Below are positions 1-64,000 of a DNA stretch of 64,000 nucleotides, one piece after another. Where the stretch lies: assembly GCF_005871165.1 (NCBI RefSeq), contig NZ_SWKP01000010.1, positions 62,001 to 126,000 of the forward strand. The letters are read 5' to 3'. A program made the translations under genes and the position numbers. Source of the DNA: Maricaulis alexandrii. Lineage in GTDB: Bacteria; Pseudomonadota; Alphaproteobacteria; Caulobacterales; Maricaulaceae. Below the pieces are notes generated by a model. It searched no databases. It was not told where the DNA came from and was given only the letters and a program-made list of their open reading frames with translations. Each line of letters begins with the position of its first letter. The stretch's first letter is position 1.

Positions 1-527
1 AGCGTCGGCAGCATGACATCCATGATGGCGTCATACTTCTGGGCCGCCTTCAGCAGCATCGCGTCATAGGCGCCGGACTTGTAGAGCTCGGTCGCGGACT
101 TGAACTCATAGGTGAAGCCGAAACTGTCCAGGAAGCCCTTGAGACGGCCATTCATGTGGTCGCCATAGGAGCTCGCCGTGCCGAACGGGTCCGGCACTTC
201 GGTCAGCGGTTTTTGCAGGTGCTCGGCCAGCATGTCCTGCTGCGGGAGATTGTCCGGAACCTTGCGCATCCCGTCCATGTCGTCGGAGACGCAGATCAGC
301 TTGGGCTCATAGGTGCCGCCGGTCAGCGCATCGAAGGCGCGCAGCACCATGGTGGTACGCACGACTTCACCGAATGTCCCCATGTGCGGGAGGCCCGACG
401 GGCCATAGCCGGTCTCGAACACGACCGGCCCCGATTTTCGGCCCATCTTGTCCAGACGCTTTTTCAGCAGGCGCGCTTGTTCAAACGGCCAGGCTTTCGC
501 GTTTTGGGCAAGATCGGCGACAGACAT
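1..527 (-). CDS. lysK: Lysine--tRNA ligase, class I (5' part, runs off the window)
   Basis: Charges tRNA-Lys with lysine in the cytoplasm. Translating the minus strand from ATG at 527 gives about 175 residues open to the window edge. Residues 43-50 read PSGLPHMG, the class I HIGH-type ATP-binding motif in the setting typical of class I LysRS, and the N-terminal stretch [13 protein letters not shown] matches that family. Class I LysRS is the usual enzyme of many Alphaproteobacteria in place of the class II enzyme of E. coli. The C-terminal KMSKS half lies outside the window. No other ATG gives a better start. Upstream, on the opposite strand, lies a small transcription unit (701-934), so the promoter must fall between about 528 and 700. 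Confidence 0.93.
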
Positions 528-700
528 CGGGATCACTTTCTTTTAGGGAGAGACAGAAGCCGTGCGAGGTAGAGGGGAAGCCGCACAGCGTCAAGCGTGA
601 CGCGGCGCAGGGCCGGCTTGCAACCACGCGCGAGACACCCGCTCTTGTTGCATAAAGACAACAGACCTCTGAATAGCCGTATGCGCCGTTCCGATTTCGC

Positions 701-729
701 TTGAACCTGTCAGCCAGCACCGTCATAAG
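701..729 (+). promoter_or_regulatory. Candidate promoter of a small transcription unit
   Basis: TTGAAC at 701-706 and CATAAG at 724-729 with a 17-bp spacer fit a sigma-70 type promoter. The expected start near 736 would give a transcript of about 200 nt ending at the terminator at 901-934 and carrying the 30-codon ORF. Confidence 0.4.
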
Positions 730-781
730 CCGCATCCCGATCAACCACCCGCCCGCAACGGGCGCGCAGACAGAGACGAGC

Positions 782-874
782 ATGAACCAGGTTCAGCGTA
801 CATATCGCCTCGACGGCACGACCTATTGGTCGTTCGCCCGCATGCGCGCGCAGGGATCGCAGATCACCCGGTAG
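782..874 (+). CDS. Possible 30-residue small protein
   Basis: ATG at 782, stop TAG at 872-874. The peptide starts MNQVQRTYRLDG, is rich in Arg, Gln and aromatic residues, and has no membrane segment. I recognise no family. The case for it is positional: a promoter-like sequence ends 53 bp upstream and a strong intrinsic terminator starts 27 bp after the stop, so the ORF fills a self-contained small unit. There is only a weak purine stretch (cagagacgag) as ribosome site. It could instead be a chance ORF inside a small non-coding RNA. Confidence 0.4.
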   Translation: MNQVQRTYRLDGTTYWSFARMRAQGSQITR

Positions 875-900
875 ACTGTCCGACACAGTCCCGGTGACCC

Positions 901-934
901 GCCCTCCCGAGCGCCGCTCGAGGAGGGCTTTTTT
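901..934 (+). terminator. Strong intrinsic terminator
   Basis: GCCCTCCCGAGC at 901-912 pairs with its complement at 916-928 with one bulged A, followed by six T. It closes the small unit and insulates rtcB downstream. Confidence 0.8.
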
Positions 935-981
935 GTTCCGGCTGGCCGCCCTTCCCCCAAATGGCCGCCTGGAACAGCCCC

Positions 982-1014
982 GGGAGGATGCGCGCCCCCA
1001 ACGCGCATCCTCCC
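982..1014 (+). promoter_or_regulatory. Perfect 13-bp hairpin upstream of rtcB
   Basis: GGGAGGATGCGCG at 982-994 and its exact complement at 1002-1014 enclose a 7-nt loop (CCCCCAA). No T-run follows, so it is not a simple terminator. It ends 68 bp before the rtcB start and would lie in the rtcB leader if transcription starts upstream. A structured-RNA role is inference; alternatively it is a protein-binding palindrome. Confidence 0.5.
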
Positions 1015-1082
1015 CATGGGGCATCGCCCAATCAGAACAGACACGAAAGAGAAAGGTCCCGCCGGCAAGCGGGGAGAGAGTC

Positions 1083-2294
<1,212 letters not shown>

Positions 2295-2333
2295 GGCCGC
2301 AAGGCCCTGCCCGCTTTCCCGCGGGAGGATGTG

Positions 2334-2819
2334 ATGCGCGAAGACATGTTCAAGGTGATCGTCGAACGCCCCCGCCGGGGCTGGCGCACCCGCAAACTCT
2401 CCCGCGGCAAGCTCAACCGCGCCGGCGACAATCTGGCCAAGAAGCAGGGCCTGAAACGCCAGCGCATGGAAAATGGCACCAGCACCAAACATCTCAACGA
2501 GAATCTCGCCCCGCTGAAACGCTATCTCGGCCAGCAGGTCGGACGGCCCTGGAACAAGGTCCGGGCCGAAATCGGGGCGCATCTGGACCCGGGTCACACG
2601 GTGAAGCAGCACGTGCTGGAGCACCTGGACGATTTCGTCCTGCGCCCGTCGATTGGCCGCGACGGCGAATGGGTCTGGCCCTATCTCTGGACCTGGGGCG
2701 ATGGCCAACCCGCACCCGGCAAGCTCTATGTCCACCCGGTCGACGGATTGCTGAAACGCTGGAAACTCAAAAAAGGTGAAAGCCCGCGCCGCGACGGCAA
2801 GCTGCCCAAGCGGCGTTAG
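2334..2819 (+). CDS. Uncharacterised basic protein encoded next to rtcB
   Basis: 161 residues starting MREDMFKVIVERPRRG, very rich in Arg and Lys, with N-terminal PRRGWRTRKLSRGKLNRAG and an aromatic middle section (GEWVWPYLWTWGDG). ATG 2334 follows GGGAGGA with normal spacing; GTG at 2331 is in frame but too close to the ribosome site. I recognise no domain of known function. The basic composition and placement directly behind rtcB suggest an RNA- or ribosome-associated partner in RNA repair, but that is inference from context. The stop overlaps by 4 bp the stop of the convergent membrane gene. Confidence 0.85.
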   Translation: MREDMFKVIVERPRRGWRTRKLSRGKLNRAGDNLAKKQGLKRQRMENGTSTKHLNENLAPLKRYLGQQVGRPWNKVRAEIGAHLDPGHTVKQHVLEHLDDFVLRPSIGRDGEWVWPYLWTWGDGQPAPGKLYVHPVDGLLKRWKLKKGESPRRDGKLPKRR

Positions 2820-3274
2820 ACCGGCTGCTCGTCCAGCGACCAGCCGCCCTTGCCACTGAGCTTGCGCGTGAGGAGATAGATCGCCAGCCCCAGCGGCCCG
2901 AACATGAGAGTGAAGACCAGGGCGGGCAGGACAATCCATTTCGACAATCCGGCCCGCAGCGCATCCCGGGCAATCCAGGCGCCGACAAACAGGTCGAAGA
3001 CGAGGAAGTGCGTCCAGCCCGTCAGCACGCCGACCGGATGGGAAAACAGCGCCATCACGGCCGCCAGCGAGGCCATGCCCGCCTCGTCATGCGCCTGCCC
3101 GAACAGCACGCCCGCGCTGAGAAAACTCAGATAGATCGCCGCCAGGATGAGCGGAAAGAGCGCCGTGTGCACCACGCGTCGGGTCCACACCCAGCCCGGC
3201 GCAAAGGCCAGCAACAGCCAGGCCGGCGCGATCAGGATGTGAAGGGCAGTGTAATAGGTCTCGAACATGGTCAT
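2816..3274 (-). CDS. ABA4-like (DUF4281) membrane protein
   Basis: 152 residues with four predicted membrane helices. The stretch LFSHPVGVLTGWTHFLVFD followed by LFVGAWIARDA is characteristic of the ABA4-like family, named for a plant protein required for neoxanthin formation; bacterial members have no settled function and are often found in carotenoid-producing organisms. Start MTMFETYYTALHIL at 3274; a second in-frame ATG at 3268 is possible. It diverges from the tetR gene, with the tetR promoter in the 102-bp gap, and converges on the rtcB-linked gene. No carotenoid gene is visible in this window. Confidence 0.75.
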   Translation of the reverse strand: MTMFETYYTALHILIAPAWLLLAFAPGWVWTRRVVHTALFPLILAAIYLSFLSAGVLFGQAHDEAGMASLAAVMALFSHPVGVLTGWTHFLVFDLFVGAWIARDALRAGLSKWIVLPALVFTLMFGPLGLAIYLLTRKLSGKGGWSLDEQPV

Positions 3275-3341
3275 CTCCCTGCACCCTGACTACGCCGTTT
3301 CGGCGGCCACCTCCCAGAAGTTTATGGATCCGGATTCCGCC

Positions 3342-3370
3342 TTGTTACTGACTGACCGGTCAGTTATAAC
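3342..3370 (+). promoter_or_regulatory. tetR promoter with operator between -35 and -10
   Basis: TTGTTA (3342-3347), 17-bp spacer, TATAAC (3365-3370). The spacer contains the perfect palindrome ACTGACCGGTCAGT (3351-3364), a typical TetR-family operator. The ATG at 3377 lies 7 bp past the -10 element, where transcription should start, so the mRNA is probably leaderless. The same operator could also affect the divergent ABA4-like gene. Confidence 0.75.
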
Positions 3371-3376
3371 GCGCTC

Positions 3377-4012
3377 ATGCCCCAGACCGCTCGCAAACGC
3401 CGCCCCGAAGCCCGACCCGACGAAATCCTGGATGCCGCCCTCGCCGTGTTCGGTGAACAGGGCTTTGCCCAGGCCCGCGTCGAAGACATCGCGAAGCGCG
3501 CCGGCCTCTCCAAGGGCGCGGTCTATCTCTACTTCCCGTCCAAGGATGCCATGCTGAATGCGCTGGTCGAGCAATCGGCCGGAAAGCTGGCCCGGGCGGC
3601 CGAACAACTCGTCGCCATCGGCGCGCCCGGCGATCCGGAAACGGCCCTGCGCAGCCTGATCCGCATGCTGCTGACCGCCATGTCCGATCCGGACATTTCC
3701 GCGGCGCCGCGCCTGGTCCTGACTGAGGCCGGCCGCTCGCCGGAGATTGCCGCCCACTACCGCAGCCAGGTGCTGGACATTGCCCGGCGCGCCATGGGGC
3801 GCCTGCTGGAGGCCGGGGTCGCGTCCGGTCATTTCCGGCCGGTCGACCGGGATGCCCTGATGCGCGTCATGGGCGGTCCCTGCATCGCGCACATGGTGCT
3901 GACGACGATCTTCGACCTGCCGCCCAAGGACATCACCGACCCGGCCGAGATGGCCGATGCCCTGTGCGACCTGATCCTGTTCGGCCTGGTCCCGCGTGAG
4001 GAGGCCGCTTGA
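3377..4012 (+). CDS. TetR/AcrR family transcriptional regulator
   Basis: 211-residue repressor. The N-terminal helix-turn-helix domain spans about residues 12-60 (ILDAALAVFGEQGF, then VEDIAKRAGLSKGAVYLYF), followed by an all-helical ligand-binding domain. It is the first gene of an operon with an adaptor lipoprotein, an ABC ATPase and a permease; its stop overlaps the next start (TGATG). Autoregulation is likely because a 14-bp palindrome sits inside its promoter. The effector is probably a substrate of the exporter, which cannot be identified from sequence. There is no Shine-Dalgarno sequence, consistent with leaderless translation. Confidence 0.92.
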   Translation: MPQTARKRRPEARPDEILDAALAVFGEQGFAQARVEDIAKRAGLSKGAVYLYFPSKDAMLNALVEQSAGKLARAAEQLVAIGAPGDPETALRSLIRMLLTAMSDPDISAAPRLVLTEAGRSPEIAAHYRSQVLDIARRAMGRLLEAGVASGHFRPVDRDALMRVMGGPCIAHMVLTTIFDLPPKDITDPAEMADALCDLILFGLVPREEAA

Positions 4013-4962
4013 TGCGCCATCCCATCCTGATCCCGCTCATCTTGGGGACCGCATTGGCCCTGTCATCCTGCAATGGGGAAGCGGACCAAAGCCTGCACGG
4101 CTATGCCGAGGGCGACTTCATCGCCCTCGCTCCGGACACAGCCGGACGCATCACTCAAACGCATGCCGCCGAGGGTGCGCCTGTCCAGCAGGGGGATTTG
4201 CTCTTCCGCCTGGATGACCGCCAGGAAACCGCTGCCGTGCAAGCCGCCCAAGCGCGTTTGGAAGCGGCCACGGCCCGCTTCGACGATGCGGCTGCCGGCG
4301 CCCGGGCCCCGGAGATTGCCGCCGCGCACGATCAGCTGATCCAGGCCCAGGCCGCCGCCCGCGATACCGGCGAAGCCCTGGAGCGCACGCAGGACCTCTT
4401 CACCCAGGGCCATGTCAGCCAGGCCCGTCTCGACCAGGCGGAAACCGCCGACCAGGCTGCCCGGGCCCGCGTGGCGGAAATGCGCCAGCGCCTTAGCCTG
4501 GTCCAATTGCCCGCGCGCGAGAATGCGCTGCGCGCACTGCAGGCCGACATCCAGGCGGCCCAGGCTGAACGGGACCGACTGGCGGACCTGCAGGCCCGGC
4601 GCGCCGTCCATGCGCCCGCCAATGGGCACATCCATCGGCAGATCCGCTTCACCGGTGAAATGGCGGGACCGGCACAACCGGTCTATGAGCTTTTGCCGGA
4701 CGGGGCGGTTCATGCCCTGCTCTTCATCCCGGAACCCCGCCTGGCCGCCCTGCCTGTGGGCACCCGGCTGAGCGTGACCTGCGATTCCTGCGAGCCCGGC
4801 CTTACCGCCCGGATTTCCACCCTCGCCGACGCGGCCGAATTCACCCCGCCGGTGATCTATTCGGACAATGAACGCTCACGCCTGGTCTGGCGCGCCGAGG
4901 CCCTGTTCGACGGCACGCCGCCGCCACCGGGCACCCCGCTCCGCTTCGAGCCGCAACCATGA
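4012..4962 (+). CDS. HlyD-family adaptor lipoprotein of ABC exporter
   Basis: 316 residues. The N-terminus MRHPILIPLILGTALALSSC is a lipoprotein signal with lipobox LSSC and Cys20, so the adaptor is probably lipid-anchored in the periplasm. It then shows the lipoyl-like half motif (AEGDFIALAPDTAGRI), a long Ala/Gln-rich coiled coil (about residues 70-195) and the second lipoyl half (RRAVHAPANGHIHRQIRFTG). Layout resembles YbhG of the E. coli YbhG-F-S-R exporter. It connects the inner-membrane ABC transporter encoded next to an outer-membrane partner not seen here. ATG 4012 overlaps the tetR stop; the end overlaps the ATPase start by 4 bp. Confidence 0.9.
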   Translation: MRHPILIPLILGTALALSSCNGEADQSLHGYAEGDFIALAPDTAGRITQTHAAEGAPVQQGDLLFRLDDRQETAAVQAAQARLEAATARFDDAAAGARAPEIAAAHDQLIQAQAAARDTGEALERTQDLFTQGHVSQARLDQAETADQAARARVAEMRQRLSLVQLPARENALRALQADIQAAQAERDRLADLQARRAVHAPANGHIHRQIRFTGEMAGPAQPVYELLPDGAVHALLFIPEPRLAALPVGTRLSVTCDSCEPGLTARISTLADAAEFTPPVIYSDNERSRLVWRAEALFDGTPPPPGTPLRFEPQP

Positions 4963-5885
4963 GCGAAGCGCTCGCCATTGATGTGCAGGGCCTGACCAAA
5001 CGCTTTGGCGACAAGACCGTCGTTGACGACTTCTCCATGCAGGTGCCGCGCGGCAAGATTTACGGCTTCCTGGGTCCGAACGGATCGGGCAAGACGACCA
5101 CGATCCGGATGATGTGCGGCCTTTTGAAACCCGATGCCGGTGGCGGCACGGCGCTGGGCCATGACATCATCCGCGAGAGCCGCGAGATCAAATCGCGCGT
5201 CGGCTACATGACGCAGAAATTCTCGCTCTACGGCGATCTGACCGTCCGCGAAAACCTGACTTTCATGGCGCGCCTGCATGCGCTGAAAAACACGACATCC
5301 GTGGTCGAGGCCGCGCTGGAGGAATACGCCCTCGCCCCGCGTGCCAACCAGCTGGCGGACACGCTGTCGGGCGGTTGGAAACAGCGCCTCGCCCTCGCCG
5401 CCGCGTCGATGCACGATCCCGGCCTACTCCTGCTGGACGAACCGACGGCCGGGGTCGACCCCAAGGCGCGCCGGGACTTCTGGGACCGGATCCGGGTGCT
5501 GGCGCGCAAAGGCGTCACCGTGCTGGTCTCCACCCACTACATGGATGAGGCGGTCCAGTGCGACAACATTGCCTTCATCGCCTATGGGCGGAAGCTGATC
5601 GACGCGCCCTCCGCCGACATTCCCGAACGGGTCGGCCTCATCACCTGGCGCATCGAAGGCAAGGGCCTGCAGCCCATCTATGATGCCCTGCACGGCGCGG
5701 ATGGTGTCGACCAGATCGCCCGTTTCGGCTCCGCCCTGCATGTCTCCGGACGCGATGCCGAGCGGCTGGAGCGCGCCATTGCACCGTATCGCGGACAGGA
5801 CGGCCTGATCGTGGAGAAGGCCAAGACCGGGCTGGAAGAAGCCTTCATCTGGCTGATGACCGGGTCGGAGGACAATTTCCAGTGA
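4959..5885 (+). CDS. ABC transporter ATPase (YbhF/CcmA-like drug exporter type)
   Basis: 308 residues. Walker A GPNGSGKT at residues 39-46, signature LSGGWKQRL, Walker B LLLLDEPTAGVDP and the H-loop in STHYMDEA are all present, so it should hydrolyse ATP. It carries a single nucleotide-binding domain, whereas YbhF of E. coli has two in tandem, so this subunit presumably dimerises. It overlaps its neighbours by 4 bp on both sides, a tightly coupled operon with the adaptor and ABC-2 permease. Likely role is multidrug or toxic-compound export under control of the TetR regulator. Substrate unknown. Confidence 0.93.
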   Translation: MSEALAIDVQGLTKRFGDKTVVDDFSMQVPRGKIYGFLGPNGSGKTTTIRMMCGLLKPDAGGGTALGHDIIRESREIKSRVGYMTQKFSLYGDLTVRENLTFMARLHALKNTTSVVEAALEEYALAPRANQLADTLSGGWKQRLALAAASMHDPGLLLLDEPTAGVDPKARRDFWDRIRVLARKGVTVLVSTHYMDEAVQCDNIAFIAYGRKLIDAPSADIPERVGLITWRIEGKGLQPIYDALHGADGVDQIARFGSALHVSGRDAERLERAIAPYRGQDGLIVEKAKTGLEEAFIWLMTGSEDNFQ

Positions 5886-6988
5886 CCAGCCTGTCCCGGA
5901 TTCTCGCCATCATGGGCAAGGAGTTCATCCAGATGCTCCGCGACCGGCTGACCTTCGGCATGATGGTCGGCATTCCGGTCATGCAGCTCCTTCTGTTCGG
6001 CTATGCGATCAATACAGACCCTCGGAATCTGCCAACCCTGGTTGAGATGGGCGATAACGGCCCGGCCAGCCGCGCCATCACCCAGGCGATGGAGACCTCA
6101 GAGTATTTCGACCTGATCGGCCTCACCACCTCCGCCGAAGAGACCGAGAGCGCGCTGCAGAGCGGGGACGTCCTCTTCGTGGTGACCATTCCCCCCAATT
6201 TCGAACGTGATCTTCTGCGCGGGGACCGGCCGCAAATCCTGCTGGACGCGGACGCCTCCGACCCGGTCGCGGCCGGGACCGGAGCCGGCGCCTTCCCGAC
6301 CCTGGTTCAGGAGGCGCTTGCCCCCTTGCTGGGCGAGATGAGTCCGCCGGTGCAGACCGTCATCCACCGCCGTTACAATCCGGCGGGACGTACCGCGCTC
6401 AATATCGTGCCGGGCCTGCTGGGTGTCATCCTGACCATGACGATGGCGATGATGACCTCCATGGCGCTCACCCGGGAAGCCGAGCGCGGCACTCTGGAGA
6501 CGCTGTTGGCCACCCCGACGAGACCGCATGAGGTGATGATCGGCAAGATCACGCCCTATGTCTTTGTCGGCTCGATCCAGGTGGCGATCCTGCTGGCCGG
6601 CGCGCGCCTCCTGTTCGGTGTGCCCTTCCTGGGCTCCCCGTTCGCCTTCCTGGCAGCGGTCTCGCTCTTCATCCTGGTCAATCTCTCGTTGGGCTTTTTG
6701 TTTTCGACCGTGGCGCGCAGCCAGATGCAAGCCATGCAGATGACCTTCTTCATCTTCCTGCCCTCCATCCTCCTGTCCGGCTTCATGTTCCCCTTTGCCG
6801 GCATGCCCGCCTGGGCCCAGACACTGGGCCAGGCCCTGCCCACCACGCATTTCATCCACGCCGTGCGCTCGATCATGCTCAAGGGGGCGGGTTTCCGGGA
6901 CGTGATCCACGACATCTGGCCGCTGGCCGTCATCTTCGCCGTGATCGCGACGCTGGCCATGCTGAGATACCGACGGACGCTGGACTAA
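5882..6988 (+). CDS. ABC-2 type exporter permease
   Basis: 368 residues of the ABC-2/YbhS-YbhR type: one N-terminal membrane helix (MMVGIPVMQLLLFGYAI), a large periplasmic domain of about 130 residues, then five helices in the C-terminal half beginning near TALNIVPGLLGVILTMTMAMM. It starts with GTG at 5882, overlapping the ATPase stop. Only one permease is present, so the membrane part is probably a homodimer, unlike the YbhS-YbhR heterodimer. It completes the exporter with the two upstream genes. Confidence 0.92.
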   Translation: MTSLSRILAIMGKEFIQMLRDRLTFGMMVGIPVMQLLLFGYAINTDPRNLPTLVEMGDNGPASRAITQAMETSEYFDLIGLTTSAEETESALQSGDVLFVVTIPPNFERDLLRGDRPQILLDADASDPVAAGTGAGAFPTLVQEALAPLLGEMSPPVQTVIHRRYNPAGRTALNIVPGLLGVILTMTMAMMTSMALTREAERGTLETLLATPTRPHEVMIGKITPYVFVGSIQVAILLAGARLLFGVPFLGSPFAFLAAVSLFILVNLSLGFLFSTVARSQMQAMQMTFFIFLPSILLSGFMFPFAGMPAWAQTLGQALPTTHFIHAVRSIMLKGAGFRDVIHDIWPLAVIFAVIATLAMLRYRRTLD

Positions 6989-7009
6989 TGCCGGGTTGAC
7001 GGATGATCC

Positions 7010-7579
7010 ATGGCATCCGAGCTTCACGGTCTGATTGTTGTCCGGATTTCCATGCGTCGATCCATCGCCTTAGCTCTGACCGTCCTGATGGACACCCTGC
7101 TCGGGGTCATCTTCGTCGCAGCCTATTTTCTTTGTGCCTTCGCTTTGATCCACCGGGGCGTCGACATCCTGATGTCGCTCGTCATCATGCTGGTGGTGAT
7201 CAGCCTGGTGGGCTGGGCGCTGGACCATTTCCTGAAACTTCGCAGGCGGACGCGCTGGCTGGCACGTGCCATGTTGGGCCTGCCTGAATTCGACGACGTC
7301 CGACCAAAGGGCTTGCAGGACCTGCCAACGGATGACGGCATTCGCCGAAAGGCCGCTCTGACCGCCTGGGCTGTTGCCATCATCCTGTTTGCGGGCCTGT
7401 TCTGGTCGCTGGCATCATTTGGCAGCGTCCTGCTCGGACTGGGCGTCTTTGGCCTTTTCGTCGCAGGGGCCGTCTGGTTGTTGATCCATGGCGGGTTCAA
7501 CCTGATCTTTGATGCGGTCGAGGATCGTGTGGCCGAGGACGAGACCCTGCGCCGGGACGGCCCCGACCGGAACGCCTAA
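7010..7579 (+). CDS. Uncharacterised membrane protein
   Basis: Up to 189 residues; an alternative start at ATG 7052 gives MRRSIALALTVLMDTLLGV and 175 residues, which places the first membrane helix at the N-terminus and may be the better choice. Four hydrophobic segments in two pairs are separated by a basic loop (LRRRTRWLARAM). I recognise no family. It lies 21 bp after the ABC permease on the same strand, so it may be the last gene of that operon, though function is unknown. It ends 4 bp into the convergent XRE gene. Confidence 0.7.
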   Translation: MASELHGLIVVRISMRRSIALALTVLMDTLLGVIFVAAYFLCAFALIHRGVDILMSLVIMLVVISLVGWALDHFLKLRRRTRWLARAMLGLPEFDDVRPKGLQDLPTDDGIRRKAALTAWAVAIILFAGLFWSLASFGSVLLGLGVFGLFVAGAVWLLIHGGFNLIFDAVEDRVAEDETLRRDGPDRNA

Positions 7580-7773
7580 CCCTCCCCGTCATCAAAGATC
7601 GTCTCGATCGGCTGGCCGAACAGGCGGGCAATCTTGAAGGCGAGCGGCAGGGAGGGGTCATACTTGCCCGTTTCCAGCGCATTGATGGTCTGGCGCGACA
7701 CGTCGAGATGATCGGCCAGCGCCTGCTGGCTCCAACCGTGCTCGCCGCGCAACTCCTTCAGCCGGTTCTTCAT
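7576..7773 (-). CDS. Small XRE-family transcriptional regulator
   Basis: 65 residues, essentially only a helix-turn-helix domain: MKNRLKELRGEHGWSQQALA, then DVSRQTINALETGKYDPSLPLA and IARLFGQPIETIFDD. This compact type (YozG-like) is usually encoded with a small membrane protein, as here, where its start overlaps the stop of the 136-residue membrane gene by 4 bp. It is the last gene of a three-gene minus-strand operon. The operator cluster at 8455-8515 before the first gene has repeated GTAAAG/CTTTAC half-sites and is the likely target, making this an autoregulated unit. Confidence 0.88.
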   Translation of the reverse strand: MKNRLKELRGEHGWSQQALADHLDVSRQTINALETGKYDPSLPLAFKIARLFGQPIETIFDDGEG

Positions 7774-8180
7774 CGCATCTGCACCTGCTGGACCATGGAT
7801 GCGATGCTGTGCACCACGGCGGCGATGGGCAGGAGCATGGTCATGTTGAGCGGCTCCATCACGCCATAGATCTCGGCGACCCCGAAAATGGCACTGGCCA
7901 GCAACATGCCGAGCGTGGCGATCGCGGCAGCCCGGATCTGCAGGCGTGCCAGCATCTCGTCGATCGAGCGCACATAGCGCACGACTTCATAGCCATAGAC
8001 CAGGAGCGGCAGACAGGTCAGACCGACCAGAGGCCAGGCCGAGAGCGCGTCCCAGCCATTGCGCGAGGGATCCAGCGTCTTGTCGATCGCCACGAGGATC
8101 GCCGTGAAAGCGATCATCGAGACGAAGGTCCGCCAGGCGTAACGCCGGCTGACCGAAGCCCGTTTTTCGGTCGCACTCAT
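7770..8180 (-). CDS. Membrane protein paired with XRE regulator
   Basis: 136 residues with four hydrophobic helices (TFVSMIAFTAILVAI, WPLVGLTCLPLLVYGYEVV, AAAIATLGMLLASAIFGVAEI, LNMTMLLPIAAVVHSIASMV). It is the middle gene of a three-gene operon with overlapping ends (8177-8180 and 7770-7773). No enzyme motif is visible. Membrane proteins paired with a tiny XRE regulator may sense a signal or sequester the regulator, but function here is not established. Confidence 0.8.
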   Translation of the reverse strand: MSATEKRASVSRRYAWRTFVSMIAFTAILVAIDKTLDPSRNGWDALSAWPLVGLTCLPLLVYGYEVVRYVRSIDEMLARLQIRAAAIATLGMLLASAIFGVAEIYGVMEPLNMTMLLPIAAVVHSIASMVQQVQMR

Positions 8181-8443
8181 GCCGGGTCATCTCCCTTGCC
8201 ACCGAACAGAAGCGTGGCAATGCGGGCCAGCGCCATCAGCCCCAGAATGAAGACGGTCAGACCGGCCATCTTCATCTGCGGTGACAGGACCGCGACAGCG
8301 TCGCGGATCACGTCGAGCCAGGGGCCGACCATGCCAACCAGGAAGATTGACGGCAGAAAGACCGCGGCGAACAGGGCCAGGGAGACCAGGCTCGGCGCCT
8401 CTCCGGCACCGCCCATTTCATTGTACCAATCCCGAAACGTCAT
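8177..8443 (-). CDS. Small two-helix membrane protein, first gene of XRE operon
   Basis: 88 residues, start MTFRDWYNEMGGAGEAPSL, with two long hydrophobic segments (LVSLALFAAVFLPSIFLVGMV and MAGLTVFILGLMALARIATLL). Good ribosome site AAGGAG ten bases before the ATG at 8443. Its stop overlaps the next start by 4 bp. The promoter region is packed with repeats (8455-8515). Family not recognised; probably acts with the second membrane protein. Confidence 0.8.
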   Translation of the reverse strand: MTFRDWYNEMGGAGEAPSLVSLALFAAVFLPSIFLVGMVGPWLDVIRDAVAVLSPQMKMAGLTVFILGLMALARIATLLFGGKGDDPA

Positions 8444-8454
8444 CGGACACTCCT

Positions 8455-8515
8455 TTTGTAAAGCGTCCTTGTCATATGAAGTAAAGGGCGCTTGTCGTCA
8501 AGGGTGCTTTACAAA
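8455..8515 (-). promoter_or_regulatory. Operator cluster and promoter of the XRE membrane operon
   Basis: A perfect 10-bp inverted repeat, TTTGTAAAGC at 8455-8464 and GCTTTACAAA at 8506-8515, flanks a minus-strand promoter candidate (TTGACG at 8501-8496, then CATATG at 8478-8473 after 17 bp). A third GTAAAG lies at 8481-8486, and the segments starting at 8459 and 8481 form an imperfect 16-bp direct repeat 22 bp apart. The arrangement suggests cooperative binding by the XRE protein encoded in the operon. Confidence 0.7.
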
Positions 8516-8526
8516 CACGGGCCGGG

Positions 8527-8555
8527 AAAAGGCGCCCGAGAATCCCGCGGGCGCC
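8527..8555 (-). terminator. Terminator of the peroxiredoxin gene
   Basis: GGCGCCCG (8531-8538) pairs with CGGGCGCC (8548-8555); on the minus strand a run of T (8530-8527) follows. It lies 30 bp past the peroxiredoxin stop. Confidence 0.75.
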
Positions 8556-8584
8556 TTCAAACCGTGCCGGATCTGACGATCCGC

Positions 8585-9220
8585 CTATTTGTTCGGCTGT
8601 TTCGTCACCCGCAGATAGGGTTTGATCTTGTTGTAGCCGGCCGGGAAGAGCTTGTCGGCTTCCTCGTCGGAGATGGACGGCACGACGATCACGTCCTGGC
8701 CGTCTTCCCAGTTCACCGGCGTGGCGACCTTGTAGCCATCGGTCAGCTGCAGACTGTCCAGCAGGCGCAGGACTTCATTGAAGTTCCGGCCGGCGCTGGG
8801 CGGATAGGTGAAGGTGGCGCGGATCTTCTTGTTCGGGTCGATCACATAGACCGAACGCACGGTCAGCTTGGGGTCCGCGTTCGGGTGGATCATCGAGTAG
8901 AGTTCGGAGACCTTGCGCTCCGTGTCGGCGATGATGGGGAAGTTCATCGCGACATTCTGGGTTTCCTCGATGTCCTTGATCCAGCCCTTGTGATCCTCGA
9001 CGCTGTCCACGGACAGGGCGATCGCCTTGGCGTTGCGCTTGGCGAACTCGTCCTTGAGCTTGGCGGTAAAGCCCAGCTCGGTCGTGCAGACGGGGGTGTA
9101 GTCAGCCGGGTGGGAGAAGAAGATCACCCAGTTATCGCCGATCCATTCGTGAAAATTGATCGGTCCTTCACTGGTCTCGATGTCGAAATTCGGGGCTGTA
9201 TCGCCCAGCAGAAGACCCAT
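8585..9220 (-). CDS. 1-Cys peroxiredoxin (Prx6 type)
   Basis: Thiol peroxidase reducing hydrogen peroxide and alkyl hydroperoxides in the cytoplasm. 211 residues with the peroxidatic site FFSHPADYTPVCTTELG near residues 34-50 and the long C-terminal domain of the Prx6 class (AGRNFNEVLRLLDSLQ, ATPVNWEDGQDVIVVPS). No second cysteine fits a resolving role, so it should be the 1-Cys type that depends on an outside reductant. Monocistronic: own terminator downstream, and upstream a divergent phosphatase gene starts after 134 bp. Confidence 0.95.
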   Translation of the reverse strand: MGLLLGDTAPNFDIETSEGPINFHEWIGDNWVIFFSHPADYTPVCTTELGFTAKLKDEFAKRNAKAIALSVDSVEDHKGWIKDIEETQNVAMNFPIIADTERKVSELYSMIHPNADPKLTVRSVYVIDPNKKIRATFTYPPSAGRNFNEVLRLLDSLQLTDGYKVATPVNWEDGQDVIVVPSISDEEADKLFPAGYNKIKPYLRVTKQPNK

Positions 9221-9354
9221 GCGTCTCTCCTCGGTTCAAATGGGGGCCAAAACATTCTACGAGTAGGTGAGCGTCGCGCCGGGGGATTGCAACCCTTTGC
9301 CTGTGCGGCACACCGTCCCGACTGTCCTGTCCACAGCAGTGAGCCCGTTTGCCC

Positions 9355-9846
9355 ATGCCGACCACGCTGATCCTGATGCGCCATGCCAAGGCTGTTGACC
9401 GCCTGGAAGCCGAAGACGACTTCCAGCGGGGACTGACGGCGCGGGGACGCGAGGACAGTGCCGCCGCTGCGGATGCGCTGCAGGAGGAAGGCCTGAAAGT
9501 GGACCTGGCCCTGGTCTCTCCGTCCTGGCGGACGAAACAGACCTTCGACCAGCTCGTCCCGCTGATCGGCACGCCGGCCGTGGACGACCCGATGGCGCTC
9601 TATCACGCCTCCACGGACATGCTGGAACGCGCCGTGAAAGCGGTGCTGGGCCCGGACCAGACCCTGCTTCTGGTCGGTCACAATCCGGGCATTGGCGGCT
9701 TTGCGCACAAACTGGCCCAGCGCTGTGGCGCGAGCGACCATCTGCCCCTGGGCTATCCCACCGCGACGGCCTGTGTGTTCGAACTGGACGGCGCCGGTTT
9801 CGACCAGCCGCGCTTCCGTTTCATCTACAACCCCAAAGGCGCATAA
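9355..9846 (+). CDS. sixA: SixA-type phosphohistidine phosphatase
   Basis: 163 residues of the histidine-phosphatase superfamily: LILMRHAKA at residues 5-13 (phospho-acceptor His10), SPSWRTKQT, and VGHNPG with the second catalytic His. The short single-domain form matches SixA, which in E. coli removes phosphate from phosphohistidine proteins of the phosphotransferase system. TTG at 9349 is in frame, but ATG 9355 gives the standard N-terminus. It stands alone between the divergent peroxiredoxin and a glycosyltransferase gene 63 bp downstream. Confidence 0.88.
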   Translation: MPTTLILMRHAKAVDRLEAEDDFQRGLTARGREDSAAAADALQEEGLKVDLALVSPSWRTKQTFDQLVPLIGTPAVDDPMALYHASTDMLERAVKAVLGPDQTLLLVGHNPGIGGFAHKLAQRCGASDHLPLGYPTATACVFELDGAGFDQPRFRFIYNPKGA

Positions 9847-9909
9847 GGCTCCGGACTCGCCTTTTGCGTGCATTCATGCTGTTCTTCGCCCTGCCGTGGA
9901 ACAGGATGA

Positions 9910-11472
9910 ATGCGGATGGACGGTTTCTCGCCCGCCACAACGCCCGAAGAGACCGCCGCTGCCGCCGGGGCGGCGCAGCGGCCCCGCCTGTCCCTTGTTC
10001 ATCATCTATGGGCCGAGGACGCCGCCCGGGGGCTCGCCCGCCGGAGACCGGATTACAGCGCCCAGCTCAATCCGGTTCCCCTGACCGTCATCCTGTTTGC
10101 AGCACTTGTCCCTGTCGGCATTCTGGCGGCCGGTGTGGGCGGGCCGGTCAGCCTGGCGCTTCTGGGCCTGCTCGCCCTGCCCTGCCTGGCCGCCCAAACG
10201 CTCTTGCGACTGGCTGCGGCGGCCTGCCCGCTTCGATGGGCGCCGCGCCGCCCTCTGGGCGACAGCGCCCTGCCGCGGGCCAGCCTCGTCATCGCCCTCT
10301 ACCGCGAGGCTGCAATCCTGCCCCGCCTGCTTCAGGCACTGGACCAGATCGACTACCCGCGCGACCGGCTGGAAATCCTGCTGGCGCTGGAATGCGATGA
10401 TACCGAGACCCGCACCGCCCTCGCCCGCCAGGTCCTGCCACGCCACATCAGAACCGTACTGGTTCCACCCGGCGAACCGCGTACCAAACCGCGCGCGCTC
10501 AATCATGCCCTGCGCCATTGCACGGGCGAGATTCTGGCCATTTTCGATGCCGAGGACCGGCCGCATCCGGGCCAGTTGCGGGCCGCCGCGGAGAGCTTCG
10601 CCGCCGGCGCGCTCGGCCTGGCCTGCGTGCAGGCGCCGCTCAACTGGTTCAACGGGACGGAGACCTGGATCACGCGGCAATTCACGCTGGAATACGCCGC
10701 CCACTTCCATGCCCTCCTCCCCCTGTATCGCCGTCTGCGCTGGCCGATCCCGCTGGGAGGGACCAGCAATTACTTCCGGACCCGCCATTTGCGAACGGCC
10801 GGGGCCTGGGATGCCTGGAATGTCACCGAGGATGCGGATCTGGGCCTGCGCCTGCAGGCCTGCGGCTTTCATTGCGATGTGATCGAACCAATGACGCTGG
10901 AGGAAGCCCCGCTGCACCTGTCCGCCTGGATGCCCCAGCGCACACGTTGGCTGAAAGGCTATCTGCAGACACTGGCCGTGCACTGGAAACAGGTCCGCTG
11001 TCCGCGTGACCGGGTCGCCCTGGCCCTCACCCTGGGCGGAACCCTCCTCTCCGCGCTGAGCTGTGCACCGGGCCTGGTCGTCGGTCTTGTCGCCCTGGTC
11101 GGCCTGTCGCAGAGCGAGCCCGCCGCGGCGCTGCTGCTGGGCTGTCTGGGCCTGGGCTATACGGCCAGCGCCGTATGTGCCCTGGTCGCAACGCGTCGCG
11201 CGGGCCGGCCCTCCCACCCCTTCGCCCTCTTCACCCAGCCGCTCTATGACGCGCTGAAATTCTGGCCTGCAGTGCGGGCCCTGTATCAGCTCGTCCGCAC
11301 CCCCTATCTTTGGGAGAAGACCGAACACGGTGTCTCGGCCCATTGTGGAGACGGACCATCTATCTCTCGCTCCCCGCCACCCTTGCCGGGCTTGGCGCCG
11401 TCATCGCCCTTTTCCTCTTCGCCCGCTGGCGAGCCGGACAGCCGGCCCGCCCGGAGCGCGGCCCCCGCCTGA
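9910..11472 (+). CDS. GT2-family membrane glycosyltransferase
   Basis: Transfers sugar from a nucleotide sugar, probably for a surface polysaccharide. Two N-terminal membrane helices (TVILFAALVPVGILAAG, SLALLGLLALPCLAAQTLL), then a GT-A domain with ASLVIALYREAAILPRLLQ, the metal-binding FDAEDRPHPGQL near residue 212, TEDADLGLRL and QRTRWLKGYLQT, then further helices. Homologous enzymes tend to end soon after a PYLWEKTEHG motif, present here near residue 465; the last 45 residues are Pro/Ser/Ala-rich, unlike the rest, and overlap the following ORF by about 130 bp. This tail may be a run-on in a shifted frame or a real overlap. Confidence 0.9.
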   Translation: MRMDGFSPATTPEETAAAAGAAQRPRLSLVHHLWAEDAARGLARRRPDYSAQLNPVPLTVILFAALVPVGILAAGVGGPVSLALLGLLALPCLAAQTLLRLAAAACPLRWAPRRPLGDSALPRASLVIALYREAAILPRLLQALDQIDYPRDRLEILLALECDDTETRTALARQVLPRHIRTVLVPPGEPRTKPRALNHALRHCTGEILAIFDAEDRPHPGQLRAAAESFAAGALGLACVQAPLNWFNGTETWITRQFTLEYAAHFHALLPLYRRLRWPIPLGGTSNYFRTRHLRTAGAWDAWNVTEDADLGLRLQACGFHCDVIEPMTLEEAPLHLSAWMPQRTRWLKGYLQTLAVHWKQVRCPRDRVALALTLGGTLLSALSCAPGLVVGLVALVGLSQSEPAAALLLGCLGLGYTASAVCALVATRRAGRPSHPFALFTQPLYDALKFWPAVRALYQLVRTPYLWEKTEHGVSAHCGDGPSISRSPPPLPGLAPSSPFSSSPAGEPDSRPARSAAPA

Positions 11473-11579
11473 TCCCCTGGACGCTGATCGCCATCATCGC
11501 CGCCGGGCTCGGCCTCTTCCTGGTCGTGCATCTGGTGGAATTCACCGGTTATCAGCCGGGCAATGCCCGCCGCTTCTGA
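11343..11579 (+). CDS. Small two-helix membrane protein overlapping the GT2 gene
   Basis: About 78 residues from TTG 11343 (MWRRTIYLSLPATLAGL), or 89 residues from TTG 11310; no ATG is available. Two membrane helices (LAGLGAVIALFLFARW and LIPWTLIAIIAAGLGLFLVV) are separated by a basic linker, the C-terminus is EFTGYQPGNARRF. The hydrophobic pattern with positive inside loop looks coded rather than random, while the overlapping glycosyltransferase frame there is low-complexity. No family recognised. Start codon uncertain. Confidence 0.55.
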   Translation: MWRRTIYLSLPATLAGLGAVIALFLFARWRAGQPARPERGPRLIPWTLIAIIAAGLGLFLVVHLVEFTGYQPGNARRF

Positions 11580-11587
11580 CGCGCACG

Positions 11588-11616
11588 AAAAAGGGCGGCT
11601 GCCTGCGCAACCGCCC
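11588..11616 (-). terminator. Terminator of the S9 peptidase gene
   Basis: GGGCGG (11593-11598) and CCGCCC (11611-11616) with five T following on the minus strand. It lies 24 bp beyond the peptidase stop and may also slow transcripts of the plus-strand gene ending at 11579. Confidence 0.6.
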
Positions 11617-11639
11617 CTGTTTCGTTCGCTTGCCGCCGA

Positions 11640-13604
11640 TTACTGGACCGGCAGGTGCTCCAGCAGGAAATTCCCGCTTTCCCGCAGCAGGGTCTCGCGA
11701 TCGCTCTGCCGGTCGAGATAGTGATTGGCGCCGTCCATCAGCACGAAGCGGACATTGGGCTGGCCTTCCATCACCCGGCGCAGCCCCTCGAACTGGTCCA
11801 GCGGCACGGTGGTATCGGCATTCCCGTGCAGGACCAGGAGCGGCATGGTCAGGCTGGCCGTCTGCGCCGTCGGCGTGATGCTGGCCTGATAGGCATCATC
11901 GGAGAACCGGCTACCCATGTATTGCTCCCAATAGCGCACGCCGATCTCGTTATAGCCACTGGCCAGCATGCCGAAGGGATTGGTCACGCCCGCGAAGCTG
12001 ATGACACAGGCGACATCCCCGGTATCACGGATCGCAGCCATCAGCGCGGCATAGCCGCCATAGCTGCCACCCATGACGCAATAGGGCTGCTGCCGGGCGA
12101 TGCCGGCCTCGCGCAGATAATCGGCCCCGTCCGTGATGTCGTCGATCATACGGGTGCCGAACCCGCCATGGCCGGCTTCGATATAATCGCGGCCGCGGCC
12201 CGTGGAGCCCCGGAAGTTCGGCTGCAGGACGGCATAGCCCAGACTGGCGTAATAGCTCGTGCGCCAGTGGAAAGTCCCGACATCGCGCGCTTGCGGTCCG
12301 CCATGCGGCTGGATGATGAGCGGCAGCGGGTCATCGCCTTCGGCCCAGCCCGGCGGCGTGGTCAGCCAGGCGCCGATCTCCAGACCATCAGAGGCTTCAT
12401 AGCGCAGATAGCGCCGGGACCCGACGATCTGGCCCTCGGCCAGCTGCATTTCCGTGTCCAGCAGACCCAAGCCGCCCGTGGTCAGGTCCAAGAGATAGAA
12501 ATTCGCCGGCTGGCCCACATCCTGGGCCTCGATGACAATCTTGGAAAAGTTCTGGGCCCAGCTGACGAAGACAAAACTGTCTTCGGTCAGGATGTCCCGG
12601 AGCTGTCCCTGGAGCGCATTCAGATTGCGCTCGATGAACAATTGGCGCGGCAGGTCATCCACCCAGCCAAAGCCCACCACTTCCTGGGAGAAACGGTCGA
12701 AGATCGGTGCGGTCTCCGTCAGATCCTGACCGTCGACCTCGAACGGCGTGGCCTCGCCGGTTTCCACATCCACGCGGCGCAGCCCGGTCTCCGGGAAATC
12801 GATCACGAGGGCCGACTGGTCACCGGTCATGCCGTAGACATAGGGGCGCTCGGCCGGATAGTCGCCGGAGATGATGGCGTCGCGATCACGGCGGTCGGCG
12901 CTGACCACCTCCCAGTCTCCCGATCCACTGTCATAGCGCACTTCGAAGACTGGCTCGCCTTCCGCATCGAGCACATAATGGATGACGGAGGCCTGGGACG
13001 TCGCCAGCACGTCATCGACGCGACCATTGTCCAGGTCCACCGAATAGGCCACCGTCTCGAAGGAGCGGCGGTTGCGGCTGATCCGGGACGGAATGTCATT
13101 GCCGCCATCGGGCACGCGGGACAATTCCATCGCCACGCGATCCGGATCATTCGTCAGCGAGGAAATGATCCGGTCATTATTGACGATATTGCCATAACCA
13201 CCGAGCAGGACGGCGGCCTCGCCACTCTCCAGATGGTAGGAAACAGCCCGGCTGACCGTGAACTCCTCAAGCCCATTGATCGTGCCGACCTCTTCGAACG
13301 TCTGGATCCAGAAGACCAGATAGGTGTTGGACGGGAAGTAGAGACCGGTGATCCGGGACTCGCCCTGTTGCGGGATCACGCTCTGCTCGCCGGTCTCCAG
13401 ATTGTAGAGGCAGATCTCGCGCAGGCCGCGCGGGCTGCACCCGGTGGCCAGCATGGACCCGTCCGGCGACACGGCCGCATCCCAGATGCGCGGCAGCGCG
13501 GAATAGGTATCGATATCGCCCTGCGCGAACGCCGTCGCCGAAAGGCTCGCGGGCGCAAGAAGGGCCGCAGCTGCCATCGAAATGGCACCGAAAAATGAAC
13601 GCAT
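11640..13604 (-). CDS. Secreted S9-family peptidase (prolyl oligopeptidase/acylaminoacyl type)
   Basis: 654 residues. A signal peptide ends near residue 28 (ASLSATAFAQG), so it acts in the periplasm or outside. The N-terminal two-thirds is a beta-propeller-like region; the C-terminal alpha/beta-hydrolase holds the catalytic Ser in GGSYGGYAALM, Asp in HGNADTTVPL and His in DGANHYLDR. Such enzymes remove peptides or acylated residues from short peptides. Marine peptide-degrading bacteria carry many. It is monocistronic: a terminator follows, and upstream is another secreted-protein gene ending 108 bp away. Confidence 0.93.
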   Translation of the reverse strand: MRSFFGAISMAAAALLAPASLSATAFAQGDIDTYSALPRIWDAAVSPDGSMLATGCSPRGLREICLYNLETGEQSVIPQQGESRITGLYFPSNTYLVFWIQTFEEVGTINGLEEFTVSRAVSYHLESGEAAVLLGGYGNIVNNDRIISSLTNDPDRVAMELSRVPDGGNDIPSRISRNRRSFETVAYSVDLDNGRVDDVLATSQASVIHYVLDAEGEPVFEVRYDSGSGDWEVVSADRRDRDAIISGDYPAERPYVYGMTGDQSALVIDFPETGLRRVDVETGEATPFEVDGQDLTETAPIFDRFSQEVVGFGWVDDLPRQLFIERNLNALQGQLRDILTEDSFVFVSWAQNFSKIVIEAQDVGQPANFYLLDLTTGGLGLLDTEMQLAEGQIVGSRRYLRYEASDGLEIGAWLTTPPGWAEGDDPLPLIIQPHGGPQARDVGTFHWRTSYYASLGYAVLQPNFRGSTGRGRDYIEAGHGGFGTRMIDDITDGADYLREAGIARQQPYCVMGGSYGGYAALMAAIRDTGDVACVISFAGVTNPFGMLASGYNEIGVRYWEQYMGSRFSDDAYQASITPTAQTASLTMPLLVLHGNADTTVPLDQFEGLRRVMEGQPNVRFVLMDGANHYLDRQSDRETLLRESGNFLLEHLPVQ

Positions 13605-13712
13605 GAACTCCCCCAGAAGTCGCTAAACCAGTCTGTCGGCGAGCTTAGCCGCTACACCCGGCCCCGCAACCCGGCGATGCGGCGCCCGGTGTCAGCACGC
13701 GACCAGGTGGGT

Positions 13713-15749
13713 TCAGCCTGGCTCAGGATAGTCCGGCTCGATCACCACGGGCTGGGGCGGCGGCATCGGCGGGGCCGCCGGCAAGGGGTCCAAGGGAACG
13801 GGCTCGGGCACTGGAAATGGAACCGGGACTGGCATGGGGGCCGGGCCAGCGCTCAAAGGACCGGCACTGCCGCCAGGCAGTGGCCCCGACGGGGCCGGGC
13901 TGGCGAAACCGGTCTGCGCCTCGAAAGCTGCCCGCTGCGGATGCCCGGGCGGATAGAGCGCCTCCACAAGCCGGCCGATCCAGACCGGAGCCGGGTTCAC
14001 ACAAGAGGCCACCAGCGGGGCGTTGCCGCCACAGGCCGCCTGGCAGCGGGCCTGTCTTTGCGCGATCGCCGCCTCCGACCGGCACTGCATCATTTGCGGG
14101 GCCTCACCGGTGCGCCAGTAACTCGTCTGGAGCTGGGCCCAGACCGAGGGGTATTCCAGCGCCTCGCGCTGTTCGCGCAGCCCGGCCTGCTGCGTTTCCA
14201 ATGCCGCCTCATCCGGCCAGCCGGCCCAACCCTGCGGGGCGGTGTCGACGCGGCGGGCCAGGCGCAGCTGGAGTGCCAGACTGCGCAATTCGGCATCTAT
14301 CGCGGCCCGCCGGCGCGCCCGGTCCACCTCATCCAGCCGTGCCACATGATCGACCGCGACCGGCGACTGCGCCAGGATATAGCGACCATAATCCCCCAGC
14401 ATCGCACACTCGGCCTGGCAGACCCGGATGGAATGGGCCGGATCGGCCGGTCTTTGCGGCAAGGTCTGCACCCATTCGTGCCAGGCCGTGCACGTCTCCA
14501 TGAACCGCGTCATGGGCGGCGCCAGACGGGCCTGCAGGTCCGGATCGAAACTCTGGACGGCCCCGACCCGGCTCAGGCCGAAACAAACAGCACGCGCGGC
14601 ATCGCTGTCCGGCCCTGGCGGGGCCATCACGGCCACCGCATCGGTGTCTGGGGCAGGTTCCGGTTCGGGCCCACAATCCGGCGCCCACCCTTCGCGCATT
14701 TGTCGGCCACTTCGCGCAATCAGGGTCCGCAGATCCTCGATCGCGGCATGATCCAGACGGTCAGGATTATTGCCCTGGGCAGGGTCCGCCAAAAACAGGT
14801 GCAGGACTTCGGCCGGTGGCGTGTCGGTTCCGCAGCTTGCGGCGCAGCCGGCCAGCCGGTCACCGGTCTCGCGCGCCTCGGCGGCAATCGTGCGCAGAAG
14901 GGCCGCCTCCACCGCCAGGGCATGGGTGCGGGTGAGGGCCTGGTCGACCTCCCGGCGTTCGCGATAGGCGTCCCGTTCCAGCGCATCCACTTCGGCCTGG
15001 CGCCGCTCCATCTCCGCCTGGCCCAGTGCCACCATGCGCCGGGCGATGATGGAGAGGGCATTGAGCCGGGCCCCGCTATCGCTTGCGATATTGTCGATAT
15101 TGCCCAGCTCCGACTGCAGGATCGCCAATTGCTGGTCAAACGTGCTGGCCGACGCCCCGGTCTGACCGGTCAGTCCTTGGGACAGGCTGGCCATGTCGCC
15201 GGCCAGCTCATTGAGCGCATAGGCGAAGTTGAGCACCTCGCCGCCCTGACCGGACTCAATCAGCGCCCGGATATCCTCGTAGACAAAGACCGTGCTGGTG
15301 ATATGGCCGGCCACATCGACCAGAAAGCGCTGGTAAAGCAGAAGTTCGGCCGATCCCCGGAACCGGTCCTCAGCCCGGACCGCCTCGCCCTGCAGGGAGG
15401 CCAGATGACGGACTTCCAGCTGATGCAGATGGTCCAGGACATCGGCCAACTGGCTGAGCGACATGTCCAGTTGGTCCGCAGCGGTGATGGCTGTCACCAG
15501 TCCGGCACAATCCGGCTCTGCACACTCCAGCGGACACTCGGCCGCCTGGCTGCGCAGCCGCGCCAGAGACGAGCGGTAGTCCCGCAAATCCCCCAGTGTG
15601 ACATAGCGAAAGAAGCGCTCATGCGCCTCCGCTTCGGAGGCCAGCCGCGCCTGCTCGTCCGCGGATGGCTGTGCCCGGGCATCGCCGCCCGCCAAGCTTC
15701 CCAGCATCCACGCACACAGGATGATCCCGAGAGTTCGCAACCCGTCCAT
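13713..15749 (-). CDS. Large secreted protein of unknown function with paired cysteines
   Basis: 678 residues with a signal peptide (MDGLRTLGIILCAWMLGSLA, cut near ARAQ). The body is mostly helical and Ala/Gln/Arg/Glu-rich, with heptad-like stretches around residues 200-300 suggesting coiled coil. Cysteines come mainly in Cys-x3-Cys pairs (CPLEC, CAASC, CQAEC, CQAAC), which fits disulfide staples in the periplasm. The last 80 residues are rich in Pro and Gly (PVPVPFPVPEPVPLDP), a possible wall- or envelope-spanning tail. I recognise no family. It is monocistronic, with no informative neighbour. Confidence 0.8.
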   Translation of the reverse strand: MDGLRTLGIILCAWMLGSLAGGDARAQPSADEQARLASEAEAHERFFRYVTLGDLRDYRSSLARLRSQAAECPLECAEPDCAGLVTAITAADQLDMSLSQLADVLDHLHQLEVRHLASLQGEAVRAEDRFRGSAELLLYQRFLVDVAGHITSTVFVYEDIRALIESGQGGEVLNFAYALNELAGDMASLSQGLTGQTGASASTFDQQLAILQSELGNIDNIASDSGARLNALSIIARRMVALGQAEMERRQAEVDALERDAYRERREVDQALTRTHALAVEAALLRTIAAEARETGDRLAGCAASCGTDTPPAEVLHLFLADPAQGNNPDRLDHAAIEDLRTLIARSGRQMREGWAPDCGPEPEPAPDTDAVAVMAPPGPDSDAARAVCFGLSRVGAVQSFDPDLQARLAPPMTRFMETCTAWHEWVQTLPQRPADPAHSIRVCQAECAMLGDYGRYILAQSPVAVDHVARLDEVDRARRRAAIDAELRSLALQLRLARRVDTAPQGWAGWPDEAALETQQAGLREQREALEYPSVWAQLQTSYWRTGEAPQMMQCRSEAAIAQRQARCQAACGGNAPLVASCVNPAPVWIGRLVEALYPPGHPQRAAFEAQTGFASPAPSGPLPGGSAGPLSAGPAPMPVPVPFPVPEPVPLDPLPAAPPMPPPQPVVIEPDYPEPG

Positions 15750-15818
15750 GCCTGTCCTCCCCCCAGCAGATTAGGCAGGGCGGTTTCGTCAGGCAAACAA
15801 AACGGAAATACGGAGCGA

Positions 15819-15892
15819 TGGAGCGGGTGAAGGGAATCGAACCCTCGTCGTAAGCTTGGGAAGCTTCTGCTCTACCATTGAGCTACACCCGC
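15819..15892 (-). tRNA. tRNA-Gly (anticodon CCC)
   Basis: Full cloverleaf on the minus strand: acceptor GCGGGTG pairs with CACCCGC, D arm GTAGCTCAATGGTAGAGC, anticodon loop TTCCCAA, T arm with GGTTCGATTCC, and an encoded CCA. The final anticodon-stem pair (27-43) is G-A. No integrase gene or duplicated 3' end lies nearby. Confidence 0.93.
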
Positions 15893-15960
15893 GCACGCCT
15901 CAGGACGTTATACGCAAGTCGCGCCGCCGGGGAAGCGTCCTCTTGCAGGACGGGCTCCGG

Positions 15961-16974
15961 TCAGATGAAGAACTTGGACAGTTTCAGGCCCTGTTTCTGG
16001 TAATTCGACGAGACCTGGCCGTAGGCGCGGCCAGGCGCTTCCGCCATGGGCTCATACACCAGCCGGGCGATGGCCTGTCCGTGTTCCAGAAGGAAGGGCA
16101 CATCATGACCCCGCACTTCCAGCACGGCCCGCGAGCCCGTACCGCCGGCCTCATCCGTGCCGAAACCGGGATCGAAGAAGCCCGCATAATGCGCCCGGAA
16201 CTCGCCGATCTCCGTGGCAATCGGTGCCATTTCCGCCGCCTCGTCGAAACCGATCGTGACGGCCTCGCGAGAGGCCAGGATGTAGAACTCGCCCGGATCC
16301 AGGATCAGGCGGCGATCCGGCGCATAAAGCGGCTCCCAGAAGCGTGAGGCCGGGTGCATGCCGATCTTTGACAGGTCCACCAGACCGGCATGACGACGGG
16401 CCCGATAGCCGACAATCCCGTCCTCGAATCCCGACAAGTCCACGCTGACCGTCACATCCCGCAGCGGCGTGTGTGCGCCCTGGCGGAAGCGGACCTGGGA
16501 GAGGCGGTCGCCCTCATGGACCAGGACGGAGAAGGTGCACGGGCTGATCTCGGCATAGAGCGGACCGTCATAGCCTTCCGGGGCCCGGTCGAAGACCTCG
16601 CCCTGGTCGGTGATCACCCGCGTGAAGACATCGATCCGTCCGGTCGAGCTTTTCGGATTCATCATCGCCGTGACACCGGCGGGCAGGCTGAGCCTTTCCT
16701 GCAGCGGCGCCAGATAGACGCAGCCGGTTTCCAGCACAGCGCCCTTTTCCAGATCGACGGTGTGCATTTTCAGGTCGCTGTCGAGACATTCCGCGACGGT
16801 CCGGCCCCGGCCCGGCAGAAAGCTGGCCCGCAGGCGATAGGCCTGCCGGCCCAGGCGCAGATCGATGCTGGCCGGCTGGATCTGACCGTCGGCCGGAGGC
16901 TGGTCGGCGGCAATCACACCGGTGTCGAACAAGGTGGTCAGCCGGGTATCGGGAAGAATGCCGTTCGCGCTCAT
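15961..16974 (-). CDS. dcd: 2'-deoxycytidine 5'-triphosphate deaminase, long form
   Basis: Deaminates dCTP to dUTP for thymidylate synthesis. 337 residues from ATG 16974 (MSANGILPDTRLTTLFD); the frame stays open upstream to 17040, but this ATG matches the usual start. Motifs: QPASIDLRLG, NPKSSTGRIDVFTRVITD with the catalytic-site residues of Dcd/dUTPase folds, and in the second half GLVDLSKIGMHPASRFWEP and a repeat-like fold. The length is about twice that of E. coli Dcd, so it looks like a two-fold version common in Alphaproteobacteria. It is divergent from apaG. Confidence 0.9.
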   Translation of the reverse strand: MSANGILPDTRLTTLFDTGVIAADQPPADGQIQPASIDLRLGRQAYRLRASFLPGRGRTVAECLDSDLKMHTVDLEKGAVLETGCVYLAPLQERLSLPAGVTAMMNPKSSTGRIDVFTRVITDQGEVFDRAPEGYDGPLYAEISPCTFSVLVHEGDRLSQVRFRQGAHTPLRDVTVSVDLSGFEDGIVGYRARRHAGLVDLSKIGMHPASRFWEPLYAPDRRLILDPGEFYILASREAVTIGFDEAAEMAPIATEIGEFRAHYAGFFDPGFGTDEAGGTGSRAVLEVRGHDVPFLLEHGQAIARLVYEPMAEAPGRAYGQVSSNYQKQGLKLSKFFI

Positions 16975-17133
16975 ATCGGGACGTTCAGACTGTTGAGAGG
17001 ACCCGAGATGTCCCCCATCTGCCCGGCCCTGTCCAGCCATGCTGACCGTGGGGGTTGAGCCGAAGGGGTGGCGGGAGGATGATAGCGCTCAATTCAGGGG
17101 CCGGTGCGCCGGTCTTTTGCGGGCGGGAAACCC

Positions 17134-17526
17134 ATGTATCAGCACGAAGACAGTGGCGTGAAAATCTCCGTGACGCCGGACTATCTGGAAGATGAGTCCG
17201 AGCCGGAAAACAGCCATTATGTCTGGGCCTACACGATCGAGATCGAGAATACGGGCGATCATGCGGTGCAGTTGATCGCACGGAAATGGGTCATCACCGA
17301 TGCCATGGGCCGGACCGAGCATGTCCAGGGCCTGGGCGTGATCGGCGAACAGCCGGTGATCGAACCGGGCGAGCGTTTCCGCTACACTTCCGGCGCCCCG
17401 CTGACGACCCCGTCGGGCTTCATGCAGGGCAGTTATGAAATGCAGCGTCAGGACGGGCTCAGCTTTGCCGCGGAAATTCCGGGCTTTTCACTCGACCGGC
17501 CGGGCGACCGCGCCCAGCTGCACTGA
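17134..17526 (+). CDS. apaG: ApaG domain protein
   Basis: 130 residues from ATG 17134 (MYQHEDSGVKISVTPDYL), preceded by GGGCGGGAAA; a GTG at 17104 would add ten residues but is less likely. The ApaG motifs are clear: YVWAYTIEIENTG, LIARKWVITDAMGRTEHVQG, GLGVIGEQPVIEPGERFRY, TPSGFMQGSYEM. Fibronectin-like beta-sandwich protein of uncertain role, linked with divalent ions and Ap4A metabolism. The potassium transporter gene trkH starts 38 bp downstream on the same strand, so they may be co-transcribed. Confidence 0.95.
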   Translation: MYQHEDSGVKISVTPDYLEDESEPENSHYVWAYTIEIENTGDHAVQLIARKWVITDAMGRTEHVQGLGVIGEQPVIEPGERFRYTSGAPLTTPSGFMQGSYEMQRQDGLSFAAEIPGFSLDRPGDRAQLH

Positions 17527-17564
17527 TCCGGTGACGGCGTGAACCGGCGCGGCGGGGGACATCC

Positions 17565-19019
17565 TTGACCACATCCCTGCGACAAGTCCTCTTCATGGTG
17601 GGCATGATGGTGGCCGTGCTGGCCGCCCTGATGCTGGCCCCCGCCATGCTGGACGCCGCTCATGGCGATCATGACAGCGCCACCGCCTTCTTCCTGTCCT
17701 CCATCCTGGGCATGTTCCTCGGCGCGGCCCTGGCCCTAGTCAATCGCGGCCCCGTCGACTCGATCACGCCCCGAACGGCCTTCGTCCTGACCGTCGGCGC
17801 CTGGTTTGCGCTAGCCCTGTGCGCGGCCCTGCCCATGCGCCTGTCGGGCGAGGAGATGAGCTGGACCGATGCGATCTTCGAATCCATTTCCGGCCTGACC
17901 ACGACCGGCGCAACGGTCATCACCGGACTGGATGACCGTCCGGAGGGCCTGCTGCTCTGGCGGGCCATCCTGCAGTGGATCGGCGGGATCGGGATCATTG
18001 TGACGGCCATGGCCTTCTGGCCCATGCTGGGCGTGGGCGGCATGCAGCTCTTCCAGCTGGAAAGCGGCGACAAGTCGGACAAGGTCCTGCCCAAGGCGAC
18101 CCAGATCGCCGCCGGTATTTCCCTGGTCTATCTGGTGCTCACGCTGATCTGCTTCTTCGCCTTCCTGGCTGTGGGCATGGACTGGCTGCATGCGCTTTGT
18201 CACGCCATGTCGACCCTTTCGACCGGGGGCTTCTCGGCCTCGGACAATTCCATGGGCAATTACGTCCATCTGGGCGCCGACATGATCACGACCGTCTTCA
18301 TGATCCTCGCCTCCCTGCCTTTCGCCCTCTTCGTCCTGGCCGGACGCGGCAAGCCCGGCGCGCTGTTCAAGGACGCCCAGGTCCGCGGTTTCCTGCTTGT
18401 GGTTGTGGTGTGCACAACCCTCATCGCCCTGGTGATCTGGTCGGTCGGGGCGCATGAGGAAGGCGGTGCCATCCGCCAGGCCAGCTTCAATGTCGTCTCG
18501 ATCATGACCGGCACCGGATTCGCCACCGCCGATTACGGCGCCTGGGGCCCCGTCTCCGAAGCGGCCTTCTTCATCTTCATGTTCATCGGCGGCTGCGCCG
18601 GCTCGACGACCTGCTCGGTGAAGATCTTCCGCTACCAGATCGCCGGCACGGCCATGCGCCGCTACCTGGCCAAGCTGATGCGGCCCAATGCGGTCATCCC
18701 GATGCGGTATAATGGCCGCATCGTGGAAGAGAGCGCCCTGCACTCCGTCCTGGGCTTTTTCTTCGTCTTCTTTGCCGTTTACGCGATCTCGGCGGCCCTG
18801 CTCTCGGCGATGGGTCTGGACACGATCACCGCCCTGTCCGGTGCCGCCACAACCCTGGCCAATGTCGGCCCCGGACTGGGACCGGTCATCGGTCCGACCG
18901 GCACGTTTGAACCCCTGTCCGATCCGGTCAAATGGGTGATGACCTTCAACATGTTCATCGGCCGGCTGGAAGTGCTGGCCGTGCTGGTCTTCCTCAGCCC
19001 GCGCTTCTGGCGCAGCTAG
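17565..19019 (+). CDS. trkH: Trk-type potassium uptake membrane protein TrkH
   Basis: 484 residues with about ten membrane helices and the four pore-loop repeats of K+ transporters: ESISGLTTTGATVITGL, AMSTLSTGGFSASDNS, SIMTGTGFATADYGAW, TTLANVGPGLGPVIG. Moves K+ across the inner membrane, normally with the cytoplasmic NAD-binding regulator TrkA, not present here. Starts at TTG 17565 after GGGGGACATC. Follows apaG by 38 bp. It converges on the diguanylate cyclase gene, leaving 8 bp between stops. Confidence 0.95.
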   Translation: MTTSLRQVLFMVGMMVAVLAALMLAPAMLDAAHGDHDSATAFFLSSILGMFLGAALALVNRGPVDSITPRTAFVLTVGAWFALALCAALPMRLSGEEMSWTDAIFESISGLTTTGATVITGLDDRPEGLLLWRAILQWIGGIGIIVTAMAFWPMLGVGGMQLFQLESGDKSDKVLPKATQIAAGISLVYLVLTLICFFAFLAVGMDWLHALCHAMSTLSTGGFSASDNSMGNYVHLGADMITTVFMILASLPFALFVLAGRGKPGALFKDAQVRGFLLVVVVCTTLIALVIWSVGAHEEGGAIRQASFNVVSIMTGTGFATADYGAWGPVSEAAFFIFMFIGGCAGSTTCSVKIFRYQIAGTAMRRYLAKLMRPNAVIPMRYNGRIVEESALHSVLGFFFVFFAVYAISAALLSAMGLDTITALSGAATTLANVGPGLGPVIGPTGTFEPLSDPVKWVMTFNMFIGRLEVLAVLVFLSPRFWRS

Positions 19020-19027
19020 TCCGGCCC

Positions 19028-20185
19028 TCAGGCGGCCGCGGCCATGACGACGCGGTTCCGGCCTTCGCCCTTGGCTTGGTAGAGCGCCTTGTCAGCCGCG
19101 GCAAACAGGCGCGTGAAGCAGGGATGCCGGTCCGGCAAGGGCGCCAGGCCCGCTGACACCGTGACCTTGATTTGACGGCCATCGAGCTCGAACGGGTTTT
19201 CTTCGACAGCCTTGCGCACCCGATCCGCGATCCGGTTGAAGCCTTCGCCGTTCATGTCGTGAAGGACAGCGACGAACTCCTCGCCACCCAGCCGGGCCAC
19301 AAAATCCGACTTGCGCAGGGCCTGTTTCAGGGTTTGCGCGACATGCCGCAGGACGGCGTCGCCGACATCATGTCCATACGTGTCATTGACCTGTTTGAAA
19401 TGATCGATGTCGAAAACGGCCAGCGCGGCCGTGTCCTCTGCAATTTCACCATGCTGGACTCCCGAGTTCACCTGGCGCTCGAACGCGCGCCGGTTCGGCA
19501 GCCCTGTCAGATGGTCGGTCAGCGCGGCTTGCCGCAGAACGGACGCGGTCTGGCCTGACGACAGGAGCGCGCAACCGAAGATCAGGGTTGTCTCCACACC
19601 GATCATCGACAGCAGGCCGAAGGAAACGAACTGGCTCGGCTCCAGAATGCCCGGCATGGCCGGGTCAAAGATCATGACTCCGATGCTGATCGCCGAAAGG
19701 CTGAAGGCAAAATAGTAGATCGTGTAACGCAGCAAGCGCACGCTGGCCTGTCCGTCACGCCGGCCGATGATCGAAAGATAGGGCAGCATCAACAAATTAC
19801 TGCCGATCACGGCTGTCGCGAAAACCCCGAACCGGACGGCCGCATGGTCAACGACCCAAGTGAAAAAGGGAAAGCCGACCAGGATCAATGTTGCGATCGC
19901 GCCCGCAATCCAGCGCGGCAATCGTTGACCGGAAAACCGCGCCACGCCTTCGAGCAGAATGAGAAATCCGCCGGCGGACAGGATGTCACCGACCACAATT
20001 CCCAGAATGTCCGGCAAATTTTCCCGGAAGCAGATCATCGCCTGCCCCAATCCGTGGACAGCCGTGCCGACCAGCCAGAAGCCCGGGGCTTCCTTGTTCC
20101 GGTGAATGGCCATGTTCACAAGATGAATGAACATGCCGGCCAGAATGACCGGCAAAAGCGCCAAGATCAGCGTTTGTGAGTCCAT
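19028..20185 (-). CDS. Membrane-bound diguanylate cyclase (GGDEF)
   Basis: Makes cyclic di-GMP. 385 residues: seven hydrophobic segments in residues 1-205 form an uncharacterised membrane sensor, then a GGDEF domain with DHLTGLPNRRAF, FDIDHFKQVNDTYGHDVGD and the active GGEEF at residues 300-304. An RKSD inhibitory site ends five residues before GGEEF, so product inhibition is likely. No EAL domain. It probably controls motility or attachment, and the sensor ligand is unknown. An inverted-repeat cluster at 20252-20282 lies upstream. Confidence 0.94.
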   Translation of the reverse strand: MDSQTLILALLPVILAGMFIHLVNMAIHRNKEAPGFWLVGTAVHGLGQAMICFRENLPDILGIVVGDILSAGGFLILLEGVARFSGQRLPRWIAGAIATLILVGFPFFTWVVDHAAVRFGVFATAVIGSNLLMLPYLSIIGRRDGQASVRLLRYTIYYFAFSLSAISIGVMIFDPAMPGILEPSQFVSFGLLSMIGVETTLIFGCALLSSGQTASVLRQAALTDHLTGLPNRRAFERQVNSGVQHGEIAEDTAALAVFDIDHFKQVNDTYGHDVGDAVLRHVAQTLKQALRKSDFVARLGGEEFVAVLHDMNGEGFNRIADRVRKAVEENPFELDGRQIKVTVSAGLAPLPDRHPCFTRLFAAADKALYQAKGEGRNRVVMAAAA

Positions 20186-20251
20186 CGTTCGATACCATCA
20201 GCCCAAATCCCCGCAAAGAGATACATGAACTGGTGTTACCAGAGCCTTGAA

Positions 20252-20282
20252 GTTGCATATGCATACCTTGGTGCATTGCAAC
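20252..20282. promoter_or_regulatory. Inverted-repeat cluster upstream of the diguanylate cyclase
   Basis: GTTGCA (20252-20257) and TGCAAC (20277-20282) form an inverted repeat, with the palindrome TGCATATGCA (20254-20263) and another TGCAT (20272-20276) inside. Repeated TGCAT/ATGCA units suggest a regulator site in the 113-bp gap between the cyclase start and the hslO stop. No matching regulator is evident. Confidence 0.4.
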
Positions 20283-20298
20283 AAAAAGCCAGCTCAAC

Positions 20299-21222
20299 TT
20301 ACTGCGACGCAGCAGAATCCACATCATCCGGCAAGAAGCGCCAATCTTTATTACAGTATTCGCAGGTCATGACGATGGTGCCATCGACCTCCATTTCCGC
20401 CCGGTCCTCCGGCGGGAAGGAGGCAATGATCCGGAGCAGGCGCTCTTCCTCGCAGGAACACCGGCGCTGCACCGTCTTGGGTTCCAGCAGGCGCACGCCG
20501 TCTTCGTTGTAGAGCCGATAAAGCAGGCCGCCGGCTGACAGATCCGGGTCGAGAAGTTCGGAGTCTTCCACGGTGTCGAACAGGGCGCGGGCATGGTCCC
20601 AGTCGCCCTCGGCCGATCCGCGGGTTTCGTCGCCGGCCACCGATTGCAGCAGCAATCCACCGCCCCGCCAGACCCTGTCCTCGCCCTCTTTCCAGCTTTC
20701 GCCGACAGCAATGCGCAGCCGCGTCGGCGTCTGCTCGGACTGTGCGAAATAGGTTTCCGCCGCAGCAGACAGATTGGGCCCGTCCAGTCCGACCACGCCC
20801 TGGTACTGGTCCTTGTCGGGCCCGTAATCGATGGTCATGGCGAAGGCGCCCTTGCCCAGGAGACGGCCCATCATCTCCTCAGCCGGCGGCGTGTCCGCCA
20901 GCACGGCCTCCACGGCTTCGCGGTCGATCTTGGCAAAGCCGCGCACGCCTTCACCGGTAACGTATTCCGCCACGATGAAGCTGATCGGGCCGGACCCGTT
21001 GGCCTGGACGATCAGGCGGCCATCGAATTTCAGGGAATCCCCGACCAGGGCCGCAATGATCACCGCTTCGCCCAGCAGGCGGGCGACCGGCACCGGATAG
21101 GCGTGGGCCGCGAGGATCTGGTCCAGCGTACCGCCCAGGCGGCAGGTCCGACCGCGCACGGTCCGACCCTCCACCTGGTAGGCGGCAACAATATTGTCCT
21201 CTTCACCCAGCGGATCACTCAC
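20299..21222 (-). CDS. hslO: Hsp33 redox-regulated chaperone
   Basis: 307 residues. The C-terminal zinc/redox switch is complete: RRCSCEEE (Cys-x-Cys) and MTCEYCNKD (Cys-x2-Cys). The N-terminal domain shows QVEGRTVRGRTCRLG and the GDSLKFDGRLIVQANGSGP stretch of the family. The chaperone is activated by oxidation and unfolding and protects proteins during bleach-like stress. GTG start at 21222 preceded by GGAG at good spacing. It lies 15 bp after argD on the same strand, an order seen in other Alphaproteobacteria, although argF, which often sits between them, is absent. Confidence 0.94.
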   Translation of the reverse strand: MSDPLGEEDNIVAAYQVEGRTVRGRTCRLGGTLDQILAAHAYPVPVARLLGEAVIIAALVGDSLKFDGRLIVQANGSGPISFIVAEYVTGEGVRGFAKIDREAVEAVLADTPPAEEMMGRLLGKGAFAMTIDYGPDKDQYQGVVGLDGPNLSAAAETYFAQSEQTPTRLRIAVGESWKEGEDRVWRGGGLLLQSVAGDETRGSAEGDWDHARALFDTVEDSELLDPDLSAGGLLYRLYNEDGVRLLEPKTVQRRCSCEEERLLRIIASFPPEDRAEMEVDGTIVMTCEYCNKDWRFLPDDVDSAASQ

Positions 21223-21237
21223 GCCTGATACTCCGGT

Positions 21238-22422
21238 CTAGCTTTTCTGCAGCTCGCCGAGGGCTTCATCGAGAATGCCCACAGCCTCGCTGGCGTCGTC
21301 CTTGGTGATGATGAGCGGCGGGGCCATGCGCGAGACATTGTCGCCGGCCGCACCGACCAGAAGATTGCGCTCGCGCGCCAAGGCGCCGAGCTTTTTCGGG
21401 TCATAGCCGTCTTTCAGCTTGATGCCGACGAGCAGGCCCTTGCCGCGCACTTCGACAATCTTGTCGGCGTGACGGTCCATCAGGCCGTGCAATTGCTGGC
21501 GCAGGAAGTTCGAGACTTCCACGACATGATCCATGAAACCGTCCGAGGTCAGCTCGTCGAACACGACATTGCCGACCGCCATGGCCAGCGGGCCGCCACC
21601 ATAGGTGGATCCATGCGTGCCGACGACCATGCCTTCGGCCGCGGCTTCCGTGGCCAGGCAGGCGCCCATCGGGAAGCCGCCGCCAATGCCCTTGGCGGCT
21701 GCCATGATATCCGGCTCGGCGCCTTCGACCCATTGGTGGGCGAACAGCTTGCCGGTCCGGCCGGCACCCGACTGGACTTCGTCATAGATCAGCATCAGGC
21801 CGTTTTCATCGCACAGCTGGCGCAGGCCGCGCAGGAAGCTGTCTTCCGGTGCACGGACACCGCCCTCACCCTGGACCGGCTCGACGCAGATCGCCGCGGT
21901 CTCTTCGGTGATGGCGTTCTTGACCGCGTCCAGATCGCCGAACTCGACCTGGTCAAAGCCTTCCATGGCCGGGCCGAAGCCTTCCAGGTATTTCGGATTG
22001 CCGCCGGCATTGATCGCGCCATAGGTCCGGCCGTGGAAGGCGCCGGTGAAGGTGATGATGCGATAGCGCTGCGGATTGCCGTTCACGAACTGGTAGCGGC
22101 GCGCCGTCTTCAGCGCGCATTCCATCGCCTCGGCACCAGAATTGGTGAAGAAGACCCGGTCCGCGAAAGTCGCGTCGGTCAGCTTCTTGGCCAGTTCAAC
22201 GCCCTTGGGAACCTTGAACATGTTGGACAGGTGCCACAGCTTGCCCGCCTGCTCGGTCAGGGCAGCCACGGCCTTGGGATGCGCATGCCCCAGACAGTTC
22301 ACGGCGATGCCCGAGATGAAATCCAGATAGGCCGCGCCGTCTTCGGTATACAGGCGGGCTCCCTTGCCATGATCGAAAACGAGATCCGGCGGGGAATAGG
22401 TGTCCATCATCGGAGCGGGCAT
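21238..22422 (-). CDS. argD: Acetylornithine aminotransferase
   Basis: PLP enzyme of arginine synthesis converting N-acetylglutamate semialdehyde to N-acetylornithine; may also serve as succinyldiaminopimelate aminotransferase. 394 residues from ATG 22422 ([19 protein letters not shown]) with GGAGG at good distance; an upstream in-frame start is less likely. Motifs: [58 protein letters not shown] and the PLP-lysine region [14 protein letters not shown]. It leads into hslO. In related genomes argF usually follows; here it does not. Confidence 0.95.
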
Positions 22423-22446
22423 GCGGGGTTCCTCCAAACAGGTGCG

Positions 22447-22466
22447 GCGCCTGCACATGCAGGCGC
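22447..22466. terminator. Short hairpin between argD and the ABC-2 permease gene
   Basis: GCGCCTGC (22447-22454), loop ACAT, GCAGGCGC (22459-22466), followed on the plus strand by TCTTTCC. On the minus strand, where it would terminate the permease transcript, no T-run follows. Function uncertain. Confidence 0.35.
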
Positions 22467-22493
22467 TCTTTCCTCTCGTCTAGGCCTGTCAGC

Positions 22494-23306
22494 TCAGCTC
22501 TTCAAGCGCCAGCCTGCACGCAGAAGCAGGTAGCAGGCCGCCCCCAGAACCAGGTTGATCACGGCCACCAGGATGACACCGATGGTCAGGTTTCCGTCCG
22601 CATGCCCGATGAAGCCGTAGCGGAACCCGTCAATCATGTAGAAGAAGGGGTTGAAATGGCTGATCGTGGAGATCGGTTCAGGCAGAGCCTCGACCGAGTA
22701 GAAGGTGCCCGACAGGAAGGTCAGCGGCGTGATCACGAAGGTCGTCACCGCCGCCATATGGTCGAATTTTTCCGCCCACAGCCCGCCGATCACACCGACC
22801 ATGCCCAGCATGGCGGCGGCGGAAATCCCGAAATACAGGACCGCCCACCAATGATCCGGCCAGATATTCATGAAGGGGATCAGGGTCAGTGCCGTCACCA
22901 CGGCGACCATGAGCCCGCGTGTCATCGCCCCGGCAATGAAACCGATGCTCAGCTCGACGGCGGACAGGGGCGGCATCAGGAAGTCGACCGAATTGCCCTG
23001 CACCTTCGACACGAGGATGGAGGAGCCGGAATTGGCGAAGGCATTGTTCAGCAGTCCCATCAGGATGAGGCCCGGTGCCAGGAATTCGATGAAGGGCGTA
23101 CCGGCCACATCGCCCCGTCGCGAGCCGATCGCGACTGCAAAAACCGTCATGTAAAGCAGCGTCGTTGCCACCGGTGCAGCGACTGTTTGCATGCCGACCT
23201 TGAGGAATCGCCGGACTTCCTTCTTGTACAAGGTCCATAAACCCAAGCCATTGATAAGGCCGAATTTTTTAGGCTCGTTTACGGAAGTTAAGTGAGCATT
23301 ACTCAT
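22494..23306 (-). CDS. ABC-2 type permease without a neighbouring ATPase
   Basis: 270 residues with six membrane helices and the ABC-2 signature regions of the YadH/NodJ group: LYKKEVRRFLKVGMQTVAAP, LLNNAFANSGSSI, GNSVDFLMPPLS, FVITPLTFLSGTFYSVEALP, FNPFFYMIDGFRYGFIG. Such permeases export lipids, glycans or drugs with a separate ATPase, which is not encoded here. It stands between argD and gcrA, divergent from gcrA. ATG at 23306. A CtrA-like site (23319-23334) lies just upstream. Confidence 0.9.
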   Translation of the reverse strand: MSNAHLTSVNEPKKFGLINGLGLWTLYKKEVRRFLKVGMQTVAAPVATTLLYMTVFAVAIGSRRGDVAGTPFIEFLAPGLILMGLLNNAFANSGSSILVSKVQGNSVDFLMPPLSAVELSIGFIAGAMTRGLMVAVVTALTLIPFMNIWPDHWWAVLYFGISAAAMLGMVGVIGGLWAEKFDHMAAVTTFVITPLTFLSGTFYSVEALPEPISTISHFNPFFYMIDGFRYGFIGHADGNLTIGVILVAVINLVLGAACYLLLRAGWRLKS

Positions 23307-23318
23307 ATCGAATTACCC

Positions 23319-23334
23319 TTAATTTCCCAGTAAC
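23319..23334. promoter_or_regulatory. CtrA-like site between the permease gene and gcrA
   Basis: TTAATTTCCCAGTAAC reads TTAA-N7-GTAAC, one mismatch from the CtrA consensus TTAA-N7-TTAAC. It is 12 bp before the permease start and about 60 bp upstream of the gcrA -35 element. A further TTAAC lies at 23343-23347, and a weak DnaA-box-like sequence, GTTTCCACA, at 23367-23375. Confidence 0.4.
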
Positions 23335-23395
23335 CATCGCCGTTAACGATTAGGGCTGCAAGCGAGGTTTCCACAGGAATGGTCACCACCCAATC

Positions 23396-23423
23396 TTGTG
23401 GTATCGGTTCGCGTGGGTACAAT
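23396..23423 (+). promoter_or_regulatory. Candidate gcrA promoter
   Basis: TTGTGG (23396-23401), 16-bp spacer, TACAAT (23418-23423). Expected start near 23430 leaves a leader of about 80 nt. I found no GANTC methylation site in the 200 bp upstream of gcrA. Confidence 0.5.
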
Positions 23424-23510
23424 ATCTAGTGTAATTAAACATGAACTGACATATGCGTCTTTTACCGACATTCAAGGTGAAGAGCGCATCCCAACCGGGA
23501 GATGAGTGCG

Positions 23511-24047
23511 ATGGCCTGGACTGATGAACGCGTTGAAGAGCTCAAAAAGCTTTGGTCTGAAGGGCTGAGCGCCAGCCAGATCGCCAAACAGTTGGGTGGT
23601 GTGACTCGCAATGCCGTGATTGGCAAGGTCCACCGTCTGGGTTTGTCAGGCCGTGCGACCCCGTCGCGTCCGGCCCGCCGCACGGTGAAACCGTCCCGTC
23701 CGCGCACCACGACAACCGCCACGGCGCCTGCAGCCCGTCCGGCCGCGCGCCCTGCCCCGTCCGCCTCTCCGGCGGCACCGGCCCCGGCTCCGGTGGAACC
23801 CGCCGTCCTGCCCTCCGGTGAATTCGCCACCGTGCTGACGCTTCGCGACAGCATGTGCAAATGGCCGATCGGCGACCCGGCCCAGGCCGAGTTCCGCTTC
23901 TGCGGCCGCAAGACCGCCGGCGGCAATGCCTATTGCGAGGCGCACTCCTCCATGGCTTACCAGCCGAGCGCCAAGCGCCGCCGCCGCACCTCGGACGCCG
24001 GTGCCGCACTGGACGCAATCGCCGCGACGCGCCGGTACAATTTCTAG
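23511..24047 (+). CDS. gcrA: Cell cycle regulator GcrA
   Basis: 178 residues from ATG 23511 (MAWTDERVEELKKLW). ATG 23502 is also in frame, but the ribosome site CGGGAG abuts it, whereas spacing to 23511 is right. The N-terminal DNA-binding domain (EGLSASQIAKQLGGVTRNAV, then IGKVHRLGLSGRA) is diagnostic of GcrA, which binds sigma-70 RNA polymerase at CcrM-methylated GANTC promoters and drives S-phase genes in Caulobacterales. A Pro/Ala/Arg-rich linker (about 50-105) leads to the C-terminal sigma-interacting region with Cys residues (CKWPIGDPAQAEFRFCG, then CEAHSSMAY). A terminator follows. Confidence 0.96.
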   Translation: MAWTDERVEELKKLWSEGLSASQIAKQLGGVTRNAVIGKVHRLGLSGRATPSRPARRTVKPSRPRTTTTATAPAARPAARPAPSASPAAPAPAPVEPAVLPSGEFATVLTLRDSMCKWPIGDPAQAEFRFCGRKTAGGNAYCEAHSSMAYQPSAKRRRRTSDAGAALDAIAATRRYNF

Positions 24048-24098
24048 AATTGCGCTGTAGCGTACGGGCCCTCCCTCACCCCGAAGGCCCGAGAGTAG

Positions 24099-24128
24099 CG
24101 GCCGCTCCCACCCCGGAGCGGCCGTTTT
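24099..24128 (+). terminator. Terminator of gcrA
   Basis: CGGCCGCTCC (24099-24108) pairs with GGAGCGGCCG (24115-24124), then TTTT. It begins 52 bp past the gcrA stop. Confidence 0.8.
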
Positions 24129-24206
24129 CTATGCGCACGCGCCTGACTTGTTGATTGACACACCGCCATCTCGCGCCAACCTGTGCCCATCTCACAGGGG
24201 GACGAC

Positions 24207-24596
24207 ATGAATTCAAAAACCTACACGATGGAACTGGCCAACATCATCAATGGCCTTCCGGAAGCCAATCGCGCATCCTTCATCACGGCCTTCCAGGCCT
24301 CGGAAAAGAACCCGCTTCTGATCTTCGGGTTCGGCATTTTCCTCGGTGGTCTCGGCATTGACCGCATGCTCGTCGGCGATGTCGTCGCCGGCATTCTCAA
24401 ACTGATCACTTTCGGCGGTCTCGGCCTCTGGCAGATCATTGACTGGTTCCTGATCGGTGGCCGGACCCGCGACAAGAACATCGCCCTGGCACGCTCCATG
24501 GCGGCCTCCTTCAACCATGCCCCGGCAGCGCCGGCCGCAGCCGCGGCGACGGCCGCTCCGGCGGCCCCGGTCACGCCCGAGACCAAGGAAGACTAG
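24207..24596 (+). CDS. TM2 domain membrane protein
   Basis: 129 residues from ATG 24207 (MNSKTYTMELANIINGL), ribosome site CAGGGGGA; an upstream in-frame start is less good. The TM2 domain follows: FGFGIFLGGLGIDRMLVGDV, GILKLITFGGLGLWQIIDWF, then a cytoplasmic Ala/Pro-rich tail ending KED. Two helices with a short turn carrying the DRM motif. Bacterial TM2 proteins are common but functionally obscure. It is convergent with the GH5 gene, with 4 bp between stops. Confidence 0.9.
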   Translation: MNSKTYTMELANIINGLPEANRASFITAFQASEKNPLLIFGFGIFLGGLGIDRMLVGDVVAGILKLITFGGLGLWQIIDWFLIGGRTRDKNIALARSMAASFNHAPAAPAAAAATAAPAAPVTPETKED

Positions 24597-24600
24597 GCGC

Positions 24601-25629
24601 TCAATCGGATCCCGGGATCAGCGCGTCGCGCATTGCCGGGATCCACGCCTCCTGGGCCGGGTCATAGCTGCGAAGCGTGCTGGCAAAACCCCAATGGCAC
24701 CAGGACAGGCCGCTCATCTCGGCCGCATCGCGCACCGCGCTGACCCAGCGAGCCCGCAAATGTTCCGGCACGCCGGCATAAACGCCGAACTCACCCAGCA
24801 GAACGGGGACATTGCGGGCGGACATCTGGGCGGCAATCGCCTCGAAATCCTCGGCCAGGGCCAGTTCGTCACGCGGCCCGCCCCAGCTGATCCCGGTCTC
24901 GGTCCGGTTCGACCAGGGCGCGCCCTGATGCGTGAAATCGAAGGGCGCATAATAGTGAACCGTCATCATCACCCGCGGATCGGACGGCAGCGGCCCCGCC
25001 TGCTCCAGCCCGTCAATATTGTTCCAGCGCGCCGAGGTCAGGATCACCCAGCGTTCCGGTGACACAGCCCGGATCACGGGCAGGAGGCGCGCATTGATCC
25101 GGTCGACTTCGGCCGCGGACACGCGATCCGTCGGCTCGTTGAGGATCTCGAAGACCAGCCCGTCCGCCGGTACGTCCGCATAATGCGTCGCCAGCTGGCG
25201 CCAGATCGCTTCCAGAACCGGCAATTGACCCAGCGGATCCGCCATCATCGCCTCGAAATGATGCACGTCCAGCACCACGGCGAGCCCGCGCGACCGGGCA
25301 TGGGCGATGATCGCATCGACGCGCGCCAGCATGTCCGGATCGATCCGGTGATCCGCCCCCGACACATGGGCCGACCATCTTACCGGCAGGCGGATGGCGT
25401 CGAACCCGGCCGCGGCAATAGCATCGATATGGCCAAACCGGATCGTATAACCCCACTCGCCCTCGAAATTCGCTTCCAGGGCGCCGGACAGATTCATGCA
25501 GCGTGACAGGGGTGGCCGGTCGACGCTCATGGACTGGCGCGCCGGTTCCGGGACGGCCTGGCCTGTCGAAGGCCCGCAGGCCGACACCAGGACAAGCCCT
25601 GTCAGCAAGATCTGGGAAAGGGACCGCAT
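24601..25629 (-). CDS. GH5-family glycoside hydrolase lipoprotein
   Basis: 342 residues. N-terminus MRSLSQILLTGLVLVSAC is a lipoprotein signal with Cys18, so it is anchored in an envelope membrane. The catalytic barrel has GFDAIRLPVRWSAHV, VVLDVHHFEAMM, the acid/base Glu in VFEILNEPTD and the nucleophile Glu in LLGEFGVYAG, all hallmarks of cellulase-type GH5 enzymes (endoglucanase, mannanase and related). The exact sugar is not predictable. It is monocistronic and divergent from the carbonic anhydrase gene; no polysaccharide cluster surrounds it. Confidence 0.92.
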   Translation of the reverse strand: MRSLSQILLTGLVLVSACGPSTGQAVPEPARQSMSVDRPPLSRCMNLSGALEANFEGEWGYTIRFGHIDAIAAAGFDAIRLPVRWSAHVSGADHRIDPDMLARVDAIIAHARSRGLAVVLDVHHFEAMMADPLGQLPVLEAIWRQLATHYADVPADGLVFEILNEPTDRVSAAEVDRINARLLPVIRAVSPERWVILTSARWNNIDGLEQAGPLPSDPRVMMTVHYYAPFDFTHQGAPWSNRTETGISWGGPRDELALAEDFEAIAAQMSARNVPVLLGEFGVYAGVPEHLRARWVSAVRDAAEMSGLSWCHWGFASTLRSYDPAQEAWIPAMRDALIPGSD

Positions 25630-25705
25630 GGAAGGCCTCCGGCTGGATCACCCGATATGACGCAGTTCGCCCCCTGAGGTCCAGCGCAGGCGATCCGGCA
25701 ATTCT

Positions 25706-25720
25706 ATAGCTTAAAGCTAT
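25706..25720 (+). promoter_or_regulatory. LysR/OxyR-type operator upstream of the carbonic anhydrase gene
   Basis: ATAGCTTAAAGCTAT is a perfect 7-bp inverted repeat around a central A and fits the OxyR half-site ATAG-N-T-NNN-A-N-CTAT. It lies 77 bp before the ATG, and no good -35 hexamer follows, which suits an activated promoter. A related site lies before the OxyR-like LysR gene 2.4 kb away (28104-28118). Confidence 0.6.
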
Positions 25721-25797
25721 CGTCATGGCGCTTTTATTCAATTGGATACAAATGCCCGGACACCCCACATCGGCGTCGGCCAAAGAGAGGAGTTGCC

Positions 25798-26529
25798 ATG
25801 AAATACGTACTTGCCGGCTTGTTGGGCGCAGCAGGAACCCTGGGAGCCGCCCAAGCCGACGAATGGGGTTATACGGGCGCCGGTGCGCCGGAGAACTGGG
25901 GCCAGCTTTCGCCGGAGTTCGCGGTGTGCAGCACCGGCACCCAGCAAAGCCCGATCGACCTGACCGGCGCCTTCGAAAGCGACGGTGTGGCGCCCGAACT
26001 CAGCTTCGGTGTGGTCAGCGGCCTGGAGGCCGAGCGCAATGCCCATGGCGTGACCTATCATGTGCCGTCCGGCGCGGCGCACATCACCCTGCACGGGCAG
26101 AGCTATGACCTGCTGCAATTCCACTTCCACGCCGCCTCGGAACATCATGTGGACGGCGAGTCCTTCCCGCTGGAAGTCCATTTCGTGACCGCCAATGGCG
26201 GTGACCTCGCCGTTGTCGGCGTGCTCTTTGAGACCGGTGAGGCGCATGACACGGTGGATACGCTCTGGTCCGCCATCGGCGAACCCGGCGACCGCGAGCC
26301 CCTGGAGACCCGCATCGACCTCACCAGCATGCTTCCGGGCGAGGACAGTGCCTGGCGCTATGAAGGCTCGCTGACCACCCCGCCCTGTTCGGAAGTCGTT
26401 TCCTGGACCGTTTTCACAACGCCCCTGACGGTGTCTGAAGCGCAAGTGGAGGCCTTCATCAGCGCGGTTGGCGAAAATGCCCGTCCGCCGCAACCGCTGC
26501 ATCGCCGTTACGTCCTGCTGGACGACTGA
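25798..26529 (+). CDS. Periplasmic alpha-type carbonic anhydrase
   Basis: Interconverts CO2 and bicarbonate. 243 residues with signal peptide (MKYVLAGLLGAAGTLGAAQA), so periplasmic. Alpha-CA motifs: EWGYTGAGAPENWGQL, GTQQSPIDL, the zinc histidines in LLQFHFHAASEH (about 103-114) and EVHFV, and SLTTPPCSEVVSW with Cys paired to an earlier Cys (FAVCSTG). Ribosome site GAGAGGAG. The mRNA ends at a strong terminator. It faces, tail to tail, the PII-like and SbtA genes, suggesting joint work in bicarbonate supply; the shared operator type supports this. Confidence 0.96.
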   Translation: MKYVLAGLLGAAGTLGAAQADEWGYTGAGAPENWGQLSPEFAVCSTGTQQSPIDLTGAFESDGVAPELSFGVVSGLEAERNAHGVTYHVPSGAAHITLHGQSYDLLQFHFHAASEHHVDGESFPLEVHFVTANGGDLAVVGVLFETGEAHDTVDTLWSAIGEPGDREPLETRIDLTSMLPGEDSAWRYEGSLTTPPCSEVVSWTVFTTPLTVSEAQVEAFISAVGENARPPQPLHRRYVLLDD

Positions 26530-26563
26530 CCCTGACCGCCTGGATTTGTACCCCTGGCATAAA

Positions 26564-26597
26564 GGGCGCGCGAGTTTCGCGCGCCCTTCTTTTTTCC
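26564..26597 (+). terminator. Terminator of the carbonic anhydrase gene
   Basis: GGGCGCGCGA (26564-26573) pairs with TCGCGCGCCC (26577-26586), followed by a long T-rich run. Its hairpin also lies just beyond the stop of the convergent PII-like gene. Confidence 0.9.
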
Positions 26598-26616
26598 GGC
26601 CGCCCGACTGTCGGGC

Positions 26617-26922
26617 CTAGCCCTGGCGGGCCGCAACCGGCCAGGCGATGATGTCACCGTGCAGATGATCCAGGGTGTCATGGAGCTCCGGGCTGATCCG
26701 GTCTGCCAGGCCGCGCTCCAGTGTCATCACGACCAGGACACGGCGGCCGGACGGGGCGATCTGACCGGTCCGGTTCCAGCGCCCCTCCGGCGTGCGGCCG
26801 GACTGGCCCGGCAAGACCAGCCAGCGCTCGACGCCGAGGCGCTCCAGCAATTCCTCCAGGCGTCCGGCCTGGACCGCATCGATTTCCATTTCGAACCGCA
26901 CATGGGCGTCAGACTGTGTCAT
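26617..26922 (-). CDS. PII-like signalling protein paired with SbtA
   Basis: 101 residues starting MTQSDAHVRFEMEIDAV, with RLEELLERLGVERWLVLPGQSG, then GQIAPSGRRVLVVMTLERG, matching the ferredoxin-like fold of PII-related proteins encoded with SbtA permeases (SbtB-like). SbtB proteins bind adenine nucleotides and gate SbtA. I do not see the canonical SbtB C-terminal Cys loop, so the ligand may differ. ATG overlaps the sbtA stop (TGATG), so the two are translationally coupled and probably act together at the membrane. Confidence 0.72.
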   Translation of the reverse strand: MTQSDAHVRFEMEIDAVQAGRLEELLERLGVERWLVLPGQSGRTPEGRWNRTGQIAPSGRRVLVVMTLERGLADRISPELHDTLDHLHGDIIAWPVAARQG

Positions 26923-27917
26923 CACGCAGCTCCCAGAACCAGTTGTGCCAGAGTGAAGTAAAGCGGGATCCCGAGCAGGAGATTGAACGGAAAAGTGATT
27001 CCCAGCGACAGGGTCAGCGACATGGCCGGCTTGGCATCGGGCAAGGCCAGACGCATGGCGGCCGGAACCGCAATATAGGAGGCCGAGGCGGCCAGCGTCA
27101 TCAACAGGGCCCCATTCCCCGGCGTGAGACCGATTAGGGCCCCATTCCCCGGCGTGAGACCGATTAGGGCCGCGACGCCCAGAGCGACACCGGCCGAGAG
27201 CAGGGGCATGTAGAGACCGTGAAGCACGACGCCCGGCTTCATGCGGCGGCCATGCTCGACCAGGCCGCGCCCGGCGATCAGACCCATGTCCAGAAGGAAG
27301 AGGCAAAGCACACCGCGGAAGGCATCCACGAAGAGGGGCGAGACCGCCGTCATGCCGGCATCGCCGGACACCCATCCGATGACGAAAGCGCCGAGCAGGA
27401 GCACGATCGACCCGTTGGTCAACGGTTCCACGAGTTTGAGACCACCCGTCCGCCCGGCCGCGCCGGCCAGCAGCAGGCCTGTGAGAATGGCGGGCGCTTC
27501 CATCGCTGCGGCGACCGCGACCATGGCCCCGTCTCCAGGCAGGTCGAGCAGGCGCGCGGCATCCGTGGCCGCAATGAAGGTGACGATCGAGATCGAGCCG
27601 TAATGCGCCGCGATGGCGGCCATGTCGACGCGTGGCAGGGCGGTTGTGACCCGCAGCAGGCCGAAGCTCAGCACCGGCAGACTGGCCGACAGCACGATAC
27701 CCGCCAGAAGGACCGGGACGATATCGCCCAGGCTGGCGCGCGCCATTTCCGCACCGCCCTTGAAGCCGATCGCCATGATCAGGAAGAGCGACAAACCCTT
27801 GGCAAAGGCCTCGGGAAATTTCAGGTCTGACCGGATGAAGGCCGCGGCCAGACCCAGAATGAAGAAAAGAACGGGGGGCGAGGCAAAGGTCGCCAGGGCG
27901 ATGGATCCGAATTCCAA
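26922..27917 (-). CDS. sbtA: SbtA-type sodium-dependent bicarbonate permease
   Basis: 331 residues with about ten membrane helices in an inverted repeat. Family marks: PPVLFFILGLAAAFIRSDL, LSLFLIMAIGFKGG, IAAHYGSISIVTF, MEAPAIL and SLTLSLGITFPFNLLLGIP. In cyanobacteria SbtA imports bicarbonate with Na+. The frame is open far upstream, but TTG 27917 has GGAGG 8 bp before it and gives the normal N-terminus (MEFGSIALATFASPP). It is coupled to the PII-like gene. A 30-bp exact tandem duplication adds ten residues, IGLTPGNGAL twice, between two helices. A large hairpin lies just upstream of the ribosome site. Confidence 0.88.
   Translation of the reverse strand: MEFGSIALATFASPPVLFFILGLAAAFIRSDLKFPEAFAKGLSLFLIMAIGFKGGAEMARASLGDIVPVLLAGIVLSASLPVLSFGLLRVTTALPRVDMAAIAAHYGSISIVTFIAATDAARLLDLPGDGAMVAVAAAMEAPAILTGLLLAGAAGRTGGLKLVEPLTNGSIVLLLGAFVIGWVSGDAGMTAVSPLFVDAFRGVLCLFLLDMGLIAGRGLVEHGRRMKPGVVLHGLYMPLLSAGVALGVAALIGLTPGNGALIGLTPGNGALLMTLAASASYIAVPAAMRLALPDAKPAMSLTLSLGITFPFNLLLGIPLYFTLAQLVLGAA
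27106..27165. repeat. Exact 30-bp tandem duplication inside sbtA
   Basis: Unit one 27106-27135 and unit two 27136-27165 are identical, and the next 6 bp match the unit start. In frame it encodes IGLTPGNGAL twice. Exact identity, including third codon positions, points to a recent slippage or a deletion/duplication-prone site. Confidence 0.95.
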
Positions 27918-27940
27918 AACACGAGCCTCCAGGCATGAAG

Positions 27941-27988
27941 CGTCCGGCGGCTGTTGCGCGAGGGGGGCGAGGCAACAACCGCCGGACG
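27941..27988 (-). promoter_or_regulatory. Large hairpin in the sbtA mRNA leader
   Basis: CGTCCGGCGG (27941-27950) pairs with 27979-27988, and TGTTGC (27952-27957) with GCAACA (27972-27977), one C-A mismatch between them, giving 16 pairs and a 14-nt loop. In sbtA mRNA it ends about 11 nt before the GGAGG. Placement suggests a translation-control element; I recognise no known riboswitch. Confidence 0.55.
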
Positions 27989-28103
27989 GAACCCTGCCGG
28001 TCGACACTGAAAGGACCGGGATCAGGCCGGAACGGCAGAGCAGGACGGCCACGCTCTAGACCCCGCCCTCAATAAAGAACAATATATCTGAATTACCGTT
28101 GGA

Positions 28104-28118
28104 TTAGCCTGAGGCTAT
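28104..28118 (+). promoter_or_regulatory. LysR/OxyR-type operator in the sbtA-lysR divergent region
   Basis: TTAGCCTGAGGCTAT contains the perfect inverted repeat TAGCC-TGA-GGCTA and matches ATAG-N7-CTAT except for the first base. It overlaps the place where the lysR ribosome site would be (3 bp before ATG 28122), so binding should repress lysR; it lies 187 bp from the sbtA start. A weaker similar unit begins 22 bp upstream (28082). Confidence 0.55.
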
Positions 28119-28121
28119 GGA

Positions 28122-29111
28122 ATGCGCCCCACTTTCCGGCAATTGGAATACCTCGTCGCCGTCGACGAGACCGGCCGTTTCTCGGCCGCCGCCCAGAGCC
28201 TGCATGTCAGCCAGCCCAGCCTGTCAGCGCAGATCGCCGAAGCGGAATCCCATCTGGGGTTCAAAGTCTTCGAACGCGGTCGCCACGGTGCCATCGCGAC
28301 ACCGCTCGGACGGGAATTGCTGGAACGCGCCCGTGCCGTCCTGACCTCGATGTCGGATATCAAGCGCCTGGCTCAATACGGCCAGGACGGTCTGATCGGA
28401 CAGGTTCGCCTTGGCGTACTGCCGACGATCGGCCCCTATCTCCTGCCCCGCTGCACGGCGCAGCTGCACGCGCGCTATCCCCGGCTGCGCCTGTCCATTC
28501 GCGAGGAATCCTCGGTCGATCTCAACCAGACCCTGACAGAGGGCCGTATGGACATCGTGATTTCGGTTCCCGAAGACCATCCCGGCTGTGCCAGTGCGCC
28601 CCTCTTCCATGAGCGCCTCTGGGCGGCCTTTCCGCCGGACGACCCGCTCGCGCAGAAGTCCGGACCGGTCACGCTGGAGGAATTGTCGGGCCGCGCCTTC
28701 CTCACCCTGGGCCTGGGCCACCGCCTCAACCGCCTCGTCGCCGACCTGGCCGAACGGGCTGACGGCCATCTGCCGGCCGATTACGAGGGGACCAGTCTGG
28801 ACGCGATCCGCCACATGTCGGCCCTCGGGGCCGGCATCGCCGTACTGCCGGAACTCTATGTCCGTTGCGAGGCGGAACGGGACAACAGCCTGGTCTTCCG
28901 CCTGATCGACGACCCCGGCGCGCAGCGCGATATCGCCCTGATCTGGCGGCACAACTCCCCGCTGGCCTCGGGCTTCCAGGCGATCGCCGATATTCTGGAA
29001 ACCGCCGCCGCGCATGTTCTCGACGTCGCAAATCCGGACGCAGACCCGGGAGCCGGCAGGAAAAAGGGGCGCCCGGCGCCCCTCAATCAAGCATTCACAT
29101 CGAAGGCATAG
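28122..29111 (+). CDS. LysR-family regulator, OxyR-like without redox cysteines
   Basis: 329 residues. N-terminal helix-turn-helix (FRQLEYLVAVDETGRFSAAA, QSLHVSQPSLSAQIAEAE) and a substrate-binding-like domain close to OxyR (QVRLGVLPTIGPYLLP, TEGRMDIVISVPEDHPG). Where OxyR has Cys in GHCLRDQ and a second Cys nearby, this protein has LGLGHRLNRLVADLAE, so disulfide sensing is not possible at those sites. It diverges from sbtA, and its likely operators precede its own gene and the carbonic anhydrase gene, so bicarbonate or carbon status is a plausible signal. Its 3' end overlaps phoB by 25 bp and contains the phoB terminator. Confidence 0.9.
   Translation: MRPTFRQLEYLVAVDETGRFSAAAQSLHVSQPSLSAQIAEAESHLGFKVFERGRHGAIATPLGRELLERARAVLTSMSDIKRLAQYGQDGLIGQVRLGVLPTIGPYLLPRCTAQLHARYPRLRLSIREESSVDLNQTLTEGRMDIVISVPEDHPGCASAPLFHERLWAAFPPDDPLAQKSGPVTLEELSGRAFLTLGLGHRLNRLVADLAERADGHLPADYEGTSLDAIRHMSALGAGIAVLPELYVRCEAERDNSLVFRLIDDPGAQRDIALIWRHNSPLASGFQAIADILETAAAHVLDVANPDADPGAGRKKGRPAPLNQAFTSKA
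29061..29082 (-). terminator. phoB terminator inside the 3' end of lysR
   Basis: GGGGCGC (29066-29072) pairs with GCGCCCC (29076-29082); on the minus strand five T (29065-29061) follow. It lies 5 bp past the phoB stop, within the last codons of the convergent LysR gene. Confidence 0.75.
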
Positions 29112-29776
29112 CCCGCCGACCGGACCGTGCGGATCGGGTCGCGCTCTTCCTTGTTGTTGAGCGCCTTGCGCAGGCGGCCGACATGGACGTCGACCGTGCG
29201 GGCCTCGACATAGACGTCCGAGCCCCAGACGGCATCCAGCAATTGTTCGCGCGAGAAGACGCGGCCGGGATGCTGCATGAGATAGTCCAGCAGGCGGAAC
29301 TCGGTCGGGCCGAGATGGATTTCCCGGTCGGCCCGCTTCACCCGGTGGGCCACGCGATCCATCGTGATGTCGCCGGCATTGATGATGTCCTCGGCCAGGC
29401 CCGGACGGATGCGGCGCAACACGGCACGGATACGGGCGAAGAGTTCGGTCATGGAGAAGGGTTTGACGACATAGTCATCGGCGCCGGTATCCAGTCCGCG
29501 AACCCGGTCGGTTTCCTCACCGCGCGCGGTCAGCATGATGATCGGCACATTGGCGGTTTCCTGGCGGCCGCGCAGGCGGCGGCAGACCTCGATGCCGGAG
29601 ACCTTCGGCAGCATCCAGTCACACAGGACCAGGTCCGGTGTGGTTTCCTCGGCCTGGATCAGGGCCTCCTCGCCATCACGGGCGACCGCGACGGCATAGC
29701 CTTCCTTCTCGAGATTGTACTGCAGCAGGGTGGCCAGGGCGTCTTCGTCTTCGACCACGAGTACTTGAGGCTTCAT
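29087..29776 (-). CDS. phoB: Phosphate response regulator PhoB
   Basis: 229 residues of the OmpR/PhoB class: receiver domain with phospho-acceptor Asp in LVLCDWMLPKVSG and the conserved Lys in YVVKPFS, then a winged-helix domain (HLGPTEFRLLDYLMQHPG, YVEARTVDVHVGRLRKAL). When phosphorylated by PhoR under phosphate limitation it binds Pho boxes such as the one at 34859-34887. Last gene of the minus-strand cluster, 25 bp after phoU. Confidence 0.97.
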   Translation of the reverse strand: MKPQVLVVEDEDALATLLQYNLEKEGYAVAVARDGEEALIQAEETTPDLVLCDWMLPKVSGIEVCRRLRGRQETANVPIIMLTARGEETDRVRGLDTGADDYVVKPFSMTELFARIRAVLRRIRPGLAEDIINAGDITMDRVAHRVKRADREIHLGPTEFRLLDYLMQHPGRVFSREQLLDAVWGSDVYVEARTVDVHVGRLRKALNNKEERDPIRTVRSAGYAFDVNA

Positions 29777-29801
29777 CCTTGTCTCTCCACGATCAAGGTC
29801 T

Positions 29802-30491
29802 TCAGGATGCCGGAGGGGTGTCCGCTTCGAGCGGCGCGGCGGTCACCATGAAGTGCAGCGCTTCCGCGATATTCGTCGCGTGGTCGCCGATACGTTCAAG
29901 GTTCTTGGCGACGAAGAGAATGTGCACGCCCGGCTCCACCAGGCTGCTGTCCTCACCCATCGAAATCAGCATTTCGCGGACCAGCGCATTATAGCGCTCA
30001 TCCACCTCGTCATCGGCCCGCCAGACGCGGATGGCCGGCTCCACCTCGAAGGAGGAGAGCGCATCCAGGACGACGTGCAATTGCTGGATGACGATGGCGC
30101 CGAGCCGTTCCACCCGGTCCATCAGGCCGAGGGCCGGATAGGCGGACAGATCCTTGGCGCGGTAGGCGATATTCTTGGCCAGATCCCCGATCCGCTCCAG
30201 GTCGGTGGAGATTTTCAGGGCTGAGATCGTCATGCGCAGATCGGTTGCCATCGGTTGGCGCAGGGCGAAGAGGCGCAGCACGCGCTTCTCGATATCGACC
30301 TGCATGGCGTTGACCTGTTTCTCGCGCTGGCGCACCTCGCCGGCCACGCCGGCATCGCGCCGCGCGATCGCATTGATCGCTGTGGTCAGCTGGGTTTCCA
30401 CCAGCCCGCCCATGCGGGCGAGTTCGTCATTGAGCTGGTCCAGCTCTTCGCCGTAGGCGGTGACAATGTGTGCAGTCTTGGACAGCGCCAT
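29802..30491 (-). CDS. phoU: Phosphate signalling protein PhoU
   Basis: 229 residues, all-helical with two PhoU three-helix repeats; metal-binding Glu/Asp signatures appear as ERIGDLAKNIAYRA and LERIGDHATNIAE. Links the Pst transporter to PhoR and keeps the Pho response off when phosphate is ample. Sits between pstB and phoB in the usual order, 29 bp after pstB. Confidence 0.97.
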   Translation of the reverse strand: MALSKTAHIVTAYGEELDQLNDELARMGGLVETQLTTAINAIARRDAGVAGEVRQREKQVNAMQVDIEKRVLRLFALRQPMATDLRMTISALKISTDLERIGDLAKNIAYRAKDLSAYPALGLMDRVERLGAIVIQQLHVVLDALSSFEVEPAIRVWRADDEVDERYNALVREMLISMGEDSSLVEPGVHILFVAKNLERIGDHATNIAEALHFMVTAAPLEADTPPAS

Positions 30492-30520
30492 GGCGCTACC
30501 TCCTCAATTGGGCCCCGGCC

Positions 30521-31345
30521 CTAGCCGAAGCGCCCGGTGATGTAGTCCTGCGTCCGCGGGTCGCGCGGATTGGTGAAAATGTCTTCCGTGGTGCCGTATT
30601 CGACGAGATTGCCCATGTGGAAGAAGGCGGTCTGCTGGGAGACCCGGGCCGCCTGCTGCATGGAGTGCGTCACGATGATGATGCAGTAGTTTTCCCGCAG
30701 CTCGTCGATCAGCTCCTCGATCTTCGCCGTGGCGATCGGGTCGAGCGCCGAACAGGGCTCGTCCATCAGGATGACTTCCGGATTGACCGCAATGGCGCGG
30801 GCGATGACCAGGCGCTGCTGCTGGCCGCCGGACAGGCTGGTCCCCGGATGGTTCAGGCGATCGGCCACCTCATCCCACAGACCCGCCTTGCGCAGCGAGT
30901 CCTCGACAATCGCGTCCAGCTCGTCCTTGGACAGGGCGAGGCCATGGATGCGCGGCCCGTAGGCGACATTGTCATAGATCGACTTGGGAAACGGGTTCGG
31001 CTTCTGGAACACCATGCCGACATTGGCGCGCAGCACGACCGGATCGACGGATTTGTCGTTCACTTCCAGGCCGTCAATCTTGAGCGACCCGGTCACCCGG
31101 GCGCCCTCGATCGTGTCATTCATGCGGTTGAGACAGCGCAGGAAGGTCGACTTGCCGCAGCCCGACGGGCCGATGAAGGCGGTCACGGACCGGTCCGGCA
31201 CGTCGATGGAGACATGGTTCAGCGCCTGTTTGCCGCTATAGCTGACGCAAACATCACGGGCCTGGACCTTGACCGGCTGCTCGGCCTCGCCGGCTCCGGC
31301 GATCGAGTCCGAATGGGATTGATTATCGGGCATGGGGATTACCAT
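30521..31345 (-). CDS. pstB: Phosphate ABC transporter ATPase PstB
   Basis: 274 residues: Walker [10 protein letters not shown]-loop region [18 protein letters not shown], signature LSGGQQQRL, Walker [15 protein letters not shown]-loop THSMQQA. Energises phosphate import by PstA/PstC. The start overlaps the pstA stop (ATGGTAA), giving translational coupling; a second in-frame ATG at 31333 is an alternative. Confidence 0.97.
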
Positions 31346-33081
31346 CTCCGCTCGAAACGGCGGCGCAGATAGATCGCCAGGGCATTGAACCCGATCATCA
31401 GCACCAGAAGAACTAGGATTGCGGCCGACGTGCTGTGCACGAAGGCACGTTCGGGAGAACTCGACCAGAGGAAGATCTGGATCGGCATCACGGTCGCCGG
31501 TTCGGTCAGGCCCTCAAGGCCCAGGGTCGGCGCGTCGGCTATGAAAGCCACCATGCCGATCATCAGCAGCGGCGCGGTCTCGCCCATGGCCTGGGCCAGG
31601 CCGATGATCGACCCGGTCAGAATGCCCGGCGCGGCCAGCGGCAGCACATGGTGGAACACGGTTTGCGTCTTGGAGGCCCCGACAGCCAGGGCCGCCTGAC
31701 GGATCGAGACCGGCACGGCCTTCAGGGCAGCCCGCGTCGCGATGATCAGGGTTGGCAGGGTCATCAGGGACAGGACCAGACCACCCACCAGCGGTGTCGA
31801 TCGGGGCAGTCCGAACGCATTGATGAAGACCGCCAGACCCAGCAGGCCGAACACGATGGACGGGACGGCGGCCAGATTGTTGATATTGACCTCGATCAGA
31901 TCGGTGAAGCGGTTCTTCGGCGCATACTCTTCCAGATACACCGCCGTGCACACACCGACCGGGACCGACAGGATGATGGTGATCAGCATCGTCAGGATCG
32001 AGCCGTAGAGCGCGCCCTTCACCCCGGCCAGTTCCGGCTCCCGACTGTCGGCATTGGCAAACAGATAGGGATTGAGGCCGGATTCCACGAAGCCGCGACG
32101 AACCAGAGCCCGCGTCCACACGATCAGCTGGTCGGACACCCGGCGCCGTGATTCCGGCGTGTCGATCACATAGATCGACCAGTCGGAGACATCGCTCATG
32201 GCGCCCCCGCCCAGCATGGCTTCGGCCCGGGCCGAACGCCCGTCCGCCGACAGGGCCGTGACCCGCAGCGCCGTCTCGCCGGTCTCCACCAGAATGCTGG
32301 GCAGGCTGTCGGACATCTCCACCCAGCCATTTTCCAGAGCTGCCTGGCTGCGCACGGCCGCGGCCTCCACCATCAGGTCTTCCGCGTCATAGAGCGCATC
32401 CTCGCGGTCTTCACCGCTCAGATTGCCGGCCCGTTCCCGGGCCGTGGCGGCGCGCCGTTCCAGATTGTCCGCAGCCTGGTTGAGCAGGCCTGAGACAGTA
32501 TCGCGCAGGTCCGCGAAGGCTTCCGATTCAGCCGTGACCTCAAAATCCCGGCCGGCCTCGCTCACAGCCATCGTGCCGACCGGCTCCAGCGTCCGGTCCG
32601 CGACCAGGCGGCCCTTGAGATAGAGATTGAGATCATCCGCGATCGGCATGCGGAATTCATGGGTCTCGCCCACCAGGCCGGGATCGGCCAGGACGGTCTC
32701 CATCAGGCGCGTCGAATTCAGCGGCGTGTAGAGGCTGAACAGGGCGCGCAATTCGCGGCGGTCCCGCACCTCGGGGAATTGTTCGCGGACCGCGTCCTGC
32801 AGAACGCGGCCATAGCTGCCGCGACGCAGGGAGTCCTCGGAGCCATCGCCCTCCGGATCCACCAGATCGCCGGACAGCTGCACCGGCAGAACCAGCTGGT
32901 TCACCGTGAAGGCCGGCAGGGCCTGCATCGTGATCGATCCGACCAGAAGAAGCAGGATGGCCACCGCAATGCCCACCGCCGACAGGCCGGCGACACGGAA
33001 CCGCATCTCGGCCCGGTACCGCTTCGGCAGGCGCTCGCTCACCGTCTGGCGGAGCTTCGGGAGATCAGCGCTATCAGTCAT
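31339..33081 (-). CDS. pstA: Phosphate ABC transporter permease PstA with large N-terminal insertion
   Basis: 580 residues from ATG 33081 ([18 protein letters not shown]); the frame is open to 33123 but the upstream start lacks support. E. coli PstA has about 296 residues. After the first helix ([20 protein letters not shown]) comes a periplasmic region of roughly 300 residues with coiled-coil features (residues 180-250), the DUF3333-type extension found in Alphaproteobacteria. The permease core lies at the C-terminus ([39 protein letters not shown]). Forms the phosphate channel with PstC. No pstS gene lies in the window. Confidence 0.94.
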
Positions 33082-34774
33082 ATTTTTCCCGATATCTCTG
33101 CACGACGCGCAGGGCGACGACATTCATGATCAGCGTGATGACGAACAGGACCAGACCCAGCGCGAAGGCGGACAGGGTCTTGGGACTGTCGAATTCCTGG
33201 TCACCGGTCAGCAGCATGACGATCTGCACGGTGATGGTGGTGACCGATTCCAGCGGGTTGGCCGTCAGATTGGCACTCTGGCCCGCGGCCATCACCACGA
33301 TCATCGTCTCACCCACGGCCCGGGACACGCCCAGCAGGATGGCGCCGACAATCCCCGGCAGGGCCGCCGGCAGGACGACATGGGAAATCGTCTCCGACCG
33401 GGTCGCGCCCATCGCATAGGATCCGTCGCGGAGGGCTTGCGGCACGGAATTGATGACGTCATCGGACAGGGAGGAGATGAAGGGAATGATCATGATCCCC
33501 ATCACCAGGCCCGCCGACAGGGCGCTCTGTGTGGCGACATCATCAAAGCCCAGCCAGGTGAACAGGCCCCGGATCGCCGGTGCGACGACCAGAAGCGCGA
33601 AGAAGCCGTAGACCACGGTCGGAATGCCCGCGAGGATTTCCAGCAAGGGTTTCGCCGTCGCGCGGAAGCGCGGCCCGGCATATTCGGACAGATAGATGGC
33701 GGACAGAAGGCCGATCGGAATCGCCACCACCATCGCAATCAGCGTGATCAGCCCGGTGCCGGCGAACAGGGGCACGGCCCCGAAAGCGCCGGACTGGCCG
33801 ACCTGGTCGGCACGCAGCGCGATCTGCGGCGACCATTGCAGGCCGAACAGGAATTCCGACACCGGCACGGATGAGAAGAAGCGCAGGCTCTCGAACAGGA
33901 GCGAGAAGACGATGCCCACCGTCGTCAGGATGGCGATCACGGAGGACAGGAACAGCAGGGCCGTGACCAGGCTCTCGACATGATTGCGCGCGCGGAAGGC
34001 GGGCTCCACCTGGCTCCGCGTCCGTGCCAGACCGGCCAGGGCCACGACCAGCGCCATGCCGCCGATCAGGAACCGCAACTGGTTCTGGTGCCGGGTGGCG
34101 ATGCTGGCGGCGGCCACCAGTTCGCGGCTCTCCCGGCTGGGCAGCTCACCGCGCGCAATGTTCAGTGTATCGGCCAGAAAGAGCTGGCGCTGCTCGCGCG
34201 GCGCCTGGGACACTTCAAACCCGGCCAGCGCCCGGACCGGTGCCCCTTCTGCACGGGCCTCGGCAGCGACGCGGGCGATCAGCTCGCCTTCGCGCTCCAG
34301 GACAGCTTCATCGGCCGCGGTCACGGCATTGAGAGCATCGAGGCGCTCGGCCTCCAGCCGATCCATCAGCTCGGGATCGCGATCCTCCCCGGTGGCGTTG
34401 CGCAGGCGCTGGATATCCGCCGATATGGCTTCGGCGCGACCGCGCAACTGCACGGCTTCCGTGCGCAGGCTTTCATAGGCTCCGTCCGCCTCGATCGCAT
34501 CATTCAGCTGGACGTTGAGACTGGACGCTTCCCGGCGCAGCTCGGCATAGGTGAGGTTCTCCACCACCTTGTCCGCGAACATGCCGTGCGCCAACAGAAG
34601 CAGTAGGGCCGGAAGGCCGGTCCAGATCGCGACGTAGTAGCCATGATAATTGGGCAGGGAGTGCAAACGGACCGTATTGCCTTCAACCGCCTGGATAGCA
34701 CGGGCGCGGCCGGCATAGAATCCGCCCGCCAGCATGACGAGAATGGCCAGGGCGATCAGCGCGGTGACAGACAT
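33074..34774 (-). CDS. pstC: Phosphate ABC transporter permease PstC with N-terminal extension
   Basis: 566 residues, against about 320 in E. coli. Begins with membrane segments (MSVTALIALAILVMLAGGFY; AIWTGLPALLLLLAHGM), then a helical, charged region of about 150 residues with coiled-coil character (residues 75-210), then the permease core (PLFAGTGLITLIAMVVAIPI, SSLSDDVINSVPQALRDGSY, GATRSETISHVVLPAALPG). The paired extensions of PstA and PstC probably interact in the periplasm. Its ATG at 34774 is preceded by a Pho box 85 bp upstream; it is the first gene after phoR and overlaps pstA by 8 bp. Confidence 0.94.
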   Translation of the reverse strand: MSVTALIALAILVMLAGGFYAGRARAIQAVEGNTVRLHSLPNYHGYYVAIWTGLPALLLLLAHGMFADKVVENLTYAELRREASSLNVQLNDAIEADGAYESLRTEAVQLRGRAEAISADIQRLRNATGEDRDPELMDRLEAERLDALNAVTAADEAVLEREGELIARVAAEARAEGAPVRALAGFEVSQAPREQRQLFLADTLNIARGELPSRESRELVAAASIATRHQNQLRFLIGGMALVVALAGLARTRSQVEPAFRARNHVESLVTALLFLSSVIAILTTVGIVFSLLFESLRFFSSVPVSEFLFGLQWSPQIALRADQVGQSGAFGAVPLFAGTGLITLIAMVVAIPIGLLSAIYLSEYAGPRFRATAKPLLEILAGIPTVVYGFFALLVVAPAIRGLFTWLGFDDVATQSALSAGLVMGIMIIPFISSLSDDVINSVPQALRDGSYAMGATRSETISHVVLPAALPGIVGAILLGVSRAVGETMIVVMAAGQSANLTANPLESVTTITVQIVMLLTGDQEFDSPKTLSAFALGLVLFVITLIMNVVALRVVQRYREKYD

Positions 34775-34858
34775 GCGTCCAATGTGTCCTTCAAGCGGGC
34801 TGCCGGTCGGGCAGCATCCGGTTTCGACCCTTGGTACAGGGCATCGCGGCCCCCGTTT

Positions 34859-34887
34859 ATGACAAACCGACTACAGTTTTGTGACAA
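34859..34887 (-). promoter_or_regulatory. Pho box before pstC
   Basis: On the minus strand three 7-bp units recur every 11 bp: TTGTCAC (34887-34881), CTGTAGT (34876-34870), TTGTCAT (34865-34859). This is the CTGTCAT-like direct-repeat pattern of PhoB sites. It lies in the 171-bp gap between phoR and pstC, so pstCAB-phoU-phoB should have its own phosphate-regulated promoter. A hairpin (34892-34909, GGCCCTG/CAGGGCC) lies between it and phoR without a T-run. Confidence 0.85.
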
Positions 34888-34945
34888 CGTCGGCCCTGTC
34901 TGCAGGGCCACAAGATATTTCGGGTTATCCCGTTGTTTCTTCCGC

Positions 34946-36322
34946 TTATTTCGAAACATCAACCCGGGCGGGCAGAAACACGGAAAACACGGATCCCTCG
35001 CCTGGGGCGCTCTCAACGGTGAAACCGCCACGATGGCGATTCACAATGTGCTTCACGATGGCCAGACCCAGGCCCGTTCCCTCTTTCGGCCCGCTTTTCT
35101 GCCCGTCCACACGGAAGAAGCGCTCCGACAGACGCGGCAGGTTGCGGCGCTCGATCCCCTTGCCGCTGTCCATCACGCGCAGCGACACATAGCGCTCGCC
35201 CGATTCGGACGACGGGGCCGCCAGGGTCAGCCGGCTGGCATTCACGCCCAGCTTCATGGCCGGCCGTTCCACCTCATCCCGCAGCTGGGCGGGTAAGACC
35301 TGAAGGCTCAACGCGGAGCCTTCCGGCGAATATTTGATCGCGTTCTCGACCAGATTCATGACGACTTCCATCAACTGGTCGCGATCGCCGATGGCCAGTG
35401 CCGCGTCCGGCATGTCCACACGCAGATCGATCGATTTTTCTTCCAGCTGCGGCCGCAGAAAGGCGGTGACATCCTCGACCAGGCTGACCAGATCCGCCTC
35501 ACCCGATGGCGGGACGTGCTCATCCATCTCGACCCGCGACAGGGAGAGGAGATCATTGATCAGCCGCTGCATCCGCTCGGTCTGATCGAACATGATCGAC
35601 AAGAAGCGTTCCTGCGCGTCCGGATCATCCTTGGCATGCCCGCGCAGCGTTTCGATGAAGCCGGCCAGGGAGGCCAGGGGTGTGCGCAATTCATGACTGG
35701 CATTGGCCAGGAAATCGGCCCGCATCCGGTCCGCGCGCTTGATCGAGGTCTCGTCGGACAAGACCAGCATGGCCTGCCAGCCCAGGGCTTCCCCCGCTGG
35801 TTGGCGAAGCGGCGCCACATGGGCCCGGACATGGCTTTCTACCGGCGCCATCAGGGAATACTCGACCGGATCCACACTCTGCCCCCGAAGGGCCTGGCTG
35901 ACCGCTTCCAGCACGAGAGGCTGACGCAGGACCGCCGAGAGATGCCCGGTCGCCGAACCCAGGCCCAGGAATTCCCGGGCGGCCGGATTGGCCATCTCGA
36001 TCCGGCCGCCGGGCCCGATCAGCAGGACGGGAATCGGCAGGCTGTCGAGCATGCGCTGCGCATTGGCGGTCGGCGTTTCTGCCGGAGCGTCCGTCGCGGT
36101 CGCCGCCACGCGTTGAACCGGATTCAGCGTCGTCGACACTGTCAGATAATAGAAGATGGACAGCGCCGCGATCGTGGCGATGGCGACGACGGTTTCCAGG
36201 AAACCCAGCTCGCCGAACATCCAGAACAGGACAAGGACGAAACTGCCGATACCCGCCACGGCCGCGGTGTCACGGCGCCGGATGCGGATGGAGGGCTGGT
36301 CGTGCGGATTGTCGGGTTTCAT
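34946..36322 (-). CDS. phoR: Phosphate regulon sensor histidine kinase PhoR
   Basis: 458 residues from ATG 36322 (MKPDNPHDQPSIRIRRRD); the open frame upstream is not supported. Two membrane helices (about residues 20-60), a PAS domain (MLDSLPIPVLLIGPGGRIEM), HisKA with FLANASHELRTPLASL (phospho-His), and an ATPase domain with N box NLVENAIKYSPEGS, DSGKGIERRNLPRLSERFF and GTGLGLAIVKHIV. Phosphorylates PhoB. It lies upstream of pstC on the same strand, split from it by the Pho box, and diverges from the efflux operon. Confidence 0.95.
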   Translation of the reverse strand: MKPDNPHDQPSIRIRRRDTAAVAGIGSFVLVLFWMFGELGFLETVVAIATIAALSIFYYLTVSTTLNPVQRVAATATDAPAETPTANAQRMLDSLPIPVLLIGPGGRIEMANPAAREFLGLGSATGHLSAVLRQPLVLEAVSQALRGQSVDPVEYSLMAPVESHVRAHVAPLRQPAGEALGWQAMLVLSDETSIKRADRMRADFLANASHELRTPLASLAGFIETLRGHAKDDPDAQERFLSIMFDQTERMQRLINDLLSLSRVEMDEHVPPSGEADLVSLVEDVTAFLRPQLEEKSIDLRVDMPDAALAIGDRDQLMEVVMNLVENAIKYSPEGSALSLQVLPAQLRDEVERPAMKLGVNASRLTLAAPSSESGERYVSLRVMDSGKGIERRNLPRLSERFFRVDGQKSGPKEGTGLGLAIVKHIVNRHRGGFTVESAPGEGSVFSVFLPARVDVSK

Positions 36323-36463
36323 GCCGCGGAGCCTGCATCCAATCGCCGCTCTCGCGGCATCTAACAAAAATATAAGTGCCCATTGGGCGTTTGGCGCTTT
36401 ATCGCATACCCGCAACACGCCGCGAAGCCAACGCGACATTGAGGGGGACGCGCACAGAGCGCA

Positions 36464-36556
36464 TCTCGAAAATCGAGAGAGTTTTCATGCCATTCGATAG
36501 GGTTTTAGTGTTTTTCGATAAATTTCTGTTGACTTTCGAGATGCCCCGCCTAGGAT
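36464..36556 (+). promoter_or_regulatory. Promoter and possible operators of the RND efflux operon
   Basis: TTGACT (36529-36534), 16-bp spacer, TAGGAT (36551-36556). Upstream, TCTCGA-AAA-TCGAGA (36464-36478) is a perfect inverted repeat, and TTTCGAGAT recurs across the -35 end (36533-36541). Two TTCGATA copies lie between. The repeated TCGA-centred motif suggests a regulator site, but no regulator gene is adjacent. Confidence 0.5.
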
Positions 36557-36594
36557 GGTCCCATCATCGAAACCGTGACGTGCGGGGACAACGC

Positions 36595-37995
36595 ATGCGT
36601 AAAAGTCTGTTAGTTGCAGCCACAGCCCTGGTGGCCACCTCTTGTGCAAGCCTGCCGGCCTACGACGCCGGCGAGAGCCTGCCGGTGACACCGGATTCGT
36701 GGACATCTGCGCCGGCCATGACAGGGCCGTATGAAGCGCGTGATTGGGTCGAAAGCCTGGGCGATGCCCAGCTGACCGGCCTGATTGACGAAGCCTTCCA
36801 ATCCAATCCGAGTCTCAACCAGTCCTTTGCCCGCTATCGCGCGGCCCGGGCCGCGGCACGCGCTTCAGGCGCCAACCGTCTGCCCTCGCTCAGTGGGGGT
36901 CTGGAATACACGCGAAGCGAGCCGAATGTCGGCTCCGGCAGCGACAGTTTCTCCCTGGGGCTTTCCGCCTCCTGGGAAGCCGATGTCTGGGGCCGTGTTG
37001 CGGATGGCGCCAATGCCAGTGCCCGTGACGCTCAGGCCGCCGCTGAAGATGTGCGGGCTTCGCAGCTCTCCATCGCCGGCCTGGTCGCCAAGCAATGGTA
37101 CGCCCTCACCGAGGCTCACCAGCAAACCGAACTGGCCGAGCGTGATGTCGCTACGCGCGAATCCTCGTTGTCGCTCACCGAGCGCCGTTTCGCGCGGGGC
37201 CTGGTACGCAGTTCCGACGTTCGGACGGCCCGAAGTGCCCTGGCGTCATCAGAGGCTGCACTCGCCTCCCGCCGCCGCTCTGAAGCCGCGGCCGCCCGGG
37301 CCCTGGAAACCCTGCTGGGCCGCTATCCGGCTGCCCAACTGGTTTCCGACGGGGATTTCCCGGAGCTGGATCCGCTGGCCGCCATCGGCTCGCCGGAAGA
37401 CCTGCTGGCCCGCCGTCCCGATATCCGCGCCGCCGAGCGCCGCCTGGAAGCGGCCGGTCTGCGGGCGGATGCGGCGCGCAAGGCGCTCTATCCCAGCCTG
37501 TCGCTGAGCGGCGGGTCCGGCACGGGCGGCCCCAGCGCCGAGGACATGCTGGACCTGGACACGATGGTGTCCAGCCTAACTGCCTCCCTCGTCGGCCCGA
37601 TCTTCAATGGCGGATCCCTGCGCGCCCAGCGCGACCAGGCCGAAGCCAATGCCGAAGCCCAGCTTCACGCCTATGTCTCGACGGTGCTGACCGCCTGGCA
37701 GGAAGCGGAGAATGCGCTTCATGCTGACGAAATCCTGGAAATGCGCGTGGACAGCCTGCGCCAGGCTTTCGAGGAAGCGGCCGAGGCCGAGCAACTCGTG
37801 ATCCGGCAGTATGCCAGCGGCGTAGCAACGATATTCGATCTGCTTAACGCCCAATCCCGGCGCATCAGCGCTGAAAGCCAGTACATCTCGGCGCGTCGTG
37901 ACCGTGCGACCAACCGCGTCGATCTCTATCTCGCCATCGCCGGCGATTTCTCCGCGGCCCAGTCCGCAGACCCGGCCGCCCTGACAGGAGAATAG
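36595..37995 (+). CDS. RND efflux outer-membrane lipoprotein (NodT family)
   Basis: 466 residues from ATG 36595. MRKSLLVAATALVATSC is a lipoprotein signal with Cys17. It shows the TolC/OprM duplicated coiled coil: SFARYRAARAAARASGANRL, SLGLSASWEADVWGRV, ARRPDIRAAERRLEAAGLRAD, SLVGPIFNGGSL and YASGVATIFDLLNAQ. Outer-membrane channel of the tripartite pump encoded with the next two genes. The frame extends upstream to 36376, but the lipoprotein start is clear. Two bp to the next gene. Confidence 0.95.
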   Translation: MRKSLLVAATALVATSCASLPAYDAGESLPVTPDSWTSAPAMTGPYEARDWVESLGDAQLTGLIDEAFQSNPSLNQSFARYRAARAAARASGANRLPSLSGGLEYTRSEPNVGSGSDSFSLGLSASWEADVWGRVADGANASARDAQAAAEDVRASQLSIAGLVAKQWYALTEAHQQTELAERDVATRESSLSLTERRFARGLVRSSDVRTARSALASSEAALASRRRSEAAAARALETLLGRYPAAQLVSDGDFPELDPLAAIGSPEDLLARRPDIRAAERRLEAAGLRADAARKALYPSLSLSGGSGTGGPSAEDMLDLDTMVSSLTASLVGPIFNGGSLRAQRDQAEANAEAQLHAYVSTVLTAWQEAENALHADEILEMRVDSLRQAFEEAAEAEQLVIRQYASGVATIFDLLNAQSRRISAESQYISARRDRATNRVDLYLAIAGDFSAAQSADPAALTGE

Positions 37996-37997
37996 TT

Positions 37998-39275
37998 ATG
38001 GGTAAGCTCATCGGACGTTTCATCATCATCGGCGGCGTTGTCGCGATCGTCGGCGGTGTCATCTTCATGCTCGCCATGGGCCAGCCGCAGCCGCAACGCG
38101 CCAATTCGGCTCCGCGACCGGTCGCGGTCTTCGTGGACGAAGCCCAGCGTCATGCCGTGGCCCTCACCGTGAACTCGCAGGGCGAGGCCCGGCCGCGCAC
38201 CCAGATCAATCTGGTGCCGCAAGTGGCCGGCCGGATCACCTATGTGAACCCCGACTTCATCGAGGGCGGTTTCTTCGAAGCCGGCGAAACCCTGATCCAG
38301 ATCGATGACGCCGATTATCGGCTCGCCGTGACCCGGGCCTCCGCCCAAGTGGCCCAGGCCCAACAGGCCCTGGCCCGCGAACAGGCGGAATCCGACCTGG
38401 CGGCGAGCGAATGGGAAGAACTGGGTGAAGGCGAAGCCTCGGCCCTGACCCTGCGCGAACCGCAACTCGCCGAAGCCCGCGCCCAGCTGGCCGCGGCCGA
38501 AGCGGCCCTGCAATCGGCCCGTCTGGACCTGCAACGCACCCGGATTTCCGCGCCTTTCGAAGGCCGGGTCCGCACCAAGAATGCCGATCTGGGCCAGTAT
38601 GTCGCGCCAGGTACCAATCTGGGTGAGGTCTTCTCGACCGACACCGTGATGATCCGCCTGCCGCTGACCGACCATGACCTGTCCCTGCTGGGCATCCCGG
38701 TCGCCTACAATGCCGCCCTGTCGGAAGACGGCGGTGTGCCGGTGACCCTGTCGGCGACGATCGCCGGCCAGCACCAGGAATGGGAAGGCCGCATCACCCG
38801 CACGGACAGCGCCATCGATCCGCAGACCCGCGTCCTGTACGCCATTGCCGAGGTCGAGGATCCGTACGGCGCCGCCGCCCAGGGCGGTTCGCCCTTGGCC
38901 ATCGGCCTGTTCGTGGAAGCGGAGATCCGCGGCCGCGAAATCGACGGCGCCTACATCATTCCGCGCAATGCCCTGCGCGGCGAAGGCAGCGTCTATGTCG
39001 TCGAGGAAGGCGGCACCCTGTCCGTGCGCTCGGTCGAGATCATCGACTCCAATCCGGACCGGGTCGTTCTGTCCGGCGGCGTGCGCGGCGGTGAACTGGT
39101 CGTCGTGTCCCCGATCCGGGGCGCCAGCAATGGCATGCGCGTCCAGACCTATGATGATGACGGCGAGATGATGGCCCAGTTCTCGGCCACCTATGACGAG
39201 GACCCGGACGCCACGGCATCCGCCGAAAATGATGAAGCCAATGCTGACGGTGATGCCGTCACGAGCGCCGGCTAG
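37998..39275 (+). CDS. RND efflux periplasmic adaptor protein
   Basis: 425 residues. One N-terminal membrane anchor (FIIIGGVVAIVGGVIFMLAM), lipoyl halves (VPQVAGRITYVNPDFIEGG and RISAPFEGRVRTKNADLGQYV) and a central coiled coil (about 95-170). The beta-barrel and membrane-proximal domains follow; the last 40 residues are acidic and low-complexity. Bridges the inner-membrane pump and the outer-membrane lipoprotein. Starts 2 bp after the preceding stop with AGGAGAATAGTT as ribosome site. Confidence 0.95.
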   Translation: MGKLIGRFIIIGGVVAIVGGVIFMLAMGQPQPQRANSAPRPVAVFVDEAQRHAVALTVNSQGEARPRTQINLVPQVAGRITYVNPDFIEGGFFEAGETLIQIDDADYRLAVTRASAQVAQAQQALAREQAESDLAASEWEELGEGEASALTLREPQLAEARAQLAAAEAALQSARLDLQRTRISAPFEGRVRTKNADLGQYVAPGTNLGEVFSTDTVMIRLPLTDHDLSLLGIPVAYNAALSEDGGVPVTLSATIAGQHQEWEGRITRTDSAIDPQTRVLYAIAEVEDPYGAAAQGGSPLAIGLFVEAEIRGREIDGAYIIPRNALRGEGSVYVVEEGGTLSVRSVEIIDSNPDRVVLSGGVRGGELVVVSPIRGASNGMRVQTYDDDGEMMAQFSATYDEDPDATASAENDEANADGDAVTSAG

Positions 39276-39299
39276 GCCGGGCGCGAGGAGGACACGTCC

Positions 39300-42200
39300 A
39301 TGACCGATCCGAACCAAACTCACGATGAGGCCCCGCGGGGCGGCATCATTGGCTGGTGGGCCCGAAATTCGGTGGCCGCCAACCTGTTGATGATCGTCGC
39401 CGTGCTCGGCGGCATCCTGGGCTACCAGGCCCTGAACCGGGAAGTCTTCCCGTCCGCCTCCTTCAATGGCGCGACCGTTTCCGTGGCCTGGCCCGGCGCG
39501 TCGCCGCAGGAGATCGAGGAACAGATTGTTGTCCGGATCGAGGAAGCCCTGGCGGACATGGACGGGATCGAGACGATCACCTCCACGGCCCGCGAAGGCG
39601 CCGGCTTCGTCAACATTGAAGGCAAGCGCAATGTCGACATCGGCCAGTTCATCGACAATGTGAAACTGGAAGTCGACTCCGTGAACAATCTGCCGCCGTC
39701 GGCCTATCGCCCGGTGGTGTCGCAATGGCGCAACCAGGACCAGGTCGTCGGCTTCGCGGTCTACGGTGATATCGACCGTCGCGAATTGCAGGCCATCGGC
39801 CGTGAAGTGCGCGATGAAGTCGCCCAGTTGCCGGGTGCATCCATCGTCAATCTCTGGGCCAGCCGGAACGAAGAGGTCTCCATCGAGATCTCCGAGGAAA
39901 ACCTGCGCCGCTACAATCTGACCTTCGACGAAGTGGTCCGCGCCGTGCGCGCCTCCTCGCTGAACGCGTCGGCCGGTTCGGTTCGCACCGATCTGGGCGA
40001 ATTCGGCCTGACCGCCCGCCAGCTGGCGGACTCGGCCGCCGAGTTCGAGGAAATCATCATTCGCCAGACCAGTGATGGCGGCACGCTGCGCATCAATGAC
40101 GTGGCCACGGTCACCGACGGCTTTGTCGATTCCAATCTGGAAGCGACCTATAATGCCGAGACCATGGTCCTGGTCGTGGTCGAGCAGGCCCCCAATCTGG
40201 ACGTGGTCGATACGGCCCAGGCCGTGCGTGACTATATCGATCGCAAATCCGCCGAACTGCCCGAAGGCGTCCAGATGTCCGTCTGGTGGGACAATTCGGA
40301 AATGTATACCGGCCGGATGGAGACCATCCGCAACTCGGCCCTGGTGGGCGGCGTTCTGGTCCTGATCGTGCTCTTCCTCTTCCTGCGCCCCATGGTGGCG
40401 ATCTGGGTGACGGTCGGCATTTTCATCGCCTTTGGCGGCGCCTTCCTGATCCTGCCCATGATGGGCGTGACCCTGAACATGCTGTCCCTGTTCGCCTTCC
40501 TCCTGGTGATCGGTATCGTCGTCGATGACGCGATCGTTGTCGGGGAGAATATCCACGACAGGGTGGAGCGAGGAGAGCCCGGCCTGACCGCGTCCATCGT
40601 CGGCACGCAAATGGTCGCCAAGCCGGTCATCTTCGCGGTCATCACCACGATCATGATGTTCTCGCCCTGGATGCTGCTGTCCGGTCCGGAAGTTCAGTTT
40701 ACCCGTCAGATCTCCCTGGTCGTGATCGCGGCGCTGGCCTTCTCGCTGATCGAATCCCTGCTGATCCTGCCGGCGCACCTGTCGCACATGAAACCGCAGA
40801 GCAATTCCGGCTTCTTCGGCCCGCTGATTGCGGTCCAGCGTGCGATTGCCGCCTCGCTGATCTTCGTGGCGCGGTCCCTGTACCGCCCGGTCGTCAAGGT
40901 CGCGATCCGAAATCGCTATGCGACCTTCATCGCCTTCCTGGGCGTGTTCCTGATCTCGATTGCCATGATGAGCCTGAACTATGTCGGCTCGGTCTTCATG
41001 CCGCAGATCGAGAACGAGACGATCCAGGCCAATATCCAGCTGGCCGAGGGCACGCCCTGGAACCGGACCGAACAGGTCCGCCAGCAGCTGGACGAAGCCC
41101 AGATCGCCACGCAGGAGCACTACGCGGAGCTCTATCCCGATGCCGGCGACATGCTGATCTCGCGCTCGACCCTGGCCACGGATGGCCGGATCCGCGCCTG
41201 GATCGTGCTGCCGGAGCCGGATGAGCGCCCGGGCAATCTGCCCACGCGGGAAGTCGCCCAGACCATTCGCGATTTCCTGGGTCCGATCCCGGACGCGATG
41301 GAGGTCCGCCTCGACTCCACCATCAATGATGGCGGTTCGCGGATGACCTTCGCCCTGTCCCACCAGGACCTGGACACGCTGCGGGCTGCGGCCGACCAGC
41401 TGAAGACGCAACTGCGCAGCTATGACACGCTGTACGACGTCGTGGACTCCCTGGAGACCTCGACCGAGGAGCTGCAATTCGCCCTGCGTCCCAACGCCCA
41501 GACCCTGGGTCTCAACCTGCAGGACGTGACCCGTCAGGTCCGCCAGTCCTTCTACGGTGAGGAAGCCCAGCGCCTGCCGCGTGACGGCCAGGATGTCCGG
41601 GTGATGGTCCGCATGGATGAAGCCAGCCGTCGCTCGCTCGACACGCTGCGTGAAATCCGCATCCGCACCAGTGACGGCCGTGAGGTCCCGCTGCATGCCG
41701 TGGCCGAGGCGCACTTCGCACCGGGCCTGAACCGGATCAATCGCCGCAATGGCATGCGCACCGTGACCGTGTCGGCGGAACTGTCCGACCCGACCGCCCG
41801 CGGTGACATCACCCAGAGCCTGAACGAGGACTTCTTCCCGAACTTCGACAACCAGTTCCCGGGTCTGTCGCGGGACGAGATCGGCCAGGCCGAGGGCGAA
41901 CGCCAGTTCATGTCGGAGGTACTGCGCCTCCTGCTGCTGGCCCTGGTGTCCATGTACTTCCTGCTGGCCGTGGCCTTTAAGTCCTACTTCCAGCCGCTGG
42001 CCATCATGGTCGCCATCCCGTTCGCGCTGACAGGGGCCATTTTCGGTCACTTCCTGTTCGACATGCCGATCGCCCTCTTCTCCTATTTCGGGGTCGGGGC
42101 GGCCGCCGGGGTCGTCATCAATGACAACCTCGTCCTGCTGGACTTCGTGAACCGGCTGCGCGCCAATGGCGTGGGGGCCTTCCAGGCCCTGGTCGATGCG

Positions 42201-42518
42201 GGTGTGCAACGCTTCCGCCCGATCCTGCTGACCTCGGTCACCACCTTCCTCGGCATCTTCCCGATGATGGCGGAAACCTCGACCCAGGCAGAATTCCTCA
42301 AGCCGATGGTCGTGGCCCTGGGCTTCGCGGTGATCTTTGCCCTCGGGCTGACCCTGGTCCTGGTGCCGGCCATGTACGCCATCGGCGTCGACATTGCCCG
42401 CTTCTTCCGGATGGTCTGGACCGGCCAGAAGCAGCCGGCGATGGGTGAACACTATGTCGACACGGACTTCGCCCATGGCGAACTGCCGGGTCACCTGACG
42501 GAAAACCCCGCAGAATAG
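39300..42518 (+). CDS. RND efflux transporter permease (HAE-1/AcrB-like)
   Basis: 1072 residues with twelve helices and two large periplasmic loops. The proton-relay pair is present in LVIGIVVDDAIVVGENI (helix 4). In helix 10 the AcrB Lys region reads AAAGVVINDNLVLLDFVNRL, so the Lys is replaced by Asn-Asp, as in a divergent branch of this superfamily. Exports hydrophobic compounds by proton motive force; substrate unknown. Last gene of the operon, followed by a terminator at 42543. Confidence 0.95.
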   Translation: MTDPNQTHDEAPRGGIIGWWARNSVAANLLMIVAVLGGILGYQALNREVFPSASFNGATVSVAWPGASPQEIEEQIVVRIEEALADMDGIETITSTAREGAGFVNIEGKRNVDIGQFIDNVKLEVDSVNNLPPSAYRPVVSQWRNQDQVVGFAVYGDIDRRELQAIGREVRDEVAQLPGASIVNLWASRNEEVSIEISEENLRRYNLTFDEVVRAVRASSLNASAGSVRTDLGEFGLTARQLADSAAEFEEIIIRQTSDGGTLRINDVATVTDGFVDSNLEATYNAETMVLVVVEQAPNLDVVDTAQAVRDYIDRKSAELPEGVQMSVWWDNSEMYTGRMETIRNSALVGGVLVLIVLFLFLRPMVAIWVTVGIFIAFGGAFLILPMMGVTLNMLSLFAFLLVIGIVVDDAIVVGENIHDRVERGEPGLTASIVGTQMVAKPVIFAVITTIMMFSPWMLLSGPEVQFTRQISLVVIAALAFSLIESLLILPAHLSHMKPQSNSGFFGPLIAVQRAIAASLIFVARSLYRPVVKVAIRNRYATFIAFLGVFLISIAMMSLNYVGSVFMPQIENETIQANIQLAEGTPWNRTEQVRQQLDEAQIATQEHYAELYPDAGDMLISRSTLATDGRIRAWIVLPEPDERPGNLPTREVAQTIRDFLGPIPDAMEVRLDSTINDGGSRMTFALSHQDLDTLRAAADQLKTQLRSYDTLYDVVDSLETSTEELQFALRPNAQTLGLNLQDVTRQVRQSFYGEEAQRLPRDGQDVRVMVRMDEASRRSLDTLREIRIRTSDGREVPLHAVAEAHFAPGLNRINRRNGMRTVTVSAELSDPTARGDITQSLNEDFFPNFDNQFPGLSRDEIGQAEGERQFMSEVLRLLLLALVSMYFLLAVAFKSYFQPLAIMVAIPFALTGAIFGHFLFDMPIALFSYFGVGAAAGVVINDNLVLLDFVNRLRANGVGAFQALVDAGVQRFRPILLTSVTTFLGIFPMMAETSTQAEFLKPMVVALGFAVIFALGLTLVLVPAMYAIGVDIARFFRMVWTGQKQPAMGEHYVDTDFAHGELPGHLTENPAE

Positions 42519-42542
42519 CGGCCGTCAAATCGACAACTCTCA

Positions 42543-42579
42543 CGCCCCGCGTTGCATTCAGCGCGGGGCGTCTTATTTT
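42543..42579 (+). terminator. Terminator of the RND operon
   Basis: CGCCCCGCG (42543-42551) pairs with CGCGGGGCG (42562-42570), followed by TCTTATTTT. Confidence 0.85.
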
Positions 42580-42608
42580 CACGCATCACATGATTGGGGA
42601 TATCTAAG

Positions 42609-44672
42609 ATGAAGAAGCTCTTGTTGAGCAGTGTGGCCCTGGCCATCGTCGCCGCCTGCAGCCCGACCGGGACGACGGACGGTGAGGCCGAGAACGCCGC
42701 TGTCGAAATGGCCGGAACGCCGGAACTGGGCGCCTGGGGTTTCGACCTCGCCGGCATGAATACCGAGATCGCACCGGGCGATGACTTCAACCAGTATGCC
42801 AACGGCACCTGGCTGGAAACGGAGGAAATGCCGTCCGACCTGTCGCGCTATGGCATGTTCACCGTGCTTCATCTGGAAGCCGAGGAACAGGTGAAGGAGA
42901 TCATCACGGACCTGGGCGCCGTTGACGCGGCCGACGGCACGGTGGAGCAGCAGGTCGGCGACCTCTACGGCTCCTGGATGGACACCGAGACGATCGAGCA
43001 GCGCGGCCTGGCCCCGGCGCAGCCCTTCCTGGACGAGATCGCAGCCGCGGAAAGCCACGCCGACATCAGCGCGCTCTTCGCCACCATCCACCACCAATCC
43101 CCCTTCGGCGTCGGCATCATTCCCGACCCGGCCGACACGACCCGCTACACGGTCTTCGTCGGGCAGGACGGCCTCGGCCTGCCGGACCGTGACTACTATC
43201 TCGAAGAGGACAATCAGCGGTATCGCGACGCCTACCACGCCTATATCGAGGAAATCTTCGACCTCGCCGGCATCGAGGGCGGTGCGGAAAAAGCCGACGC
43301 CATCATCGCGCTGGAAACCGCGATCGCCCAGGTCCACTGGACCCAGGCCGACAGCCGCGACATCCAGAAGATCTACAATCCGATGCCGCTCGACCAGCTG
43401 GCCGCACTGGCACCGCAGTTCGACTTCGTGTCCGGCATGGAACAACTGGGTCTGGACGGGGTCGCCACCTATCTGGTCGCCCAGCCGAGTGCGATCGAGG
43501 GCGCCGGCATCATCTTCGCCGAGACCCCCGTCGAGGTCTGGCAGGACTACATGACCTTCCATTTCCTCTCGAACAATGCGGCGCGTCTGCCGGAAGCCTT
43601 CGACACGGCCAGCTTCAACATGTTCGGCCGCACCATGCGCGGCACCGAAGAACAGCGTCCGCGCGATCGCCGCGGTGCCAATCTGGTCGGTGGCCAGCTG
43701 GGTGAAGCGGTCGGTCAGGTCTATGTGGAACGCCATTTCCCGCCCTCCTCCAAGGCCGCCATGGAAGGCCTGGTCGAAAACCTGATCGTCGCCTTCCGCG
43801 GCCGTTTGGAAAACCTGGCCTGGATGGATGACGAGACCCGCGCCGAAGCGCTGTCAAAGCTCTCCACCTTCGAGCCGCGCATCGGTTATCCGGATGAGTG
43901 GCGCGACTACTCCGCCCTGGAAATCCGGGCGGATGACCTGTTCGGCAACATGGTTCGCCTGCGCGAGTTCAACTGGAATGACCAGGTCGAGGACCTGACC
44001 GGTCCGGTGGACCGGGGCGAATGGCCCTACCCGCCGCAAACCGTCAACGCGTCCTACAACCCGCTGATGAACCAGATCACCTTCCCGGCCGGCATCCTGC
44101 AGCCGCCCTTCTTCGACCCCTACGCGGATCCGGCGGTGAATTATGGCGGTATCGGTGCCGTGATCGGCCACGAAATCGGCCACGGCTTTGACGACCAGGG
44201 CCGCCGTTTCGACGAGAACGGGGCTATCCGTGACTGGTGGACGCCGGAAACCAACGCGGCCTTCGAGGAACGCGCCGAGCGCCTGGAATTGCAGTACAAT
44301 TCCTACTCCCCGGTCGAAGGCCGTTTCGTGAATGGTGATCTCACCATGGGCGAGAATATCGGCGACCTCGGCGGTCTGCAGATGGCCTATACGGCCTATC
44401 GCCAATACCTCGACAATTGCTGTGGCGGCGAAGCCCCGGTGATTGACGGCCTGACGGGCGACCAGCGCTTCTTCCTGGCCTGGGCCCAGGTCTGGCGCGG
44501 CCTGATCCGTGAAGACCAGCTGATCAACCAGCTCGCCACCGACCCGCACAGTCCGGCGCAATACCGGATCAACGGCGTCGTGCGCAATCTGGACGCCTGG
44601 TACGAGGCCTTCGGCGTGACCGAAGAGAATGACCTCTACCTGCCGCCGGAAGAGCGTGTCTCCATCTGGTAA
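42609..44672 (+). CDS. M13-family zinc metallopeptidase lipoprotein (first copy)
   Basis: 687 residues from ATG 42609. MKKLLLSSVALAIVAAC gives a lipoprotein with Cys17. The neprilysin-type catalytic domain has VIGHEIGHGFDDQGRRFDEN (zinc HExxH near residue 522), the third ligand in MGENIGDLGGLQMAY and substrate-binding NASYNPLMNQITFPAGIL, ending in the family pattern EERVSIW. Cuts short peptides in the periplasm. A paralogue of similar length follows immediately; each has its own terminator, so they are two units. Confidence 0.95.
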   Translation: MKKLLLSSVALAIVAACSPTGTTDGEAENAAVEMAGTPELGAWGFDLAGMNTEIAPGDDFNQYANGTWLETEEMPSDLSRYGMFTVLHLEAEEQVKEIITDLGAVDAADGTVEQQVGDLYGSWMDTETIEQRGLAPAQPFLDEIAAAESHADISALFATIHHQSPFGVGIIPDPADTTRYTVFVGQDGLGLPDRDYYLEEDNQRYRDAYHAYIEEIFDLAGIEGGAEKADAIIALETAIAQVHWTQADSRDIQKIYNPMPLDQLAALAPQFDFVSGMEQLGLDGVATYLVAQPSAIEGAGIIFAETPVEVWQDYMTFHFLSNNAARLPEAFDTASFNMFGRTMRGTEEQRPRDRRGANLVGGQLGEAVGQVYVERHFPPSSKAAMEGLVENLIVAFRGRLENLAWMDDETRAEALSKLSTFEPRIGYPDEWRDYSALEIRADDLFGNMVRLREFNWNDQVEDLTGPVDRGEWPYPPQTVNASYNPLMNQITFPAGILQPPFFDPYADPAVNYGGIGAVIGHEIGHGFDDQGRRFDENGAIRDWWTPETNAAFEERAERLELQYNSYSPVEGRFVNGDLTMGENIGDLGGLQMAYTAYRQYLDNCCGGEAPVIDGLTGDQRFFLAWAQVWRGLIREDQLINQLATDPHSPAQYRINGVVRNLDAWYEAFGVTEENDLYLPPEERVSIW

Positions 44673-44699
44673 GCCATTGCAGCCAACACAAACAGAAAA

Positions 44700-44725
44700 G
44701 GCCCGGTTCCGACCGGGCCTTTTTT
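44700..44725 (+). terminator. Terminator of the first M13 peptidase gene
   Basis: GGCCCGGT (44700-44707), loop TCCG, ACCGGGCC (44712-44719), then six T. Confidence 0.92.
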
Positions 44726-44826
44726 GTGACTGGCGTGTCAAACGTGACAGTTCGGTCATTTGCGCGCGGAGAAACACGCCCTACTCTCTTGTCCGAAAGA
44801 ATTCCGGAAAGTGATGGGGGTACATC

Positions 44827-46923
44827 ATGAAGAAGTTCCTGCTGGGCACGGCTGCCCTGGCCCTGCTGACAGCCTGTCAGCCCGCCGAAGAGGCCACCGA
44901 AACCGAAACGCCGGCGGCCACCAGCGAGGCTCCGGCCTCCCAGGAGACCGCGACCGCGTCCGAAACCACGCCGGAACTCGGCGAATGGGGTGTCGAGACG
45001 CAATACATCTCCGACACGGTGGATCCTGGCGACGACTTCTTCCGCTATGTGAATGAAGGCTGGCTGGATACGACGGAGATCCCGGACGGCTTCTCCAATT
45101 TCGGCTCCTTCAGCGAACTCTATCTGCGCTCCGAGGAACGCATTGAAGGCATCATCATGGAGGCTGCGGCCGCCAATGCCGAGGACGGAACCGTCGAACA
45201 GCAGGTCGGCAACCTCTATGCCAGCTACATGAATACCGAGCGGCTGGAGGAACTCGGCCTGGATCCGGCCCGCCCGGGCCTGGAGCGCATTGCCGCCGCC
45301 AGCACGCACGATGATATTGCCGCCCTGATGGGCGCACCGGGGACGCAATCCCTGTTCGGCGCCTGGGTCGGCCGCGATCCCGGCAATCCCCAGCGCTACA
45401 TCGTCTCGATGAGCCAGGGCGGGCTGGGCCTGCCGGACCGCAACTATTATCTCGATGACACGGAGCGCTTCGAGACCTATCGCGCCGCCTATCTCGACTA
45501 CATCGCCGACGTGTTCGACATGATCGGTGTCGAGGGCGGTGCCGAGAAGGCCCAGGCCATTCTCGACCTGGAAACGGCGATTGCGGAAATCCACTGGACG
45601 CGGGCGGAAAGCCGCGACCGGGTGGCCACCTACAATCTGATGGGTGCCGATGATGTCGCCGCCTATGCTGACGGCTTCCCCTGGGAGACCTTCTGGACCG
45701 CGCTCGACTTCGCCGACCAGGACGAGTTCGTCGTGCGCCAGAACACGGCCATCCAGTCCCTCGCCCAGCTCTTCTCGGAAATCCCGGTCGAGACCTGGCA
45801 GGACTATCTCGCCTTCCACTGGATGGAGAGCCACCGCGACGAGTTGACACCGGAATTCTACGAACGGTCCTTCGACTTCTACGGCCGCACGCTGAACGGC
45901 ACCGAGACCCCGCGCCCGCGGGACCGCCGGGCGATCCAGTTCGTCAACGGAAACATGGGTCAGGCCATCGGCCAGATCTATGTCGAGCACTACTTCCCGC
46001 CCGAATACAAGGAACAGATGGAAGAGCTCGTCGGCTATCTGCGCGCCGCCCTGCGCGAGCGGATCGAGACGCTGGAATGGATGGATGACGAGACCCGCGC
46101 CGAGGCCTTCGACAAGCTGGAGAAATTCCTGCCGAAGATCGGCTATCCGGACGTCTGGCCGGACTATTCCGACATCGAGATCCGTCCCGATGACCTTTGG
46201 GGCAATAATGAGCGTGTGAATGCCTGGTTCCGCCAGGACAGCCGCGACCGCCTGCGCGGACCGATCCGCGACTGGGAATGGTTCATGTCACCGCAAACGG
46301 TGAATGCCTATTATTCCTCGACTTCCAACGAGATCGTCTTCCCGGCGGCCATCCTGCAGGGGCCCTTCTTCGATCCCTTCGCGGATCCGGCCGTCAATTT
46401 CGGCGGTATCGGCGCGGTGATCGGCCACGAAATGGGCCACGGTTTCGATGACCAGGGCAGCCAGTCCGACGGCGATGGCGTGCTGCGCAACTGGTGGACC
46501 GATTTCTCCCGGGAGCAGTTCGACCAGCGCACGGACCAGATCGTCGCCCAGTACGAGCAGTTCTCGCCGGTGGAAGGCATGAACGTCGATGGCCGCCTGA
46601 CCCTGGGTGAAAATATCGGTGATATCGGCGGTGTCTCCATGGCCTATCGCGCCCTGCAGATGTACGCCGAGGACCATGGCCTGGCGGACGAGCTCGACGG
46701 CTATTCGGCCGATCAGCGCTTCTTCCTGGCCTGGGGCCAGGTCTGGCGCCGCCTCTACACGGAGGACGCCCTGGTCTCCCGTCTGACCACTGACTCGCAC
46801 AGCCCGTCGCAATACCGGGTCAATGGCGTGGTCCGGAACATGGACGTCTGGTATGAGGCCTTCGGTGTCACCGAGGACGACGACCTCTACCTGCCGCCGG
46901 AAGAGCGGGTCTCCATCTGGTAG
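44827..46923 (+). CDS. M13-family zinc metallopeptidase lipoprotein (second copy)
   Basis: 698 residues. MKKFLLGTAALALLTAC is a lipoprotein signal (Cys17), followed by a Thr/Glu/Ala-rich linker. Catalytic HEMGH in VIGHEMGHGFDDQG (near residue 534), LGENIGDIGGVSMAY and NAYYSSTSNEIVFPAAIL. It shares the same domain plan and C-terminal EERVSIW with the preceding gene, evidence of tandem duplication. Its promoter region holds TGTCA-AACG-TGACA (44736-44749), a possible operator absent from the first copy, so the copies may respond to different signals. Confidence 0.95.
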   Translation: MKKFLLGTAALALLTACQPAEEATETETPAATSEAPASQETATASETTPELGEWGVETQYISDTVDPGDDFFRYVNEGWLDTTEIPDGFSNFGSFSELYLRSEERIEGIIMEAAAANAEDGTVEQQVGNLYASYMNTERLEELGLDPARPGLERIAAASTHDDIAALMGAPGTQSLFGAWVGRDPGNPQRYIVSMSQGGLGLPDRNYYLDDTERFETYRAAYLDYIADVFDMIGVEGGAEKAQAILDLETAIAEIHWTRAESRDRVATYNLMGADDVAAYADGFPWETFWTALDFADQDEFVVRQNTAIQSLAQLFSEIPVETWQDYLAFHWMESHRDELTPEFYERSFDFYGRTLNGTETPRPRDRRAIQFVNGNMGQAIGQIYVEHYFPPEYKEQMEELVGYLRAALRERIETLEWMDDETRAEAFDKLEKFLPKIGYPDVWPDYSDIEIRPDDLWGNNERVNAWFRQDSRDRLRGPIRDWEWFMSPQTVNAYYSSTSNEIVFPAAILQGPFFDPFADPAVNFGGIGAVIGHEMGHGFDDQGSQSDGDGVLRNWWTDFSREQFDQRTDQIVAQYEQFSPVEGMNVDGRLTLGENIGDIGGVSMAYRALQMYAEDHGLADELDGYSADQRFFLAWGQVWRRLYTEDALVSRLTTDSHSPSQYRVNGVVRNMDVWYEAFGVTEDDDLYLPPEERVSIW

Positions 46924-46950
46924 GACACCGCATAAGATATGACCTTCGAA

Positions 46951-46984
46951 ACGGGCCCGAACAGCAGTTCGGGCCCGTTTTCTT
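46951..46984 (+). terminator. Terminator of the second M13 peptidase gene
   Basis: ACGGGCCCGAAC (46951-46962), loop AGCA, GTTCGGGCCCGT (46967-46978), then a T-rich tail. Confidence 0.92.
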
Positions 46985-47100
46985 TCAGGGACTTTTACCT
47001 CGCCGCGGCAGTTTCGATACGCCCGTGCGACCGCCCGGGTATCAGGGTCAACTATCCGGGGCCGGGTCACCGTTCGGCGGTGCACCGACATCTTATTTCC

Positions 47101-48225
47101 ATGCCGAAGACGAAACAGGTTCTGGTCGATCACGAGCGTTATGTTCGACGCTTGGACGGCGGCTGCAAGGCGCAGTTCCGCTTCGCCAATCTGCCGGGGA
47201 TGGACCTGCAACGCCGGCAATTGAAAGAAATCGAATTCCTGGGCTGCAATCTGCGCGGCTCACGCATGGCCCTGTCGAACTTCAGCTATTCATCCTTCTA
47301 CGGCAGCGACCTGTCGCATTGCGATTTGCGCGGCTCTCATCTGGTCCGGGCGGACATGCGCGGCAGTGCCCTCGCGGGGGCCAAGCTGGGCTTCGCCAAT
47401 CTTGATGGTGCCGACTTCCGCAAGGCCTCCCTCCTGCGACTGGATGATGCCACCGGGCTGATCAACTGGCAGTCGGAAGCCCATCCGGGGGCAGAACCTG
47501 TCTCGGTCGATTTCTCTGACAGTTCACTGCGGGGCGCCAAGCTCAGCGATGCCAAGCTGCAAGGCGCCATTTTTGACGGGGCCTTGCTTGAAGGAGCCGA
47601 TCTTCAGGGAGCCAATCTCACCGGCGCCAGCTTCCGCAATGCCATTCTGCAAGACACAAACCTGGACGGCGCCCAACTGAGCGAGGGCGCGCTCGCCGAA
47701 GCCCTCCTGCCACCGGACTGCGAAGCCCGCGCCCGGAAGGCGGACAGGCTGAAGGCTCTGGCAGACAGCCGCGCCTGGGCGGAAACCCGGGGCCAGTCCG
47801 GAGCCAAGGCTGTCCTGGATGGAGCCGACTTGCGGGTCATGGGCGACGCCCTGAAGAAGGCGCGACTGCCCGGAGCCTCCCTGAAACAGGTCTGTGCCGT
47901 GGGTGTCGACTTTTCCGGGTGCTCCCTGGTCGCTGCCGATTTCACCGGCGCGGATCTGCGCTTCGCCAAATTCATCGGCGCCGATCTGCGGGGCTGCAAC
48001 TTCACCCGTGCGCAGCTGACGCAGGCCAGTTTCGCCGGGGCCAACCTTCTGCCGCTGCAAGGGGCCGGTGAGCGGCTCTACCAACCGCGCTTCAGCGGCG
48101 CCCGGCTCGACAATCTCGATCTGGAGCAGGCCCAGCTGGACCCTGAACTCCTCGATACGCTGGAAGACCAAATCTGCGTCTGCGCCTCAACGGAGATGTC
48201 CCCGCTCTCGGCGTCCCAGGGCTGA
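47101..48225 (+). CDS. Pentapeptide-repeat protein
   Basis: 374 residues from ATG 47101 (MPKTKQVLVDHERYVRRLDG). Two blocks of A(D/N)LxG-type repeats, about residues 30-115 and 140-200 (LRGAKLSDAKLQGAIFDGAL, LEGADLQGANLTGASFRNAI) and again about 240-330 (FTGADLRFAKFIGADLRGCN), form right-handed beta-helices, split by a helical spacer (ARKADRLKALADSRAWAETR). Some such proteins mimic DNA and protect gyrase, but most have unknown roles and nothing here indicates the target. No signal peptide, so cytoplasmic. No clear ribosome site precedes the ATG. Confidence 0.9.
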   Translation: MPKTKQVLVDHERYVRRLDGGCKAQFRFANLPGMDLQRRQLKEIEFLGCNLRGSRMALSNFSYSSFYGSDLSHCDLRGSHLVRADMRGSALAGAKLGFANLDGADFRKASLLRLDDATGLINWQSEAHPGAEPVSVDFSDSSLRGAKLSDAKLQGAIFDGALLEGADLQGANLTGASFRNAILQDTNLDGAQLSEGALAEALLPPDCEARARKADRLKALADSRAWAETRGQSGAKAVLDGADLRVMGDALKKARLPGASLKQVCAVGVDFSGCSLVAADFTGADLRFAKFIGADLRGCNFTRAQLTQASFAGANLLPLQGAGERLYQPRFSGARLDNLDLEQAQLDPELLDTLEDQICVCASTEMSPLSASQG

Positions 48226-48320
48226 AGCCGAAGGCAGCCCCCTCCCGACCAGTCGAGCAACCCACTGACGCGAATAGGCGTTTCAATTTTCGCCTCATGG
48301 GTGAAACTTGGAATTTATGG

Positions 48321-48359
48321 TTAATAATCCTTAACGCGTTGATGGGCTTGCGCTAGCAT
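48321..48359 (+). promoter_or_regulatory. CtrA-like promoter upstream of the repeat protein
   Basis: TTAA (48321-48324), six bases, TTAAC (48331-48335): a CtrA-type double half-site with spacing 6 instead of the usual 7. The second half overlaps a -35 position (TTAACG, 48331-48336) placed 17 bp from TAGCAT (48354-48359), the geometry of CtrA-activated promoters. Confidence 0.45.
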
Positions 48360-48418
48360 CCGGTGTCTTCACGGGACGGTTTCAGACAGGTCGCGTGCTG
48401 TAGCGAGGGGGAGAATAC

Positions 48419-49396
48419 ATGTTTCGCAAGTCCGTATTGTGCGGTTCGGCACTGACGCTGATCACCGCTTCTGCTGCCCTGGCGGGTGATGCCGAGTGGT
48501 TCCCGCCGGATCCGCCCAATTCCGCCATGGCTGGCGAATGCTATGCCCGCGTGCGCATCGCGCCGGAGTATGATGTCTACACCGAACAGGTGACGACCCA
48601 GGACTCCTATGAGCGCTATGACGTCCTGCCGCCGAGCCTGCGGCCGGAAGTCCGCGAATATGTCTCGCGCGAAGCCGGTGTGCGCTACATCGTTCACGAG
48701 CCGGTCTACGAGACCGTGACGGAAACCGTCCAGGTTCGCCCGTCCTATGTGGAATATGTGGTGGAACCGGCGGTGCACGAGACCGTCACCGAAACCATCA
48801 TGGTGCGCGAGCCGCGCATGGTCTGGCGCCGGGGTTATACGCCGGGCGCCCAGATGACCCGCTTCGACAGCGAGACCGGCGAAGTCTGGTGTCTGGTCGA
48901 GGAAGAGGGTGAATACCAGACCGTCACCCGCAATATCGTCGTTTCGCCGGCCGAGATCCGCGAGATCAGCCATCCGGCCGAATACGACACGATCACCCGC
49001 GACGTGCTGGTCCAGGAAGCCCGCGTCGAGGAAGTGCCGATCGACGAGCTGCGCGACACCTATCAGATCCAGGTTCTCGACCGTCACGCCTCGGTCGACA
49101 GCCGCGTGATCCCGATGGAGACAGAAACCGTCACCCGCTATTCCATGCGCACGGAAGAGCGCTGGGAATGGCGTCTGGTGGATTGCGAGGACATCGATCT
49201 GCCGGGCTACAACCCGCCCGCCCAGGCCGACATTCCGCCGGTGGCCCAGAATCAGCACCAGCCAAACTCCGCACCGGTGGCCCAGGGCCGGACCTATCTG
49301 TACGGCACGGACATGCCGGCCGAGCAGACCTATTCCGAAGAAGTGCCGGTCGCCCAGGCCAGCTATTCCACCCGGACGCGCCGCCGCGCGCAGTAG
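48419..49396 (+). CDS. Envelope protein with YETVTET-like repeats
   Basis: 325 residues with signal peptide (MFRKSVLCGSALTLITASAA, cut after ALA near residue 22). The mature part is a series of imperfect beta-strand repeats of about 20 residues: YDVYTEQVTTQDSYERYDVL, YETVTETVQVRPSYVEYV, HETVTETIMVREPRMVW, YQTVTRNIVVSPAEIREI, YDTITRDVLVQEARVEEV. Conserved Cys near 41, 162 and 251. The C-terminus is Pro/Gln-rich and basic. Function unknown; similar repeats occur in envelope proteins of Alphaproteobacteria. ATG 48419 follows GAGGGGGAGAAT. Ends at a possible hairpin terminator. Confidence 0.85.
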   Translation: MFRKSVLCGSALTLITASAALAGDAEWFPPDPPNSAMAGECYARVRIAPEYDVYTEQVTTQDSYERYDVLPPSLRPEVREYVSREAGVRYIVHEPVYETVTETVQVRPSYVEYVVEPAVHETVTETIMVREPRMVWRRGYTPGAQMTRFDSETGEVWCLVEEEGEYQTVTRNIVVSPAEIREISHPAEYDTITRDVLVQEARVEEVPIDELRDTYQIQVLDRHASVDSRVIPMETETVTRYSMRTEERWEWRLVDCEDIDLPGYNPPAQADIPPVAQNQHQPNSAPVAQGRTYLYGTDMPAEQTYSEEVPVAQASYSTRTRRRAQ

Positions 49397-49433
49397 CGCA
49401 CTGGACGCACAGGACTGAAACGCCAAGATGAAC

Positions 49434-49459
49434 GGCGCGGGCTCCGGCCCGCGCCGTTT
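49434..49459 (+). terminator. GC-rich hairpin after the repeat protein gene
   Basis: GGCGCGGG (49434-49441) pairs with CCCGCGCC (49448-49455), followed by GTTTG. Weak T-run, probable terminator. Confidence 0.6.
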
Positions 49460-49476
49460 GTCATGGGAGATCGATC

Positions 49477-50082
49477 TTGGCCGTGCAGGATTACATGGTG
49501 GGTTATGGCAGCCTGTTGAGCACCTATAGCCGCACCACCTATTCCGGCATCACCACGGACGCCCTGCCCGTCATCGCGGAGGGCTGGAAGCGTGGCTGGA
49601 CCGTGCGCTATGGCGATGAACGGGCCACCTATGCCGGGGTCCGCCCGGTGCGTCACGCCCATCTCCATGCTGCCCTGGTCCCGACCGAGATCACCGACGC
49701 ACTGCGCCATCGCGAGCGCGGCTATGTCTTCACCCAGATCGATCCGGCCAGTGTCCATCATGCTGACGGACGCGGAACGCCGCTGCCAGAGGGGCGCTAC
49801 TGGATCGTGGTCAATCGCGAACAGGTCAGCGCCGATCCGCACCACCCGATTCCGCAATCCTATGTCGACACCTGTCTGGTCGGCTGTCTGGAAACCGGCG
49901 GCGAAGCCCGGGCGCGGGCCTTCATCCGCACCACCGAATTGTGGGATGCGCCCTGGATCGACGACCGGGCGGAAGAAACCCCGCTCTATCCCCGCCTGAC
50001 CCCGCCCACACCGGAGCAGCGCGACCAAATCGATGCCCTGCTCGCCGCAGAGGGCATCCTCAAATTCAGGACATCACGCTGA
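49477..50082 (+). CDS. Gamma-glutamylcyclotransferase-like protein
   Basis: 201 residues starting TTG 49477 (MAVQDYMVGYGSLLSTYSRT), with GGGAGA six bases upstream. YMVGYGSLLS is the nucleotide/peptide-binding loop of the GGCT/ChaC/AIG2 fold, and EITDALRHRERGYVFTQID carries a Glu at the expected catalytic region. These enzymes release pyroglutamate from gamma-glutamyl peptides or glutathione, or act on related amines. The sequence is divergent, so the substrate is uncertain. It overlaps the convergent aminotransferase gene by 17 bp. Confidence 0.8.
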   Translation: MAVQDYMVGYGSLLSTYSRTTYSGITTDALPVIAEGWKRGWTVRYGDERATYAGVRPVRHAHLHAALVPTEITDALRHRERGYVFTQIDPASVHHADGRGTPLPEGRYWIVVNREQVSADPHHPIPQSYVDTCLVGCLETGGEARARAFIRTTELWDAPWIDDRAEETPLYPRLTPPTPEQRDQIDALLAAEGILKFRTSR

Positions 50083-51691
50083 CCGTGTCGACCAGGGCCC
50101 GGGCCTCCGCCAGGGCCTGACGCCGCAAGCGTTTCAGCGCCACATCATCCAACGGCCGTCGCGGGGTTGCCGGACGGGTCAGCAGGGTTTCGGGGAAGAC
50201 ACCGGTCGCGATGCGGTCCTGATCGTGTGACCATCCACCAGTGGTAGGATCAAGGCAGTATCGTGATGCCAAATTGGTCGCATGCTGAGCCAGGAACAGG
50301 ACCGCTTCGATCAGGTATTGGACCTCGTCCGGTGACATGACCCAATGCAGACTGACCCGGCACCAGCCCGGTCTTGCCCCGGTTTCACCGTCCAGCACCT
50401 GGCGCCGGATCGCCTGTGTGGCCGCGTCATCCAGCCCCAACAGCGCATGCCCATAGGGTCCGGCACAGGAACAGCCCGCCCGCGACTGGATGCCGAACAG
50501 ATCGTTCAGCAAGCGCGTCACAAGCCGGGGCGGAACGATACCGCCCTCACTATCTCTCAGATTGAACGAGACAATTCCGATCCGGCGCGCCGGATCCTGG
50601 GGGCCGAGAATGTCGATGGAGGGGTGATCGGACCAGGCCTGGAAAGCCAGCTCAAGCGCTTCATGCTCGGCCTCGGCAATCCGCTCATGGCCGATTTCCG
50701 CCTGAAGTTTCAGGGCCAGGGCGGCCCGGACAAATTGCGGCAGACCCGGCGTCCCGGCCCGTTCGCGCGCCTCGATATCCTCAATGAAATCATGACCATC
50801 TGGCCAGACATAGCGAACCGTCCCGCCCGCACTCTGGGTCGGCGGCAAGGTCCGGTCATAGAGGGCGGAGGCCAGGACCAGCAGCCCGCAACTCCCCGGA
50901 CCGCCAATGAATTTGTGCGGTGAGAAATACACCGCATCGATCCGCGCCTGCGGATCCCCGTCCGGGTGCATGTCGATCGGCAAATAGGGGGCGCTGGCCG
51001 CACAATCCAGACACAGGATCGCATCATGCGCGTGCAGAAGACGCGCCAGGGCCCGCACATCCGTCTTCACGCCTGTCACATTGGAGGCCGCTGAAAACGC
51101 ACCGATTTTCCGCCTTCCGGCATGACGGGGATCGGCCAGCTCCCGGGCCAGCGCTGCCAGATCGATACCGCCTTCCGTGTCCAGCGGGATGGACACGGTC
51201 TCCGCCAGGCTCTCCCGCCAGGTCAACTCATTGGAATGATGTTCGTACGGCCCCAGAAACACGACCGTGTCTGCCGCCCGGTCCGCCTCGACGCCCAGCG
51301 CCTTGCGCGTCGCTGGCGCAATGGCAAGCCCCAGTATTTCCTGGAGTTTATGGATTGCCCCGGTCGCGCCGGACCCGCAGGCGATCAGGCAGTCCGCCGG
51401 CCCCGCATTCACCGCATCCTTGATGACCCGTTCCGCCTCGCGCATCCAGGCATTCGAGACCCGGCCCGTTGCGCTGTCCTCTGTGTGGGGATTGGCATAG
51501 TCCGCATCGAGCTGCGCCAAGACCGCCTCGATCGGGTCATAGGCCCGGCCCGAGGCCGTGTAATCCGCATAGAGAAAGGGCCGCAGGCCGAAAGGCGTCT
51601 GCAATGTCTGCCCGGTTCCTGACAGGCCCTTGCGGACAGCAAGACGCGGGGCAGATGGGCGATCAGGGTCAAAAAAGGCTGTATCCGGCAT
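50066..51691 (-). CDS. Class V aminotransferase (cysteine desulfurase-like)
   Basis: 541 residues from ATG 51691 (MPDTAFFDPDRPSAP). PLP lysine in VYFSPHKFIGGPG (Lys260) and a Cys in the loop SRAGCSCAGPYGH, as in NifS/SufS enzymes. The family is usually about 400 residues; extra length lies in an N-terminal arm and a C-terminal 90-residue extension. No suf or isc genes are nearby, so a general Fe-S role is not supported; it might be a kynureninase- or lyase-like enzyme for a sulfur amino acid. Divergent Lrp regulator probably controls it. Confidence 0.85.
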   Translation of the reverse strand: MPDTAFFDPDRPSAPRLAVRKGLSGTGQTLQTPFGLRPFLYADYTASGRAYDPIEAVLAQLDADYANPHTEDSATGRVSNAWMREAERVIKDAVNAGPADCLIACGSGATGAIHKLQEILGLAIAPATRKALGVEADRAADTVVFLGPYEHHSNELTWRESLAETVSIPLDTEGGIDLAALARELADPRHAGRRKIGAFSAASNVTGVKTDVRALARLLHAHDAILCLDCAASAPYLPIDMHPDGDPQARIDAVYFSPHKFIGGPGSCGLLVLASALYDRTLPPTQSAGGTVRYVWPDGHDFIEDIEARERAGTPGLPQFVRAALALKLQAEIGHERIAEAEHEALELAFQAWSDHPSIDILGPQDPARRIGIVSFNLRDSEGGIVPPRLVTRLLNDLFGIQSRAGCSCAGPYGHALLGLDDAATQAIRRQVLDGETGARPGWCRVSLHWVMSPDEVQYLIEAVLFLAQHATNLASRYCLDPTTGGWSHDQDRIATGVFPETLLTRPATPRRPLDDVALKRLRRQALAEARALVDTVSVMS

Positions 51692-51756
51692 GGTTTGCAC
51701 AGACAAACACAAACCGGCCGCCGATATTCACCAATTTCCCCTAGTGTCAGCCCATG

Positions 51757-51792
51757 ATATGAGTGAATTTCACTACCACATGGCACTCATAT
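51757..51792. promoter_or_regulatory. Lrp-type operator between aminotransferase and Lrp gene
   Basis: ATATGAGTG (51757-51765) and CACTCATAT (51784-51792) are perfect 9-bp inverted repeats, 18 bp apart; the right arm covers the Lrp start codon. An inner CACT (51771-51774) adds a third half-site. Fits autoregulation and control of the divergent gene. Confidence 0.7.
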
Positions 51793-52246
51793 GGACATTG
51801 ATGACTATGATATCCGGCTTCTCCGAGCGGTTCAGAGCGACTCGGACCGGACCGTACAGCAATTGGCGGACCTGATCGGCCTGTCGGCCACCCCGACGGC
51901 CCGCCGTCTCAAACGCCTCGCCGATGCCGGCATTATCCGCAAGCATGTCGCCCTGCTGGATCCGGAGGCGCTGGACCTGCAGGCCACCCTCTTCATCACG
52001 GTACGCACCAGTCACCATGACGCGGAATGGCTGACCCGGTTTGCCGAGGGCGTGAAACGCATGCCGGAAGTGATCGAATTCTACCGGCTCAGTGGCGATA
52101 TCGACTATCTGATCAAGCTTTGTCTGCCCGATGTGAAAGCCTATGACGCGGTTTACAAGAAGCTGATCGCCATCGCGCCCCTGTCCGATGTCTCCGCCAG
52201 CTTCGCCATGGAAGCCATCAAGAACACAACGGAATTGCCCGTTTAG
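51791..52246 (+). CDS. Lrp/AsnC family transcriptional regulator
   Basis: 151 residues. Winged-helix domain (YDIRLLRAVQSDSDRTVQQL, GLSATPTARRLKRLADAGII) followed by the AsnC ligand-binding domain (ATLFITVRTSHHDAEWLTRF, RLSGDIDYLIKLCLPDVKAY). Probably senses an amino acid and controls the divergent class V aminotransferase; a 9-bp inverted repeat spans the gap. No Shine-Dalgarno sequence is evident. Confidence 0.93.
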   Translation: MDIDDYDIRLLRAVQSDSDRTVQQLADLIGLSATPTARRLKRLADAGIIRKHVALLDPEALDLQATLFITVRTSHHDAEWLTRFAEGVKRMPEVIEFYRLSGDIDYLIKLCLPDVKAYDAVYKKLIAIAPLSDVSASFAMEAIKNTTELPV

Positions 52247-52323
52247 ACAGGGTCTTGCGCTTGCATGCCCGGCAGGGATGCGGGAAGCTTGCGCTTCCGG
52301 CCACCCGAAACCCTGTGGGACTG

Positions 52324-53688
52324 ATGACCGATACTTCCGACACGCACCGCCCCCGCCACTCTGCCACCGAGAGCTATCGCAATGTCGCGGCGATCGTGGC
52401 GGCCCTGTCCATCCTGCAGATGGCGGCCGGTGCCCTGTCCGTGGTCGGACCGCTGTCGCTGATCAGCTCCGGCGCATCCTCTTTCAAGATCGGTCTCATC
52501 GTGGCGGGCTATGCCACAGGCTTCCTGCTCGGTGCCAATTTCGCGCCGCGGGAAATCGCCCGCATCGGGCATATCCGCGCCATCGCCGGCTTTGCTGCCA
52601 TCACGGCCATTGCCGTGGCGGCCCTCTATCTGTCGACGGCCACCGCCTGGTGGCTGGTCATGCAATTCATCATGGGACTCTGTGTCGCCAGCTTCCTCGC
52701 CGCCGGCGAAAGCTGGGTCGCCGATGCCGCGCCGCCGGAACGCCGGGGTGCCATTCTGGCCTTCTACCTGGTCGCTGCGAAGATCGGTTTCATCATCGGC
52801 CCCTTCCTGGTGGCCGGTATCGAACCCGGTGTCGCCGCCGGCTTCCTTGTCGTGGCGGCGCTCTACACGGCCAGCCTGGTGCCCGCGACGGCCACCAATC
52901 GCGCCCAGCCCGCGCCACCAACATCCGAAAGCTTCGGCCCGCTCAAGGTCTTCCGGATTGCCCCGTCCGCCATCATCGCCGCAATGGCGGCCGGCCTCGT
53001 CAACGGACCGGTCATGCAGCTTTATGCGGTCTTTGTCGGCGGCTTGGGAACCGAGTCCGTCGTCCAGACGGCCGCCCTGTTCAACGCCTTCCTCGTCGGC
53101 GGGTCCGTACTGGCGCAATGGCCGGCCGGCCTTCTCTCCGACCGGATGGACCGACGGATCGTGATCGCCGGATTGGCCCTGACCGCCGGGATCGGCGCAC
53201 TCGGACTGGGCCTGCTGTCCGGCGTCCTGCCCCTCATCCTGGTCTTGGCGATTGCCGCGGTCTGGGGGGCCGGCGCGCAATCCTATTACGGCATTGCGGT
53301 CGCCCATGCGGCGGACCGCGCGCCGGACGGCCAGGCCACCAACATGATGTCCGGCATCCTGATCGTTTATGGCCTGGGCACCATGATCGGACCGGTACTG
53401 GCCGGCGTCGTCATGGCCCTGCTGGGCCCCTCTGCCCTCTTCCTCTATGCGTCTGTGATCCTCTTCGCCCTGTTCGGCATCATGTTGTATCGCCGCGGCG
53501 GCAAGGCTCCTGTGGTTTCCGACGACAAGGCCGATTTCGAGCCGACATCGGCAACCAGTGTGGCAGTGTATGACCTGACGGAATTCGCCAGTGACGAGGA
53601 CGGTGACGGGATCACAGAACCGTCCGGCCTGGATGAAGCCGACGATGATGGCCGCGCAGACCCTGACGAAAACTATTGGGAACGCTAG
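52324..53688 (+). CDS. MFS transporter
   Basis: 454 residues with twelve membrane helices (for example LIVAGYATGFLLGANFAPRE, ESWVADAAPPERRGAILAFY, VYGLGTMIGPVLAGVVMALL). FAPREIARIGHIRA is the loop 2-3 region, and the family resembles the YcaD-like group. The last 55 residues are cytoplasmic, acidic and rich in Asp/Glu (LTEFASDEDGDGITEPSG), an unusual tail. The frame is open upstream, but ATG 52324 fits best. It is 77 bp after the Lrp gene and may be a target; substrate unknown. Confidence 0.92.
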   Translation: MTDTSDTHRPRHSATESYRNVAAIVAALSILQMAAGALSVVGPLSLISSGASSFKIGLIVAGYATGFLLGANFAPREIARIGHIRAIAGFAAITAIAVAALYLSTATAWWLVMQFIMGLCVASFLAAGESWVADAAPPERRGAILAFYLVAAKIGFIIGPFLVAGIEPGVAAGFLVVAALYTASLVPATATNRAQPAPPTSESFGPLKVFRIAPSAIIAAMAAGLVNGPVMQLYAVFVGGLGTESVVQTAALFNAFLVGGSVLAQWPAGLLSDRMDRRIVIAGLALTAGIGALGLGLLSGVLPLILVLAIAAVWGAGAQSYYGIAVAHAADRAPDGQATNMMSGILIVYGLGTMIGPVLAGVVMALLGPSALFLYASVILFALFGIMLYRRGGKAPVVSDDKADFEPTSATSVAVYDLTEFASDEDGDGITEPSGLDEADDDGRADPDENYWER

Positions 53689-54057
53689 GCCCGCCGCCCA
53701 TCGCCGGCCCTGCCACGTCACGAATGGCGCTGTTCACCACACTATAGACACGCCCTCTCCGACGAACGGAGCAATGCGCCAAGTGCTGTCCCACTGCTTA
53801 TATGCGCAACGCTTCCCGGGACTAGGCCTATACTAAAAACAAATATCCACCCCCTGAAATATTCAACCCGGTAAATTCTTGTATTAGTCCGGTGAGACGA
53901 GCGAATTTTCCTGCCATTGAATTTTTAAATCGGCAAATCATTACATCCAAAATCAGTAGCTGCCCTTGATTCCGGCCCTGAAAACACTATCCCTAAGACC
54001 CGAAACAATTCGACGGTCCCCCAGGGCCGCACGCTGAAACGGAGTTAGCCAAACAGT
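53689..54057. other. AT-rich intergenic stretch before the DJ-1-like gene
   Basis: About 370 bp with no convincing gene; base composition from 53830 to 53960 is clearly AT-richer than its surroundings. A weak promoter candidate lies near the end: TTGATT (53966-53971), 16-bp spacer, TATCCC (53988-53993), 65 bp before the next ATG. No repeats or hairpins of note. Confidence 0.5.
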
Positions 54058-54546
54058 ATGAGACATCGCCAAAGCCCCACCCGGGTCGCCACCTTTGTGG
54101 CCGAAGCCGTCAATATTCGTCAGATGCAAACCACGACCGAAGCCCTGCAGCGCAATAACCGCCGCGCCGTGCTCGTGTCCGACCAGCACGCCCTGCTGCG
54201 TGGTTTCAACGGCCCGGCGGAGCTGAACTTTGCGATTGCCGAACTGACCGCGGATGTCGACCCGGCCACGCATGAGGCGCTTGTCCTGATGGATGGCTCC
54301 GACAAGCTCGATGCGAGTGCCCGTGACCTGGCCAAACGCTTCATGGACGCCGGCAAGCCGGTCATCGCCCTGAGTGGTGCGGCCGGACTGGTCTCTGCCC
54401 TGGTCGGCAATGACGCCCCGTCGGCGGATACGGCCTCGGCCCTGATCGACGGTCAGCTTTACCAGGTGACGGATGAGGATGCGGACTGGAAGCTGCTGAC
54501 CGCCGTCAGCGAGCGCCTCGACGCCCAGCAGGCCGTGCACGCCTGA
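54058..54546 (+). CDS. Degenerate DJ-1/PfpI-like protein
   Basis: 162 residues, start MRHRQSPTRVATFVAEAVNI; a start at the next Met (54124) is possible. The part ADVDPATHEALVLMDGSD, LAKRFMDAGKPVIALSGAAG, LVSALVGN resembles the DJ-1/PfpI fold, but the family's nucleophile Cys is replaced in ALSGAAG, so it is unlikely to be an active deglycase or protease. Function unknown, possibly regulatory or stress related. Monocistronic between an AT-rich stretch and a bidirectional terminator. Confidence 0.7.
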   Translation: MRHRQSPTRVATFVAEAVNIRQMQTTTEALQRNNRRAVLVSDQHALLRGFNGPAELNFAIAELTADVDPATHEALVLMDGSDKLDASARDLAKRFMDAGKPVIALSGAAGLVSALVGNDAPSADTASALIDGQLYQVTDEDADWKLLTAVSERLDAQQAVHA

Positions 54547-54581
54547 TTTCGGCCTCCACCGGACGTGATGACAAAAGAAAA

Positions 54582-54610
54582 GGGCGTGCCGGCAACCGGC
54601 ACGCCCTTTT
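54582..54610. terminator. Bidirectional terminator between DJ-1-like and porin genes
   Basis: GGGCGTGCCGG (54582-54592), loop CAA, CCGGCACGCCC (54596-54606), with T-runs on both sides (TTTT at 54607; AAAAGAAAA before 54581). Serves both converging genes. Confidence 0.92.
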
Positions 54611-54634
54611 CCGCCCAATGCGACACTGACAAGG

Positions 54635-55852
54635 TCAGCGCGAATAGCTCAGGATGATCCAGTTCTTGGTTCGATCCGCCGGCGCCGGGGCCACATCCGG
54701 CCCGTCATACTCGGCAAATTGCCAGGACAGCTCGAATCCGCCCGGCAATTCCGCGCTGACGAAAGCATCCCATTCCTCGCCCAGATCGGCGCCCAGCCGT
54801 TCGGACTGGAAATCATGGTAGCGGACCCCCGCTTCCAGTCCGCGGACCCAGCCCGCGTCCCAGCCGAGCCCATAGCTGGCCATGACATTGAAATCCTCGA
54901 CACCGTCAACCGTGCCCTGGCGGCCACCGCCTGAGAAGGCATCGGCCCAGCCCAGCACACCATGGTTCTTGCCCAGCGGGTTGGACACGCCGGTCGAGCC
55001 ATTGCCGTCGACGATGTCGTAGCCGATGGCCAGCTCGGCCCCACCGCGTGACACGGACAGGTCCGTTGAGATCAGGTTGAGATCGAAATCGGTGGTGGCG
55101 GAGCCATAGTCGGACTGATGGGACGCCATGACCGCATAGTCGATCTCATAAGCCCCGCGTTCGACACCGCCATTGATCCGCGTGCCCCAGGTCTGGTTGG
55201 AGCGTTCTTCACGGCCCGGCTCGGTGATATCGATCAGGTAGAGGAAGCCCGAGACACCCAGCGCGTCGGACGCGGTGTAGTGGACGTTGAAGAGGTGGCT
55301 GTCGCTATCCCAGTTGGAGTCATCGCCCGGACCGCGATTGACCTGGTCGTGATAGACATAGGTCGCGCGCCAGTCGCCCCGGGTATAGTCGACACGGAGC
55401 GCGTCGTGGGAGTTCTTGTCCTGACGATGCCCGGCCGAGGCCACGAAGCGACCATCATCGAAGTCCAGATACTGGCGACCGACAGTCACCGAGACATGCT
55501 CATTGAAAGCATAGCTCGCCTGAAGCCGGTTCAACTCGGTGAAGGCCCCATCAGAGATAGAAGTATACTGGCTCAGCCCGTTGAGACCGGAATTATAGTC
55601 ATCATCCCCGTCCAGGGCGACGACGTTTTCGACTTCACCCAGGAAGGTGAACCCGTTCCAGTCCGGCGAACGCCAGCCCAGACGGGTCCGCAGCGTGGTC
55701 GCATCCGCGCCCAGCTTGCCGTCCTGGTCGGCATTCTCGTAGCGCGCCCGCATGTCAAGGAAGACGGTACCGTTTTCGCCATCGGCCAGAGCCGCAGTTG
55801 GCAGGGCCATCATCAGGCCAGCGGTCGCCAGCAGAAGGTTTTTGGGGTTCAT
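54635..55852 (-). CDS. Outer-membrane beta-barrel porin-like protein
   Basis: 405 residues from ATG 55852 (MNPKNLLLATAGLMMALPTA), chosen over the ATG at 55858 because of GGAG spacing. Signal peptide cut near ALA-DGEN. Amphipathic beta-strands with acidic loops (LDMRARYENADQDGKLG, SWQFAEYDGPDV) and a final NWIILSYSR strand are typical of a porin of the alginate-export/OprB type. Substrate unknown. It starts 20 bp after the chemoreceptor stop on the same strand and so is probably its operon partner. Confidence 0.85.
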   Translation of the reverse strand: MNPKNLLLATAGLMMALPTAALADGENGTVFLDMRARYENADQDGKLGADATTLRTRLGWRSPDWNGFTFLGEVENVVALDGDDDYNSGLNGLSQYTSISDGAFTELNRLQASYAFNEHVSVTVGRQYLDFDDGRFVASAGHRQDKNSHDALRVDYTRGDWRATYVYHDQVNRGPGDDSNWDSDSHLFNVHYTASDALGVSGFLYLIDITEPGREERSNQTWGTRINGGVERGAYEIDYAVMASHQSDYGSATTDFDLNLISTDLSVSRGGAELAIGYDIVDGNGSTGVSNPLGKNHGVLGWADAFSGGGRQGTVDGVEDFNVMASYGLGWDAGWVRGLEAGVRYHDFQSERLGADLGEEWDAFVSAELPGGFELSWQFAEYDGPDVAPAPADRTKNWIILSYSR

Positions 55853-55872
55853 GATCATCTCCTGTGGACCTC

Positions 55873-57546
55873 TTAGGCAGCCCGGATGCTGTCGAGGAAT
55901 TGCTCGAATTCGGACTTCCAGGCCTTGTGACGGCTGGACATTTCCGATGCGGCTTCGAGTACGGAACGGGACACGGAATCGGTCTCGCTGGTGAAACCGG
56001 CCACGCGTTCCACATCGTCGGCCGCAGACGTGGTCCCGTCCTGGGCCCGCTGCGCGGACTCGGCAATTTCAGACGTGGCGACACGTTGCTGTTCGATGGC
56101 CGAGGCCGAGGCCACAGCCAGTTCTCCCAGCTGCGTGACGGCTTCCAGCGCCTTGGCGGCAGAGGCCGTACACTGGTCGGTCGCCGACTGGATGCCGGAG
56201 ACGCGTTCTGCGATCTGCTGCGTGGCCTGCGTAGTCTGTTCGGCCAGCGCCTTCACTTCCGATGCGACGACCGCAAAGCCCTTGCCGGCTTCACCGGCCC
56301 GCGCCGCCTCGATGGTGGCGTTGAGCGCCAGAAGGTTGGTCTGGCTGGCAATCGTCTCGATCAGGTCGATGATCTCGCCGATCGCAGAGGCCGACTGGGC
56401 CAGTTCCTGGATCACATCGGCACTGTTGGAGGTTTCCGTGCCGGCCTGTTGCGACAGTTCGCTGGTCCGGGTCACCTGGGTGGAGACTTCACTGATCGAC
56501 GCCGCCAGTTCCTCGGAGGCTGCGGCCACGGCCTGCACGCTCGAGGCGGCATGGCCGGCGGCTTCGCGCGCCGAACCGGACGCGGTCGCGGCTTCACCCG
56601 ATGTCGACTGCATCTGCGAGGCCGACGAAGAGAGTTGTTCCGAAGCCGCCATCACGCTGGCGAGCAATTCGGTCGAGACCCGTTCGAAATGGACAACCGC
56701 GGCTTCGGTGCGGGCTTGGCGCTCGGCTTTGGCCTCGGCTTCGGCCGCCTCGCGAGCCCGCATGTCATCCGCCGCCTTGAGCGCGTCATGAAGCGTCGTG
56801 ATCGAGCGGGCCAGATCACCGAACTCGTCCTTGCGCTCGGTGCCGGGAATGTCCATGCCGCGCTGGCCTTCCGCCAGCGCCCCGACCACCTGCATCACGG
56901 TTTCAAAGGCCGCACGGATAGTGCCGCCAATGACCCGGGTCAGCAGGAAGAGACCGGCCGCCGTCAGCACCACGGCCGCGATCGCGACCCAGAAGGTCAT
57001 GCGCGCCATGTTCTCCAGATCGCCCCAGGCCTGTTCCAGATCCGCACGCGAGCCGTCCCGCACCGTCTCAACGGCCGTGTCGAGATTGTCATCAAACGCA
57101 GCGAGCGCATCGATGAAACGCCCGGTCTCTGCCTCGGACCGGTTGCCCGCATCCGCCGTGTAGTCGCGAACCAAACGATCCAGGTCGGCAAAGTCACGCT
57201 GCATTTGCTGCAGGGTTGCCCGGTATTCGGCCTTGTGCACCGTACTTTCTGCATCGCTCAGCGAAATGCCGAAATCCACCAGATTACCCTCGGCCGCCTC
57301 GACCCGTTCCGGGGTCGGCTGGGCCGCCATGAGATAGGTGTCGCGCAACAGGGAGGCGAGATCCTTCTCGGCCGAGTTGGCTGCCATGAGGCTCATCGTC
57401 GCTTGTCGCGCATCAACTTCGTATTCCGAAGTCACACCCCGGACGATCGTGTTGACGCCGACATAGGCGAGCATGAGCGAGACGGATGCGACGGCAAGCA
57501 GGGTCAGTCGGGCCTTGAGCGACAGGCGGTCGAGGAAGTTGGACAT
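55873..57546 (-). CDS. Methyl-accepting chemotaxis protein
   Basis: 557 residues from ATG 57546 ([20 protein letters not shown]). Membrane helix, periplasmic four-helix ligand domain (about 35-190), second helix ([20 protein letters not shown]), HAMP and a signalling domain with the hairpin tip [20 protein letters not shown], then [20 protein letters not shown]. Ligand unknown. It is immediately upstream of a porin-like gene, so both may handle the same compound. No CheA or CheY gene lies in this window. Confidence 0.95.
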
Positions 57547-57561
57547 GGGGCTGCCTTTCAA

Positions 57562-58079
57562 TTCACGGGCGCAAATGCGGCCTTCACGTGGTCATCGGCT
57601 GGCAAGCTTAATCATTCCTTTCGACGCTACCTTAGGTAACCCGTTGAAAGCGCATATAATATTGAATTGGCCCCGATAACGCCCGCCGAACAGCGTTCGC
57701 AATTGGCGTAAACCCCTATCGCAACAGGACCTTTCGCCAAACAAGGCTCCTGCGAGGTTTTAGATTATGACTAAAAGGAGATGCGGCGGTGACGTGAACA
57801 CCGCCGCATCCAATTGAAGGACAAGGCTTCCTGGCCTTCAGGAGACGCGCGCCTTACTCGGAGGGATACAAGCCGATTGAAACCGCGCCGCGACCGGGGC
57901 AGGCCCCGGCCACCCCCGTATTCAAGGCGACACGCGCCGGGCTTTCCATGTGATTGCGATCAATTCCCGCTGTTCGCGACCAGCGCCATCCCTGTCGATG
58001 AACGACGCACAAGACACGGCGAGCGCAAGCCGGACCGGCGGTCACACGCGATCCGCAGCAGTATGACTTTGGGAAAAAA
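57562..58079. other. Intergenic stretch between the chemoreceptor and tRNA-Arg
   Basis: About 520 bp. It contains the chemoreceptor promoter region with the palindrome TACCT-T-AGGTA (57628-57638) and an AT-rich -10-like sequence, TATAAT (57655-57660). A perfect hairpin lies at 57780-57810 and a GC hairpin near 57893-57911. No convincing protein gene; open frames over the tRNA are artefacts. Confidence 0.5.
57780..57810. promoter_or_regulatory. Perfect 12-bp hairpin in intergenic region
   Basis: GATGCGGCGGTG (57780-57791), loop ACGTGAA, CACCGCCGCATC (57799-57810). AAAAGGAG precedes it. No T-run follows on either strand. Might be part of a small RNA or a protein site. Confidence 0.5.
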
Positions 58080-58156
58080 TGGCGCACCGGGGAAGATTCG
58101 AACTCCCGACCCCCAGATTCGTAGTCTGGTGCTCTATCCAGCTGAGCTACCGGTGC
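58080..58156 (-). tRNA. tRNA-Arg (anticodon ACG)
   Basis: Cloverleaf on the minus strand: acceptor GCACCGG pairs with CCGGTGC, D arm with AGCTCAGCTGGATAGAGC, anticodon loop CTACGAA, T arm GGTTCGAATCT-like, discriminator G and encoded CCA. T-rich sequence follows. No integrase or att repeat is near. Confidence 0.94.
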
Positions 58157-58270
58157 AGGCCGTAGGCTTCGAGGTCTCAGCCCCGAAGAGGCGCGGAACC
58201 TAACCGCGCCTTTTGAACAAAGCAAGTGCCTGAATGCGGCAAATGCACGCCCTTGTGCAGCGGGGTGAAA

Positions 58271-59269
58271 TCAGGCCCCGTCTTCCTGGCTGCGGGCGGT
58301 GTGAACACCCCGTGCCACGGCGCGGGCCAGCGTGTCGGCGGCAGCATTGCCGAGCTCTGCCAGGGTCAGTTCCGGCGTATCGCCCAGCGGTTCCCGGGCC
58401 GTCGACAGGGCGAAGACGACATCGCCATCAAACGGGGTGTGGATCGGCCTTATGGCCCGGGCCAGACCATCCTGCGCCATGATGGCCAGGCGCTGGGCCT
58501 GGGACGGGGTCAGGCTGGCATTGGTGGCAATCAGGGCGATGGTCGTGTTTTCACGGGCACCCGGATTGACCTTGGCCGCACCCCAGTCACCCGGCGACAT
58601 CTGCCAATCCTGCGGCGGGCGGGCGCCACCGAACTCGGCCTCGATCTCCAGCGGCCAGGACCAGTAAACATCATCGGCCCCCGGCAGGGTCACCGAGCCG
58701 AAGGAATTGACGCAGACCAGCGCGGCCACAGCCAGACCGGAGGGCAGAACCAAAGAAGCTGTCCCGGTGCCGCCCGGATGCGCTCCGGCGCGGGCGCCAT
58801 AGCCGGCGCCCGCTTTGCCCAGCGCGACGGCCTTGCTCGCCATGTCCAGCGCATCTCGGCCCAACTGGCGATAGGGCGGCCGATCACCCCATTGCTTGTC
58901 ACCGCCATTGGCCAGGTCATAGAGGATGGCCGACGGGACCACGGGCGAGGGCGGCACGCCGGGCAAATCCACCAGGGAGAAGCCCTGCCCCCGGGCTCCC
59001 AAGGCCGCGGCCACGCCATCGGCAGCGGCCAACCCGTAGGACGAACCACCGGACAGGACGACCGCATCCACCGCATCGACAAGGGTGTGGGCCGCCAGGG
59101 CATCGGTTTCCCGCGTCCCCGGACCGCCACCCCGGACATCCACGGCGCAGACCGCGCGCGTTTCCGGCAGGATGACCGTGACACCGGTTTTCACGCGCAT
59201 GTCTGCTGCCTGACCGATCAGGAGGCCCTCGATATCGGTCAGACTGTTGGTTTTCCCTGGCGAAGCCAT
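58271..59269 (-). CDS. P1-family peptidase (DmpA/NylC-like)
   Basis: 332 residues from ATG 59269 (MASPGKTNSLTDIEGLLIGQ); GGGGGC ribosome site. Family marks: AVDVRGGGPGTRETDAL, LSGGSSYGLAAADGVAAAL, LPSGLAVAALVCVNSFGS and the self-cleavage site ARENTTIALIATNA, where Asn241-Thr242 should be cut to free the Thr nucleophile. Enzymes of this family hydrolyse N-terminal D- or beta-amino acids or aminohexanoate oligomers. Divergent from gamma-glutamyltransferase, another N-terminal nucleophile hydrolase. The open frame further upstream overlaps that gene and is not used. Confidence 0.92.
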   Translation of the reverse strand: MASPGKTNSLTDIEGLLIGQAADMRVKTGVTVILPETRAVCAVDVRGGGPGTRETDALAAHTLVDAVDAVVLSGGSSYGLAAADGVAAALGARGQGFSLVDLPGVPPSPVVPSAILYDLANGGDKQWGDRPPYRQLGRDALDMASKAVALGKAGAGYGARAGAHPGGTGTASLVLPSGLAVAALVCVNSFGSVTLPGADDVYWSWPLEIEAEFGGARPPQDWQMSPGDWGAAKVNPGARENTTIALIATNASLTPSQAQRLAIMAQDGLARAIRPIHTPFDGDVVFALSTAREPLGDTPELTLAELGNAAADTLARAVARGVHTARSQEDGA

Positions 59270-59294
59270 GCGTGCCCCCTTACCTGATGGACGT

Positions 59295-59311
59295 GTCACG
59301 GCTATCGTGAC
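59295..59311. promoter_or_regulatory. Palindrome between the P1 peptidase and gamma-glutamyltransferase
   Basis: GTCACG-GCTAT-CGTGAC (59295-59311), a perfect 6-bp inverted repeat in the 67-bp divergent gap. Suits a shared operator for the two hydrolases; no regulator gene is adjacent. Confidence 0.5.
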
Positions 59312-59336
59312 GGGAGTTTTTCGAGGGGCAAGTAAC

Positions 59337-61079
59337 ATGCTGCGTAATCTGCTGACGACCACTTTCCTGGCAGCCGGACTGTTCACCGGTGCGTGTTCGG
59401 CGCCCACAGCAGATGAGACCAGCCCGCCGCCCCCGGAGACCAACCCGCCGGCCCCGTCCGGACCGGCCATGGTCTCGGCCGCCAATCCGCTGGCCGTGGA
59501 GGCCGGTCTCGACGTGCTTCGCAATGGCGGAGATGCCGTCGACGCCGCCATCGCCGTCCAAGCCGTACTGGGCCTCGTCGAGCCGCAAAGCTCCGGCCTC
59601 GGCGGTGGGGCCTTCATGCTCTATTACGACGCCCAGAGCGGCGATCTGACCGTGTATGATGGCCGCGAGACGGCACCGGCCAGTGCCAGCCCCGAACTCT
59701 TCATCGGTGAGACCGGCGAGCCCCTGGGCTTCTTCGAGGCGGTCTTCTCGGGTCACTCAGTGGGTGTGCCCGGCGCCATCCCCATGCTGGCCATGGCCCA
59801 TGCCGATCATGGCGAGCTGGCCTGGGCGGAAGGCTTCACCGCGGCCACGGAACTGGCCGAGAACGGGTTCGAAGTCTCACCCCGCCTGGCTGCGCTGATC
59901 GCCGGTGTCGCACCGCGCACCCCGCTGGACGAATGGCCCGCGACCCGCGCCTATTTCTTCACCGAGGACGGAGCGCCCCTGCCCGCCGGTCATCTTCTGC
60001 GCAATCCGGACTATGCCGCCACCACACGGGCGCTGGCGGAGAACCCGCGGGCGCTCCATGAGGGCCCGATTGCCGAAGCCATCATCGAGGCGGTCCAGGC
60101 TGGACCGCGGCCGGGCGGGTTGACCCTGGAGGATCTGGCCAATTACGAGCCGATCCGCCGTGAGGCCCTGTGCCGGGGCTATCGGGAATGGACGGTATGC
60201 GGCGCGCCACCGCCGGCGTCCGGCGGGATCACGGTCAACGAAATCCTCGGCTTGCTGGAACCCTATGAGCTGAGCGCGACCGGGCCGGATACGGCAGAAG
60301 GCTGGCGCCGCTTCATCGAGGCCAGCCGCCTCGCCTATGCCGACCGCGACGCCTATGTCGGGGATGCCGACTTCGCCTTTGTGCCGACCGAAGGCCTGCT
60401 CGATGACAGCTATATCGGCGAGCGCGCCGCACTGATCGACCGGGACACGGCCATCCCGTCCGCCACGCCGGGCACGCCGCCGGGCATTGACGCACCGGGT
60501 CTGGACGCGACACCGGACTCCCCGGGCACCAGCCATTTCGTGATCGTGGACAGTGATGGCGATGTCGTCTCCATGACCACCACCGTGGAAAGCGTGTTCG
60601 GCAGCCATCGCATGGCCGGCGGCTTCCTGCTCAACAACCAGCTGACCGATTTCTCGCGCACGCCCCGCAATGCCGATGGCCAGCTGGTCCCCAACGCCCC
60701 CGATGGCGGCAAGCGTCCGCGCTCTTCCATGTCCCCGACGATTGTCTTCGACAGCGAGGGCGAGTTCGAGCTCGCCACCGGGTCTCCCGGCGGCTCGTCC
60801 ATCATCGGCTATACGGCCAAGACCCTGGTCGGCATGCTGGACTGGGAACTGACCCCGCAGGAGGCCATCGAACTGCCCAATGTCGTCGCACGCGGCGATG
60901 TGGTGCGGATCGAGGATGGCATGTCACCGGATATCCTGGCCGCGCTGACGGCCATGGGTTTCACCATCGATGCCAATCGCGGTGAGATTTCCGGCCTGCA
61001 CATCGTGCGGCGCCTGGACGATGGCAGCCTGATCGGCGGCGCGGATCCGCGCCGGGAAGGGATTGTCGGGGAACCCTAG
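59337..61079 (+). CDS. ggt: Gamma-glutamyltransferase lipoprotein
   Basis: 580 residues from ATG 59337. MLRNLLTTTFLAAGLFTGAC is a lipoprotein signal (Cys20), followed by a Pro-rich linker. GGT motifs: VDAAIAVQAVLGLVEPQSSG, LTVYDGRETAPASAS, and the self-processing PGTSHFVIVD, where Thr398 becomes the N-terminal nucleophile; SMTTTVESVFGSH and GKRPRSSMSPTIV follow. Degrades glutathione and gamma-glutamyl compounds in the periplasm. The frame is open to 59247, but the lipoprotein start is clear (GAGGGGCAAG). Divergent from the P1 peptidase and convergent on accA. Confidence 0.95.
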   Translation: MLRNLLTTTFLAAGLFTGACSAPTADETSPPPPETNPPAPSGPAMVSAANPLAVEAGLDVLRNGGDAVDAAIAVQAVLGLVEPQSSGLGGGAFMLYYDAQSGDLTVYDGRETAPASASPELFIGETGEPLGFFEAVFSGHSVGVPGAIPMLAMAHADHGELAWAEGFTAATELAENGFEVSPRLAALIAGVAPRTPLDEWPATRAYFFTEDGAPLPAGHLLRNPDYAATTRALAENPRALHEGPIAEAIIEAVQAGPRPGGLTLEDLANYEPIRREALCRGYREWTVCGAPPPASGGITVNEILGLLEPYELSATGPDTAEGWRRFIEASRLAYADRDAYVGDADFAFVPTEGLLDDSYIGERAALIDRDTAIPSATPGTPPGIDAPGLDATPDSPGTSHFVIVDSDGDVVSMTTTVESVFGSHRMAGGFLLNNQLTDFSRTPRNADGQLVPNAPDGGKRPRSSMSPTIVFDSEGEFELATGSPGGSSIIGYTAKTLVGMLDWELTPQEAIELPNVVARGDVVRIEDGMSPDILAALTAMGFTIDANRGEISGLHIVRRLDDGSLIGGADPRREGIVGEP

Positions 61080-61097
61080 GAAAGGGGCTGGCGTCGC

Positions 61098-62078
61098 CTA
61101 TTCGGCGGCGTCGAGACGTCCGATGGCCAGGAAACGCTCGCGACGCTGCTGACGCAGTTCGGCGGGCGATTTTCCGTCCAGTGCAATCAGGTGCTGTTCG
61201 ATCGCATTGCCGACGGCCTGCATGGTCTCGGCCGGATGGCGGTGTGCGCCCCCGATCGGCTCGGGGATGGTCTGGTCAACAATCTTGAGCGCCATCAGGT
61301 CCGGTGCGGTCACCTTCATGGCAACAGCTGCATCCTTGGCCCGCGCCGAGTCCTTCCACAGGATGGAGGCACAGCCTTCCGGCGAGATCACCGAATAGAT
61401 CGAGTGTTCCAGCATCATCACGACATTGCCGGAGGCCAGGGCCACGGCTCCGCCGGACCCGCCCTCACCCGTGATCGTGGAGATCAGCGGCGTGCCCAGG
61501 GTCAGGCAGCGCTCGGTGGACCGGGCAATCGCCTCGGACTGACCGCGCTCTTCCGCGCCCAGGCCCGGATAGGCCCCGGCGGTGTCGACAAAGGTCAGGA
61601 CCGGAAGATCAAACTTCTCGGCCATGTCCATCAGGCGGATCGCCTTGCGATAGCCTTCCGGACGCGCCATCCCGAAATTGTGCTTGATGCGGCTTTCCGT
61701 GTCGTGGCCCTTTTCATGGCCGATCACGACCACGGACCGGCCGCGGAACCGGCCAAGGCCACCGACAATCGCGGCGTCCTCGGAGAATCGGCGATCGCCG
61801 CAGAGTTCCTCGAAATCCTCGATCAGCGCTTTCCGGTAGTCGCGGAAATGCGGACGCTCCGGGTGGCGGGCCACCTGCGTCTTGCGCCAGGGATCCAGCT
61901 TTGAATAGAGCGCAGCCAGCTGCTCATTCGCCTTGTGGCGAAGGCGCGCCGTCTCTTCCGCCGTATCCGGCGAGTCATCACCGGATGTGCCTGCCAAGTT
62001 CTCGAGCTCTTCGATCTTGGCTTCCAATTCGGCCAGCGGCCGCTCGAAATCGAGATAGGTACGTGTGGGGTCGGACAT
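61098..62078 (-). CDS. accA: Acetyl-CoA carboxylase carboxyltransferase subunit alpha
   Basis: 326 residues: [84 protein letters not shown] and [15 protein letters not shown], the full carboxyltransferase alpha set. Makes malonyl-CoA for fatty acid synthesis with AccB, AccC and AccD, encoded elsewhere. It follows xerD by 92 bp on the same strand, an order also seen in Caulobacter relatives. Confidence 0.97.
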
Positions 62079-62170
62079 GCCCTGCCAACACCTGTGAACA
62101 CTAAAGAGGCGGGCAAACTAGCCAGCCTGCGCCGGGGTCACAAGCCTCGACAACCGTCCTTACGCACACG

Positions 62171-63115
62171 TCAACCCTGGCTACCGGTATCATCACGCCG
62201 GGCCAGCGGGTGTGCATCCTGCACCAGGGCGCGCAATCGCTCTTCCAGCACATGCGTGTAGATCTGCGTTGTCGACACGTCCGCATGCCCCAGCAGGATC
62301 TGCACACTGCGCAAATCCGCGCCCCGGGCGAGCAAGTGGGTGGCGAAGGCGTGGCGCAGGACGTGGGGCGATATCCGCGCCGGATCGAGACCGGCGGCCA
62401 GTGCCAGCTCGCCGAGCAGTTGGGCGAAACGTTCCCGGGTCAGATGACCGGATTTCGCCCGACGCGACGGAAACAGGAAACGGTCCGCCTTGCGCGCATG
62501 GTCCGGGTCCTCCGGCAAATGCTCCGACCGCACGGCCTTGTAGGCCTCCACCGCCTCCAGCGCGCCCGGGGTCAGCGGGACCAGGCGTTCGCGCCCGCCC
62601 TTGCCGGTCACGTGGATACAGCGCTCGGCACGGGCGAAGGCTGTCAGAGGCAGGGACACAAGTTCGGTCACCCGCAATCCGCCCGCATAGAGGATTTCCA
62701 TCAGGGCCTGCATGCGCAGCCCACCCTCACCCTCCATGGCGAAGGCTGCATCGAACAGGGCATCGACATCGGCCTCGCTGAGCACTTTGGGCAGGGCCCG
62801 TCCCCGTTTGGGGGCCTTCAGGGGGGCCGCGGGATTGTCGGACCGCCGGCCATCGGAGAGCAGGAATTTGTAGAAACGCTTGATGGCTGACAGACGCCGG
62901 GCCGCCGTCGAGGCCGCCAGACCATCGCGGGCAAACCCGGCCAGCACGCCTTCCAGATCCGGTGTGGCGGCATCTGCAAGGGAATGACCACCCGCCGCCA
63001 GACGCGTGGCGACATCCTCCAAATCGCGGCGGTAGGCGTCGAGGGTATTCGCAGCGGCACCGCGCTCAGCGGCCATCATGTCCAGGAAGAGGGCAATCTC
63101 CCGGTGCGCGGTCAC
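62171..63115 (-). CDS. xerD: Tyrosine recombinase XerD
   Basis: 314 residues. N-terminal core-binding SAM-like domain (about 1-95) and catalytic domain with Arg in LYAGGLRVTELVSL, Lys region VTGKGGRERLVPL, HVLRHAFATHLLARG (His-x-x-Arg) and the Tyr nucleophile in LLGHADVSTTQIYTHV. The housekeeping form resolves chromosome dimers at dif with XerC and FtsK; the conserved neighbours (accA) favour this over an element integrase. Start overlaps the end of the upstream unknown gene by 4 bp. Confidence 0.93.
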   Translation of the reverse strand: MTAHREIALFLDMMAAERGAAANTLDAYRRDLEDVATRLAAGGHSLADAATPDLEGVLAGFARDGLAASTAARRLSAIKRFYKFLLSDGRRSDNPAAPLKAPKRGRALPKVLSEADVDALFDAAFAMEGEGGLRMQALMEILYAGGLRVTELVSLPLTAFARAERCIHVTGKGGRERLVPLTPGALEAVEAYKAVRSEHLPEDPDHARKADRFLFPSRRAKSGHLTRERFAQLLGELALAAGLDPARISPHVLRHAFATHLLARGADLRSVQILLGHADVSTTQIYTHVLEERLRALVQDAHPLARRDDTGSQG

Positions 63116-64000
63116 ATCGCCCCCAGGATCACGCGTTCCAGCAAAAGTGCCCGCGCCTGCCGGCGCAGTCCGGCCGCATCCAGTGCGGCCAGCGCCCGGG
63201 AATAGGCATCCGCATCAGCAGCAATGCCCTCCTGGTTTAGCAGGGACAGGGCCAGCACAGCCGCCTCACCCCGCGCCCCGGCCCGGACCGCGGCGTCGAG
63301 CGCAGCCAGCCCGGCCAGACCGGCCACGGGTTCGCTGTTGAGCAGGGCTTCGCGCAGACCGGCTGGCGCCGGAGCGCCCAGTCGGGTGAGCGCGGTGGCC
63401 GGTGCCAGTCCGGCCTCGCCCCGGCCTTCCAGCCAGGCGGCCAGAACCGCTTCGAACCCGCCGCCCTGCAATTCGTCTTCGGCAATCGCCAGAGCCAGAT
63501 CGAGGGCGACCATGCGCGCCGGGCTGGGCGGCACCCAGTCCTCTTCCGGCAGGGCCGTCATCATGGTCGTGCCATCATCCGGCTTGTCGATCTCTTCGCC
63601 GACCAGTTCCTGCGGCACCATGACCGGCTGGACCGGGCGCGGCGGACCGTCGAGCAATGCATTGCGCCAGGCCCAGGCATCGCGCAGGTCGCCGACCAGA
63701 AGCGCGGCCATGGCGATTTCATAGCCATGCTCCAGCGTCGCGGCTGTTACCGGGATGGACTGGATTTCACGGCCGTGATGGCGGGCCACATGGATGAAGT
63801 CGGATCCGCCATTCGTGTCGGCGAGCAGAAGGCCGAGCGCCTGTCCGGCGAGCTCGCGATCACGACCCTGGGCCAGCACACTTTCCAGCGTGTGATGCCG
63901 CTCGCGGCCGGTCTGTTCCAGCGCTGCTTCGAAAGCGAGAGCCGCATCGGTGGCGGGCGGTTGATGCCCGCCGGCAGCGTCATGGGCTTCCGCCTTCAGC
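63112..64000 (-). CDS. C-terminal part of an uncharacterised protein upstream of xerD
   Basis: 296 residues, open to the window edge at 64000 (first visible codons LKAEAHDAAGGHQPPAT). Ala/Leu-rich and helical (LLVGDLRDAWAWRNALLDGP, ALLNSEPVAGLAGLAALDAA), with TPR- or HEAT-like short helices but no motif I can name. Overlaps xerD by 4 bp, so translation is probably coupled. Function unknown. Confidence 0.8.
   Translation of the reverse strand, partial: LKAEAHDAAGGHQPPATDAALAFEAALEQTGRERHHTLESVLAQGRDRELAGQALGLLLADTNGGSDFIHVARHHGREIQSIPVTAATLEHGYEIAMAALLVGDLRDAWAWRNALLDGPPRPVQPVMVPQELVGEEIDKPDDGTTMMTALPEEDWVPPSPARMVALDLALAIAEDELQGGGFEAVLAAWLEGRGEAGLAPATALTRLGAPAPAGLREALLNSEPVAGLAGLAALDAAVRAGARGEAAVLALSLLNQEGIAADADAYSRALAALDAAGLRRQARALLLERVILGAM

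Follow-up and report, generated by a model that had tools for sequence, protein, structure and literature searches.

In autotrophs, LysR regulators such as CcmR/NdhR, CmpR, and CbbR control inorganic-carbon uptake, and the regulators of the bicarbonate transporter SbtA that are known to us come from cyanobacteria and other autotrophs. Two PII-like proteins are relevant here, SbtB, which has a C-terminal disulfide loop, and the carboxysome-associated CPII of the autotroph Thiomonas. How bacteria without CO2 fixation sense and secure bicarbonate has, to our knowledge, been little studied, and among open-licence PMC papers we recognized no description of a regulon of LysR, SbtA, and carbonic anhydrase in heterotrophs. 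An OxyR-like LysR protein, LsrB of Agrobacterium, is described in PMC11975290 as unique to Rhizobiales, cysteine-based, and controlling katG. The locus of Maricaulis alexandrii analyzed here lies in a window of 64,000 nucleotides (the whole stretch of DNA analyzed) and is probably a small inorganic-carbon supply regulon, in which an OxyR-related LysR protein without the two redox cysteines would act through bipartite sites at lysR/sbtA and at the anhydrase gene, a PII-like protein would gate SbtA, and the bicarbonate would serve the carboxylases of a heterotroph.

Organization of the Locus

The preliminary description had placed genes for an alpha-carbonic anhydrase (alpha-CA), SbtA, a PII-like protein, and an OxyR-like LysR regulator side by side in the window, and coordinates and family matches bear out all four:

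25798 to 26529, forward strand: alpha-CA gene (PF00194, 130.7 bits, cut-off 27)
26617 to 26922, reverse strand: PII-like (CPII/SbtB-like) gene, recognized from its homologues and predicted fold
26922 to 27917, reverse strand: sbtA, Na+-dependent bicarbonate transporter family, TTG start (PF05982, Sbt_1, 317.3 bits, cut-off 27)
27106 to 27165, reverse strand: exact 30-bp tandem duplication within sbtA (10 extra residues, in frame), missing from 14 of 14 aligned relatives
28122 to 29111, forward strand: lysR, OxyR-related regulator without the OxyR redox cysteines (HTH_1 and LysR_substrate domains)

The PF00194 domain of the alpha-CA contains the zinc histidines; the HFH and second histidine regions align with those of the solved alpha-CA 4c3t (E 5.8e-52), and the N terminus, read by eye, looks like a Sec signal. 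SbtA, whose Sbt_1 domain scores above the curated cut-off, aligns with the solved SbtA 7cye (E 6.4e-10), and its 10-residue duplication may, to judge from the sequence, affect Na+-dependent bicarbonate transport by the SbtA of this strain. Two sbtA pieces in genome G077 (L055) were considered as a further duplication and discarded, there being a single intact frame.

The ATG of the PII-like gene overlaps the sbtA stop codon (TGATG). By sequence its product has no Pfam match, PF00543 included, while a homologue in L072 matches PF00543 at 1.7e-10; identity is 45% to the homologue in L123 and 32% to that in L081, and the homologues are located after sbtA. The structure model (pLDDT 89.5) has the PII fold, with CPII as the best PDB folds in a Foldseek search and SbtB lower in the list. 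That the host is a likely heterotroph, as had been proposed, agrees with the RuBisCO search, in which PF00016 matched in 0/19 Maricaulis genomes and in 5/14 controls.

An OxyR-Related Regulator without Redox Cysteines

The nearest solved relatives of the window regulator by sequence are OxyR proteins (4x6g, E 9.4e-42), but its score against the NCBIfam OxyR equivalog is 182.6 bits, below the cut-off of 329. Against NCBIfam CbbR it reaches 85.6 bits (cut-off 450), which, together with the missing RuBisCO match in the genus, argues against a CbbR-type regulator. At the positions of Escherichia coli Cys199 and Cys208 it has Arg and Ala, respectively, and its three other cysteines are residues 111, 156, and 249. 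Across the 48 alignment rows from the window to L231, Cys199 is found in none and Arg or Lys replaces it in 45, and position 208 is Ala or Ser throughout; both cysteines are present in all eight OxyR-type paralogues checked. The pocket is otherwise retained, with Thr/Ser100 and Arg266 in 48/48 rows and His198 in 46/48.

In a tree that omitted L210, L205, and L245, a regulator clade of 44 rows stands apart from Cys-bearing OxyR with support 99/99; L142 and L206, which belong to the 48 rows, fall just outside it. E. coli NhaR forms a far branch, and CynR a long branch adjoining OxyR, outside the 44-row clade. Judged by alignment and tree, the window regulator is not OxyR, and the clade is one easily mistaken for a peroxide regulator, with an operator that is directly testable.

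Operator Sites and Their Conservation

An exact ATAG-N7-CTAT had been noted ahead of the anhydrase gene, and a second copy, with one mismatch, between sbtA and lysR. Both are present, giving the window LysR protein a candidate operator of the OxyR type, and each has a putative partner:

25706 to 25720, forward strand: operator main half ATAGCTTAAAGCTAT in the alpha-CA promoter, exact ATAG-N7-CTAT
25737 to 25751, forward strand: putative second half-site, 16 bp after the main half, towards alpha-CA, weak match
28073 to 28087, reverse strand: putative second half-site, 16 bp from the main half, towards sbtA, weak copy of the consensus
28104 to 28118, forward strand: operator main half TTAGCCTGAGGCTAT, one mismatch, separated by 3 bp from the lysR start codon that follows

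In lysR-divergent promoters the consensus [A/T]TATATTTnAnCTAT stands 16 bp from the main half. This spacing is the best of 44 in the window CA promoter and in the sum over seven CA promoters, ranking 1, 1, 3, 3, 6, 3, and 1 of 44 in the single promoters. Ten motif matches with at most one mismatch lie in the window (3.85 ± 1.80 expected; 0/100 shuffles reached 10), and a longer core, TAGCNTNANGCTA, picked after both sites had been seen, occurs exactly at only two places, both in this locus. The whole 3.35-Mb genome holds five exact ATAG-N7-CTAT and six of the reversed pattern; as this bare count shows no excess, the weight rests on conservation across relatives.

The search of related genomes for both operators and for synteny, as foreseen in the preliminary description, supports the view that alpha-CA, sbtA-PII, and lysR form a regulon. 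Upstream of 64 homologous lysR genes (a set that leaves out 12 loci without a lysR match and L089, whose start is uncovered), a perfect site is found in 36 (0.3 expected) and one with at most one mismatch in 61 (5.2 expected), in many cases at or near the start codon. The sbtA promoter counts cover 119 of 120 loci. Where sbtA is directly beside such a lysR, 9/17 promoters have a perfect site and 16/17 a site within one mismatch (L042 and L123 come from the same genome, the L055 stretch lay inside the gene, and the L124 match looks spurious), whereas the other sbtA genes show 0/91 and 3/91 (2.45 expected), in a set with three same-genome pairs, one pair with an identical upstream stretch, and L102, a duplicate of the L070 locus that should have been counted in a third group. 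That group, sbtA inside nhaA-headed operons, has a perfect site in 1/11.

Genomes were counted as lysR+ (46 genomes) down to E 7e-76, a cut of our own choice with the next value at 1.1e-68, and incomplete genomes (e.g. G103, 67%) may be miscalled lysR-. All seven alpha-CA genes in lysR loci have a perfect site 77–82 bp before the gene, as against 0/6 unlinked alpha-CA genes in lysR+ genomes and 0/33 in lysR- genomes (0/39 together). All seven promoters belong to a single orthologous lineage within one genus and do not count as independent cases. For delta-CA (30 of 36 places examined), perfect sites occur in 8/17 promoters of lysR+ genomes (0.03 expected) versus 1/13 of lysR- genomes (one-sided Fisher 0.024); the remaining 9/17 have none, and some promoters with a perfect site show no clear second half. 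Of the beta-CA genes located elsewhere in the Maricaulis genomes, 0/17 have a site with at most one mismatch. A blind pattern search, run without regard to gene content, returned promoters of delta-CA and nhaA at a distance from lysR, and also peroxidase (KatG-type) and ferritin-like (Dps-type) genes. Taken across relatives, the matching control sites suggest that the switch runs inorganic-carbon supply.

Gene Neighborhoods and the Sodium Alternative

A lysR orthologue and sbtA are both present in 30 genomes, within 6 kb of each other in 23. The same regulator clade adjoins beta-CA and SulP (L195, L231, and L194) and delta-CA (L193), and these neighbors, with the dependence of the operator on lysR, favor the earlier proposal that the genes combine as a regulon in a likely heterotroph. 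The clade would mark a regulon for inorganic carbon (and sodium) in the Maricaulis family and in Rhodobacteraceae-type genomes. DAB-type complexes were considered for the 4-kb segment that separates lysR from sbtA and rejected; in the loci read, the segment holds nhaA (PF06965) plus a protein of the amino-acid-permease type (PF13520) or one with DUF533.

The nearest recognized divergent gene in many genomes is nhaA and not sbtA, and some of these genomes have no sbtA match; given this frequent linkage, the stimulus may include sodium or alkaline pH. The strongest competing explanation, which we consider possible but doubtful, goes further: LysR would be a sodium/alkaline-pH regulator functionally equivalent to E. 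coli NhaR, with nhaA as core target, sbtA included as a Na+-coupled transporter, the anhydrase serving pH balance, and CO2 not the signal. It accounts for nhaA (PF06965 in L072 and L339) as the first recognized gene divergent from lysR in L057, L059, L060, L063–L066, L070, L072, L074, and L075, for the same divergence in genomes that lack an sbtA match (L192, L198, L200, and L204), for the bipartite site of an unlinked nhaA (L339), and for more distant regulator relatives that adjoin nhaA (L236 and L246) or are separated by 2.6–3 kb from a gene encoding Mrp-type antiporter domains (L235 and L243). However, the stretches examined contain no nhaA in the CA-holding Maricaulis loci or in six Rhodobacteraceae-type sbtA loci (a seventh, L128, is outside the set), neither beta-CA with SulP nor delta-CA takes part in Na+/H+ antiport, and E. 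coli NhaR is far off in the tree.

The True OxyR of the Same Genome

The true OxyR gene is divergent from an AhpC/TSA-family gene, and the oxyR/ahpC sites have the same tetranucleotides and 16-bp spacing as the LysR bipartite site; spacing was therefore rejected as a mark telling this regulator from OxyR. With so similar a site, OxyR might bind ATAG-N7-CTAT at the anhydrase gene, making carbonic anhydrase part of the peroxide response. The peroxidase and ferritin-like genes among the blind-search matches fit this explanation, as does the letter score of the window CA site, whose second half is slightly OxyR-like (−1.7 bits), the first half being LysR-like (+6.2 bits). We nevertheless judge it improbable, since the site is found only at CA genes in lysR loci and at 0/33 alpha-CA genes of lysR- genomes, although many of those genomes own an OxyR-type paralogue (cysteines checked in eight). 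In addition, all 18 OxyR sites of the set have A at main-half position 5, where all seven CA sites have C or G. A letter-based discriminant of LysR and OxyR sites reached 41/41 and 18/18 in leave-one-out, but its OxyR set was chosen from some genera, with the oxyR-type sites of g12 and g7 omitted, and there are exceptions: the main halves of a dps-type (L332) and a katG-type (L344) site, both from other genera, are LysR-like, and the delta-CA main half of G016 is OxyR-like; it was accordingly dropped as a general separator and kept as weak support within Maricaulis.

That lysR controls only sbtA and itself, the anhydrase being adjacent by chance with a fossil site or chance palindrome, would suit the separate transcription of the CA gene and the 12/19 Maricaulis genomes without alpha-CA beside lysR, but is very improbable given that 7/7 CA sites are perfect despite changed spacer letters and that Maricaulis genome G064, with no sbtA match, yet retains lysR, CA, and the CA site.

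Discussion

Comparison of sequences supports the gene families of the proposed inorganic-carbon regulon, the conservation of its operator and dependence on the regulator, the orientation of the sites, and the loss of the redox cysteines. LysR would occupy ATAG-N7-CTAT at its own start codon, where autorepression is likely, and, bound also to the second half-site 16 bp further, would activate the divergent sbtA-PII operon; a copy of the bipartite site in the same relative orientation would serve the alpha-CA gene. We infer activation rather than repression and presume that the signal is scarce inorganic carbon or, alternatively, alkaline pH combined with Na+. The periplasmic anhydrase would equilibrate CO2 and bicarbonate, and SbtA would bring in bicarbonate with Na+, probably gated by the PII-like protein by analogy with SbtB in cyanobacteria. 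The bicarbonate could then supply heterotroph carboxylases in anaplerosis and in fatty-acid and nucleotide synthesis.

A bolder proposal, which we regard as rather unlikely, is that the regulator senses bicarbonate/carbonate directly: Arg/Lys in place of the peroxidatic cysteine, within the kept pocket (Thr/Ser100, His198, and Arg266), would make an anion site, and the protein would run whichever unrelated anhydrase (alpha, beta, or delta) and bicarbonate transporter (SbtA or SulP) a heterotrophic alphaproteobacterium owns. If the pocket change does mean anion sensing, this would clearly exemplify the conversion of a redox sensor into a bicarbonate sensor.

The window regulator resembles OxyR in its nearest solved relatives, in ATAG-N7-CTAT at its own start, and in the retained Thr/Ser100, Arg266, and His198, but it lacks Cys199/Cys208, belongs to a separate clade, and is linked to sbtA, CA, SulP, and NhaA. 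LsrB is likewise a second OxyR-related LysR protein in alphaproteobacteria, set apart, as described, by its cysteines and its control of katG (PMC11975290). E. coli CynR-cynT also pairs a LysR gene with a divergently oriented carbonic anhydrase gene, but belongs to a cyanate operon, and CynR falls outside the regulator clade. As in cyanobacterial SbtA-SbtB, an SbtA-family transporter has an adjacent PII-like gene, with a PII fold match (7egk_B) of only 13% identity; the window protein has no cysteine and therefore no SbtB-type C-terminal disulfide loop. Its best fold match is Thiomonas CPII (5d4n, E 1.8e-5), solved with bicarbonate (5d4o/5d4p), although identity is again 13%. CcmR/NdhR, CmpR, and CbbR also place a LysR protein over SbtA-type bicarbonate uptake; in contrast, the window LysR is on another branch, with another operator, in a genus without a RuBisCO match, and the regulon is best read as a variant on the LysR-run inorganic-carbon regulons of autotrophs.

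Architecture of the Locus and Its Genome

The preliminary description named four genes and two palindromes, and these are confirmed as follows:

25706–25720, main site ATAG-N7-CTAT before the alpha-CA gene
25798–26529, + strand, alpha-carbonic anhydrase (alpha-CA)
26617–26922, − strand, PII-like protein
26922–27917, − strand, sbtA
28104–28118, one-mismatch copy of the main site in the sbtA/lysR gap
28122–29111, + strand, lysR, encoding the OxyR-related regulator

The start of the PII-like gene overlaps the sbtA stop (TGATG), so the two genes probably form one transcription unit. At its other end the locus shows a tail-to-tail overlap of lysR and phoB of 25 bp (29087–29111). The same order of CA, PII, sbtA, and lysR is observed in another Maricaulis sp. 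(L123), with an SbtA 85% identical. The assembly (3.35 Mb, 12 contigs) also encodes a beta-CA outside the locus. RuBisCO (PF00016) has no match in the 19 genomes of the genus Maricaulis, in a search that gave matches in 5/14 control genomes. A perfect ATAGTTAAATACTAT is present between the rplI region and dnaB (L281, G000:C1:583296; genes read by eye), an intergenic position with no obvious target.

The window sbtA contains an exact, in-frame 30-bp tandem duplication (27106–27165), which is absent from all 14 aligned relatives; it may therefore reflect a recent mutation that impairs the transporter of this strain, or an assembly error. In a second Maricaulis genome (G070:C6:295459–296450) the sbtA match is split into three, with a shift of frame close to the N terminus, and may likewise be a broken gene. 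The match in G074 is in two pieces in one frame.

A sequence search of the PII-like protein against Pfam gives no match. Its predicted structure (pLDDT 89.5) nevertheless resembles that of the PII-like protein CPII, which has been solved in complex with bicarbonate, and that of SbtB. An ORF of 85–135 residues follows sbtA in 106 of the 120 loci examined, a count made by size that includes at least one non-homologue as judged by eye (L144); the window protein aligns with 32 of the 106. A PII-like gene also lies between nhaA and a permease gene in a genome with no sbtA match (L196, G056), i.e. a PII-like protein without SbtA.

The Regulator Is Distinct from OxyR

The nearest solved relatives of the window LysR protein are OxyR proteins, and its score against the NCBIfam OxyR model (182.6) does not reach the cut-off of 329. 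At the position of Cys199, Arg or Lys is present in 45/48 aligned rows and Cys in none; all 48 rows carry Ala or Ser at position 208. Sixteen more distant rows also lack Cys199 (Arg, His, or Gln), and 14 of these have Cys at 208. Both cysteines are present in 8/8 OxyR-type paralogues. The regulator clade (44 rows, support 99/99) separates from OxyR (99/99) in the tree. Since the window protein has three cysteines at other positions, it may still use thiol-based sensing of another kind.

The window genome has its own OxyR-type paralogue with both cysteines (L286, G000:C4:120500–124500), divergent from an AhpC/TSA-family gene and with a perfect ATAG-N7-CTAT at its start. This OxyR may also contact the alpha-CA site, the second half of which scores as slightly OxyR-like, although its main half is LysR-like.

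Gene Order in Relatives

Among the 137 genomes of the GTDB family, sbtA is matched in 57 and a lysR orthologue, by our own cut-off, in 46. Both are present in 30 genomes, lying within 6 kb of each other in 23; in the remaining seven they are on separate contigs (five) or far apart on one contig (two). CA adjoins sbtA and lysR in 6/19 Maricaulis genomes (the window's included), where the PII-like ORF is also found. In G064 CA and lysR are neighbors and sbtA is unmatched, whereas G077 has sbtA and lysR and no alpha-CA match. In Rhodobacteraceae-type records (L124, L127, L128, L144, L148, L156, L157) sbtA is directly divergent from lysR, and in other genera of the family nhaA faces lysR, followed by a permease or DUF533 gene and then sbtA-PII. 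An amino-acid-permease-type protein of ∼700 residues is encoded between nhaA and sbtA in L063–L066, L070, L072, L074, and L075; that of L072 matches PF13520 and, weakly, TrkA_C.

Other carbon genes also adjoin the regulator. A beta-CA (PF00484), a SulP-type transporter (PF00916), and a permease are divergent from lysR in L195 (G061, no sbtA match). One of the two lysR paralogues of G319 is divergent from beta-CA and SulP (L231), and the other from nhaA (L230). Beta-CA and SulP come after lysR in L194, and a delta-CA (PF10563) lies upstream of it in L193. Taken together with the alpha-CA and sbtA loci above, one regulator clade therefore accompanies anhydrases of three unrelated families and transporters of two families known for bicarbonate. 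Bicarbonate may be a substrate of the anhydrase-linked SulP, a candidate assignment for which adjacency is no proof. The delta-CA family is matched in 36/137 genomes of the family vs 0/14 controls.

Operator Conservation Depends on lysR

The search of related genomes for both operators and for synteny, proposed in the preliminary description, revealed conserved sites at lysR-linked sbtA and alpha-CA genes together with recurrent gene linkage. The counts within 150 bp upstream of 64 lysR homologues, which are related rather than independent loci but span 36 to 100% identity to the window protein, and at the other promoters are as follows.

Table. ATAG-N7-CTAT at promoters (perfect unless stated)
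Upstream of lysR homologues: 36/64 (0.3 in shuffles); within one mismatch, 61/64 (5.2 in shuffles)
sbtA, lysR directly adjoining: 9/17 (the three sbtA groups contain some misfiled rows)
sbtA within nhaA-headed operons: 1/11
sbtA elsewhere: 0/91
alpha-CA in lysR loci: 7/7, at 77–82 bp, with varying spacer letters
alpha-CA unlinked, genomes with lysR: 0/6
alpha-CA, genomes without lysR: 0/33; three within one mismatch (2.27 expected)
delta-CA, genomes with lysR: 8/17 (0.03 expected)
delta-CA, genomes without lysR: 1/13
beta-CA unlinked, Maricaulis: 0/17 within one mismatch

The delta-CA contrast gives a one-sided Fisher value of 0.024, uncorrected for kinship. Among these eight sites, that of G049 adjoins lysR and those of G001 and G006 share a contig with sbtA; the G001 site, which overlaps the start codon, is questionable. 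Linked beta-CA genes have a perfect site 110 bp upstream (L195) or, by script, sites with one (L231) and two (L194) mismatches, although a perfect site is present between beta-CA and lysR in L231. Where sbtA lies beside a LysR of only 26–27% identity (L100, L107, L150), no ATAGNTNNNANCTAT match is found within two mismatches. More distant LysR relatives (44–45% identity; L232–L234) have a perfect ATAG-N7-CTAT upstream, and in L232 the divergent gene encodes isocitrate dehydrogenase (PF00180).

A Bipartite Operator

Anchoring the lysR-divergent promoters on the main site reveals a second element after 16 bp, with consensus [A/T]TATATTTnAnCTAT, which scores >8 bits in 58/64, a partly circular figure as the model was trained on the same promoters. 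In CA promoters, outside the training set, the 16-bp spacing takes ranks 1, 1, 3, 3, 6, 3, and 1 among the 44 spacings and comes first when the promoters are summed; the CA gene is therefore oriented to its site like sbtA. LysR-type site pairs usually comprise a recognition site and an activation site near the promoter, and for this reason the likeliest reading would be that the regulator activates sbtA and CA while repressing its own gene.

With one mismatch allowed, the bipartite pattern matches in 82/137 genomes and the reversed pattern in 7, many matches being at lysR or OxyR-type paralogues. We selected and inspected 19 stretches with matches. Away from lysR, sites precede delta-CA (L328, L333, L338, and, at a delta-CA place from the family search, L329) and nhaA (L339). 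Others precede genes for a KatG-type peroxidase (L340, L344) and a Dps-type ferritin-like protein (L332), which look like OxyR targets; hence the pattern cannot separate OxyR from this regulator. In three genomes of one genus (L331, L334, L335) the site lies between aldo/keto reductase and Bax1-I membrane protein genes (families assigned from L334).

Proposed Mechanism and Relation to Known Systems

Most likely, inorganic-carbon shortage, the presumed signal, would lead the regulator to activate both the periplasmic anhydrase and sbtA-PII, and SbtA would be closed by the PII-like protein on demand of bicarbonate or energy state. For the cyanobacterial proteins, SbtA uptake in E. coli is reported to be abolished by SbtB co-expression (PMC8438413). 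The linkage to NhaA is compatible with two readings: SbtA may need a sodium gradient as its driving force, or the signal may be sodium or alkaline pH.

SbtA in heterotrophs is already published, as an SBT-family permease in SAR11 genomes (PMC10030771), and inorganic-carbon toolkit genes have been called widespread among autotrophs and heterotrophs in a study whose main text does not mention LysR (PMC10880623). In the open-licence literature we recognized no paper describing this regulator or regulon, and we regard the system as a variation on inorganic-carbon uptake under LysR control. The nearest published parallel found is LsrB, a second, cysteine-based regulator of the OxyR-like type that is reported to occur only in Rhizobiales (PMC11975290), a parallel drawn from its description rather than from sequence.
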